This document shows, in pieces, positions 1-44,055 of a DNA stretch of 44,055 nucleotides. The position numbers and the translations under genes are program-made. This stretch comes from Bacteroidaceae bacterium. Lineage in GTDB: Bacteria > Bacteroidota > Bacteroidia > Bacteroidales > Bacteroidaceae. The notes under the pieces were generated by a model. That model was not told the origin of the DNA, made no database searches, and was given only the letters and a program-made list of their open reading frames with translations. Numbering within the stretch: the stretch's first letter is position 1; every line of letters starts with the position of its first letter. The DNA is taken from the NCBI GenBank assembly GCA_017547205.1, contig JAFYQH010000070.1, forward strand, positions 1 to 44,055, read 5' to 3'.

Positions 1-1
1 A

Positions 2-169
2 AGACAATCAAAGACTAGAACTGCCAAGAGAAGAACTCATGACAAGGCAGTAGCTCCTACATTGGCAATTTGCCCTAACTGTGGCGAGTGGCACGTATAT
101 CACACTGTATGCGGTGCGTGCGGTTATTACAGAGGCAAGCTCGCTATCGAGAAGGAGGCTGCTGTCTAA
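2..169 (+). CDS. rpmF: 50S ribosomal protein L32 (5' end missing)
   Basis: C-terminal 55 residues of ribosomal protein L32, a small zinc-ribbon protein of the large ribosomal subunit; the start codon lies before the window. The reading frame shows the basic stretch RQSKTRTAKRRTHDKA, then two Cys pairs (CPNC and CGAC) separated by a short aromatic segment, which is the L32 zinc ribbon. The stop is followed by a GC-rich hairpin at 181-206 and a terminator at 226-261, so the gene probably ends its own transcript before era. Identification is firm despite the truncation. Confidence 0.95.
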   Translation, partial: RQSKTRTAKRRTHDKAVAPTLAICPNCGEWHVYHTVCGACGYYRGKLAIEKEAAV

Positions 170-225
170 AGAATGTTCTGCCGCATGGGCCGTTCGGCCT
201 CTGCGGGTAGTTTTATGTTTGAAAT

Positions 226-261
226 AAAACGCACCTATGATATTATTTATGGGTGCGTTTT
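226..261 (+). terminator. Rho-independent terminator between rpmF and era
   Basis: A 10-bp perfect inverted repeat (AAAACGCACC at 226-235, GGTGCGTTTT at 252-261) with a 16-nt AT-rich loop, continuing into a T run. It separates rpmF from era. Confidence 0.8.
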
Positions 262-281
262 TTTCGCTTATTGACTGATGT

Positions 282-1166
282 ATGCATAAAGCCGGTTTTG
301 TAAATATTGTAGGTAACCCTAATGTGGGCAAGTCGACATTGATGAACCTGTTGGTAGGGGAGCGTATCTCCATCGCGACCTTCAAGGCACAGACTACCCG
401 TCACCGCATTATGGGAATCTTGAATACCGATGATGCGCAGATAGTGTTCTCGGACACGCCCGGTGTACTCAAGCCCAACTACAAGCTGCAGGAGGCAATG
501 CTGCGTTTCTCGCGTAGCGCGTTGCGTGACGCCGATGTGCTGCTCTATGTGACAGACATGGTTGAGACACCCGAGAAGAACAGCGAATTTCTTGAGGAGG
601 TGCGCAAGCTCGACGTGCCTATCCTTGTGCTTATAAACAAGATTGACCTTAGCAACCAGCAGGAGCTGGTGAAGAAGGTTGAGCAGTGGCACGAGATTAT
701 TCCCGAGGCCGAGATTCTGCCTATTTCGGCAATCGCGAAGTTCAATGTGGATGTTGTAATGCGCCGCATCATGGAGCTTCTGCCTGAATCGCCTCCGTAC
801 TTCGAGAAGGATGCGCTCACTGACAAGCCTGCGCGCTTCTTCGTGACGGAAATCATACGTGAGAAGATTCTGCTGCATTATGACAAGGAGATTCCTTATG
901 TGTGCGAGGCTGCAGTGGAATACTTCAAGGAGGATGAGGGCAAGATATACATCAAGGCCTTGATATATGTGGAGCGCGATTCACAGAAGGGTATAATAAT
1001 AGGCCACGAGGGCTCTGCGCTCAAGCGTGTGGCAACTGATGCCCGCAAGGAACTGGAGAAGTTCTTCGGTAAAAGGATATTTTTGGAGATTTATGTAAAG
1101 GTCGACAAGGATTGGCGTAACAGCGACAAGCAGCTGCGCCGCTTCGGGTATGACCAGAAAGATTGA
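282..1166 (+). CDS. era: GTPase Era
   Basis: Era is a membrane-associated GTPase that binds the 3' end of 16S rRNA and helps 30S subunit maturation. The 294-residue length is normal for the family. G1 is GNPNVGKST at about residues 11-19, G3 is the DTPG motif, G4 is NKID. The C-terminal third carries the KH RNA-binding domain and the family's typical ending around DKDWRNS and LRRFGY. The start is the ATG at 282, just before the conserved [16 protein letters not shown]. The stop overlaps a TTG at 1163 but the der ATG lies 6 nt downstream at 1172, so era and der form one transcription unit. Confidence 0.96.
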
Positions 1167-1171
1167 TTCGT

Positions 1172-2485
1172 ATGGGAAATTTGGTAGCTATTGTAGGACG
1201 TCCCAATGTAGGAAAGTCCACTCTTTTCAATCGCTTGACAGAGACCAAGCAGGCGATTATATCTGACGAGGCGGGTACCACCCGCGACCGCCAGTACGGG
1301 CGTTGCCAGTGGTGCGGAAAGGAGTTCTCGCTTGTCGATACGGGCGGTTGGGTCCGTAACTCGGACGATGTGTTTGAGGAGGCTATATGTGACCAGGTGA
1401 CACTGGCTCTTGAAGAGGCTGATGTGATACTCTTTGTAGTTGATGCAATGAACGGGCTGACTGACCTTGACATGGAGATGGCGTCAATGCTTCGCCGTGC
1501 AAAGAAACCGGTGCTCGTGGTTGCCAACAAGGTCGATACATATGAGATGCAGTATGCAACAGCAGAGTTCTATAGTCTGGGGTTGGGTGACATGCACTGT
1601 ATTTCGGCTGCCAACGGCAGTGGAACTGGTGACTTGCTCGATGAGATAATCTCGAACTTTACGAAGGATGCCGAGGAAACACCCGAGGATGATATACCAC
1701 GTTTTGCGGTTGTAGGCCGTCCAAATGCCGGCAAGAGTTCTATAATAAATGTATTCCTTGGCGAGGACAGGAATATCGTGACAAACATTGCCGGTACTAC
1801 ACGCGATTCGATACTTACGCGATATACAAAGTTCGGCTTCGATTTCTATCTTGTAGATACAGCCGGAATACGCAAGAAGGGCAAGGTTACCGAGGATATC
1901 GAGTACTATTCGGTGCTACGCTCGATACGTGCCATAGAGAACAGTGACGTTTGTATACTCATGATTGATGCCACACGTGGTATTGAGTCGCAGGACCTTA
2001 ACATTTTCTCTATCATACAGCGTAACCAGAAAAGTCTTGTTGTTGTGGTGAATAAGTGGGACCTTGTCGAGGACAGGAGCGAGAAGGTGCAGAAGTTTTT
2101 CGAGAATGCAATACGAGAGCGCGTGGCTCCGTTTGTGGACTTCCCCATCATCTTTACCTCGGCAGTGACAAAGCAGCGTGTATTCAAGGTGCTGGAGACT
2201 GCGAAGGAGGTTTATCTTAACTCCAAGACAAAGATTTCTACGGCGAAGTTCAACGAGGAGATGCTGCCGCTTATCGAGGCCTTCCCGCCACCGTCTATAA
2301 AGGGCAAGTATATAAAGATAAAGTACTGTATGCAGCTGCACGAAACACGAGTGCCTTCGTTTCTCTTCTTCGCAAACCTTCCGCAGTATGTAAAGGAGCC
2401 TTACAAGCGTTTCCTCGAGAACAAAATACGTGCCAAATGGAATTTCCACGGAGTGCCGATGAATATTTTCATCAGGCAGAAATAG
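1172..2485 (+). CDS. der: Ribosome biogenesis GTPase Der (EngA)
   Basis: Der has two tandem GTPase domains followed by a KH-like domain and acts in 50S subunit assembly. Both P-loops are visible (GRPNVGKST near the N-terminus, GRPNAGKSS near residue 180), as are two switch motifs (DTGG, DTAG) and two NKxD motifs (NKVD, NKWD). I chose the ATG at 1172 (437 residues), which begins [12 protein letters not shown], over an in-frame TTG at 1163 that would overlap era. The final codons (IFIRQK and the TAG stop) form the first part of the 48-bp unit repeated immediately downstream, so the tandem array probably grew out of the 3' end of this gene. Confidence 0.96.
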
Positions 2486-2830
2486 GCGTAGCCAATTTCT
2501 AAAGCCTGAACTATTTTCATCAGGCAGAAATAGGCGCAGCCAATTTCTAAAGCCTGAACTATTTTCATCAGGCAGAAATAGGCGCAGCCAATTTCTAAAG
2601 CCTGAACTATTTTCATCAGGCAGAAATAGGCGTAGCCAATTTCTAAAGCCTGAATTATTTTCATCAGGCAGAAATAGGCGCAGCCAATTTCTAAAGCCTG
2701 AACTATTTTCATCAGGCAGAAATAGGCGCAGCCAATTTCTACAGCCTGAACTGTTTTCATCAGGCAGAAATAGGCGCAGCCAATTTCTAAAGCCTGAACT
2801 ATTTTCATCAGGCAGAAATAGGCGTAGCCA
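2464..2830 (+). repeat. 48-bp tandem hairpin repeat, 7 full copies plus a partial eighth
   Basis: Units start at 2464, 2512, 2560, 2608, 2656, 2704, 2752 and 2800 (the last is cut after 31 bases). Each full unit can form one long hairpin. In unit 1, CAGGC 2473-2477 pairs with GCCTG 2504-2508, AGAAAT 2478-2483 with ATTTCT 2495-2500, and GGC 2485-2487 with GCC 2491-2493, leaving an A-A mismatch, an AAA bulge and a 3-nt loop. Only four columns vary between copies: loop GTA/GCA; bulge AAA/ACA in unit 6; the second base of unit 7; the last base of unit 4. None lies in the paired bases. The first unit includes the der C-terminal codons and stop. There are no spacers, so it is not a CRISPR array. 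Confidence 0.95.
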
Positions 2831-2857
2831 AGAGCACTTTCGGCTCTGCTATATGGA

Positions 2858-2899
2858 AATAAAAAATGTTCCCGTCAGATCGCGGGAACATTTTTTATT
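2858..2899. terminator. Bidirectional terminator between der array and the convergent membrane-protein gene
   Basis: A 17-bp perfect inverted repeat (2858-2874 with 2883-2899, 8-nt loop) with A-rich and T-rich flanks on both sides. It can stop transcription from both converging genes. A smaller hairpin (AGAGC-N7-GCTCT) lies just upstream at about 2831-2847. Confidence 0.85.
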
Positions 2900-2915
2900 G
2901 TATTGCATTTGCTGT

Positions 2916-3722
2916 TTATGCGTTCTCCATCTTTGTAAGAACCTTGATCCAGCCGAGTATGCTCAATGTGATGACAGCGAACATCAATGGCGGGCAGATG
3001 AAAATGTCTACTGCGGGGATGAAGTCGAATACCTCTTCAACGAGAAGAAGAACTGCGCCGATGAAAAGGAAGTTTGCTTCGGGAACAGCCTTCTTGTAAC
3101 CAAGGAATGCAAGCAGGAGCATTATAGCGAATACGAGATAAGGTATCCATGCGATGATGTCGGCAACCTTGATGAGGTAAAGAACTGATGTAACGATACC
3201 GCAGATGGCTGCAATCTTAAGCTTGCCGAGTGTCTCCTCGCCTGTCTTTGCTACGTTAAGGATGATGAGGACGTATGCGGCGATTGCTGCAATGTTCACG
3301 AGCACTGCATTCTCGTTCAGTACTTCATAGAAGATAACCATTGTAGCACATGCAATTGTGAGCACCGGAACGGATGCTGCATTGTTCCACTGTATGTCGA
3401 ATGCCTTCTTTGCAAGAACGATTGACACGATACCTGTTATTGTGCCAATCCAGCTGAGCACGCCAAGCAGGGTTGTGATGATAGTGATGAGAGCCATCAC
3501 AGATGTTGTTACTGCCAAAGCTACGAATGCTGTAGGAACTGCGCCTTTGCTTTTCCATTCATTCATCTGCTTTACAAGTGAAATTACGATGAGTGCGACA
3601 GCGCCAAGTTTGCATACTGTTCCGCTGAAGTCGAAAAGGCTAATTCCGAACTCCGGGATCATCGCTGCTGTGCCAAGGCAAAGGCCAAGCATCATAAGGA
3701 TGTAGTTGAGTTTGTTTCCCAT
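2916..3722 (-). CDS. Polytopic membrane protein of unknown function
   Basis: A 268-residue protein made almost entirely of hydrophobic segments; I count about eight to ten possible membrane helices separated by short polar loops (for example around LVKQMNEWKSKG and LNVAKTGEETLGKL). I see no catalytic or transport signature and do not recognise the family. The ATG at 3722 follows an AT-rich leader with a good minus-strand -7 box (3772-3779). The gene has its own promoter and shares a bidirectional terminator with der, so it looks monocistronic. Confidence 0.75.
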   Translation of the reverse strand: MGNKLNYILMMLGLCLGTAAMIPEFGISLFDFSGTVCKLGAVALIVISLVKQMNEWKSKGAVPTAFVALAVTTSVMALITIITTLLGVLSWIGTITGIVSIVLAKKAFDIQWNNAASVPVLTIACATMVIFYEVLNENAVLVNIAAIAAYVLIILNVAKTGEETLGKLKIAAICGIVTSVLYLIKVADIIAWIPYLVFAIMLLLAFLGYKKAVPEANFLFIGAVLLLVEEVFDFIPAVDIFICPPLMFAVITLSILGWIKVLTKMENA

Positions 3723-3771
3723 AATTTTATGTTTTAGTTAAAATAATGTATGTGTTTGTTGTTGTTTTCTC

Positions 3772-3779
3772 CAAAGATA
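3772..3779 (-). promoter_or_regulatory. Bacteroidetes -7 box upstream of the membrane-protein gene
   Basis: On the minus strand this reads TATCTTTG, an exact match to the Bacteroidetes -7 consensus TAnnTTTG, about 50 bases before the start codon at 3722. A clear -33 TTTG at the usual distance is not visible. Confidence 0.55.
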
Positions 3780-3807
3780 GCCCAAAAATGTCGGGAAATA
3801 AAATATA

Positions 3808-3828
3808 TTTTAGCACTTTTTGCTAAAA
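3808..3828 (-). terminator. Probable terminator of the mlaEF transcript
   Basis: TTTTAGCA (3808-3815) and TGCTAAAA (3821-3828) form an 8-bp perfect stem with a 5-nt loop. It lies just past the end of the ABC ATPase gene on the minus strand and is followed in that direction by a T-rich stretch. Confidence 0.6.
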
Positions 3829-3850
3829 AGATATTCTTTTTGGGAGATAA

Positions 3851-4609
3851 TTACTTGAGGCTCATTTCTTTTACCTTCTTTACAAGGTCCGATGAGAAAA
3901 GGAAATTATTTAACAGTTCGTTGTCGGAATTCAGTATGTTGTCTTTGTTGCCCTCCCATGCGAGATTGCCGTTGGCGAGGTACAGGACGTGGTCGCCTAT
4001 GCCCATAACGGAGTTCATGTCGTGGGTGTTCACGATGGTTGTGATTCCGAACTCGGTTGTTATTCCATGAATGAGTTCGTCTATCTTGAGTGACGTCTGG
4101 GGGTCGAGGCCCGAGTTGGGTTCGTCGCAGAACAGGTATTTCGGCTCCAAGGCTATTGCACGGGCTATGGCAACGCGTTTCTGCATACCTCCCGACAGTT
4201 CGTCTGGGTTCTTGTACTGCGCTTCGGACAGCCCTACGCGGTCGAGGCAGAACATGGCGCGCTTCCTGCGCTCGTTGTATGTCATTGAGGAGAACATGTC
4301 GAGCGGGAACATTACGTTCTCGAGTACGCTCATGGAGTCGAAGAGGGCCGAGTTCTGGAACAGCATTCCTATCTCTTGCCTCAGGTGGCGTATCTCTTTC
4401 TTGTCCATTGATGATATGTCGCGGCCGTCATAAAGTATCTTGCCCTTTTCGGGTGTGAACAGGCCTACGATGCACTTGAGAAGCACGGTCTTTCCGGCTC
4501 CACTTTGGCCGATTATGAGGCTTACCTCTCCGTTGCGGAACGTGGCAGTGATTTCCTTGAGCACTTCTTGCCCGTTGAACTGCTTGCTTACTGAAAGGAC
4601 TTCTATCAT
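3851..4609 (-). CDS. mlaF: ABC transporter ATP-binding protein, MlaF type
   Basis: Cytoplasmic ATPase of an Mla-type transporter, which in Gram-negatives moves phospholipid between the inner and outer membranes. All ABC motifs are present: Walker A GQSGAGKT at 34-41, Q-loop MLFQNSALFDSM (the NSALFDS form is typical of the MlaF/Ttg2A group), signature LSGGMQKR, Walker B YLFCDEPNSGLDP and the H-loop NTHDM. The length (252 residues) is normal. The start overlaps the stop of the permease gene upstream by 4 nt (ATGA), so the two are translationally coupled. An MlaD-type MCE protein is not encoded next to it in this window. Confidence 0.92.
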   Translation of the reverse strand: MIEVLSVSKQFNGQEVLKEITATFRNGEVSLIIGQSGAGKTVLLKCIVGLFTPEKGKILYDGRDISSMDKKEIRHLRQEIGMLFQNSALFDSMSVLENVMFPLDMFSSMTYNERRKRAMFCLDRVGLSEAQYKNPDELSGGMQKRVAIARAIALEPKYLFCDEPNSGLDPQTSLKIDELIHGITTEFGITTIVNTHDMNSVMGIGDHVLYLANGNLAWEGNKDNILNSDNELLNNFLFSSDLVKKVKEMSLK

Positions 4610-5355
4610 TGCATCAACAGTTGTGTTAGGATAATGTCGGAGAACAGAATGAGTACGCTGCAGCTTACTACGGCGTTCGTGCTGGCTTGACCTACTTCGA
4701 CCGAACCGCCTGTCACTCTATAGCCGTAGTACGAGGCTACTGACGTGATGATGAATGCAAAGGCGAATGATTTTATGATGCTGCACCATATGTACCATTG
4801 CTTGAACTCGTGCTGTAGGCCGGTTGTGAGGTCTTCGGCGGTGATGATGCCTGTGAATTCACCGATGGCAAATGCACCGGCGATGCCTGTGGCAATGCTG
4901 AATATTACCAGTATGGGTATCATTGACATCAGTGCCGTTATTTTGGGGAGTATGAGGAAGTTTGCCGAATTTACTCCCATGATCTCGAGGGCGTCGATCT
5001 GTTGGGTAACGCGCATGGTGCCTATCTCGGAGGTGATGTTGGAGCCAACCTTGCCCGACAGAATGAGGCACATGATGGACGATGAAAACTCCAGCAGGAG
5101 AATCTCGCGGGTGGCGTAGCCGACAACGAACTTGGGCATCCAGGGGCTCTCTACATTCAGTTTCATTTGTATGCATATTACGGCTCCTATGAAGAATGAT
5201 ATGAGCAGCACTATGGGAATGGAGTTTATGCCCAATTGGTAAATCTCGTGCAGGGTCTGCCTGAAAAAGACGCTCCAACGTTGCGGGCGTGACAATACGC
5301 GCCTCATCAAAATGAGGTAGCTTCCAAAGCTTTTTATTGAACCTGCAAGAAACAT
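4606..5355 (-). CDS. mlaE: MlaE-type lipid ABC transporter permease
   Basis: A 249-residue integral membrane protein of the MlaE/YrbE family, the permease partner of MlaF. An N-terminal amphipathic region (FFRQTLHEIYQLGINSIPIVL) leads into several membrane helices, and the family's conserved central segment (ILSGKVGSNITSEIGTMRVTQQIDALEIMG) is clear. It is first in a two-gene minus-strand operon with mlaF. A TATATTTG -7 box lies about 65 bases upstream at 5420-5427. Confidence 0.92.
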   Translation of the reverse strand: MFLAGSIKSFGSYLILMRRVLSRPQRWSVFFRQTLHEIYQLGINSIPIVLLISFFIGAVICIQMKLNVESPWMPKFVVGYATREILLLEFSSSIMCLILSGKVGSNITSEIGTMRVTQQIDALEIMGVNSANFLILPKITALMSMIPILVIFSIATGIAGAFAIGEFTGIITAEDLTTGLQHEFKQWYIWCSIIKSFAFAFIITSVASYYGYRVTGGSVEVGQASTNAVVSCSVLILFSDIILTQLLMQ

Positions 5356-5419
5356 ATTCCGTTGTTTTTGAATTTAACTGGGCAGCTCAATTAGGCTGCT
5401 GCCTGGGCATACCAATCTG

Positions 5420-5427
5420 CAAATATA
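5420..5427 (-). promoter_or_regulatory. -7 box for mlaEF
   Basis: The minus strand reads TATATTTG, an exact TAnnTTTG match, which would give a leader of about 60 nt before mlaE. The same CAAATATA (plus strand) recurs at 5507-5514 and around 5729-5736 at the ends of the palindromic repeats, so the repeats themselves carry promoter-like boxes. Confidence 0.5.
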
Positions 5428-5737
5428 GCAACAAACGAGCGAGAAATATGAAGTTTACTTCAATATTTATCAAAGCGAGTGCCTGAAATATTCGAGATTT
5501 ATCTCAAATATAGCAACAAACGAGCGAAAGTTCAATAAGCGAGTGAGTGAAAATTCATTTTCACACGCAACGAGCGCGGCAGAACTTCGCGCAAGCAAAA
5601 ATATGAAGTTTACTTCAATATTTATCACAGCGGCAACGCGAAAAAAGCGTTGCTTGCGATGGCTGCAACCTTTAGGTTCACCAAGGAGTGCCGCTTGCGG
5701 CCCCAAAGTAAATATTCGAGGTTCATCTCAAATATAA
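5420..5737. repeat. Cluster of short palindromic and direct repeats in the mlaE-lptB intergenic region
   Basis: This gene-free stretch is packed with imperfect palindromes. Two copies of a GAAGT-TT-ACTTC core flanked by AAATAT and AATATTT lie at 5444-5468 and 5599-5623. Two copies of a related element with a GAGAT-TT-ATCTC or GAGGT-TC-ATCTC core lie at 5486-5511 and 5710-5736. A GTGAAAAT-TC-ATTTTCAC palindrome is at 5547-5564, and GCAACGC-N7-GCGTTGC at 5633-5653. A direct repeat of about 20 bases (CAAATATAGCAACAAACGAG) occurs at 5420 and again near 5507. I see no convincing gene here; the small ORFs across it are not supported. Confidence 0.8.
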
Positions 5738-5817
5738 TGAAAATGAGCGATGATGGTTGTCCGATATTGCAATAAACTTTTTGAATACCATGAAATAGGT
5801 TCAAAAAAGTGTGTTTT

Positions 5818-5849
5818 TTTGCAATAACAACAAAAATGCATTACCTTCG
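5818..5849 (+). promoter_or_regulatory. Promoter of lptB
   Basis: TTTG at 5818-5821, a 20-bp spacer, then TACCTTCG at 5842-5849 (one mismatch to TAnnTTTG). Transcription would start near 5856, which rules out the longest possible lptB start at 5809. Confidence 0.65.
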
Positions 5850-5874
5850 TACTTTGAATAAGATTCTTTGGGCA

Positions 5875-6663
5875 ATGGATGCAATGAGTGGGAATATAAA
5901 TGCCGCTTCTGGGGAACAGATGGTGCTGCGTACCGAGAACCTGGTGAAGCGATACGGCAAGCGTACTGTAGTCAACAATGTGTCTTTCAATGTGAAGCAG
6001 GGAGAGATTGTCGGTCTGCTCGGTCCTAACGGTGCGGGAAAGACGACTTCGTTCTATATGACTACAGGTCTTGTGGTGCCTAATGACGGACGCATTTTCC
6101 TGAATGACGAGGAGATTACAAAGTTCCCGGTATACAAGCGCGCGCGTGCCGGTATCGGTTATCTGGCCCAGGAGGCAAGTGTGTTTCGTAAACTGAGTGT
6201 GGAGGACAATATCGCTGCTGTGCTGGAATTGACAGGAAAACCCAAGGAGTACCAGAAAGAGAAACTTGAGAGTCTTATCGAGGAGTTCCGTCTGCAGAAG
6301 GTGCGCAAGAATCTGGGTGACCGTCTCTCCGGAGGCGAGCGCCGCCGTACGGAGATTGCGCGTTGTCTGGCGATAGATCCCAAGTTTATTATGCTTGATG
6401 AACCTTTTGCCGGTGTCGATCCCATTGCGGTGGAGGATATCCAGTATATCGTGTGGAAACTCAAGGATAAGAATATTGGTATTCTCATTACTGACCACAA
6501 TGTGCAGGAGACATTGAGCATTACTGACCGTGCATATCTTCTTTTCGAGGGCCGTATCCTTTTCGAGGGAACGCCCGAGGTACTTGCCGAGAATACTATT
6601 GTACGCGAGAAGTATCTTGGACGCGACTTTGTGCTACGTAAACGAGAGTTCCAGATAGATTGA
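5875..6663 (+). CDS. lptB: LPS export ABC transporter ATP-binding protein LptB
   Basis: LptB powers extraction of lipopolysaccharide from the inner membrane through the Lpt bridge. The protein shows Walker [10 protein letters not shown], a Q-loop in [10 protein letters not shown], signature LSGGERRR, Walker [14 protein letters not shown] and the H-loop ITDHN, with the LptB-typical run [20 protein letters not shown]. Start choice: the promoter at 5818-5849 excludes the ATG at 5809; ATGs at 5875, 5884 and 5920 remain. The last ([14 protein letters not shown]) matches the usual family start best, so the first 15 residues of my call are uncertain. The gene is not next to mlaEF's strand and stands alone. 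Confidence 0.93.
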
Positions 6664-6664
6664 A

Positions 6665-6847
6665 CTATGCTGGCTTCCCGGTTCTATAATTGCCGGTGCT
6701 GTTTTGAGTGATTTCCCCGTCTCGCAAATATTGGGTGTGGATTGTCGGCTGTGTGCCACACTGGTTGGAGCGGCCTCTCATGTCATGCATGTGAATGCGG
6801 ATGATGTGTATAATATAGTAGACGGAAAGAAGATTCTTGTGAAATAG
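6665..6847 (+). pseudogene. Possible remnant of a secreted protein's C-terminal tail
   Basis: This open stretch has no start before an ATG at 6785, and ends in VYNIVDGKKILVK followed by a TAG stop. That ending resembles the C-terminal sorting tails (G-x-Y-I-V-x-G-K-K-x-x-V-K) of secreted Bacteroidetes proteins. The codons upstream do not look like a recognisable domain. I read it as a decayed 3' fragment, but the match is only about a dozen residues and could be chance. Confidence 0.25.
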
Positions 6848-6870
6848 GCTGCCTTGCCGAAAGGAATGGG

Positions 6871-6901
6871 CGGGATGCGGAATTGTTATTTCTGCATCCC
6901 G
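6871..6901 (+). terminator. Hairpin downstream of lptB, possible terminator
   Basis: CGGGATGC at 6871-6878 pairs with GCATCCCG at 6894-6901, with a 15-nt loop that can pair further (GGAAT/ATTTC partly). There is no strong T run after it. It lies between lptB and the tig promoter, in a 388-bp gap that otherwise holds only the possible gene remnant. Confidence 0.45.
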
Positions 6902-6975
6902 TCTACTGTTATTGCTCCTATTTTTGCGGTGCGGATGCTATTTTTATATAAAAGATGAGCAAAAGTTCGTTTTTT

Positions 6976-7007
6976 TTTGAATATGTCCTCGATATATTGT
7001 AATTTCG
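6976..7007 (+). promoter_or_regulatory. Promoter of tig
   Basis: TTTG at 6976-6979, a 20-bp spacer, then TAATTTCG at 7000-7007 (one mismatch to TAnnTTTG). The spacing equals that of the lptB and tRNA-Val promoters in this window. It gives a leader of about 40 nt before the tig start at 7052. Confidence 0.65.
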
Positions 7008-7051
7008 CAGGCCTAAATTAGGAATAGAATAATATTTAATACCGTATATAA

Positions 7052-8392
7052 ATGGAATTTACACTTAAAAATCAGGACGCTACAAGCGCAATCCTCTCTG
7101 TCAATATACAGGAGGCAGATTATTCGGCTTTGGTTGAGAAGCAGTTGAAGAATTTCCGTCAGAAAGCTAATATCCCGGGTTTCCGTCCAGGAATGGTTCC
7201 TATGGGTCTTATCAAGAAGCAGTATGGTACAGCTGTAAAGGCCGAGGAGATAAACAAGCTGTTGCAGACAAAGATATTCGAGTATATTAGGGAGAATAAG
7301 GTTGACATGTTGGGCGAGCCTCTTCCCATCGAGGAGCAGCAGGCCAATATAAACATGGTTGAGGATAAGGATTTCACATTCGAGTTCGAGATTGCTCTTG
7401 CTCCCAAGTTCGATGCTGTTCTTGACAAGAATGACAAGCTTGCATATTACAGGATACAGCCTACAGACGAGATGGTTGAGGGTCAGGTAAATGCTTTTGC
7501 GCAGCGCTGCGGCGAGTACAAGCAGGTTGAGGCTTATGAGAACGGCGATATGCTCAAGGGTACACTCACTGAATCTGTCGAGGACGGTGTGGTTGTACGC
7601 GAGGCAGTGATGATGCCTTCGTACATGAAGAACGATGAGCAGAAGGCTCTCTTTGCCGGTGCGAAGGTTAACGATGTGGTTACATTCAATCCTTCTGTAG
7701 CGTTCGACAACAACGAGGCTGAACTTGCTTCACTTCTCAAGGTAGAGAAGAGCGAGGTTGCGGCACACAACGGTGAGTTTACATTCGCCATTACCGAGAT
7801 AACACGTTTCGTTGCGAGTGAGCTGAACCAGAATGTGTTCGATGCTGCATTCGGCAAGGATGTGGTTACGAATGAGGCTGATTTCCGTGCAAAGATTGCC
7901 GAGCAGTTCGAGGCTCGCTTCGAGGTCGAGAGCGATTACAAACTTCTTATGGATGTGCGCAGCTACTTGATGGAGAAGATTGGAAAACTCGAATTCAACG
8001 AGTCAATACTCCGCCGCATCATGGATACAAACAAGGGCGAAGAGACTGTAAGCGAGGAGGATTTCCAGAAGAGCCTTACAGAACTTACATGGCATCTTAT
8101 CAAGGAGCAGCTTGCCAAGAAGTACGAAATCAAGATTGATGACAACGATGTGCTTTCTGTTGCCAAGGATGCTACACGCGACCAGTTCGCTCAGTATGGC
8201 ATGGCGAATGTGCCCGATGACTTGCTCGAGAACTATGCAAAGGAGATGCTCAAGCAGGACAAGACACGCGAGGCTCTTATAAACCGTGCTGTCGATGTCA
8301 AGCTCATCCAGTCAATCAAGGGTGCTGTTACTCTCAACGAGGAGAAAGTCTCTGTTGAGGATTTCAACAAGAAGGTTTCTGAGAACGCCTGA
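7052..8392 (+). CDS. tig: Trigger factor
   Basis: Ribosome-associated chaperone that meets nascent chains at the exit tunnel. The N-terminal ribosome-binding domain carries the signature region around FRQKANIPGFRPGMVP (near residues 35-50, the GFRxGxxP loop that contacts ribosomal protein L23). The middle segment replaces a clear FKBP domain with a divergent acidic region, as I would expect in Bacteroidetes, and the helical C-terminal arm follows. The 446-residue length is normal. The start at 7052 fits the promoter. It precedes clpP and clpX, a common arrangement, with a hairpin between tig and clpP. Confidence 0.95.
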   Translation: MEFTLKNQDATSAILSVNIQEADYSALVEKQLKNFRQKANIPGFRPGMVPMGLIKKQYGTAVKAEEINKLLQTKIFEYIRENKVDMLGEPLPIEEQQANINMVEDKDFTFEFEIALAPKFDAVLDKNDKLAYYRIQPTDEMVEGQVNAFAQRCGEYKQVEAYENGDMLKGTLTESVEDGVVVREAVMMPSYMKNDEQKALFAGAKVNDVVTFNPSVAFDNNEAELASLLKVEKSEVAAHNGEFTFAITEITRFVASELNQNVFDAAFGKDVVTNEADFRAKIAEQFEARFEVESDYKLLMDVRSYLMEKIGKLEFNESILRRIMDTNKGEETVSEEDFQKSLTELTWHLIKEQLAKKYEIKIDDNDVLSVAKDATRDQFAQYGMANVPDDLLENYAKEMLKQDKTREALINRAVDVKLIQSIKGAVTLNEEKVSVEDFNKKVSENA

Positions 8393-8411
8393 TTGTTTTT
8401 CAAATAAAGTA

Positions 8412-8452
8412 CGTTCTGGCTCATTTGGTGACAAATGAACCAGAACGGTTTT
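8412..8452 (+). terminator. Terminator or attenuator between tig and clpP
   Basis: A 16-position stem (8412-8427 with 8432-8447, a single C-A mismatch, 4-nt loop GTGA) followed by GTTTTTAAA. It is a strong intrinsic terminator by shape. As no convincing TAnnTTTG box separates it from clpP, clpP expression may depend partly on read-through. Confidence 0.75.
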
Positions 8453-8476
8453 TAAATTGTAAAGTATAGAAATCGA

Positions 8477-9154
8477 ATGATTATGGAGAGAGACGATTTT
8501 AAAAAATATGCCACGAAGCACCTTGGCATGAACAGCATGGTGCTCGATGATGTGATTAAGGCTCAGTCCCAGTATCTTAATCCATATATTCTTGAGGAAC
8601 GTCAGCTCAATGTGACGCAGATGGATGTCTTCTCACGCCTGATGATGGACAGGATAATCTTCCTGGGTACACAGATTGATGATTATACTGCAAATACTCT
8701 TCAGGCACAGCTTTTGTATCTCGATTCAGTCGACAGCGGTAAGGATATATCCATCTATATCAATTCTCCTGGAGGTTCAGTGTATGCAGGTCTGGGTATC
8801 TATGATACCATGCAGTTCATCAGCAGTGATGTCGCTACTATATGCACCGGAATGGCTGCAAGTATGGCGGCAGTGCTGCTTGTGGCCGGTGCGGAAGGCA
8901 AGCGTTCGGCTCTGACCCACAGCCGTGTGATGATACACCAGCCCCTGGGCGGTGTGCAGGGACAGGCCAGTGACATTGAGATTACTGCTCGTGAGATACA
9001 GAAACTGAAGAAGGAACTGTATACAATCATATCTGATCATAGCAAGCAGCCGTTCGACAAAGTTTGGGCCGACAGCGACAGGGATTATTGGATGACTGCT
9101 GCCGAGGCGCAGGAGTATGGTATGATTGACCGTGTGTTGGTGCGCAAGAAGTAA
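8477..9154 (+). CDS. clpP: ATP-dependent Clp protease proteolytic subunit
   Basis: Serine peptidase that forms the double-ring chamber of ClpXP. The catalytic serine sits in GMAASMAAV (Ser129), the histidine in VMIHQPLGG (His154), and the aspartate is probably Asp199 in ADSDRDYWM. The region before the INSPGGSV loop is normal. At 225 residues the protein carries an N-terminal extension of some 20-30 residues relative to E. coli mature ClpP, partly a possible propeptide. Starts at ATG 8477 or 8483 are both possible. clpX follows after 6 nt. Confidence 0.96.
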   Translation: MIMERDDFKKYATKHLGMNSMVLDDVIKAQSQYLNPYILEERQLNVTQMDVFSRLMMDRIIFLGTQIDDYTANTLQAQLLYLDSVDSGKDISIYINSPGGSVYAGLGIYDTMQFISSDVATICTGMAASMAAVLLVAGAEGKRSALTHSRVMIHQPLGGVQGQASDIEITAREIQKLKKELYTIISDHSKQPFDKVWADSDRDYWMTAAEAQEYGMIDRVLVRKK

Positions 9155-9160
9155 TCGGTG

Positions 9161-10387
9161 ATGGCTGAGAAGAAAAGGAAACGTTGCAGCTTCTGCGGCA
9201 GGAGTGAAGAGCAGGTGGCTCTTCTCATGACCGGCATGGAGGGTTATATATGCAATGAGTGTGTGGAGCAGGCCCATGCGATATTGCGCGAGGAGGCTAT
9301 GTTGCCGAAGAGTGACTTCGATATGAAGGAACTGCCGAAACCCAAGGAGATAAAGGCTTTTCTGGATGAATATGTGATTGGTCAGGATGAGGCCAAATGT
9401 GCTCTTGCAGTGTCGGTATATAACCATTATAAACGTCTTATGCAGCGCGATGCATGCGAGGATGTCGAGATAGAGAAGAGCAATATCATAATGGTGGGCA
9501 GTACGGGTACGGGAAAGACTCTGCTCGCCCGTACGATAGCCCGTTTGTTGAAGGTTCCCTTTACAATAGTGGATGCAACCGTGCTTACTGAGGCCGGTTA
9601 TGTAGGTGAGGATGTTGAGAGCCTTCTTACGCGTCTGCTGCAGGTTGCCGACTATAATGTCGAGGAGGCCGAGCGCGGTATCGTGTTCATTGATGAGATT
9701 GATAAAATCGCGCGCAAGAGCGACAATCCTTCGATAACCCGCGATGTCAGTGGTGAGGGCGTACAGCAGGGCTTGTTGAAACTGCTTGAGGGCTCTATCG
9801 TGAACGTGCCTCCCCAGGGCGGCAGGAAACACCCGGAACAGAAGATGATAGCTGTCAATACGAAGCATATCCTATTTATATGTGGCGGTGCTTTCGACGG
9901 TATTGAGAAGAAGATTGCCCAAAGACTGAACACTCATGTGGTTGGCTTTGACTCGGTTCAGAACTGCATGCATGTGGACAAGGGTGACATGATGCGTTAT
10001 ATAGCTCCTCAGGATCTCCGTTCGTTCGGGCTTATTCCGGAAATTGTGGGCCGTCTGCCTATACTGACATCTTTGCGTCCCTTGGACCGCGAGGCTCTCC
10101 GCAATATTCTGACGGAGCCCAAGAACTCTATAATCAAACAGTATGTGAAGCTTATGGAGATGGATGGCGTGGCACTTTCGTTCGAGGATGAGGCTCTGGA
10201 GTATATTGTGGATGTGGCCATTGAGTATAAATTAGGTGCACGCGGACTGCGTTCCATCGTGGAAACAATAATGATGGACAAGATGTTCGAGATTCCGTCG
10301 AGCGGTGAAGCAGTGTGCCGTATAACCCGTGAGTATGCGAGGGTGCAGGTCGAGAAGAGGCAGGTTCTGAACATGGCGCTTTCGTAA
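9161..10387 (+). CDS. clpX: ATP-dependent Clp protease ATP-binding subunit ClpX
   Basis: AAA+ unfoldase that feeds substrates to ClpP. The N-terminal zinc-binding domain shows CSFC and CNEC pairs; Walker A is GSTGTGKT, Walker B is VFIDEIDK, and [11 protein letters not shown], the sensor region and the pore-loop area (EAGYVGED) are intact. I start at ATG 9161 (408 residues); a GTG one codon earlier is an artefact. The 6-nt gap after clpP implies one transcript. Confidence 0.96.
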
Positions 10388-10499
10388 AACATATGTATGG
10401 GCGGAAACCCTCTCTGGTGTGTTCTGGGGGGCGGAAGTGAAAATTGCTCATTTCGCTGTGCCGGTTTTTGTAATATTTATGAAAATATCTTTGAAAAAA

Positions 10500-10532
10500 A
10501 TTGCACGTTTCATTGATATATTTATAACTTTG
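10500..10532 (+). promoter_or_regulatory. Promoter of recQ
   Basis: The box TAACTTTG at 10525-10532 is an exact TAnnTTTG match, preceded at 21 bp by ATTG (10500-10503) as a weak -33. The 168-bp gap between clpX and recQ otherwise holds nothing I can name. The leader before recQ would be short, under 20 nt. Confidence 0.6.
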
Positions 10533-10555
10533 TTTTCAAATAGGCATAGTGTAAA

Positions 10556-12730
10556 ATGACGAAGATGCGCAATTTGACTGAGGTTCTCAAGGAGAATTTC
10601 GGTTTTGATACATTCAAGGGGGATCAGGAGGCTGTCATCAGGAATCTGCTTGCAGGTAATGATGCCTTTGTGCTGATGCCGACAGGCGGCGGTAAGTCCT
10701 TGTGCTACCAGCTGCCGTCACTTGTCATGGAAGGGACGGCGATAGTGATATCGCCGCTGATAGCATTGATGAAGAATCAGGTAGATGCTATAAGGAACCT
10801 CAACGAGGAGGACGGGGTTGCGCATTTCCTCAATTCCTCGCTTACAAAACAGGCGATAGAGGAGGTTAAGTCCGACGTGCTCTCCGGTAAAACGAAATTG
10901 CTCTATGTGGCTCCGGAATCCTTGACAAAGGAGGAGAATGTGGAATTTCTGAAGAGCGTGAAAATATCGTTCTATGCCATCGACGAGGCACACTGCATAT
11001 CGGAGTGGGGCCATGACTTCCGTCCGGAATACCGCCGTATCAGGCCTATTATAAACGAGTTGGGCAAGGCTCCTGTCATTGCGCTCACTGCTACGGCTAC
11101 TACAAAGGTGAGGGATGATATAAAGAAAAATCTCGGGATTCAGGATGCTCCCGATTTCAAGTCTTCTTTCAATAGGCCCAACCTTTACTATGAGGTGCGT
11201 CCGAAGACAAAGAATGTTGACAGGGATATCATAAAGTTCATAAGGTCCAATCCCGGCAAGTCAGGCATAATATATTGTCTTAGCAGGAAAAAGGTCGAGG
11301 AACTTGCAGAAGTACTGCAAACCAATGATATACCGGCAAAGGCATACCACGCGGGGATGGATTCCGCTTTGAGGTCGCAGACACAGGACGACTTCATTAT
11401 GGAAAAGATTGATGTGATTGTGGCTACCATTGCCTTCGGCATGGGAATTGACAAACCCGATGTGCGCTATGTGATACATTATGATATACCGAAGAGCCTG
11501 GAGGGTTACTATCAGGAGACCGGACGCGCAGGCCGTGATGGAGGCGAGGGCCAGTGTATCGCGTTCTATAATAACAAGGACTTGCAGAAACTGGAAAAGT
11601 TCCTTGAGGGAAAGCCACTGGCAGAGCAGTATATTGGCCGCCAGTTGTTACACGAGACAACGGCGTATGCCGAGTCCTCGGTGTGTAGAAGGAAATTGTT
11701 GTTGCATTATTTTGGTGAGGATTACGACGTGGAAAATTGTGGAAATTGTGACAATTGCCAATCGCCTAAGAAAAAGGTTGAGGCAAAGGAATTGCTCGAG
11801 GCAGTGTTGGAGACTGTGCTGGCTTTGAAGGAGAACTTCAAGACTGATTATGTCATAGACGTTCTATTGGGTAAGGAAACTGCCGATGTACTTTCGCACA
11901 AGCATGATGAGCTCGAGTGCTTTGGTTGCGGTGACGATGAGGATGCTAAACGATGGAATGCTGTAATACGTCAGGCTCTCATTGCCGGTTATCTTGACAA
12001 GGATGTGGAGAACTATGGATTGCTGAAGGTTACAAAACAAGGTCGTGCTTTCCTTGACAAGCCTGTATCGTTCAAGATTGTTGAGGACCGTGACTTCGAT
12101 GATGAGGAGGCTGTGGTGCAGTCTACGAGTACGTTTGCTGTAGATCCCGAACTCTATGCAATGCTGAAGAACCTAAGGAAGAAACTCTCGAAGAAACTGG
12201 AACTGCCGCCTTATGTGATATTCCAGGATCCTTCACTTGAAGCGATGGCTACTACATATCCGGTGACTATTGAGGAACTCAAGAATATACCGGGTGTAGG
12301 CGAGGGTAAGGCCAAAAGATACGGCGAAGAGTTCTGCGAACTCATAAAGCGCCATTGTGAGGAAAATGAAATAGACCGCCCCGAAGATATACGAATACGC
12401 ACAGTTGCGAACAAGTCCAAACTTAAAGTGGCAATAATAAATGCAATAGACCGCAAGGTAGCGTTGGATGATTTGGCTATAAGCAAGGGTGTTGAGTTTG
12501 ACGAGCTGCTCGACGATGTGGAGTCTATCGTATATTCAGGAACGAAACTGAATATAGACTATTTCCTGGAAGAGATTCTGGACGAAGATAACCTCGTGGA
12601 GATATATGACTATTTCAAGAATTCCGACACGGACAATATCGATGTCGCCATAGAAGAGCTCGGCGGGGAATACAGCGAAGAGGAGATAAGGCTCGTCCGT
12701 GTGAAGTTCATCTCGGAGATGGGCAATTGA
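10556..12730 (+). CDS. recQ: ATP-dependent DNA helicase RecQ
   Basis: 3'-5' helicase that processes stalled forks and recombination intermediates. Domains in order: helicase core with MPTGGGKSLCYQLP (motif I) and IDEAHCISEWGHDFRPEY (DEAH box and aromatic-rich loop); motif VI QETGRAGRDG; a zinc-binding segment with four cysteines (CRRK...CGNCDNC near 375-400); an RQC winged helix (SHKHDELECFG to KQGRAFL); and an HRDC domain around residues 525-600. The C-terminal 120 residues extend beyond HRDC, and 724 residues is longer than E. coli RecQ (about 610). The HRDC-to-end extension is the form I would expect in Bacteroidetes. Confidence 0.95.
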   Translation: MTKMRNLTEVLKENFGFDTFKGDQEAVIRNLLAGNDAFVLMPTGGGKSLCYQLPSLVMEGTAIVISPLIALMKNQVDAIRNLNEEDGVAHFLNSSLTKQAIEEVKSDVLSGKTKLLYVAPESLTKEENVEFLKSVKISFYAIDEAHCISEWGHDFRPEYRRIRPIINELGKAPVIALTATATTKVRDDIKKNLGIQDAPDFKSSFNRPNLYYEVRPKTKNVDRDIIKFIRSNPGKSGIIYCLSRKKVEELAEVLQTNDIPAKAYHAGMDSALRSQTQDDFIMEKIDVIVATIAFGMGIDKPDVRYVIHYDIPKSLEGYYQETGRAGRDGGEGQCIAFYNNKDLQKLEKFLEGKPLAEQYIGRQLLHETTAYAESSVCRRKLLLHYFGEDYDVENCGNCDNCQSPKKKVEAKELLEAVLETVLALKENFKTDYVIDVLLGKETADVLSHKHDELECFGCGDDEDAKRWNAVIRQALIAGYLDKDVENYGLLKVTKQGRAFLDKPVSFKIVEDRDFDDEEAVVQSTSTFAVDPELYAMLKNLRKKLSKKLELPPYVIFQDPSLEAMATTYPVTIEELKNIPGVGEGKAKRYGEEFCELIKRHCEENEIDRPEDIRIRTVANKSKLKVAIINAIDRKVALDDLAISKGVEFDELLDDVESIVYSGTKLNIDYFLEEILDEDNLVEIYDYFKNSDTDNIDVAIEELGGEYSEEEIRLVRVKFISEMGN

Positions 12731-14245
<1,515 letters not shown>

Positions 14246-14264
14246 GAACAGGAACAGAATAAGT

Positions 14265-15680
14265 ATGAATTTCAAGACCCTTTTTATCTGGATGGCGTTA
14301 GCCGCTTCATCAGTTGCTGCGCAAGTGGAGGATCCGGTCCTGATGACTGTCAACGGGACTCCGGTACATAGATCTGAGTTTGAGTATGCCTTCAACAAGA
14401 ACAACGGGAATTTGAGCGAGAAGGGGCAGAGTGTCGAGGAGTACCTGCCTATGTATGTCGATTTCAAGCTAAAGGTTGAGGAGGCGAAGGCATTGAGGCT
14501 TGATACGGTATCGTCGCTCATTGCCGAATACAAGAGGGACCGTGACCAGTTGGCCGAGGGATATCTTACGGATCCAGGTTTCGTTGACAGCGAGGCTTAC
14601 CGCATATATGCCAAGGATTCGGCTACAATCGGAAAGGATGGTTTCCTTAAGGTTGCGCATATTGTTTTCCTTGCAAAACAGAAGAGTGATGAGGCTGCTG
14701 TTTCCCGGGCCAAGGCACAGATTGACTCTGCATATGTAATGCTTTCACAGGGAAAGACGTTCTCCGAGATTGCTGAATATTTCAAATTGCAGCCACGTTC
14801 AGTTGAACCGTTCGAGATTATAAAGGGGCAGGCTTATGCCGAGTTCGAGCAGGTTGCTTTTGCGCTTGCTGACGGTGAGTATTCCAAACCTTTTGAATCT
14901 CCGGCCGGTTTTCATATAGTGAAGCGTCTTTCATCGCGTCCGTTCGGCTCTTTTGAGGAGTACAAGCCTGCGATAGTGAACATGCTTGAGCAAAGGGACA
15001 TAAAGACTGAGGCCCGCCTTAGGAAAGGACGTGAACTTGTCAAGGAATTCGGTGGCGGTATTACTCCCGAAGAGGCTTTGGCAAGGGAGGACAGTCTTCT
15101 TGAGACGAAGTATCCTGAATTCGGAAACCTGATGCGGGAGTATTACGACGGGCTTCTCTTCTTCGCAGTCTCTACCCGTGAGGTGTGGAACAAGGCATCT
15201 GCTGACGAGGCTGGACTTAAGAAGTTCTTCAAGAAAAACAAGAAAAACTACAAATTCGAGACTCCGCGCTATCGTGGTGCAGTGATATATGCAAACTCGC
15301 AGGAGAATCTTGACAGCATAAAGGCTGTGCTTGAGGGCAAGCCTCACGATGAATACAAGGCTATAATTGAGAAAAATATAGCGAAAGATTCTGTGCGTGC
15401 GGCTCGTGTCGAACTTGGAGTATATGCAATCGGTGACAACGGATGGGTTGACAAGATTGTATTCTCGCAGGGTGATGGCGGCAAGAAGCGTCTCGGGTTC
15501 GGCCTTGTAGACGTTGTGGGTACGGTAATAGATAAACCCGAAACTTACAAGGATGTCAAGGGAGTGGTGGTCAACGATTACCAGAAGTTCCTTGAGGACA
15601 AGTGGGTGAAGTTGTTGCGAAAGAAATATAAGGTGGTTGTTGACCGGGAGGTTCTGAAAAGTGTCAATAACCACAATTAA
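14265..15680 (+). CDS. Periplasmic peptidyl-prolyl isomerase, PpiC/parvulin type
   Basis: A 471-residue exported folding factor. It starts at ATG 14265 with a signal peptide (MNFKTLFIWMALAASSVAAQ, cleavage likely after AAQ or SVA-A). A parvulin domain lies at roughly 122-226, beginning LKVAHIVFL and ending with the FHIVKRL motif. A second, degenerate segment follows. Parvulins assist folding of outer-membrane proteins. It is the first of three adjacent genes of this type (15711, 16577), followed by an OstA-like protein, which points to a shared role in outer-membrane assembly. The upstream in-frame start at 14214 would overlap guaB and is rejected. Confidence 0.85.
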   Translation: MNFKTLFIWMALAASSVAAQVEDPVLMTVNGTPVHRSEFEYAFNKNNGNLSEKGQSVEEYLPMYVDFKLKVEEAKALRLDTVSSLIAEYKRDRDQLAEGYLTDPGFVDSEAYRIYAKDSATIGKDGFLKVAHIVFLAKQKSDEAAVSRAKAQIDSAYVMLSQGKTFSEIAEYFKLQPRSVEPFEIIKGQAYAEFEQVAFALADGEYSKPFESPAGFHIVKRLSSRPFGSFEEYKPAIVNMLEQRDIKTEARLRKGRELVKEFGGGITPEEALAREDSLLETKYPEFGNLMREYYDGLLFFAVSTREVWNKASADEAGLKKFFKKNKKNYKFETPRYRGAVIYANSQENLDSIKAVLEGKPHDEYKAIIEKNIAKDSVRAARVELGVYAIGDNGWVDKIVFSQGDGGKKRLGFGLVDVVGTVIDKPETYKDVKGVVVNDYQKFLEDKWVKLLRKKYKVVVDREVLKSVNNHN

Positions 15681-15710
15681 GTGATTTTTGGAATAATTGC
15701 TGTTGTGGGA

Positions 15711-16568
15711 ATGATAGGTCACGGAATTAAGTTGCTGCTCATGACTGTCGCTGTTTTGACGACAGCCTGCACTGCTGGTGACCCGCATAAGGGCAGGTTT
15801 CCGCTGGCTGAGGTGGATGGAATGTTCCTTTATAAGGATGAGGTCGACCTTATGTATGCGGCGAACGGACAGGGTGCCGATAGCTTGGAGTATGCCGACA
15901 GGTGCATAGAGAGGTGGATTGTTGAGACACTTTTCTACAGCAAGGCTCTGGAGAACGTTGCTACAGACAAGGATATAGACAGGCGTGTGGAACTCTACAA
16001 GAGGAATCTTATACTGAACGAGTATCAGGAGAGGCTGGTTGTTCAGCAACTTGAACCGGCGCTGACGGAAAATGACATAAAGGAGTTCTACAATGAGAAT
16101 ATTGAGATGTTTGAGGTGGATGAACCCATGATCAAAGGTTTTTATCTGAAGGTCCCTTCAAACTCACCACGCATGCATGAGCTACGCCGCTGGTGTCTGT
16201 CTAAGAGTGCCGAGGATTTTGAGAAGATTGAAAAATATTGTCTTTCCAAAGATGCCGTGTTTGAGTGTTTCTTTGAAGAGTGGCTCCCTTTGGATGTCGT
16301 TGCGGCGAAGACTCCTCTGACAGTGAATCAGTTAAAGGATAGGCTTGCCAGAACCGCTACTATAGAGTTCAGCGATAATGGTCATGTCTATTTTGTAAGT
16401 GCCGATACTATGGTTGTCGACGGTGACAGCAAGCCTGTCGAGATGGTTTCGTCCGAAATCAAGAGATTGTTGCTTAACTCAAGGATGGCAGGTTTCATAA
16501 AGGAACGCAAGCAGGAGTTGTATAATGATGCCCTGCAGAAGAATAGCATCAGGATATACTACAAATAA
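15711..16568 (+). CDS. SurA-related lipoprotein, folding-factor-like
   Basis: A 285-residue protein with a lipoprotein signal: a hydrophobic run then LTTACTAG, with the cysteine as the lipidated residue. The N-terminal region resembles the SurA N-domain helices (ERWIVETLFYSKALE, RRVELYKRNLILNEYQE, ENDIKEFYNEN), but I see no clear parvulin active site, so it may be a chaperone without isomerase activity. ATG 15711 gives a normal-length signal; a GTG at 15681 would extend it by ten hydrophobic residues. Only 30 bp separate it from the previous parvulin gene, and 8 bp from the next. Confidence 0.75.
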   Translation: MIGHGIKLLLMTVAVLTTACTAGDPHKGRFPLAEVDGMFLYKDEVDLMYAANGQGADSLEYADRCIERWIVETLFYSKALENVATDKDIDRRVELYKRNLILNEYQERLVVQQLEPALTENDIKEFYNENIEMFEVDEPMIKGFYLKVPSNSPRMHELRRWCLSKSAEDFEKIEKYCLSKDAVFECFFEEWLPLDVVAAKTPLTVNQLKDRLARTATIEFSDNGHVYFVSADTMVVDGDSKPVEMVSSEIKRLLLNSRMAGFIKERKQELYNDALQKNSIRIYYK

Positions 16569-16576
16569 TAGATATT

Positions 16577-17944
16577 ATGGTAAAAAGATACATTTCGGTC
16601 TTGTTTTGCTCTATTGTGTCATTATGCAGTACAGCTTTGTTGGCACAGGATAATGTAATAGACCGTGTTGAGTGGGTTGTCGGTGACAAGTGCATACTTC
16701 GTTCAAACATCGAGGAGTCTATCCGCTATTGGCAGAGTACAGGCCGTGAGTTCAACGGCGATCCGTATTGCGTGGTAGGCGAAGACCTGGCCATACAGAA
16801 ACTTTTCCTTCACCAGGCTGCACTTGACAGTGTGGAGGTGGACGAGAACCAGATAATGCGTGAGGTTGACGCACAGATGGATTATGTGATACAGAAGATT
16901 GGCTCAAAGGAAAAACTTGAGGAGTATTTCAATATGAACTCAGCCGAGATTCGTGAAATGTATCGTGATCAGCTTTACAACATGCGTATGGCCGAGACCA
17001 TGAAGTACAAGATTGTCGGCGACATAAAGGTTTCTCCTCTTCTAGTGCGCCGCTATTGTGATTCGCTTCCAGCAGATAGCATGCCGTTTATCCCGGCACA
17101 GGTCGAAGTGCAGGTACTTACACTTATACCTGCGATAGACCAGGATGAAATTGATCGCGTAAAAGGGGAATTGCGCGACTACACGGAACGTATTATGAAC
17201 GGCGAGACCTCTTTCTCGACCATGGCTTTGCTATATTCTGAGGACCCAGGCTCTGCCCGCCGCGGCGGTGAACTCGATTTTTTGGGGCGTGCCCAGCTGC
17301 AGCCGGAATTTGCTGCCGTTGCATTCAATCTTACCGATCCTGGCAAAGTATCCAAGATTGTAGAGACAGAATATGGCTTCCATATCATACAGCTTATGGA
17401 GAAGCGCGGTGACCGCGTAAAGGTGCGCCATATCTTAAGGACTCCGCGCCGTTCGACAGAGAATATAAAGAAGATGATGTTAAGGCTCGATTCCATATCA
17501 ACCGGTATAAATGCTGGTGAAATCACGTTCGAGGATGCTGTAGGACTTTATTCCGATGATAAGGATACCAGGAATAACTATGGTGTTCTTTATAATAAGC
17601 AGAACGCATCTTCCCGTTTTGGTCTTGACGAACTGCCTGCAGATGTTGCACGTGTGATAGACGGATTGAAACCAGGCGAATTGTCACAGCCATTCACGTG
17701 GACTCTCGACAATGGCAAGACAGTCTGCGCCGTTGTGAAATTGAAATCAAGGATTGAGGCTCACACGGCGACACTGAAGGACGACTATGAGACATTGAAG
17801 AGCCTGTATCAGGCAAAGCTTAGCGATGAGCGTATACAAGAGTGGATAAAGGAGAAACAACGCTCCACATATGTAAGGGTCAATAGGGAAAACCGTGACT
17901 GTGAGTTCAAGTATCCAGGTTGGATCTTTTACGAAGATAAATAA
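16577..17944 (+). CDS. surA: SurA-like peptidyl-prolyl isomerase
   Basis: Periplasmic chaperone for outer-membrane protein precursors. A signal peptide ends near LLAQDN. A SurA N-terminal domain (DNVIDRVEWVVGDKCILRSNIEES) precedes two parvulin domains, at about 174-276 (with LYSEDPGSARRGGELDFLGR and EYGFHIIQL) and at about 282-376 (VKVRHILRTPRRS to LDNGKTVCAVVKL). The second is the less conserved. Length 455 residues, close to E. coli SurA (428). Immediately downstream, the OstA-like gene begins with no gap, so they are one transcript. Confidence 0.88.
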   Translation: MVKRYISVLFCSIVSLCSTALLAQDNVIDRVEWVVGDKCILRSNIEESIRYWQSTGREFNGDPYCVVGEDLAIQKLFLHQAALDSVEVDENQIMREVDAQMDYVIQKIGSKEKLEEYFNMNSAEIREMYRDQLYNMRMAETMKYKIVGDIKVSPLLVRRYCDSLPADSMPFIPAQVEVQVLTLIPAIDQDEIDRVKGELRDYTERIMNGETSFSTMALLYSEDPGSARRGGELDFLGRAQLQPEFAAVAFNLTDPGKVSKIVETEYGFHIIQLMEKRGDRVKVRHILRTPRRSTENIKKMMLRLDSISTGINAGEITFEDAVGLYSDDKDTRNNYGVLYNKQNASSRFGLDELPADVARVIDGLKPGELSQPFTWTLDNGKTVCAVVKLKSRIEAHTATLKDDYETLKSLYQAKLSDERIQEWIKEKQRSTYVRVNRENRDCEFKYPGWIFYEDK

Positions 17945-19570
17945 ATGCATAGGGTACTTCCGTTAATTATTTTCATTACAGTTCTCTTTCCCTCAATCTC
18001 TTGTGGGGCTGTTCCGACTGATAGCACTTCTGTTAAGAAGAGCTATATAAACATGATCCATACCGATGTGACCCGTTTTGATGAGTCCATCAATCCTGAT
18101 GCCTGGATTCTTGTAGGTGATGTGTGCTTCCGTCGTGACAGCATGTACATGTTCTGCGATAGTGCCCACTATTTCCAGAAAAAGAATGCATTTCAGGCTT
18201 TCGGGAACGTGAGAATGGAGCAGGGCGACACTCTCTTTCTCTATGGGGACTATCTTGACTATGACGGTGATTCCAATATGGCCCGTGTGCGAAGGAATGT
18301 CAGACTTGTAGACAAGAATACCGTACTTGAAACCGACAGCCTAGATTATGACAGGAACATGAACCTCGGGTATTTCTTCGATTATGGTATCCTATCCGAT
18401 GCCGAGAGTGTCCTATCATCATTCTACGGCGAGTATGACTTATCTTCTAAGGTAGCCCGTTTTACGGATGATGTGAGCCTTGAGAATCCCCAGTTCAGGA
18501 TGTTGTCCGATACTTTGCACTATAATACTGACAGCAAAATGGCAACGATTGTCGGCCCTACAAACATATATACAGGCGAGAGCGAGGTTTATTCCGAGCG
18601 TGGCATGTACAATACATCGACCAGGCATGCTTTCCTGCTTGACCGTTCTGTCATTTACAACGACCGAAAGAATGTTGTAGCAGACTCCATCTTCTATGAT
18701 TCTGCCATCGGGTACAGTGAGGCTTTCGGCAATATTCTTTATAATGATACGGTAAACCGGAATATGCTTGCCGGTGAGTATGCATATATTAATGAGGTGG
18801 TTGATTCGGCTTATGTTACAGGTCGTGCAATGGTTGTCGATTATTCTCAGAAGGACTCACTTTTCATGCACTCTGATACCATATGGGCAATATCATATAA
18901 TCTCGATACGGATTCCCTTTATCGCCTTGTGAAGGCATATCACAAAGTGCGTGCTTGGGGGCCGACTATGCAGGCTGTCTGTGATTCTCTTGTCTTCGAT
19001 TCTAGGGATACGTGCTTGACAATGTACAAGGACCCCATCCTCTGGAACGAAGGTGTGCAACTGTTGGGTGAAGTGGTGAAGGTATATATGGACAGTACTT
19101 CCATTGACTGGGTCAATGTGATAAACCAGACTCTATATGCCGAAGAGATGGACTCGGTCAACTATAATCAGATAAACGGTCAGGAGATGAAGTTCTTCTT
19201 TGATGAAGGTCGGCTGAACGAGATGCAGGTGATTGGTAGTGTCGGCATTGTATTCTATCCCCTTAATGAGGATAGTACATACATAGGCATGAATACGACA
19301 TTAGCCGGCAGTGCCGTGGCATACCTCAAGGAGGGGCAGGTTGACAAGGTTGTTGTCCCTAAGGATTCAAAGGGAGTGTTGTACCCCATGAGCCAACGTC
19401 CTGCCGACAAACGTTATCTCGACAACTTCGTATGGTTTGATTATGTACGCCCTACAGGAAAGGAGGATATCTTCAACTGGAGAGGCAAGAGTGCCGGTGA
19501 AAAACTGAAAGTGGTGAAGAGGGAGAAAGTTCCTTTGCCATCATTGGATTCATTTAGAAAGGAAGAGTAG
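17945..19570 (+). CDS. OstA/LptA-like protein
   Basis: A 541-residue exported protein with a hydrophobic N-terminus (MHRVLPLIIFITVLFPSISC). The rest is rich in the short beta repeats typical of the OstA family (for example NPDAWILVGDVCFRRDSMYM, AFGNVRMEQGDTLFLYGD, FTDDVSLENPQFRML). OstA-domain proteins make up the LPS-transport bridge (LptA) or the outer-membrane LPS translocon's N-domain (LptD). Without the C-terminal beta-barrel of LptD, this one is more likely an LptA-like or assembly protein. ATG directly follows the surA stop. A lipobox-like ISC near residue 20 makes a lipoprotein anchor possible. Confidence 0.75.
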   Translation: MHRVLPLIIFITVLFPSISCGAVPTDSTSVKKSYINMIHTDVTRFDESINPDAWILVGDVCFRRDSMYMFCDSAHYFQKKNAFQAFGNVRMEQGDTLFLYGDYLDYDGDSNMARVRRNVRLVDKNTVLETDSLDYDRNMNLGYFFDYGILSDAESVLSSFYGEYDLSSKVARFTDDVSLENPQFRMLSDTLHYNTDSKMATIVGPTNIYTGESEVYSERGMYNTSTRHAFLLDRSVIYNDRKNVVADSIFYDSAIGYSEAFGNILYNDTVNRNMLAGEYAYINEVVDSAYVTGRAMVVDYSQKDSLFMHSDTIWAISYNLDTDSLYRLVKAYHKVRAWGPTMQAVCDSLVFDSRDTCLTMYKDPILWNEGVQLLGEVVKVYMDSTSIDWVNVINQTLYAEEMDSVNYNQINGQEMKFFFDEGRLNEMQVIGSVGIVFYPLNEDSTYIGMNTTLAGSAVAYLKEGQVDKVVVPKDSKGVLYPMSQRPADKRYLDNFVWFDYVRPTGKEDIFNWRGKSAGEKLKVVKREKVPLPSLDSFRKEE

Positions 19571-19571
19571 T

Positions 19572-19868
19572 ATGAGCTTTTTCAAGATGCGCGAACCTCG
19601 GAGGTTCGATCATAAGTACATATTCGTGGATGAGCGGAAGGAGAAGCTTGACAAGATTGTCGAAAATGCCAAGCGCGACCTTGGAATGCTTCCGCATGAA
19701 GAGGGCTCCTATCGCGACCGCTTGAGCGGTGCATTCACAAACGACAACTCCCATTTGGCAAGACGTAACGAGTATGGTGAGCGCATTTCATCGCGGGTTG
19801 CAGTGGGTGCCCTGTTTGTGTGTGTTCTTATAATGTATTTCTTGCTCAAAGATGTTTTCGTCTTTTGA
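19572..19868 (+). CDS. Small membrane protein of unknown function upstream of mutL
   Basis: A 98-residue protein with a basic, polar N-terminal part (RKEKLDKIVENAKRDLG) and one hydrophobic C-terminal helix (VAVGALFVCVLIMYFLL). It looks like a tail-anchored inner-membrane protein. I do not recognise a domain. It is one base past the OstA-like stop and 6 nt before mutL, which supports translation as part of the operon. Confidence 0.75.
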   Translation: MSFFKMREPRRFDHKYIFVDERKEKLDKIVENAKRDLGMLPHEEGSYRDRLSGAFTNDNSHLARRNEYGERISSRVAVGALFVCVLIMYFLLKDVFVF

Positions 19869-19874
19869 TCATAT

Positions 19875-21728
19875 ATGAATGATATAATACATCTTTTGCC
19901 CGATTCTGTGGCCAACCAGATAGCTGCCGGAGAGGTTGTCCAGCGTCCAGCGTCCGTAGTAAAGGAACTAATGGAGAATGCTGTCGATGCAGGTGCTTCT
20001 AGTGTGCAGGTACATGTCGCAGATGGAGGCAGGACACTTGTCCAGGTCATTGATGATGGAAAAGGCATGTCCGAGAGTGACGCACGTATGTCTTTCGAAC
20101 GTCATGCTACTTCAAAGATAAGTAGCGCTAACGATCTTTTTTCATTGACTACCATGGGGTTCCGAGGGGAGGCTTTGGCCTCGATAGCGGCTGTTGCCGA
20201 GGTTGAGCTAAACACTCGCCGCGCCGCTGATGAGTTGGGAACACGTATCGTCATATCGGCATCAAAGGTTGAAATCCAGGAACCTGTTGCGGTCCCTGTT
20301 GGCTCGAATTTCAAGGTGAAGAACCTGTTCTTCAACATACCTGCACGACGAAAGTTCTTGAAAACGACCCAAACGGAACTGAACAATATAGTAGCCGAGT
20401 TTGAGCGTGTTGCACTTGTGAACTGCGATGTTGAGTTCTCCATGTCCCATAATGGCACGGAGATGATTGCATTGCAGCCTTCTTCATTCCGTCAGAGAAT
20501 TGTAAATCTATTTGGTAAGAGGATAAATTCACAACTTATAGAGGTTGGGGTCGAGAGTCCGCTCATAAATGTCAAGGGGTTTGTCGGTTCTCCTGAAAGT
20601 GCAAGAAAGAAATGTGCATTGCAATTCTTCTTTATAAATGGCAGGTATATGCGCCATCCCTATTTCGCGAAGGCTGTCCTCGAAGCTTATGGTGCTGTGC
20701 TTCCGCAGGGTGAGCAAGTGCCATTTTTCCTATGTCTCGATGTTGAACCGTCACGCATAGACGTCAATATACATCCTACCAAGACTGAGATAAAATTCGA
20801 GGATGAACATAATCTTTGGAGGATAATATGTGCTGCAGTGCGTGAGTCGCTCGGACGCTTCAATGCTACTCCAAGCCTTGATTTTGATGATGAGGCAATA
20901 CCGGATATTCCGGTAATGGACTTTGCCGGTAATGCGAAGACTTCGGTAGCGGCCCCGAGTATAAAGTACAACCCTGATTATAATCCTTTCAATAGGCGTT
21001 CAGGTGCTGGAGATTCAGGGGGCAATCAATGGGATATATTGTATAGAGGTGTGGATAGCGATTCAAAGCCCTTGGATTTATCACCATTCGATGATGATAT
21101 CACTTCCGGCTGCTCCAGTCTACGTGCCGATGATGTGGTCCATGAAGCAGCTTTTAAAGAAGAGTATGCCCCTCTCACCCAATACAAGGGACAATACATA
21201 CTTGTTCCCGTAAAATCTGGTCTGATGTGGGTGCACCAGCGTAGGGCGCATGTGCGTGTGCTTTTCGAGAAGTATAGGGCTCTGCTCACGGGAAATGGTA
21301 CTCCATCGCAGGGACTCCTCTTCCCCGAGAGAGTGGAGCTCTCTGTTGCCGAGTCCCTTGCGCTCGAATCGGTGTCTGGCGAGTTGTCATCCTTGGGTTT
21401 TGACATTTCATCCTTGGGCGGTACTACCTACGCGATAAATGGTGTTCCGACGGGTATCGAGGGGCTCTCGCCTGCAGATTTGCTTCTTGATCTCCTGCAT
21501 ACAGCCATGGAGCAGCTGCATGAGCCGCGCGAAACACTTCTTGAGCGTATCGCCAACTCAATGGCCAAACAGGTTGCCATAGTTTGCGGGCAGGTGCTTT
21601 CGGTTGACGAAATGAAAACGCTTGTAGATGATCTCTTCTCCTCCACGATGCCTTCCAGAACGCCAGATGGGCATCTGATAGTACACATAATGTATGATAA
21701 TGAAATAGATCGCCTTTTCGCCAAATAA
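19875..21728 (+). CDS. mutL: DNA mismatch repair protein MutL
   Basis: Coordinates mismatch recognition and downstream strand removal. The N-terminal GHKL ATPase is complete: VVKELMENAVDAG (catalytic Glu31, Mg ligand Asn35), VIDDGKGM, and the TTMGFRGEALASIAAV lid. The C-terminal dimerisation domain is present, but the endonuclease motif DQHA(x)2E(x)4E is not: at that place it reads VHQRRAHVRV. The segment with SMAKQVAIVCG and SRTPDGHLIV also lacks the other metal-binding signatures (CPHGRP). Length 617 residues, normal. The gene lies at the end of the guaB to mutL gene series. Confidence 0.94.
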   Translation: MNDIIHLLPDSVANQIAAGEVVQRPASVVKELMENAVDAGASSVQVHVADGGRTLVQVIDDGKGMSESDARMSFERHATSKISSANDLFSLTTMGFRGEALASIAAVAEVELNTRRAADELGTRIVISASKVEIQEPVAVPVGSNFKVKNLFFNIPARRKFLKTTQTELNNIVAEFERVALVNCDVEFSMSHNGTEMIALQPSSFRQRIVNLFGKRINSQLIEVGVESPLINVKGFVGSPESARKKCALQFFFINGRYMRHPYFAKAVLEAYGAVLPQGEQVPFFLCLDVEPSRIDVNIHPTKTEIKFEDEHNLWRIICAAVRESLGRFNATPSLDFDDEAIPDIPVMDFAGNAKTSVAAPSIKYNPDYNPFNRRSGAGDSGGNQWDILYRGVDSDSKPLDLSPFDDDITSGCSSLRADDVVHEAAFKEEYAPLTQYKGQYILVPVKSGLMWVHQRRAHVRVLFEKYRALLTGNGTPSQGLLFPERVELSVAESLALESVSGELSSLGFDISSLGGTTYAINGVPTGIEGLSPADLLLDLLHTAMEQLHEPRETLLERIANSMAKQVAIVCGQVLSVDEMKTLVDDLFSSTMPSRTPDGHLIVHIMYDNEIDRLFAK

Positions 21729-21821
21729 CATATTTGCTCATGTTGGGTTGTTTTGTGGTTAAATAATGTTAATTGACTCTTGTTTGGTATTGTGTTCTAG
21801 TATTAAATTGTAAAATTTATG

Positions 21822-21829
21822 TAAATTTG
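21822..21829 (+). promoter_or_regulatory. -7 box for the OmpA-type gene
   Basis: TAAATTTG is an exact TAnnTTTG match, with no clear -33 TTTG at 19-21 bp. Transcription from here would give a leader of about 135 nt before the start at 21972, long compared with other promoters in the window, so the leader may be regulatory. No terminator is visible downstream of mutL. Confidence 0.55.
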
Positions 21830-21971
21830 CAAATAAATGGGTGGATTGTAATCGGTTTGCAGGTGCGCCTGTGGCCAGTGGCTTTGCAAACAAAAAAACG
21901 GTTCGTCTGTTAGGATTGAGTATTGGTTTTTGCTCGAATATATAGATTTAAGAATTTAATAAATTAAGTGT

Positions 21972-23123
21972 ATGAAAAAGTTAATGTTTGCGCTGGCGTT
22001 TGCTGGTGTGGCAATGTTCTCTAATGCTCAGGGAACTGTCAGTGAGGTGGTGGTGCCTACTGTTGAGAATTCGGTAGTTACCAACAGCTTCGGTAGCAAC
22101 TGGTTTGTAAGTGTTAATGGTGGTGTTAACCTTTACAATGGTGTTTTCACAAATGGTGAAAGCATGTTCAAGCATGTATCTCCGGCTCTTAGTGTCTATG
22201 CCGGCAAGTGGCATACTCCGGGTTTCGGTTGGAGAGTTGCCTACAATGGTCTGAATATTCAGTCCTATGAGGATCTTGATCATGCAATGTTCATGAATTT
22301 CCATGCTGACATGATGTTCAATCTCAGCAATCTTATCTATGGTTACAGAGAGGATCGCATATGGAACTTGATTCCTTACTTCGGTGGAGGTTGGGCAGGA
22401 CGTCATGCTATGAACAATGAGGATTTTAGCGGAGTTAGGGGTACTGTTTCTGTGCATGCCGGTATCTTGAATACATTTCGTATAGCTGAGCGTTGGGCTT
22501 TGAATCTTGAGCTCGGTGCTTCTTTCTTCCGCAATGGATTTAGCAGTGTGGCATCTTCTCATCGTGGTCAGGACATGATGCTTACGGCTACAGTCGGTGT
22601 TACATACAGAATTGGTAAGGTTGGTTGGGACAAGGCAGTTGATCTTCCTGCGCTCCAGGCTAGCTACAATGCAATCATCGATGGCTTGCAGAATGATGTT
22701 GCGAATGTTACAACTCTCAACCAGAAGGCTCAGAAAGAGGCTTATGATTTGAAGATTCAGTTGGGTGACATTACTACAAAGTACGAGAAGGCTAAGAGCG
22801 AGAATAAGGTTGTCGATGTTAAGCAGTCTGTGTTCTTTGCATTCGGTTCTTCAAAGATCAACTCAAAGAAGGAGGAGATGAATATCGCGGCTTATGCAAA
22901 GGCTGCTGTTGATGCAGGTGTTAAGCTCCGCGTTATCGGTTGGGCTGACGTTATTGGTCCTGATGCTTACAACCAGAAGCTCTCTTTGCAGCGTGCCGAG
23001 GCTGTTGCCGAGCTCTTGAGAGCAAACGGTGCTACAGTAGAGTCTGTTCTCGGTAACGGTGAGACAAGCGAGTATAGCACAAAGTTCCTGAACCGTCGTG
23101 CAATCATCGAGGTTGTAAAGTAA
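21972..23123 (+). CDS. OmpA-family outer-membrane protein
   Basis: A 383-residue protein with a signal peptide (MKKLMFALAFAGVAMFSNAQ). Residues about 40-215 look like an eight-stranded beta-barrel (alternating segments such as NWFVSVNGGVNLYN and MLTATVGVTYRIGK). A linker follows (coiled-coil-like, LNQKAQKEAYDLKIQL), then a C-terminal OmpA domain at about 285-380, with the peptidoglycan-binding motif region YNQKLSLQRAEAVAELL and NRRAIIEV. It would anchor the outer membrane to peptidoglycan. It has its own promoter and terminator, so it is monocistronic. Its codon choice (many GGT, CGT and AAG codons) suggests high expression. Confidence 0.9.
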   Translation: MKKLMFALAFAGVAMFSNAQGTVSEVVVPTVENSVVTNSFGSNWFVSVNGGVNLYNGVFTNGESMFKHVSPALSVYAGKWHTPGFGWRVAYNGLNIQSYEDLDHAMFMNFHADMMFNLSNLIYGYREDRIWNLIPYFGGGWAGRHAMNNEDFSGVRGTVSVHAGILNTFRIAERWALNLELGASFFRNGFSSVASSHRGQDMMLTATVGVTYRIGKVGWDKAVDLPALQASYNAIIDGLQNDVANVTTLNQKAQKEAYDLKIQLGDITTKYEKAKSENKVVDVKQSVFFAFGSSKINSKKEEMNIAAYAKAAVDAGVKLRVIGWADVIGPDAYNQKLSLQRAEAVAELLRANGATVESVLGNGETSEYSTKFLNRRAIIEVVK

Positions 23124-23146
23124 TCTGCGTTAGGAATTGAATATGA

Positions 23147-23173
23147 GGAGCAGGCTTCGGCTTGCTCCTTTTT
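23147..23173 (+). terminator. Terminator of the OmpA-type gene
   Basis: GGAGCAGGC (23147-23155) pairs with GCTTGCTCC (23160-23168), including one G-T wobble, with a TTCG tetraloop followed by TTTTT. It is a textbook intrinsic terminator. Confidence 0.85.
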
Positions 23174-23326
23174 CTAATGTGATCTCGGAGTGTATCTGTT
23201 TGTCACTCCTTGGGCGTTCGGGCTTTTCGTGACGTACTGCTGTTGGTTGGGATGCGGTCTTGCATTGCTTGTCGTGTCCCTGTTTGTCTGCTTTTTTAAT
23301 AATTTGCGAAAAAACTTGCCCAAAAG

Positions 23327-23358
23327 TTTGGCGGTTAAGTTTAAAAGATGTACCTTTG
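23327..23358 (+). promoter_or_regulatory. Promoter of the tRNA-Val pair
   Basis: TTTG at 23327-23330, a 20-bp spacer, then TACCTTTG at 23351-23358. Both boxes are exact. The first tRNA begins 28 nt after the -7 box. Confidence 0.8.
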
Positions 23359-23385
23359 CATCGCAAATAAGGTTTGCGACTTATT

Positions 23386-23460
23386 GGACGTTTAGCTCAG
23401 CTGGTTTAGAGCATCTGCCTTACAAGCAGAGGGTCGGCGGTTCGAATCCGTCAACGTCCA
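23386..23460 (+). tRNA. tRNA-Val (anticodon UAC), copy 1
   Basis: A 75-nt cloverleaf. Acceptor stem GGACGTT pairs with AACGTCC; the D-arm is GCTC/GAGC; the anticodon stem TCTGC/GCAGA encloses the loop CTTACAA with anticodon TAC (reads GUA and other valine codons); the T-arm has TTCGAAT. No CCA is encoded (only a discriminator A). Confidence 0.96.
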
Positions 23461-23477
23461 CGAAATAATGACTTATT

Positions 23478-23552
23478 GGACGTTTAGCTCAGCTGGTTTA
23501 GAGCATCTGCCTTACAAGCAGAGGGTCGGCGGTTCGAATCCGTCAACGTCCA
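23478..23552 (+). tRNA. tRNA-Val (anticodon UAC), copy 2
   Basis: Identical in sequence to copy 1 and 92 bp downstream of it. The identity extends a few bases into the flanks (GACTTATT before, CGA after). There is no promoter between the copies, so both probably come from one transcript that ends at the terminator at 23562-23587. Confidence 0.96.
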
Positions 23553-23561
23553 CGATGCTTG

Positions 23562-23587
23562 ACCTGCGCAGTGCGTGGGTTTTTTTT
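23562..23587 (+). terminator. Terminator after the tRNA-Val pair
   Basis: ACCTGCGC (23562-23569) pairs with GCGTGGGT (23573-23580) through eight pairs including two G-U wobbles, a 3-nt loop, then a run of seven or eight Ts. Confidence 0.75.
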
Positions 23588-23653
23588 GTCCGGTATAGTG
23601 TTTATTTTAAATAAACTTTATGCGGGCATAAGGTGTTTATAGCTAAAAAGTAC

Positions 23654-23661
23654 TATTTTTG
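23654..23661 (+). promoter_or_regulatory. -7 box for purB
   Basis: TATTTTTG matches TAnnTTTG exactly, with a weak GTTT about 20 bp upstream. The leader before purB would be about 30 nt. Confidence 0.55.
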
Positions 23662-23698
23662 TGCTCGAAACGAAAAACATTTATCTAAATAAATAACG

Positions 23699-25045
23699 AT
23701 GGAACTTGATATTCTGACAGCTGTTTCTCCTATCGACGGCCGTTATAGGAGCAAGGCAGAGCCTTTGGCAAACTATTTCTCCGAGTATGCACTCATAAAG
23801 TATCGCGTGTTTGTTGAAATCGAGTATTTCATTGCATTGTGTGAATTGCCGATACCTCAGTTGGACGGTTTTGACAAAACATTGTATCCGCGTCTCCGCG
23901 AGATATACAAGGAATTCACGACAGAGAATGCAAAGCGTGTAAAGGAGATAGAAAAAGTTACCAACCACGATGTGAAGGCTGTTGAGTACTTCATAAAAGA
24001 GCAGTTCGATGCAATAGGCGGTCTTGATGCATATAAGGAATTCATACATTTTGGTTTGACATCGCAGGATATCAACAATACCTCTGTTCCACGTTCAATA
24101 AAGGAGGCTCTTGAGGATGTGTACTATCCGGCAGTCGAGGAGCTCATCTCTCAATTGAAGGAGTATGCCCTTGCGTGGGAGAATATTCCAATGCTGGCAC
24201 GTACTCATGGCCAGCCTGCATCACCTACACGCTTGGGCAAGGAGGTGATGGTTTTTGTGTATCGTCTTGAGACACAATTGGCCGAGTTGAAGAGGTGTGT
24301 CATCTCTGCCAAATTCGGTGGAGCCACCGGTAACTTCAATGCTCATCGTGTCGCATATCCGGGAATAGACTGGAAAGCTTTTGCGAACAAGTTCGTTAGC
24401 GATAACCTCGGCCTTCAGCGTGAGCAATATACGACACAGATATCTAACTACGATAATTTGGCTGCCTTGTTCGATGCGGTGCGCCGCATAAATGTCATAA
24501 TCATGGATATGGACAAGGATTTTTGGCAGTATATTTCAAATGAGTTCTTCAAACAGAAGATAAAGGCAGGCGAAGTGGGTTCAAGCGCCATGCCGCACAA
24601 GGTTAATCCCATAGACTTCGAGAATAGCGAGGGTAATTTGGGTATAGCTAATGCGATTCTCGACCATCTGTCAATGAAGTTGCCAATTTCGCGTCTGCAG
24701 CGCGACCTTACCGACTCTACGGTTCTCCGCAATGTAGGTGTGCCTATGGGCCACATGCTCATAGCCATAAAGAGTTCTCTTGTGGGCTTGCGCAAGCTGC
24801 TACTTAATGAGGGCGCAATCTATGACGAACTGGACAACTGCTGGAGCGTGTGTGCCGAGGGTATCCAGACAATTCTCCGTCGTGAGGCATATCCCAATCC
24901 TTATGAGGCCCTTAAGGCTCTTACCCGTACCAATGAAGGAATAAACCAGAATACTCTGCTACAGTTTATCGATGGGCTGGATGTTCCCGAGAATGTGAAG
25001 GAGGAGCTACGTGCAATTACGCCGCATTCATATACAGGCTTGTAA
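23699..25045 (+). CDS. purB: Adenylosuccinate lyase
   Basis: Splits SAICAR and adenylosuccinate with release of fumarate, in purine synthesis. The fumarase/lyase signature GSSAMPHKVNPIDFENSEGN (about residues 297-316) is clear, as are the LTSQDINNT and ARTHGQPASPT regions, which carry the catalytic histidine. The protein is 448 residues. A promoter lies directly upstream, and the next gene starts after 44 bp. The signature with NPIDFE is the E. coli-like PurB subgroup. Confidence 0.96.
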   Translation: MELDILTAVSPIDGRYRSKAEPLANYFSEYALIKYRVFVEIEYFIALCELPIPQLDGFDKTLYPRLREIYKEFTTENAKRVKEIEKVTNHDVKAVEYFIKEQFDAIGGLDAYKEFIHFGLTSQDINNTSVPRSIKEALEDVYYPAVEELISQLKEYALAWENIPMLARTHGQPASPTRLGKEVMVFVYRLETQLAELKRCVISAKFGGATGNFNAHRVAYPGIDWKAFANKFVSDNLGLQREQYTTQISNYDNLAALFDAVRRINVIIMDMDKDFWQYISNEFFKQKIKAGEVGSSAMPHKVNPIDFENSEGNLGIANAILDHLSMKLPISRLQRDLTDSTVLRNVGVPMGHMLIAIKSSLVGLRKLLLNEGAIYDELDNCWSVCAEGIQTILRREAYPNPYEALKALTRTNEGINQNTLLQFIDGLDVPENVKEELRAITPHSYTGL

Positions 25046-25089
25046 AGAACAGATAATTTGGACCGTGAGGTTCGTAAAATATTTCTTAG

Positions 25090-26322
25090 ATGAGTAATTA
25101 CAGAGACAAGCGTCAGGACGATTTCGCTCCGCGCAACAACAGGGAGAGAAGTTCATTCAATCCCAATTTCGGAAGTGACAACAGGTTGAAGTCACGTCCT
25201 AGATTCAACAGAAATTCAGATGAACGCCCTCAGTTCGAGCGTTCCGACCGCAATGGCGGTTTCGGCCGTCAAAAACCATATGGACGTAACGGTCGTGACT
25301 TTGATAATAAAAGATTCGATAACGATAGGAGTCCCAGGGAGCGTTTCGGCGGTGATTATAGACCACGTTTCGAGACTGAACGTCAGGGTGGTGAAAGACC
25401 ATTCCGCAACGGTGGTTTCAGGAACGGTGCGGCACGTACGTTCGGCTATGGTGAGAACGCGGGCGAGAGAACATATGGCAATTATGGTGCCGACCACAAG
25501 GGCGGTTATGGTGCAAGAGGTAACAGAAAGGGTGCATATGATCCGAATGCAAAATACAGTGCCAAGAAGCGCGTAGCTTATCGCGAGGCTGCAATAGATC
25601 CTAATGCCCCGGTTCGTCTCAACAAGTATCTTGCCAATGCAGGCATATGCTCGCGCCGTGAGGCCGACAATTATATCGAGGCTGGTCTTATAACCGTAAA
25701 TGGCGAGGTTGTTACAGAGTTGGGTACAAAGGTGCTTCCCGCTGATGATGTCCGTTTCAACAGCGAACGCATCAATCCGGAGCGTAAGGTGTATGTTCTC
25801 CTGAACAAGCCGAAGGACTGCGTGACCACGGTTGATGACCCTCAGGAGCGCAAGACGGTGCTTGATTGTCTACGCGGTATAGGCAAGGAGAGAATCTATC
25901 CTGTAGGTCGTCTCGACCGTAACACGACCGGTGTCCTGTTGCTTACAAACGATGGTGATATGGCCGCAAAGCTTACTCATCCCAAGTTTATGAAGAAGAA
26001 GATATATCATGTTACATGCGACAAGAATGTGGCAATGTCCGATATGGACCTTCTAGTGAACGGCATAGAGCTTGAGGATGGTCCTGTTTATGCTGATGAG
26101 GTGACTTATGTGAATGAAGCCGACCGTTCACAGATTGGCATAGAGATTCATTCCGGAAAGAACCGTATAGTCCGTCGTATGCTCGAGCATCTCGGCTACC
26201 GTGTCAATAAGCTTGACCGTGTGCTTTTTGCCGGTCTTACAAAGAAGAACCTTAAGCGCGGCGACTGGCGTTATCTTACAGACAAGGAAGTAAACATGCT
26301 CCGTATGGGTGCTTACGAATAA
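25090..26322 (+). CDS. RsuA/RluB-family pseudouridine synthase with low-complexity N-terminus
   Basis: Converts a specific uridine of rRNA to pseudouridine. An S4 RNA-binding domain (about 174-235, VRLNKYLANAGICSRREADNYIEAG) is followed by a catalytic domain with GRLDRNTTGVLLLTNDG, where Asp276 is the catalytic residue. The subfamily is RluB/RsuA; which rRNA position it modifies cannot be told here. The first 165 residues are a disordered tract rich in Arg, Gly, Asn and Asp, in RGG-like form (RNGGF, RGNRKG), about as long as the usual catalytic domain. It may aid binding to RNA. The start MSNYRDKRQDD is the first ATG. Confidence 0.88.
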   Translation: MSNYRDKRQDDFAPRNNRERSSFNPNFGSDNRLKSRPRFNRNSDERPQFERSDRNGGFGRQKPYGRNGRDFDNKRFDNDRSPRERFGGDYRPRFETERQGGERPFRNGGFRNGAARTFGYGENAGERTYGNYGADHKGGYGARGNRKGAYDPNAKYSAKKRVAYREAAIDPNAPVRLNKYLANAGICSRREADNYIEAGLITVNGEVVTELGTKVLPADDVRFNSERINPERKVYVLLNKPKDCVTTVDDPQERKTVLDCLRGIGKERIYPVGRLDRNTTGVLLLTNDGDMAAKLTHPKFMKKKIYHVTCDKNVAMSDMDLLVNGIELEDGPVYADEVTYVNEADRSQIGIEIHSGKNRIVRRMLEHLGYRVNKLDRVLFAGLTKKNLKRGDWRYLTDKEVNMLRMGAYE

Positions 26323-26367
26323 TTAGAAACAAGAACAGGAGGAAACTCCGACACAAATAAATATTCA

Positions 26368-27771
26368 ATGAAAACGATAAAGCGTACAAGAATATCGGAT
26401 GTTCTCAAGAGTAATAGTGCTGGTATTGAGGTTAATGTAAGGGGGTGGGTCAGAACCCGCCGCAGTAGCAAACAGGTCGCTTTTGTGGCTCTTAATGATG
26501 GTTCTACAATCAATAATATTCAGGTTGTGATAGACGCCGACAAGTTCGATGAGGAACTTGTAAAGCAGTTTACTACAGGTGCGTGTCTTAGTGTTAACGG
26601 CTTGCTTGTGGAGTCTATTGGTGGCGGTCAGGCTGTTGAGATTCAGGCTACCGAAATTGAACTGTTGGGTGCATGTGATAATACTTATCCTTTGCAGAAG
26701 AAGGGGCAGACAATGGAATTCATGCGCACTGTAGCTCATCTTCGTCCGCGTACAAATACTTTCGGAGCTGTGTTCCGTATACGTCACAATATGGCCTATG
26801 CAATACACAAGTTCTTTCACGACAAGGGTTTCTACTATTTCCACACACCGATTATTACAGCATCAGACTGCGAGGGTGCCGGCCAGATGTTCCAGGTTAC
26901 AACCATGAATCTGTACGACCTTAAAAAGGATGAGAACGGAAATATAAAGTATGACAGTGATTTCTTTGGTAAGCAGGCCAGTCTTACCGTGTCAGGCCAG
27001 CTTGAGGGTGAGCTTGCTGCAACAGCCCTTGGTGCTATATACACATTCGGTCCTACATTCCGTGCCGAGAATTCAAATACTCCACGTCACCTTGCCGAGT
27101 TCTGGATGATTGAGCCTGAGGTCGCATTCAACGATATCATAGATAATATGGAGTTGGCTGAGGAATTCATAAAGTACTGCGTGCAATGGGCTTTGGATAA
27201 TTGCATGGAGGATATAACGTTCCTCAACAATATGATTGACAAGGAGTTGATTGCTCGTTTGCGTTCAATTGTTGATACAGAGTTCGTACGTTTGAGCTAT
27301 ACCGATGGTATAAAGATTCTCGAGGAAGCTGTAGCTGCGGGTCACAAGTTTGAGTTTCCGGTATATTGGGGTGTTGACCTTGCTTCGGAACATGAGCGTT
27401 ATCTCGTTGAAACACATTTCAAACGTCCTGTCATACTCACCGATTATCCCAAGGATATAAAGGCGTTCTATATGAAGCAGAACGAGGATGGCAAGACTGT
27501 GCGTGCAATGGACGTTCTCTTCCCGAAGATTGGTGAGATTATCGGTGGTTCGGAGCGTGAGGCAGATTATGACAAGCTACTTGCGCGTGTTGAGGAGATG
27601 AACATCCCTATGAAGGATATGTGGTGGTATCTCGATACACGCCGTTACGGTTCATGTCCGCATTCTGGATTCGGTCTTGGTTTTGAGCGTCTGCTGCTCT
27701 TCGTGACCGGAATGTCGAATATCCGTGATGTGATTCCATTCCCTAGAACACCGAACAATGCAGAATTCTGA
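26368..27771 (+). CDS. asnS: Asparaginyl-tRNA synthetase
   Basis: Class IIb aminoacyl-tRNA synthetase. An N-terminal OB-fold anticodon-binding domain ([24 protein letters not shown]) precedes the class II core with motif 2 ([22 protein letters not shown]) and motif 3 ([13 protein letters not shown]). The ending [19 protein letters not shown] is typical of AsnS rather than AspS. It is 467 residues. The 45-bp gap from the upstream gene holds no visible promoter, so it may be in one transcript with it; a large terminator starts at its stop codon. Confidence 0.96.
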
Positions 27772-27824
27772 AACATAAACGAAAAAGGCATGGGATACTC
27801 TCCATGCCTTTTTCGTTTATGTTT
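27771..27824. terminator. Bidirectional terminator after asnS
   Basis: A perfect 23-bp inverted repeat (27771-27793 with 27802-27824) around an 8-nt loop; its first base is the last base of the asnS stop codon. It contains an A run and a T run near the loop-side core (GAAAAAGGCATGG/CCATGCCTTTTTC). Confidence 0.9.
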
Positions 27825-27931
27825 AGTCCATAGATCCATCAGCATGTTTAATAAATATGAAATGGCTTTCTATTATAAAATAAAAATATTATACTCGCGT
27901 TATGAATTTAATAAGACTAGAATTCTAAGAT

Positions 27932-29017
27932 ATGGACAACAACCGTTATTGTGTGATCATGGCCGGCGGTCAGGGTACGCGTCTATGGCCTTTGAGCCGA
28001 AAGTCCCATCCCAAGCAGTTTCTCGACCTGTTGGGTTGTGGCAGGACTCTCCTGCAGCAGACGTACGACCGTTATTGCCGTATAGTCCCGCGTGAGAATA
28101 TAATAATATCGACTCATGTGGACTATACCGATGTTGTGCGTGAACAGCTCCCCGAAGTGCCGGATTCACACGTCATTCATGAACCGGCTTTTCGTGGAAC
28201 GGCACCGAGTCTGGCTAATCTTGCATGTCATATACGCACTCTGAATCCTAGGGCAAACATCGTTGTCGCGCAGAGTGACCAGCTTATTCTTGACGAGAAC
28301 AAGTTTGCGGAAACTGTAGGCAAGGGACTCGATTTTGTGGCAGAGAACAATAAACTGGTTGTGGTTGGAATAAAACCCACATGTCCCGAAACTCGTTATG
28401 GCTACATTCAGGCCGAAGGCGGAGTCGAAGATGGCCTTTTCTATAAGGTACGTACATTTACCGAAAAGCCGGAATTGGAATTCGCCAAGCTTTTTATGGA
28501 GAGTGGTGAGTTCTATTGGAACTCCGGTATATATATATGGAACGTACAGACCATAATAGATACCATGTCAAAGCATCTTCCCGACATGATGAGTGTGCTA
28601 GAGGATATCTATCGTGAGATTCCTGACCGCGCACAGCGACGGAAACGCGGTTATGAGATATACACCTCTTTCCCGAATGCTTCGGTTGACATGAGTGTAA
28701 TGGAGCGTGCCGATAATGTGTATGTAGTGATAGGTGAGTTCGGTTGGGCCGATATCGGTACTTGGGACACCTTGTACGGAACATTGCCGAAGGACTGTGA
28801 CGGCAATGTCTTAATGGGATGCAGAACCTTGAAATATGACTGTCATGACAATATGGTTGTTCTGCCCAAGGATAAATTGGTTGTCATGCAGGGAGTAGAC
28901 GATCTTGTTGTTGTTGATACTGATGATGTGCTTATGATATGCAAAAAAGGCAACGAACGAGATATACGCAAGTTTTTGAATGAGGCTAAAATGAAGATAG
29001 GAGAAGACATTGCATGA
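27932..29017 (+). CDS. manC: Mannose-1-phosphate guanylyltransferase
   Basis: Makes GDP-mannose from mannose-1-phosphate and GTP, feeding surface polysaccharide and fucose synthesis. The nucleotidyltransferase signature MAGGQGTRLWPLSRKSHPKQFL starts at residue 10, and the FTEKP, YWNSGIYIWN and FGWADIGTW motifs mark the GDP-mannose pyrophosphorylase family. At 361 residues it has no C-terminal phosphomannose isomerase domain. The 107 bp before it hold no promoter box I can point to. The gene ends 15 bp from the convergent transglycosylase gene. Confidence 0.93.
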   Translation: MDNNRYCVIMAGGQGTRLWPLSRKSHPKQFLDLLGCGRTLLQQTYDRYCRIVPRENIIISTHVDYTDVVREQLPEVPDSHVIHEPAFRGTAPSLANLACHIRTLNPRANIVVAQSDQLILDENKFAETVGKGLDFVAENNKLVVVGIKPTCPETRYGYIQAEGGVEDGLFYKVRTFTEKPELEFAKLFMESGEFYWNSGIYIWNVQTIIDTMSKHLPDMMSVLEDIYREIPDRAQRRKRGYEIYTSFPNASVDMSVMERADNVYVVIGEFGWADIGTWDTLYGTLPKDCDGNVLMGCRTLKYDCHDNMVVLPKDKLVVMQGVDDLVVVDTDDVLMICKKGNERDIRKFLNEAKMKIGEDIA

Positions 29018-29032
29018 TGCACCTTTTGTCTG

Positions 29033-30028
29033 TCATTCAACAACCCACCTTATGTCATGTGCCTTTGTATCTTCGGGGTTGTATTCCAGGGCTTCACTAT
29101 CCGGTATCTTTACCTCGTATTTTTTCATTTCCTTGTTAGTGAGAGATGTCCCTCTGATCCAAGGGTTCGCTTCGCGCAGTTGCAGGTATGTGATGTTGTA
29201 CTTCTTGGCGAACAATCCCCAATTTTCTACAACTGAGTCTACCTCGACTATTTCCTTGTGCGGGATGTGTGGATAGAGGTCGCTGTGTTGCAGGTAGAAA
29301 CCATACTTTTGCGGGTTCGAGAAAATTGTCTTTACCGCAAGAAGACGGAATATATATCTCGAAGTTTCCGGCAGTAGCTTGAGGTTAATGGCTTTATTCT
29401 CTTTTTGACTTTCTATACGTTTTGTTACATTGCCTCTCCCTGTATTGTAGCTTGCTGCTACAGTGAGCCAATCCCTATATGTGCGGTATGACTCCTTGAG
29501 GTACTCGCATGCAGCGCGCGTAGCCTTCTCTATGTGGAATCTCTCGTCGACCTCCTTGTTGATTTCAAGTCCATAGCTTCTGCCCGTGCTCTCGATGAAC
29601 TGCCATAGGCCGCCTGCTTTTGCCGTGGATATAGCTTCGGTGTCGCCGTTGCTTTCAATTATCATCAGGTATTTGAGGTCGTCATGTACTCCACACTCCT
29701 TAAGAATGGGTTCTATTATCGGGAAAAGGCGGTTTGCGCGTTTTATTTGCAGTAGGGTGTTTATGTGTGAGAAGGTAAACGCAAGCATTTCCCTATCCAT
29801 GCGTTCACGGCGGTCTTGTGTGGTGAGTGTTATTTTTTCACCTGCAAAGATTACGTTGTCCGGTACTTCTGGCGACAGCGCTATACTGGGGGTTCTATCT
29901 CCTGAAGGGGCCTTGCAATTGGTCGTTGTGATTGCATTCCCTGGTGATATTGAAGCGCTCGAGAGTGCTATGGCTACACATGCTGTGGATATTATTGCAA
30001 GTATTATTGCTGCAGTTCTTGTTTTCAT
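29033..30028 (-). CDS. Lytic transglycosylase, SLT domain (MltD-like)
   Basis: Cleaves peptidoglycan glycan strands. The N-terminus is a signal or anchor helix (about residues 7-28). The SLT domain at about 108-245 shows the catalytic glutamate in LMIIESNGD, the AGGLWQFIESTGRSYGL motif and AASYNTGRGNV. The C-terminal 70 residues (LQHSDLYPHIPHKEIVEVDSVVENWGLFAKKYNITYLQLREANPWI) look like one LysM-like cell-wall-binding unit. It faces manC tail to tail with a 15-bp gap; its promoter region is shared with the divergent RNA methyltransferase. Confidence 0.85.
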   Translation of the reverse strand: MKTRTAAIILAIISTACVAIALSSASISPGNAITTTNCKAPSGDRTPSIALSPEVPDNVIFAGEKITLTTQDRRERMDREMLAFTFSHINTLLQIKRANRLFPIIEPILKECGVHDDLKYLMIIESNGDTEAISTAKAGGLWQFIESTGRSYGLEINKEVDERFHIEKATRAACEYLKESYRTYRDWLTVAASYNTGRGNVTKRIESQKENKAINLKLLPETSRYIFRLLAVKTIFSNPQKYGFYLQHSDLYPHIPHKEIVEVDSVVENWGLFAKKYNITYLQLREANPWIRGTSLTNKEMKKYEVKIPDSEALEYNPEDTKAHDIRWVVE

Positions 30029-30098
30029 ATTGTCAGTATTCTAATAGTTGTTTGTTGTGTTTTTGATAGCATTGGCCTGTTATTGAGAATCAGGAGTG

Positions 30099-30106
30099 CA
30101 AATGTA
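30099..30106 (-). promoter_or_regulatory. -7 box for the lytic transglycosylase gene
   Basis: The minus strand reads TACATTTG, an exact TAnnTTTG match, about 70 bases before the start at 30028. The -33 region is weak (CTTG at a 20-bp spacing). Confidence 0.5.
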
Positions 30107-30172
30107 GCTCATTCGTTGTCAAATATCAAGTCTCTTTTGTTGATTTGCATCGCTTTTTTTTGTTCCTTTGCA

Positions 30173-30180
30173 AAATATTA
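30173..30180 (+). promoter_or_regulatory. Weak -7 box for the THUMP methyltransferase gene
   Basis: TTCCTTTG, with one mismatch to TAnnTTTG, lies 33 bases before the start at 30214. A TTTG at 30144-30147 is a little too far (25 bp) for an ideal -33 box. It makes a divergent promoter region with the minus-strand box at 30099-30106. Confidence 0.35.
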
Positions 30181-30213
30181 TAGGGATTTTCCCCTCTTTT
30201 TTTTGACAGTCTT

Positions 30214-31809
30214 ATGGGTGAATTTGAAATGATCGCGAAAACCTTCCAGGGGCTTGAGGAGGTTTTGGCAAAGGAGTTGGTAGCTCTTGGTGCAAATAAT
30301 GTACAGTTAGGACGCCGAATGGTATCCTTTACCGGTGACAAGGCGTTGATGTATAAGGCCAATTTCCATTTGAGGACTGCAGTGCGTATCCTTAAACCGA
30401 TAATGAATTTCAAGGCTGCCGATGCCGATGAAGTATATGAATTTATAAAGAAGGTTGAGTGGGAACAATATCTCGACAGCCGTTCAACATTCTCGGTCGA
30501 TGCGGTGGTGTACAGTGATGTGTTTCGTCATTCAAAATTCGTGGCATACCGCGTGAAGGATGCGATAGCGGACTATTTCAATGAAAAGTATGGCGAGCGT
30601 CCTTCGGTGCGTCTCAATAACCCCGACCTCATATTCCACATACATATTGCGGGTGAGGAGTGTACTCTTGCCTTCGACAGTTCGGGTGAGTCTCTTCACC
30701 GTCGTGGCTACAGGGTAGAGACTGGTGCGGCCCCTATCAACGAGGTCCTAGCAGCAGGTATGATAATGCTTACCGGCTGGAATGGTGAGTGTGATTTCAT
30801 TGATCCTATGTGTGGCTCGGGAACAATACCCATTGAGGCTGCATTGATTGCCAGGAATATAGCTCCTGGCGTGTATCGCAAGGGATATGCCTTTGAAAAA
30901 TGGAACGATTTCGACAGCGAACTGTTCAAATCTATATATGACGATGATTCGGCCGAACGTGAGTTCAAACACAAGATATACGGTTACGATGTTGACGGGC
31001 GCATGGTAGCTTGTGCACGCAGGAACGTAAAGTCTGCGATGATGGGTGATATAGTGGAGATTGAATGTCGAGACATAAAGGATTTTGTGGAGCCGCAGGA
31101 ACGTGCGTTGATGATTGTCAACCCTCCATATGGTGAACGCCTTGTGCTCGAGAACCTGCTTGGCGTATACAAGGAACTTGGTTCACGCCTCAAGCATGCA
31201 TTCCAGGGGAATGAGGCTTGGATTATAAGCAGCAGTTACGATTGCTTCGACCAGGTGGGTCTTAAGGCCTCGGCCCGTATTCCGCTTTATAATGGTGACC
31301 TCGACTGCGAGTTCCGCAAATATGAGCTTTTCCAGGGCAAGTATAAGGGCTTCAGAGATGAGGGCAACGAACTCAAGAAGGATTTTGCTCCATTGAAGCG
31401 CAAGTCTCGTCTGACCGGGGCTGACGGGGAACTGCGTCCTCCTCGCAGGGAGCGCAGTGAAGATAGCTATTCGGGTGAGATTGACTCTGACTCAATGCGT
31501 CGTCGCCGTGAGCTGGAATCATACTTCGGGACAAAGAATGCACAGCGCATAGTTGCCGGGCGTGACCGTCGTGAGCGCAATGGCTCGCGCACCGATGGTG
31601 ACGGACGTCCGCGTCGTGATGCCAAGCCCTTCAGGGCTGAGGAACGCCGTGACAGCCGCCCCAGTGGTTATGGGAAAAGAGACAATGGTACCGCTAAAGG
31701 CGGTTATGCTCGCAGAGAGAACGGCGGCAAGCAGCAGACGGGTCGCAATAGTGGCGATTTCAAGCCCTTGCGTGGTGGGAAAAGAGGTGGAACAAAAACA
31801 AGAGGGTAA
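30214..31809 (+). CDS. THUMP-domain RNA methyltransferase (RlmL N-terminal type) with basic tail
   Basis: A SAM-dependent rRNA guanine-N2 methyltransferase of the RlmL/YpsC class. A THUMP RNA-binding domain occupies about residues 45-160; the Rossmann methyltransferase follows, with DPMCGSGTIPIEAA (SAM binding) and NPPYGER (catalytic motif IV, about residue 305). The core ends near residue 385, close to the usual family length. About 140 extra residues then follow that are rich in Arg, Gly, Asp and Ser (GRDRRERNG, RRDAKPFRAEERRDSRPSG, GGKRGGTKTRG), an RGG-like tail similar in composition to the N-terminal tract of the pseudouridine synthase at 25090. Confidence 0.88.
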   Translation: MGEFEMIAKTFQGLEEVLAKELVALGANNVQLGRRMVSFTGDKALMYKANFHLRTAVRILKPIMNFKAADADEVYEFIKKVEWEQYLDSRSTFSVDAVVYSDVFRHSKFVAYRVKDAIADYFNEKYGERPSVRLNNPDLIFHIHIAGEECTLAFDSSGESLHRRGYRVETGAAPINEVLAAGMIMLTGWNGECDFIDPMCGSGTIPIEAALIARNIAPGVYRKGYAFEKWNDFDSELFKSIYDDDSAEREFKHKIYGYDVDGRMVACARRNVKSAMMGDIVEIECRDIKDFVEPQERALMIVNPPYGERLVLENLLGVYKELGSRLKHAFQGNEAWIISSSYDCFDQVGLKASARIPLYNGDLDCEFRKYELFQGKYKGFRDEGNELKKDFAPLKRKSRLTGADGELRPPRRERSEDSYSGEIDSDSMRRRRELESYFGTKNAQRIVAGRDRRERNGSRTDGDGRPRRDAKPFRAEERRDSRPSGYGKRDNGTAKGGYARRENGGKQQTGRNSGDFKPLRGGKRGGTKTRG

Positions 31810-31835
31810 CTCTTGATTGCTAAAATACAACAATT

Positions 31836-33104
31836 ATGAAGATTTTACTTTTAGGTAGCGGAGGCCGTGAGCATGCACTTGCGTGGAAGATCGCTCAGAG
31901 CACTAAAGTTGAGAAACTGTTCATTGCGCCGGGTAATGCCGGAACCAGGAACGTTGGTGAGAATGTGGACATCAAGGTTACAGATTTTGATGCAATTGCC
32001 GCTTTCGTGCTGGCAAACGGTGTCGATATGGTAGTGGTCGGTCCCGAGGATCCGCTGGTAAAGGGTATATATGATTATTTCCAGGCCGATGCGCGCCTGA
32101 GCCATATTGCCGTCATAGGCCCTACCAAGGCCGCTGCGGAACTGGAAGGAAGCAAGAGCTTTGCAAAGGATTTCATGCAGCGCCATTCGATCCCTACTGC
32201 TGCATACAAAGCCTTCACAGCCACTGAAAAGGAGGAGGCCTATCGCTTCCTCGAAGGACTCAAAGCTCCTTACGTACTCAAGGCCGATGGCTTGTGTGCA
32301 GGAAAAGGCGTTCTTATATTGTCAACCCTGGAGGAGGCAAAGAGCAGTCTGGATGAGATGTTCGACGGTATGTTCGGCGATTCATCGGCAACCGTAGTGA
32401 TTGAGGAATTCCTCGATGGCATTGAATGTTCGGTATTTGTGCTTACGGACGGAAATGATTATGTCATCCTGCCCGAGGCTAAGGACTACAAGCGCATAGG
32501 TGAGGGGAACACAGGTCTTAATACCGGAGGTATGGGCTCTATTTCGCCTGTTCCTTTTGCTACAAAGGAGTGGATGGCAAAGGTGGACGAGAGGATTATA
32601 CGTCCTACTGTTGACGGTCTTGTAAAAGACGGGCTGCTTTATAAAGGATTCATTTTCTTCGGCCTTATAAATGTTGAGGGCGAGCCTATGGTTATCGAGT
32701 ATAATGTGCGTATGGGCGACCCGGAAACCGAGTCTGTGATGCTTCGTCTCAAGAGCGACATAGTTGAACTCTTCGAGAAGGTTGCAGAAGGTACTCTTGC
32801 CGGAACCTCTGTTGAGTTTGACGAACGCAACGCTGTATGTGTGATGCTTGTCTCGGGAGGTTATCCCGAGGAATATGGCAAGGGATATGAGATGACTGGT
32901 TTTGAGAATGTAAAAGAGAGTATCCTTTTTCATGCAGGAACAGCCGAGAAGGGTGGGAAAGTGGTTACTGCAGGAGGTCGTGTCATCGCAGCCGTTTCTT
33001 ATGGCTCTACACGTGAAGAGGCTCTGGAGAAATCATTCAAGGCTGCCAATGCCATAAGTTTCGAGAAAAAATATTTCAGGGGAGATATAGGTTTTGATCT
33101 CTAA
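31836..33104 (+). CDS. purD: Phosphoribosylamine-glycine ligase
   Basis: GAR synthetase, step two of purine synthesis. It shows the N-terminal [15 protein letters not shown], an ATP-grasp domain with [14 protein letters not shown] and [17 protein letters not shown], and the signature [14 protein letters not shown]. The length, 422 residues, is normal. It starts 26 bp after the methyltransferase gene and its last codons overlap the next gene's TTG start by 11 nt. Confidence 0.96.
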
Positions 33105-34062
33105 CAACTCTATACAGGGACGTTTTGTCTCGGGAATGCTTACAATGCCGGTGTTGCTTTCATGCTCTCTGGCATTGTGGCTTTTTGTGACTATAGCCGG
33201 GGATGCATGCGAAGATGCTATATTGGGTGATGATGTGTCATCCAATGTCTGGACCAGAATTGTCGCTCTGGTCTGTTATTTCTCGTCGGCATTCATACTG
33301 AACTCGATACATCTTTTCGAGAGAAGGGTTGGCTGGCTTTTTTCCTTGTTCATGTGGCTTGCCATACAGGCACTGTTTGTGCAGCACAGGTATGATGTGG
33401 CATTGTCGGTCCTTGTACTCGTATCATCCTTCTCTATACTGTTCTCCTGCCAACTGGCCGTAGATGTGGAAAGGCGTTTTTTTATGGTCTTTGCATTTTT
33501 GGGCTCCTCTGTATTCTTTATGCCGGCATTGATTTTGCTCCTGCCTATATATGTAGTGTTTGCATATATCTCGAACATTCTTACTGTCAAGAGGTTTTTG
33601 GCAATGCAGCTTGGGCTCGTCACTCCTTTTTGGCTGGCGTTCGGGCTTGCATATGTGTATGACCCTGCAGGTATACTATTTAGTTGCATGAAGTCTTTTT
33701 TTTGCGGTCTTGCTTTATTTGCCTTTTTGCCAGAATCTCATGTGCTACTGTTCATGGCGGCAGAATTGCTGGTGCTTGTTCCTGCTATAGTGTTGCTATT
33801 TGGGCCTTTATCATCAGGCAAGCCATTGCTGATGAGGAGGATACTCTTCTTTCTGCTGTTGAATGTGTATTGCCTTTTCCTGTCGTTCATGGTTCCAAGC
33901 AGGTGTGAATTGTTCTATGCATGCTCAATTCCGGGAACTGCGGTGCTGGCTTCCTATATATTTACGTCAAAAATCACGAAGTTGTCGAATATATACTTTA
34001 TATTTGTAAATCTGATTTGGATAATATTGGCTTTCTATTGCTTATGGATGGAACTGTTCTAG
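33094..34062 (+). CDS. Polytopic membrane protein of unknown function
   Basis: A 322-residue, very hydrophobic protein with about eight to nine predicted membrane helices and few charged loops (for example [18 protein letters not shown] and [10 protein letters not shown]). I cannot name a function. The start is a TTG at 33094 overlapping purD by 11 nt; an ATG at 33136 is an alternative that would remove the first 14 residues. The 3' end overlaps the following YqaA-like gene by 19 nt, so purD and these two membrane genes are probably translated together. Confidence 0.7.
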
Positions 34063-34514
34063 AATTCTTCAAGGATTACGGCTATCTTGGAATGGGAGTT
34101 TTGTCATTCCTGTCGGGTACGGTTGTGCCTATAACCAGTGAGGTCCTTCTGGTCTTTTTCCTAAATTTGGGGTTGAATGCCGTGGGAATAACCCTTGTAG
34201 CCACTTTGGGCAATACATTGGGTGGCGTTACCTGTTTTCTTATGGGATACCTCACAACCAAGGAGAGGGCGCAGAAGTTCTTTAAGATATCGGACAAGAA
34301 AATGAAGCGTGCCGATAAACTGATACAGAAATATGGTTTTTGGGCCGCATCGGTTTCATTTGTGCCAATATTCGGTGAGGCACTGTTGGTTACGTTGGGT
34401 GTAATGCGTGTCGACAAGTACAAGGTTATTGCCGTTATGGCTGCGGGAAAACTGATTCGATATATACTTATAACGGCTTCATATACAGGATTATCCGGTT
34501 TCTTTGAGTTTTGA
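34044..34514 (+). CDS. YqaA/DedA-family membrane protein
   Basis: A 156-residue inner-membrane protein of the DedA/SNARE-associated superfamily, YqaA type. The conserved elements are VPITSEVLLVFFL, VATLGNTLGGVTCFLMGY and the C-terminal FVPIFGEALLVTLGVMR. Such proteins are thought to act in lipid scrambling or membrane homeostasis, but the substrate is unknown. I use the ATG at 34044 (MDGTVLEFF); an in-frame start at 33921 would place 41 unlike residues inside the upstream gene. It ends 29 bp before the convergent radical SAM gene. Confidence 0.82.
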   Translation: MDGTVLEFFKDYGYLGMGVLSFLSGTVVPITSEVLLVFFLNLGLNAVGITLVATLGNTLGGVTCFLMGYLTTKERAQKFFKISDKKMKRADKLIQKYGFWAASVSFVPIFGEALLVTLGVMRVDKYKVIAVMAAGKLIRYILITASYTGLSGFFEF

Positions 34515-34543
34515 TGTCGTCCTCGCTGTAGCTATTGTTCTGT

Positions 34544-35320
34544 TCAATAGGATGCCGATGCCTTTATGCCTGAACTATGTAGCAGTGATACAATCCTGTC
34601 AAGCTCCTCCTTTGTTGCTTTCTGCAATCCCGCATGTGGTGTTTCGCGGTCTATTGTGTAAATCATCACTTCTCGTGGTGCTATTTCCCTTATGATTTCA
34701 AGCCAGGGTATTACGTACTTGTCACCGGTATTGTCCACGTTTCTGCCGTTTACGGAACCTTTCATGAACATGGTCTGTATTACGGCCGTTCCGTTGAATG
34801 CCTTCATGCGCTCAACTATGGATGCAAGGTCGTAACTACCTGTAGGGCGGTCGACGGACATGATATAGTCTGTGTCAACAGTGTCAAGCTTTAAAATATT
34901 ATTGTCAACTTTCGACAAGGCATTGAATACTTTTTCTCTTGTTATGAGTGTTGCATTTGTGAGAACGCTTACCTTTGCCCCCGGGCAATATTTGTTGCGC
35001 AGGATAATGGTATCATCTATGATTTCTCCGAATTGAGGATGAATGGTGGGCTCGCCGTTTCCTGCAAAAGTAAGCACGTCGGGCAACTGGCCCTCTCTTG
35101 ACATTTCAATCAGTTTGTTCTCCAATGCTGTCGAGACCTCTTTCCGTGACGGCAATGGTGTGGTTGTTCTTTTTTCGGCATTGAACCCGCATTCGCAGTA
35201 CAGGCAGTCGAATGTGCATATCTTGCCGTCGGGAGGAAGCAGGTTTATACCGAGTGAAATGCCGAGCCTGCGGCTTTTTACAGGGCCGAATATGGGTGAT
35301 GGATAGATTATTGTCGGCAT
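34544..35320 (-). CDS. Radical SAM protein
   Basis: A 258-residue radical SAM enzyme, with the iron-sulfur cluster motif CTFDCLYC (CxxxCxxC) near residue 33-40 and the GNGEPT motif near residue 80-85 that binds SAM. The head, IIYPSPIFGPVKSRRLGISLGINLLP, marks a family widespread in bacteria with no agreed substrate. The start is ATG 35320; a longer reading from 35449 adds 43 residues that look unlike the family. A promoter box at 35415-35422 supports a leader of about 90 nt. Confidence 0.85.
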   Translation of the reverse strand: MPTIIYPSPIFGPVKSRRLGISLGINLLPPDGKICTFDCLYCECGFNAEKRTTTPLPSRKEVSTALENKLIEMSREGQLPDVLTFAGNGEPTIHPQFGEIIDDTIILRNKYCPGAKVSVLTNATLITREKVFNALSKVDNNILKLDTVDTDYIMSVDRPTGSYDLASIVERMKAFNGTAVIQTMFMKGSVNGRNVDNTGDKYVIPWLEIIREIAPREVMIYTIDRETPHAGLQKATKEELDRIVSLLHSSGIKASASY

Positions 35321-35414
35321 GGTGTTACTGTATTGAAAAGATTGTGCAGGCAGGTGAAACCCGTAGCTGGAATCGGAAGTATTCCCGGGGGTGGCCTGTT
35401 TCTGCGGTTTGCAA

Positions 35415-35446
35415 CAAAGATAAAGATAAATATCATACGAATCCAA
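35415..35446 (-). promoter_or_regulatory. Promoter of the radical SAM gene
   Basis: On the minus strand TATCTTTG (35422-35415) is an exact -7 box. About 20 bp upstream is TTGG (35446-35443), a weak -33. Confidence 0.55.
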
Positions 35447-35563
35447 CATGGCAACCGTATATTCTGTTCTTAAATCAAGTGTTTTTATCGAAAAGTGGTA
35501 GAAATCCCATTATTTTATTGACTATTATTTTATATGAATAAGTGTGGATAAGAATATTTTTTG

Positions 35564-35571
35564 TATGTTTG
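35564..35571 (+). promoter_or_regulatory. Probable -7 box for the phosphonate-glycan operon
   Basis: TATGTTTG is an exact TAnnTTTG match 24 bases before the first glycosyltransferase, in a notably AT-rich stretch (35450-35595). No clean -33 box is visible. I see no UpxY/UpxZ-type antitermination genes and no invertible promoter repeats here. Confidence 0.5.
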
Positions 35572-35595
35572 TAAATAGATATAAATTTCTGTGAA

Positions 35596-36612
35596 ATGGA
35601 ATATTACATAGAGATAGATAATGTAAACAAAGCGAAGAATGACATTGATGAAATCTGTCGCCTTCAAGGTTATTGCAATCTTACAAAACGCAAGTTCGGG
35701 AGCGGTGGTGTAGGGCGTTTCCTTACAAAGGTCGTGAGTGTGGGGAAAATTCTCCTCAAGCTGCAGAAGGATGATGTTCTGATATTGCAGTATCCTATGA
35801 AGAAGTTCTACAAGACCGCGTGTAGGCTAGCTCGTTTTAAAGGTGCGAGGGTGGTAACCATAATACATGACCTTGGAGCTTTCCGTCGCAAGAAACTCAC
35901 TCCGATTCAGGAAAACAAACGTCTTTCACTTACTGATTTTCTCATTGTTCATAATCAGACCATGCGTGAGCATCTTCGTGAGCATGGCTTCAATGGCGGA
36001 ATTCATAATCTTGAAATTTTCGACTATCTTTCTGTAGAGCCTGTACAGCCATTACGCAAGCCTCATATGCCATGGAGGGTCGTGTATGCAGGGCACTTGG
36101 GGCATTGGCGCAATGAATTCCTTTATAAGATCGGTAGTTGTTCCGCGGAATGGGAGATGGAACTCTATGGAAAAGGATTCGAGGAAGAGAAGAACTGCTG
36201 CAAGCGGTTGCGTTACCACGGATTCATGCCTTCAGATGAGTTCATAGCCAAGGTCGATGGCGACTTCGGCCTTGTGTGGGATGGCGATTCTCTCGATGAG
36301 TGTACTGGTGCATGGGGAGAGTACCTTAAAATAAATAATCCTCACAAGACATCGTTCTACATCCGTGCGGGAATCCCAGTAATAGTTTGGAGCAAGGCGG
36401 CTATGGCTCCTTTTGTAAAGGAGAATAATATTGGACTGGTTGTCGATTCAATAAGAGATATCGAGGCTTCATTGGCCGGAATCTCGGGAAATGATTATGC
36501 GAGAATGCGCGAATCGGTCTCTATTGTGGGTAGGAGATTGTCCGAAGGCTTTTATTTCAAGTCGGGGCTCGAAAGCGCGATGGAGTATCTTGATAAGGAA
36601 AGGCAAGCATGA
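35596..36612 (+). CDS. Glycosyltransferase, galactofuranosyltransferase-like (Gtf3/GT4-type fold)
   Basis: First gene of the surface-glycan operon. The 338-residue protein has two Rossmann-like halves. The N-half shows GYCNLTKRKFG, DDVLILQYPMKKFYK and VVTIIHDLGAFRRKK. The C-half has MPWRVVYAGHLGHW, then GDFGLVWDGDS and NNPHKTSFYIRAGIPVIVWSKAAMAPFV, which matches the acceptor/donor-binding part of beta-1,6-galactofuranosyltransferase-like enzymes in capsule clusters. The sugar donor cannot be read from sequence. The stop codon (TGA, 36610-36612) overlaps the ATG of a 40-codon ORF (36609). Confidence 0.8.
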   Translation: MEYYIEIDNVNKAKNDIDEICRLQGYCNLTKRKFGSGGVGRFLTKVVSVGKILLKLQKDDVLILQYPMKKFYKTACRLARFKGARVVTIIHDLGAFRRKKLTPIQENKRLSLTDFLIVHNQTMREHLREHGFNGGIHNLEIFDYLSVEPVQPLRKPHMPWRVVYAGHLGHWRNEFLYKIGSCSAEWEMELYGKGFEEEKNCCKRLRYHGFMPSDEFIAKVDGDFGLVWDGDSLDECTGAWGEYLKINNPHKTSFYIRAGIPVIVWSKAAMAPFVKENNIGLVVDSIRDIEASLAGISGNDYARMRESVSIVGRRLSEGFYFKSGLESAMEYLDKERQA

Positions 36613-36731
36613 GCAGCATCCCGTTATATGGGTCCTTGGCTGATTCGCCCAAACACGGAAATTGCTCAAGGAAATGCAGATCCTGTATAAATGCTTGTCT
36701 TCGTGCTGATATTGCTTTTGCGTTGTGGTAA
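36609..36731 (+). CDS. Small cysteine-rich ORF (40 codons) between two glycosyltransferase genes
   Basis: ATG at 36609 overlaps the upstream gene's TGA by 4 nt (ATGA), and its TAA stop (36729-36731) directly precedes the ATG at 36732 of the following glycosyltransferase frame. The peptide contains four cysteines spaced C-x3-C-x2-C-x3-C (CSRKCRSCINAC at residues 19-30). The cluster looks like a metal or iron-sulfur site. No family is recognised. It would fill the otherwise unexplained 155 bp between the two glycosyltransferases. It is too short for a statistical call, so treat it as tentative. Confidence 0.4.
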   Translation: MSSIPLYGSLADSPKHGNCSRKCRSCINACLRADIAFALW

Positions 36732-36767
36732 ATGTTTCATATAAATAAGAGGTATAGTGCTTGGGTT

Positions 36768-37598
36768 ATGAGAAAATTCACTATAGGGGTCATAATTTCT
36801 ACATACAATAATCCGCGGTGGCTCGAGAAGACATTGTGGAGCTATGAGGTGCAGTCTGTCGTGCCCGATGAGATAATAATTGCCGATGATGGCTCAGGCA
36901 GAGAGACCCGTGAACTTATAGAACGTTTCAGCAAGACCTTGCCTATAAAGCATGTGTGGCACGAGGACGACGGTTTTCGCAAGACTAAGATTCTTAATGA
37001 AGCCTTGCGTGTAGCAATTTCCGATTATCTGATATTTACCGACCAGGATTGTGTGGCCCGCCACGATTTTGTTGAGACGCATATGCAATATGCTCGTCCC
37101 GGCTATATTTTGTCGGGCGGCTATTTCAAGTTGCCTATGGACATAAGTGAACTTATTACCCGTGAGGACATACGTTCCGCAAGGGCCTTCTCGCTCGAGT
37201 GGTTGACGGGAAATGGGCTGAAGAGAAACTTCAAGTGTACAAAACTTGTCAGGAACAGGGGGGTTGCAGTATTCATGAATTTTATTACGCCAACCAAGGC
37301 TACATGGAATGGCATGAACTCTAGTGGCTGGAGAAAGGACATTCTGGAGGTAGGAGGTTTTGATGAGCGTATGAAGTATGGTGGCGAAGATCGCGAGATG
37401 GGTGAGCGTATGTTCAACAATGGTATCCACTCAAAGCAGATACGCTATTCGGCGATAACACTTCATCTTGACCATAAGCGTCCTTATGTGAATGCTGAGG
37501 CTCTTGAACTCAACAGAAGGATACGTCAAGAGACAAAGCGTTTGCGTAGGACTGTTACAGAATATGGTTTGAACCTGAAAGAGGGTGATTCTGTGTAA
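36768..37598 (+). CDS. Family 2 glycosyltransferase
   Basis: GT-A fold enzyme with IGVIISTYNNPRWLEKTLWS at the N-terminus, the donor-binding IIADDGSG, the metal-binding region TDQDCV (DxD-like) and a C-terminal galactosyltransferase-type segment (GWRKDILEVGGFDERMKYGGEDREMGERM). Substrate unknown. I start at ATG 36768 (MRKFTIGV), where the domain begins; the longer start at 36732 gives 12 more residues and would abut the stop of the 40-codon ORF, which is also possible. It is followed after 51 bp by a LicD gene. Confidence 0.85.
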   Translation: MRKFTIGVIISTYNNPRWLEKTLWSYEVQSVVPDEIIIADDGSGRETRELIERFSKTLPIKHVWHEDDGFRKTKILNEALRVAISDYLIFTDQDCVARHDFVETHMQYARPGYILSGGYFKLPMDISELITREDIRSARAFSLEWLTGNGLKRNFKCTKLVRNRGVAVFMNFITPTKATWNGMNSSGWRKDILEVGGFDERMKYGGEDREMGERMFNNGIHSKQIRYSAITLHLDHKRPYVNAEALELNRRIRQETKRLRRTVTEYGLNLKEGDSV

Positions 37599-37649
37599 TG
37601 TTGTATTTATTGATACGACATCTGTCAATGATGTCATAAAAGACTGATT

Positions 37650-38582
37650 ATGGGATTAAATTTGAGTGAGGAGGTACGCTGTGGGCATATTGTAACCGCA
37701 GAGATGAAAAAGATTTGGTCTGTGGAGCTGGATCTTCTCGATAAGTTCCTGTCATATTGTAGATTGCATGGCTTGAGATGTTGGGTTGAGGGCGGTACGT
37801 TACTTGGGGCCGTGAGGCACAAGGGGTTCATTCCTTGGGATGATGATGTCGATCTTGCTATGCCACGCGAGGATTATGACCGGATGTGCAGGATTGGAAA
37901 CGAGGGGTTGGAGCATCCCTATTTCCTGCAAACCGCGTACAGTGATGTGGAGTACCATCGTGGTCATGCCCAGTTCCGTCGTAGCGATACAACCGGAATA
38001 CGTCCTTCAGATTCTTATGAGAAATTCAATCAAGGGATTTTTATAGATATTTTTCCGCTTGATGCAGTGCCCGATGACCGAAAACTTGTACATGAGTATC
38101 GTAGGCGTTGTGTAAAGGTGTTCCGTTTCCTCAAGTCGAAGAACTGCAACCTTCTTGTGTCGGGACGTGTGTCGCTGGTGTTCAGGAAGTTGAAGGCAAA
38201 ATATTGTGTGTGGCGTTATGGCTGGACTGATATTTATACCAAAGGGGAAGAGTATATGAGAAAATTGGGACGCATGCCTCATACAAAAGTCGCAGAATTG
38301 ACATCTTTGGGCGAAAAAATTGTTTGGGACAAGAAAATATTCGAAGAAACCGTATATTTGCCATTTGAGCATTTGATGGTTCCCGCTCCCAAGGATTATG
38401 ATGCGTTTCTACGGGAGAGCTTCGGACCGGATTACATGACACCGGTCAAGGCTCCGAGCATGCATGGCACGGTGGTATTCGATACTGAACGTAGCTATGT
38501 TGAGCTTCTGCCTAAGGTAAGGAAAGAGTACAGGAACTCTGCATTCAGGAGGCTTAAGGAAAAATTTTTAAAAAAGAAATAG
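37650..38582 (+). CDS. licD: LicD-family transferase, copy 1
   Basis: LicD proteins transfer phosphocholine, or in some lineages other cytidylyl-activated groups, to glycans. The signature [31 protein letters not shown] lies at about 48-78, including the DDD metal-binding motif, and the C-terminal half carries the family's [13 protein letters not shown] segment. No choline kinase or choline uptake gene lies near it in this window; the next genes instead make 2-aminoethylphosphonate. I therefore infer that it transfers phosphono-ethanolamine from CMP-AEP. 310 residues; three bases before the next gene. Confidence 0.88.
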
Positions 38583-38584
38583 GT

Positions 38585-39895
38585 ATGAGTAAGAAAGTTT
38601 ATCTCGGAATGATTGCTGATATAATGCATCCGGGTCTGACCAACATCATCAATGAAGGTGCAAAGTACGGCGATGTCGTCATAGGATTGTTTACCGACAA
38701 GGCAATAGCAACGCACAAGCGTCTGCCTTATCTCAGTTACGAGCAACGCAGAGAGGTACTCATGAACATTAAGGGAGTGAGTGATATTGTGCCGCAGGAT
38801 GAGTGGAGCTATGTCCCCAATCTCCTAAAGTATAAGCCCGACTATATCATTCATGGCGATGATTGGGTTCAGGGCCCCGACAAGTATATACGTGACGAGG
38901 TTTACAAGACAATGGAGAAACTTGGCGGTGAGGTTATTGAAATACCGTATACTCAAGGTATAACATCGTCAGGTCTGGCTAATGAGCTGGCGTCGTTGGG
39001 CACTACCCCCCAGGCGCGTCTCTCCTCTTTGCGCCGTCTAATATCGGCCAAGCCGGTTGTACGCATCCTTGAATCGCACAATGGTCTTACAGGCCTTATT
39101 GCAGAACATACAAGTGTGGATATTGATGGCCAGCATCGTGAGTTCGACGGCATGTGGTCCTCCTCACTTACCGATTCTACGAGCAAGGGCAAACCTGATA
39201 TTGAGGCTGTTGACCTTACAACTCGTCTGCACGACCTCAATGATACTCTTGAGGTTACTACCAAACCAATCATATTCGATGGTGACACAGGTGGCAAGGT
39301 CGAGCATTTCGGTTTCACAGTCCGCACTCTCGAGCGTCTTGGCATATCAGCTGTAATAATAGAAGATAAGGTCGGCCTGAAGCAGAACTCGCTTTTTGGT
39401 ACCGATGCTGTGCAGACACAGGATACAATCGAGGGATTCTGTATAAAAATTAAGGCTGGTAAGGCTGCGCAGATAACACGTGATTTCATGATAATTTCAC
39501 GTTGTGAGTCTCTTATTGCAGGTAAGCCCGTAGATGACGCCCTTGAGCGTTGCCATGCCTATGTCGAGGCTGGAGCCGATGGAATCATGATCCACTCAAA
39601 GGATAAGAGCGGTGAGGATGTAAAGGAGTTCTGCAAGCGTTTCAGGGAGAAGGATGCGCATACACCTATCGTAGCTGTTCCTACCACATACAACCAGTTT
39701 ACCGAGGAAGAGCTTGCGGAGTGGGGCATAAACATTGTAATCTATGCGAACCACATGCTGCGTGCAGCTTATCCGGCCATGGTCAAGTGTGCCGAGACGA
39801 TACTCACGCACAGCAGAAGCCTTGAGGCCGCAGAGCAATACTGCATGCCCATCAAGCAGATATTGAATCTTATACCAGGAACTAAGAATAAGTAA
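38585..39895 (+). CDS. aepX: Phosphoenolpyruvate phosphomutase with N-terminal nucleotidyltransferase domain
   Basis: PEP mutase makes phosphonopyruvate, the entry reaction for nearly all C-P bonds. The core (about 145-436) has the signature EDKVGLKQNS (Glu260 onward, consensus EDKxxxKxNS), plus the GDTGG loop. Residues 1-140 are a TagD/GCT-like nucleotidyltransferase domain (MIADIMHPGL, VVIGLFTDKAIA, DYIIHGDDW). Its HxGH motif, however, reads HPGL at residues 15-18 and the ISxTx motif reads ITSSG, so this domain is likely inactive. Fusions of this order are known in Bacteroides and other glycan clusters. It lies 2 bp from aepY. Confidence 0.92.
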   Translation: MSKKVYLGMIADIMHPGLTNIINEGAKYGDVVIGLFTDKAIATHKRLPYLSYEQRREVLMNIKGVSDIVPQDEWSYVPNLLKYKPDYIIHGDDWVQGPDKYIRDEVYKTMEKLGGEVIEIPYTQGITSSGLANELASLGTTPQARLSSLRRLISAKPVVRILESHNGLTGLIAEHTSVDIDGQHREFDGMWSSSLTDSTSKGKPDIEAVDLTTRLHDLNDTLEVTTKPIIFDGDTGGKVEHFGFTVRTLERLGISAVIIEDKVGLKQNSLFGTDAVQTQDTIEGFCIKIKAGKAAQITRDFMIISRCESLIAGKPVDDALERCHAYVEAGADGIMIHSKDKSGEDVKEFCKRFREKDAHTPIVAVPTTYNQFTEEELAEWGINIVIYANHMLRAAYPAMVKCAETILTHSRSLEAAEQYCMPIKQILNLIPGTKNK

Positions 39896-39897
39896 CC

Positions 39898-41025
39898 ATG
39901 ATAAGTCCGAAGTTTTTCGTCGACAAGCTGGGTGAGCTTGGAATTGACTTTTTTGCAGGTGTTCCCGACAGCCTCCTGAAGAATATCTGCGCATACATCT
40001 CTGACAATATGGATGAGCAGCACAATATCATTGCTGCTAATGAGGGTGGTGCTGTCGGTCTTGCAGCAGGATATCATCTTGCGACTGGTCGTGTCGGTTG
40101 TGTGTATATGCAGAACTCAGGTGAAGGAAATGTGATAAATCCGCTTGCTTCGTTGACCGACAAGGAGGTCTATAATATTCCTGTGTTGTTGCTAATAGGT
40201 TGGCGAGGCCGTCCGGGTGCGCATGATGAACCGCAACATGTAAAGCAGGGGAAGATAACGACAGGTCTGTTGAATACGATGGGCATTAATTACGATGTTC
40301 TCAGCAAGGATGAGGAGATGGCTGCAAAACAGATTGAAAAGGCTGTCGAAATCATGAACAGGACCAATGAGGTGTATGCACTGGTCGTTGAAAAGGATAC
40401 ATTCGAAACGCATGTGTTGCAGAACGTGGAGAAGAATGATCTTGTCATGTCCCGCGAAGAGGCTATAGCAGCTGTCGCTTCAGCGATGGACGCATGTGAT
40501 GCTGCAGTAGGTACAACTGGTATGATAAGCCGTGAATTGTTCGAGTATCGTGAAAGAGCCGGTGAGGGGCATGAACGCGATTTTCTTACAGTTGGAGCAA
40601 TGGGCCACGCCTCGCAGATTGCACTGGGTATAGCCATGATGAAGCCAGAGCGCAGGGTGTGGTGCTTTGATGGTGACGGTGCGAGCATAATGCATATGGG
40701 CTCTATGGCTATTGTTTCTAGCAAGTGTCCGGTAAACTATGTACATGTGATATTCAATAACGGGGCACACGATTCTGTAGGTGGTCAGCCGACCGTAGGC
40801 CTCAGGATTGACTTTCCGGCTGTTGCAAAGGCTGTCGGCTACAAGTATGCCTTGAGTGTCGATGACCGGGCCGGGCTTGATGAGGCTCTTTCTTCAATCA
40901 ATGGCATGGAAGGCCCTGTATTGCTTGAGGTTAAGGTCAAGAAGGGTAATAGAAAAGACCTTGGAAGGCCAACGACTACTCCAATGCAGAATAAGGAAGC
41001 ATTGATGGAATTTCTTAAAAAGTAA
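39898..41025 (+). CDS. aepY: Phosphonopyruvate decarboxylase
   Basis: TPP-dependent enzyme that makes phosphonoacetaldehyde from phosphonopyruvate, pulling the unfavourable PEP mutase step forward. A TPP-binding pyrimidine-site region with NEGGAVGLAAGYHLATG, and the diphosphate-binding motif GDGASIMHMGS...FNNG, are clear. The 375-residue length is typical of Ppd (single polypeptide). It lies 2 bp after aepX and 6 bp before the transaminase gene. Confidence 0.93.
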   Translation: MISPKFFVDKLGELGIDFFAGVPDSLLKNICAYISDNMDEQHNIIAANEGGAVGLAAGYHLATGRVGCVYMQNSGEGNVINPLASLTDKEVYNIPVLLLIGWRGRPGAHDEPQHVKQGKITTGLLNTMGINYDVLSKDEEMAAKQIEKAVEIMNRTNEVYALVVEKDTFETHVLQNVEKNDLVMSREEAIAAVASAMDACDAAVGTTGMISRELFEYRERAGEGHERDFLTVGAMGHASQIALGIAMMKPERRVWCFDGDGASIMHMGSMAIVSSKCPVNYVHVIFNNGAHDSVGGQPTVGLRIDFPAVAKAVGYKYALSVDDRAGLDEALSSINGMEGPVLLEVKVKKGNRKDLGRPTTTPMQNKEALMEFLKK

Positions 41026-41031
41026 CTTGTT

Positions 41032-42156
41032 ATGGATATAAAAAGAAATGTTCTCTTGAACCCGGGTCCGGCAACTACTACAGATACCGTAAAGCTGGCC
41101 CAGATTGTTCCCGACATTTGTCCTCGCGAGAAGGAATTCGCAGGTCTGATGAAGGCTCTGCGTTCCGATTTGCTGAAGCTTGTGCATGCCCCCGAGGATG
41201 AATATACTTCGGTGCTCTTCTGCGGTTCAGGGACTATAAATATTGATGTTTGTATAAATTCTCTTCTTCCCGAGGGAAAGAAAATCCTTGTCGTAAATAA
41301 TGGCGCCTACAATTCACGTGCAGTAGAGGTGTGCGAGATGTATCATCTGCCCCATATAAATCTGAAATTCAGTGTATATGAGCGTCCCAACCTCAATGTA
41401 ATAAGGGAAACCCTGGAGGCCAATCCCGATGTGGCTGTGGTGTACTGCTGCCATCACGAAACGGGTACCGGTATCCTTAACCCAATAAGGGAAATAGGTG
41501 CTATGGCGCATGAGCATGGAGCGATATTTGTGAGTGATACGACATCTACTTTGGGTATGATACCTTTGAATGTCGTGGATGACAACGTTGACTTCTGTAT
41601 GGCTTCGGCACAGAAGGGTCTCATGGCTATGTCCGGCCTTTCATTCATAATAGGAAGAACCGATATCATCAAGGCTTCAAAGAACTATCCTACACGCTCC
41701 TACTATTGCAACCTGTATCTGCAGTACGAGTACTTCGAGAAGACCGGTGAGATGCATTTTACACCCCCTGTACAGACGATATATGCGACAATCCAAGCCC
41801 TGAAGGAGTATTTCGAGGAGGGTGAGACTGCAAAGTTCGCACGTCATAGGGCGGTGTACGAGGCAATACATGAGGGCCTTGACAGGCTTGGGCTTGAGAC
41901 TGCCATTGACCGTGGAATAGAGTCGGGGCTTGTTGTTTCGGTCAAGTATCCCGATGACCCCAACTGGGATTTCGAAAAGGTACACGACTATTGTTATGAG
42001 AGGGGCTTTACAATTTATCCGGGTAAAATCAGCACTACCGATACATTTAGGCTCTGTTCACTCGGCAAGATATTCCCGGAGGATATTGAGGCTTTCTTCA
42101 TTGTGCTGGGTGAGGCGTTGAAGTATTATAACATAAGTACAGGAAAGAATGGTTAG
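41032..42156 (+). CDS. phnW: 2-aminoethylphosphonate-pyruvate transaminase type enzyme
   Basis: PLP-dependent class V aminotransferase that interconverts phosphonoacetaldehyde and 2-aminoethylphosphonate (AEP). It has the start NVLLNPGPATTTDTVK, CHHETGTGILNP, DTTSTLG and the PLP lysine in ASAQKGLM (Lys195). In this setting, next to the AEP-forming enzymes, it would run in the biosynthetic direction. The 374 residues are normal. Its 3' end overlaps the nucleotidyltransferase gene by 8 nt. Confidence 0.93.
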   Translation: MDIKRNVLLNPGPATTTDTVKLAQIVPDICPREKEFAGLMKALRSDLLKLVHAPEDEYTSVLFCGSGTINIDVCINSLLPEGKKILVVNNGAYNSRAVEVCEMYHLPHINLKFSVYERPNLNVIRETLEANPDVAVVYCCHHETGTGILNPIREIGAMAHEHGAIFVSDTTSTLGMIPLNVVDDNVDFCMASAQKGLMAMSGLSFIIGRTDIIKASKNYPTRSYYCNLYLQYEYFEKTGEMHFTPPVQTIYATIQALKEYFEEGETAKFARHRAVYEAIHEGLDRLGLETAIDRGIESGLVVSVKYPDDPNWDFEKVHDYCYERGFTIYPGKISTTDTFRLCSLGKIFPEDIEAFFIVLGEALKYYNISTGKNG

Positions 42157-42871
42157 GACGGCTGTAATAATGGCTGCCGGGCTAGGTACACGTTTCGGGA
42201 AAATGACCGAGACCCAGCCGAAAGGGTTCATAGAGGTTGGCGGTATGTCAATGATAAGGCGTTCGGTTGAGACGCTGCTGGCATGTGGTATAGAACGTAT
42301 AATAATAGGCACAGGTTATAAAAAGGAGTGCTATGAGGAACTTGCCGGGCAGTATCCACAGATTGAGTGTGTGTATTCGCCTCGTTATGCCGAGACCAAT
42401 AGCATGTATACTCTTTATAACTGTCGTGAGGCTATCGGTGACGACGATTTTCTGTTGCTGGAATCAGACATTGTTTTCAACAGCGCTGCAATTGCCGAGA
42501 TGTTGTCCGATGAGCATGATGACATAATGCTTATAACACCTGTCATAAAGTTCCAGGACCAGTATTATGTCATGCATGACGAGAAAGGTGTCCTGGTAGC
42601 CTGTTCTACTGACAAGAGCGCTTTGGATGCCCAGGGTGAACTTGTAGGCATACATCGTATCTCATCGTTGTTCTATAAGAAAATGTGTGGTGAATATGCA
42701 CGTGTAGTCGATGAGAAGCCTAAATTGGGATACGAATATATGCTTCTTGAGATGTCGCGTTTCCATGTGCCGGTTCATGTGCTGAATTCCAGGGTAGCCA
42801 AATGGTATGAAATTGATGACGAGGATGATCTGCGCTATGCCGAGGAGAATGTTGTAAAGTATCTTCAATGA
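42149..42871 (+). CDS. LicC/PntC-like cytidylyltransferase for phosphonate or choline-phosphate
   Basis: A 240-residue NTP transferase (GT-A-like Rossmann fold) with AAGLGTRFGKMTETQPKG at 9-26 (nucleotide-binding signature with the LxxxTxxxPK pattern), the metal-binding LLLESD (DxD-like) and the substrate-binding ETNSMYTLYNCREA. This family includes LicC (CTP:phosphocholine) and PntC (CTP:phosphonate) enzymes; the neighbouring AEP genes point to PntC-like CMP-AEP formation. It has an 8-nt overlap with the transaminase gene. In some bacteria PntC and the transaminase are fused, which agrees with the tight coupling here. Confidence 0.88.
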   Translation: MVRTAVIMAAGLGTRFGKMTETQPKGFIEVGGMSMIRRSVETLLACGIERIIIGTGYKKECYEELAGQYPQIECVYSPRYAETNSMYTLYNCREAIGDDDFLLLESDIVFNSAAIAEMLSDEHDDIMLITPVIKFQDQYYVMHDEKGVLVACSTDKSALDAQGELVGIHRISSLFYKKMCGEYARVVDEKPKLGYEYMLLEMSRFHVPVHVLNSRVAKWYEIDDEDDLRYAEENVVKYLQ

Positions 42872-42890
42872 TTCAACAAAAGCTTTGTTT

Positions 42891-43727
42891 ATGGCTGACA
42901 ATGATACAAAGGCGGGATATGATTTAAAACTCTTGCATTCCAGAATGCTTGACATTCTCTCGGCGATTGATGAGGTTTGCCGCAAGTATAATCTGCGCTA
43001 TTATCTCATTGCAGGGACGATGCTCGGTGCCGTGCGTCATAAGGGCTTTATTCCATGGGACGACGATGCCGACATCTGCATGCCGCATTCCGACTATGAC
43101 AAACTTATAGAACACTGCAAAGAGTGGCTGCCGGAAAGGTATGAGCTTATATGCGCCGAGAATGACAAGGATTACCCACAACCTTTTGCTAAGATTCAGG
43201 ATTCGTACACCACTATTATAGAACATGCGCATCTGAGGTATCTGGGCGGTGCATATATAGATGTCTTCCCTCTTGATGGTATGCCTGACGGCAGGATGGC
43301 GCAACGTTGGCACTATTTCAAGTACAAGCATTTGTGTAAGCTGCTCTATTTTACATATAGGGATCCGTATAGGCATGGTCGTGGGCCAAGTTCATGGTTG
43401 CCGTTATTGTGCCGCAGGTTGTACACGGTGGATGGGTTGCAGAAAAAGATACGAAAGCTGTTGACAAAGTACGACTTCTACAAATGCAAGAAAGTACTTT
43501 GCTTTGACGACGGCTTGAGGAGTGTTGTTGACCGGGAAGTGTATGGTACTCCCAAACCCTACGTATTCGAGGATAGGGAATTAATGGGAGTTAATGACCA
43601 TGATACACTCCTTAGACATATGTATGGTGATTACATGGAACTTCCGCCGGTGGAGAGCCGGAGACAGCACAACTTCTATTATCTTGATTTGAATACTCCT
43701 TATCGTGAATATAAGGGCGATAAATGA
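42891..43727 (+). CDS. licD: LicD-family transferase, copy 2
   Basis: A second LicD protein, 278 residues, with the signature [26 protein letters not shown] and GAYIDVFPLDGMPDG. It shares the central motif with copy 1 but is otherwise divergent (weak similarity in the C-terminal half), so the two probably act on different acceptor sugars. I use ATG 42891; a TTG at 42885 is in frame but unlikely. It is the last gene of the operon, followed by a hairpin at 43765-43794. Confidence 0.87.
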   Translation: MADNDTKAGYDLKLLHSRMLDILSAIDEVCRKYNLRYYLIAGTMLGAVRHKGFIPWDDDADICMPHSDYDKLIEHCKEWLPERYELICAENDKDYPQPFAKIQDSYTTIIEHAHLRYLGGAYIDVFPLDGMPDGRMAQRWHYFKYKHLCKLLYFTYRDPYRHGRGPSSWLPLLCRRLYTVDGLQKKIRKLLTKYDFYKCKKVLCFDDGLRSVVDREVYGTPKPYVFEDRELMGVNDHDTLLRHMYGDYMELPPVESRRQHNFYYLDLNTPYREYKGDK

Positions 43728-43764
43728 AGGAGGCTGACCCAAAAGTGATTTTACAAAGAGAATA

Positions 43765-43794
43765 CCCCTTGTCAGAATACACTCTGGCAGGGGG
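43765..43794 (+). terminator. Probable terminator of the phosphonate-glycan operon
   Basis: CCCCTTGTCAGA (43765-43776) pairs with TCTGGCAGGGGG (43783-43794) along all 12 positions, including two G-U wobbles, with a 6-nt loop. The T tract after it (CTTGTTCTA) is weak. It also lies just beyond the RNase H stop on the other strand. Confidence 0.6.
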
Positions 43795-43834
43795 CTTGTT
43801 CTAAAAATGGGCTATTGAGTCACCCTGTTTTTGT

Positions 43835-44055
43835 CTATTTTCTTCCGAAGTCGGCCGGAATCTCGCCCCATTCATCTGTTTCCCATTTCAGGAGGGTCGT
43901 GGTATACCTGTTTTCCTTCAGCCATTTTTCGGCTCTTTCGATATACCCGAATAGCTCTTCGGTTCTGTTGTCGCGCGGCAACTTTGTTTTGCACTGCTTC
44001 TGTTTTACCCATAGAAGTGCATTTCGGCTGTCCGAGTATATCGGCAGGTCTATAC
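43835..44055 (-). CDS. rnhA: Ribonuclease H, C-terminal part (continues outside the window)
   Basis: The minus strand is open from the window edge to a TAG at 43835-43837 and encodes the last 72 residues of an RNase HI-type protein. The pieces IYSDSRNALLWVKQKQ (with the acidic Asp of the active site in SDS), ELFGYIERAEKWL and WETDEWGEIPADFGRK resemble the end of Bacteroidetes RNase H proteins. RNase H cleaves RNA in RNA:DNA hybrids. Only the C-terminus is visible; the family often carries a viroplasmin-like N-terminal domain, which cannot be checked here. Confidence 0.78.
   Translation of the reverse strand, partial: IDLPIYSDSRNALLWVKQKQCKTKLPRDNRTEELFGYIERAEKWLKENRYTTTLLKWETDEWGEIPADFGRK

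Follow-up and report, generated by a model that had tools for sequence, protein, structure and literature searches.

What does a gut bacterium of the family Bacteroidaceae build with a plus-strand run of eight genes, among them two LicD-family transferases and a set of phosphonate genes? The run lies at positions 35596-43727 of the window, the 44,055-nt stretch of DNA analysed here. Judged from the sequence, the most likely answer is that a carbon-phosphorus compound is built and hung on a surface sugar by this operon. The gene order and positions given in the original prediction, with a LicD gene on both sides of the phosphonate genes and two glycosyltransferases upstream, were confirmed by open ORFs and family matches for all eight genes. 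The features of the region are:

34544..35449, minus strand: radical-SAM gene, left insertion edge (Pfam Radical_SAM)
35596..36612, plus strand: GTgalf, PRK09814 galactofuranosyltransferase-like glycosyltransferase (NCBIfam NF007326, 250.9 bits, below the cut-off of 420)
36732..37598, plus strand: GT2, glycosyltransferase family 2 (Pfam PF00535, 67.6 bits, over cut-off)
37650..38582, plus strand: LicD1 phosphotransferase, skeleton member (Pfam LicD, 156.9 bits; acidic DDD motif kept)
38585..39004, plus strand: cytidylyltransferase-like N-terminal domain of PEP mutase (PepM), residues 1-140 (PF01467, 42.2 bits; Fom1 5x3d, E 1.5e-41; motif alignment)
39017..39895, plus strand: PEP mutase domain, residues 145-436 of the same gene (TIGR02320, 411.6 bits, cut-off 319.6)
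39898..41025, plus strand: phosphonopyruvate decarboxylase, Ppd (TIGR03297, 502.5 bits, cut-off 312.5)
41032..42156, plus strand: 2-aminoethylphosphonate (AEP) aminotransferase, AEPT (TIGR03301, 460.8 bits, cut-off 360.8)
42149..42871, plus strand: PntC-type CTP:AEP cytidylyltransferase (PDB 6pd1, E 1.4e-50; Glu105, Glu196)
42885..43727, plus strand: LicD2 phosphotransferase, exchanged with the donor module (Pfam LicD, 148.8 bits; model FKRP-like)
43765..43794, plus strand: terminator-like stem-loop 3' of LicD2 (12 pairs, 7 G-C)
43835..44053, minus strand: C-terminal gene fragment running into the contig end, right insertion edge (RNase H-like by eye; no Pfam match)

The genes from PepM to PntC were predicted to be spaced by at most 8 nt, and this holds, with gaps of 2 nt (PepM/Ppd) and 6 nt (Ppd/AEPT) followed by an 8 nt overlap (AEPT/PntC). 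LicD1 precedes PepM by 2 nt, and LicD2 follows PntC by 13 nt if a TTG start is used, or by 19 nt to the first ATG. GTgalf reached no Pfam or NCBIfam cut-off, the PRK09814 model being its best match. The stem-loop is weak evidence when taken alone, because eight such sites were found in the region where 6.6 were expected, and a promoter scan of the region gave nothing usable.

The operon with AEP genes was found in only three of the 44 genomes of the genus and appears to be an insertion. A homolog of the radical-SAM gene at its left edge is present in all 44, and among 28 sibling loci where no operon occupies that site, 11 have a homolog of the right-edge fragment next to the radical-SAM gene. 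The only PEP mutase of the genome (83% complete) and both of its LicD proteins over cut-off are encoded here.

PEP mutase, Ppd and AEPT all exceeded the curated cut-offs of their families, and by this membership they would convert PEP to phosphonopyruvate, phosphonoacetaldehyde and AEP in turn. The stand-alone cytidylyltransferase, judged by family and specificity residues, would then form CMP-AEP. Its best PDB match is 6pd1 (Tde1415, PntC-AEPT), compared with an E value of 3.2e-14 for LicC (1jyk), and on its sequence it fits an AEP-specific PntC far better than LicC. According to the available part of PMC6697681, Tde-PntC has Glu at position E104 where LicC has Asp, and Spn-LicC has Asp at both specificity positions. 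The present protein has the PntC-type residues E105 and E196. Glu occupied the E104 position in 57 of 57 PntCs, whereas the LicC-like proteins of the alternative module described below had Asp in 13 of 13 cases; position 196 does not separate the two groups, since both have Glu there. Glu versus Asp at one position thus offers a simple annotation rule for PntC and LicC-like enzymes of these clusters. The predicted synthesis of AEP and CMP-AEP is therefore supported by curated families, a PntC-type residue and tight gene coupling, and it corresponds to a published pathway (Rice 2019, PMC6697681). As had also been claimed, no choline genes were recognised in the operon; in the genome, at 83% completeness, the best match to choline kinase (LicA) scored 25.9 bits (cut-off 29) and lies on another contig.

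A feature missed by the original prediction emerged from sibling species. In three of them the skeleton is the same, but genes for a HisC/CobD-like PLP enzyme and a LicC-like cytidylyltransferase replace the AEP genes; each version of the operon is carried by only three genomes of the genus. Both flanks are common to the siblings G012 (AEP type) and G016 (HisC type), whose operons thus occupy the same chromosomal site. Identity to GTgalf was 65% in G012 and 63-66% in the three non-AEP siblings. For GT2 it was 77-79% in four siblings, the two of AEP type and two of the three non-AEP ones. Since close relatives pair the same sugar genes with another group-making set, the attached group looks exchangeable, and by this comparison the predicted donor-making module is exchangeable. 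The set PepM-Ppd-AEPT-PntC-LicD2 is replaceable by the PLP enzyme, the LicC-like cytidylyltransferase and another LicD2, with GTgalf, GT2 and LicD1 as the constant part.

The PLP enzyme is probably not the histidine enzyme, because another hisC over cut-off is present in all three HisC-type siblings; that function was therefore set aside. All ten of the operon HisC-like proteins fell below the cut-offs (hisC 197-221 of 276.6 bits; CobD 110-131 of 290.6 bits). Phosphocholine was likewise set aside as the donor of the siblings, because the neighbor of the LicC-like gene is a PLP enzyme and not a kinase (4 of 4, Pfam). Candidate head groups for this module would be phosphoethanolamine, aminopropanol phosphate and serinol phosphate.

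LicD2, and possibly LicD1 too, would pass AEP to the sugar built by the two glycosyltransferases. Both exceeded the Pfam LicD cut-off of 22.6 bits, and the predicted structure of LicD2 (pLDDT 89) had FKRP (6l7u, E 2.4e-6) as its best Foldseek match. A tree of PepM-linked LicDs, in which the LicD2 clade held 20 rows (16 AEP and four from loci with PntC where no transaminase was found), had given the reading that LicD2 is AEP-specific, which was rejected by a family-wide search. LicD2-type proteins (E up to 1e-55) occurred at 133 places in 108 of 399 genomes of the family, and at only 28 of these places is there a PEP mutase within 10 kb. They also appear to change module, as the starred branches of a quick 33-row tree required at least five changes of AEP label. 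On these sequence comparisons, LicD2 is no phosphonate marker. Its identity was 80-89% in the two AEP siblings and 61-62% in the three non-AEP siblings; the copy in G012 contains an in-frame TAG.

From the two LicD proteins it had been predicted that AEP is added at two positions or to two glycans. This was not supported as stated, because LicD1 also occurs without AEP genes, in two of the three sibling operons that lack phosphonate genes (72% identity, compared with 78% in G012), and is absent from the AEP operon of the sibling G021. That CMP-AEP is the donor for both LicDs, which would then act at two positions or on two glycans, is nevertheless a real if doubtful possibility, as the acidic motif is kept in both and LicD1 lies directly upstream of PepM not only here but also in G012, G990 and G1052. 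Moreover, the LicD-family protein Mf1 accepts both CDP-choline and CDP-ethanolamine, according to the available part of PMC11982090. Against it, at least two LicDs on the strand of the mutase were found near PepM in only six of 55 loci with PntC and AEPT.

The original prediction also overlooked that residues 12-116 of the PEP mutase gene form a CTP_transf_like domain, related to that of Fom1. Both histidines of the HxGH motif are catalytic in the cytidylyltransferase family. In the present domain HxGH reads HPGL and ISSTx reads ITSSG. Among 119 distinct mutases, many of them close relatives, another nucleotidyltransferase (PF12804-type) was found nearby in four of the 20 cases with both motifs intact and in 93 of the 99 with a lost motif, a coupling that comprises few independent events (3 pairs, p 0.25). 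Exceptions run in both directions. Loci L219-L222 of family f142, from elsewhere in the phylum, have both motifs intact, Thr in place of D92 and a PntC-like gene 7.7 kb away, and locus L088 has AEP genes and an altered domain with no nucleotidyltransferase found within 8 kb.

Between siblings the altered domain appears nearly as conserved as the mutase (pN 0.036-0.040 for the domain versus 0.10-0.16 for PntC; pS 0.75-0.85). Over the whole set it seems somewhat less conserved, with mean pairwise identities of 0.75 versus 0.81 in 81 single fusions and 0.76 versus 0.90 in 18 triple fusions. The AlphaFold model of the full mutase was poor (pLDDT 64.5) and was set aside, so nothing is claimed about the structure of the fused domain. 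The domain most likely no longer catalyses CMP transfer, a step that would fall to the unrelated PntC, and may be retained for structure, docking or nucleotide binding. It is unlikely that the HPGL domain has kept its cytidylyltransferase activity with another substrate or mechanism, PntC serving a second step or substrate. The conservation between siblings would fit such activity, as would the published clusters in which a fused enzyme occurs together with a separate one (PMC6697681, available part) and the retention of D12, H15, G17, R46, R55, D92, D93 and W94, each kept in 80 or more of the 81 altered single-fusion domains. However, 79 of the 81 have another residue for the second His of HxGH, the ISSTx segment varies, and 16 of the 20 intact domains lack a further nucleotidyltransferase in their neighborhood.

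It is also improbable that the product is a phosphonolipid and not a phosphonoglycan. Mf1 acts on a glycolipid (PMC11982090, available part), and a CDP-alcohol phosphotransferase was found in ten of the 55 loci with PntC and AEPT, nine of which had no LicD found. The present operon has no such gene and begins with two glycosyltransferases, while Kdo-kinase-like and GT10 genes occur in the operons of G021 and G016. A decayed or silent operon without any product would fit the rarity in the genus and the lost motif of the fused domain, but is highly improbable with all eight frames open and synonymous sites near saturation with few protein changes.

Taken together, we consider it probable that this accessory operon makes CMP-AEP and moves AEP onto a surface glycan, with a fused domain that does not transfer CMP and with modular donor genes. 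A further-reaching reading, rather unlikely at present, is that the altered domain has been kept as a nucleotide-binding sensor or docking element tying C-P bond formation to the supply of CTP or CMP-AEP, and that the surface head groups of these gut Bacteroidales evolve through the exchange of complete donor modules, phosphonate for phosphate ester or the reverse, while the sugar-building skeleton stays constant. The domain, altered yet conserved, poses a testable question, namely what role is left to a fused cytidylyltransferase whose reaction another enzyme has taken over. Carbon-phosphorus bonds are more stable than phosphate esters, and congeners that differ in donor module at one site form a natural experiment on the choice between the two. 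No report of donor-module exchange or of a degenerate fused domain was found among the literature matches listed, as judged by titles and abstract openings.

Among the closest known systems is the Pnt pathway (PMC6697681), in which Ppm, Ppd, AEPT and PntC likewise occur with LicD or glycosyltransferases nearby, and the AEP-contacting Glu residues are those of the present PntC. That report had already described clusters in which a fused nucleotidyltransferase accompanies a separate one, whereas its available part mentions neither the loss of the fused-domain motifs beside a separate enzyme nor an exchange of donor modules. The AEP-bearing capsule of Bacteroides fragilis (PMC6697681, PMC12413058, available parts) is also a Bacteroidales glycan with AEP, but among the genes of this operon neither a capsule polymerase nor a flippase was recognised. 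In the Lic phosphocholine pathway (LicA, LicC, LicD) a CTP-activated head group is similarly moved by LicD, and the sibling module has a LicC-like enzyme; the differences are that no choline kinase exceeded the cut-off in this 83% complete genome, and that the donor is a phosphonate here and involves a PLP enzyme in the siblings. Fom1 of the fosfomycin pathway, a PEP mutase with an N-terminal HEP cytidylyltransferase, has the same two-domain architecture as the mutase of this operon. Fom1 reads HPGH and ISSTR, where the mutase described here reads HPGL and ITSSG, and it serves the HEP route, whereas this operon has AEP genes and PntC instead.

Eight ORFs follow one another on the plus strand (35596–43727), in the order GTgalf, GT2, LicD1, PEP mutase, phosphonopyruvate decarboxylase (Ppd), AEP transaminase, PntC and LicD2, and a terminator-like stem closes the run. 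The original prediction of a CMP-2-aminoethylphosphonate (AEP) decoration operon was supported: the PEP mutase, Ppd and the transaminase exceeded curated NCBIfam cut-offs, both LicD proteins exceeded the Pfam cut-off for LicD, and a PDB search gave Treponema PntC as the nearest solved structure to the cytidylyltransferase. When aligned to the residues described in PMC6697681, this enzyme has Glu at both AEP-contacting positions, where LicC has Asp. The window is one entire contig of a 2.23 Mb assembly that is 83% complete. It also carries a tandem tRNA-Val(tac) pair (23386–23461 and 23478–23553).

Residues 1–140 of the PEP mutase form a Fom1-like cytidylyltransferase domain. Fom1 has the motifs HPGH and ISSTR, whereas the window has HPGL and ITSSG. 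Judged by its substitution pattern, the fused domain is under constraint despite the lost motif. It is 94% identical to that of either same-genus genome with an AEP operon (G021 and G012), with pN values of 0.036 and 0.040, near those of the mutase domain (0.027 and 0.037); the corresponding values for PntC were 0.100 and 0.157. Synonymous sites of the fused domain were near saturation (pS 0.85 and 0.75). Across all 81 altered single fusions the fused domain came slightly behind the mutase domain in conservation (mean pairwise identity 0.75 versus 0.81), and across the 18 triple fusions clearly behind it (0.76 versus 0.90). Altered domains keep the first His, the Arg of KR, and GDDW, a pattern that would fit retention of the fold and a putative ligand site with catalysis gone.

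Motif state was compared with the presence of a separate nucleotidyltransferase. The 169 loci with a PEP mutase were reduced to 126 at 98% identity, of which 124 carry the fused domain; five with no nucleotidyltransferase found and less than 4 kb of sequence downstream were set aside, leaving 119. HMM or phmmer scores decided whether the enzyme was found; it had to lie on the same strand as the mutase, no more than 8 kb downstream or 7 kb upstream. A mutase frame of more than 600 codons was also counted as found. With both motifs intact it was found in 4 loci and not in 16; with one or both lost, it was found in 93 and not in 6. Restricting the count to the genome draws (76 loci, of which 3 were dropped) gave 4 and 16, and 48 and 5, respectively (Fisher p 1.3e-8, kinship ignored). 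The mutase-domain tree had at least three motif-state changes forced by starred branches, and of 3 independent pairs an average of 2.8 showed the nucleotidyltransferase moving in the expected direction (p 0.25), so the coupling is suggestive but not proven.

The 93 altered loci with a nucleotidyltransferase comprised 59 with a PntC-type gene, 16 with one of DUF6564 type or similar, and 18 long frames, which were taken as N-terminal PF12804 (triple) fusions from a Pfam run on one, L073. ISSTx is lost from all 18; in 17 of them HxGH still has both His. An iron alcohol dehydrogenase-like gene adjoins all 16 intact loci without a nucleotidyltransferase (Pfam-confirmed in two), which would fit hydroxyethylphosphonate being activated by the intact fused domain, as in Fom1.

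The six altered loci in which no nucleotidyltransferase was found were L088, L104, L116, L182, L193 and L211. L088 carries an AEP transaminase and a CDP-alcohol phosphotransferase. No decarboxylase was found in L104, where the next gene is ornithine-cyclodeaminase-like, or in L116, nor on the mutase's strand in L182 and L193. In L211 the neighbouring radical-SAM protein bears a second CTP_transf_like domain; this SPASM-type protein (7927–9390, minus strand) adjoins the PEP mutase and has the domain at its C-terminus. The four intact loci with a nucleotidyltransferase (L219–L222) all belong to one family (f142) among other phylum genomes; the enzyme lies 7.7 kb away with the PntC-type Glu present, and D92 of the fused domain is replaced by Thr.

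PEP mutase clusters of a third type (L078, L111 and L149), in which no AEP transaminase was found, share PepM-Ppd, a sugar epimerase-like gene, and NTP_transf_3-like genes (DUF6564 or other). A calcineurin-like phosphoesterase is present in L111 and L149, and a choline/ethanolamine-kinase-like gene in L149. Upstream of PepM in L128, L133, L136, L137 and L140, a CDP-alcohol phosphotransferase-like gene has a PntC-like frame of some 590 codons nearby, perhaps a fused PntC for a phosphonolipid.

Of 399 family genomes, 108 have LicD2-type proteins (matches at E up to 1e-55), at 133 places in all. A PEP mutase lay within 10 kb at 28 of these places (24 genomes), and 64 of the 108 genomes had none. 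Twelve high-scoring places without PEP mutase were fetched, a non-random sample, and in 11 the stretch held a HisC/CobD-like gene and a LicC-like cytidylyltransferase, adjoining LicD2 or within about 2 kb. Three of the 11 are in the same genus (G016, G017 and G024) and also contain the skeleton of the window operon, GTgalf, GT2 and LicD1. GTgalf was 63–66% identical to that of these siblings (3/3) and 65% to that of G012, and was not found in G021. For GT2 the identity was 77–79% to HisC-type (2/3) and AEP siblings alike, and for LicD1 72% (2/3) and 78% (G012). LicD2 alone splits clearly by module, with 80–89% identity to AEP siblings versus 61–62% to HisC-type siblings.

The operons of G012 and G016 have left and right flanks in common (protein matches up to 91% and 93%), and the module was therefore replaced at one site. 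These comparisons indicate that the donor module is exchanged under a common skeleton. Both modules are present in L185, where LicD1 adjoins PepM; the contig of L178, which breaks off inside Ppd, carries LicD1 and PepM together with HisC-like and LicC-like genes. A quick tree was made of 33 LicD2-type rows, some of which are second copies without a module as direct neighbour. Module labels are intermixed on it, and the AEP label is forced to change at least five times. At the discriminating position, 57/57 PntCs have Glu versus Asp in 13/13 LicC-like enzymes; at position 196 both have Glu. LicC was the closest PDB match of the one LicC-like enzyme tested, and the PLP enzyme fell below the cut-offs for HisC and for CobD in 10/10 proteins. 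Our best guess is that the HisC-type module supplies a phospho-amine, e.g. phosphoethanolamine.

The original prediction also took the two LicD proteins to mean that AEP is added at two positions or to two glycans. Both retain the acidic motif, but LicD1, a skeleton member, occurs alongside each of the two modules, and no copy was found in the AEP sibling G021 or the HisC-type sibling G017. LicD2 travels with the donor module and is the stronger candidate for the enzyme that transfers AEP. LicD1 may draw on the same donor or on a different one; Mf1 accepts two donors (PMC11982090). At E up to 0.001 the confident structure prediction of LicD2 matched 13 PDB chains, every one of them FKRP. In G012, LicD2 (L007, 2623–3438, minus strand) has an in-frame TAG, indicating a pseudogene or an assembly error.

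PEP mutase was found in 3/44 genus genomes, and in 61/399, 18/393 and 9/395 genomes drawn from the family, order and phylum (the window's own counted in each); two of the nine phylum matches cover the mutase domain only. The left-flank radical-SAM gene has a homologue in 44/44 genus genomes. In 11 of 28 sibling loci (L011–L038), including that of G012, it adjoins the homologue of the right-flank fragment with no operon between, and in the other 17 this homologue was not found in the flank retrieved, which reached up to 1.5 kb. The operon, an accessory insertion, occupies the site between these two genes in the window and in G021. The closest named PEP mutases (94–95%) are in two ruminant-gut Bacteroidaceae MAGs. 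Close ones (85–88%) were also seen in MAGs of Fibrobacter and in one of Thermoguttaceae, suggesting cross-phylum transfer or a binning error. Fibrobacter MAG loci among L078–L105 have PEP mutases 87–88% identical to that of the window.

In the parts of the literature searched, no report was found of a conserved fused domain losing its motif alongside a separate enzyme, or of donor-module exchange under a common skeleton. By its predicted gene products, the CMP-AEP decoration operon itself adds one more member to a pathway type already in the literature.
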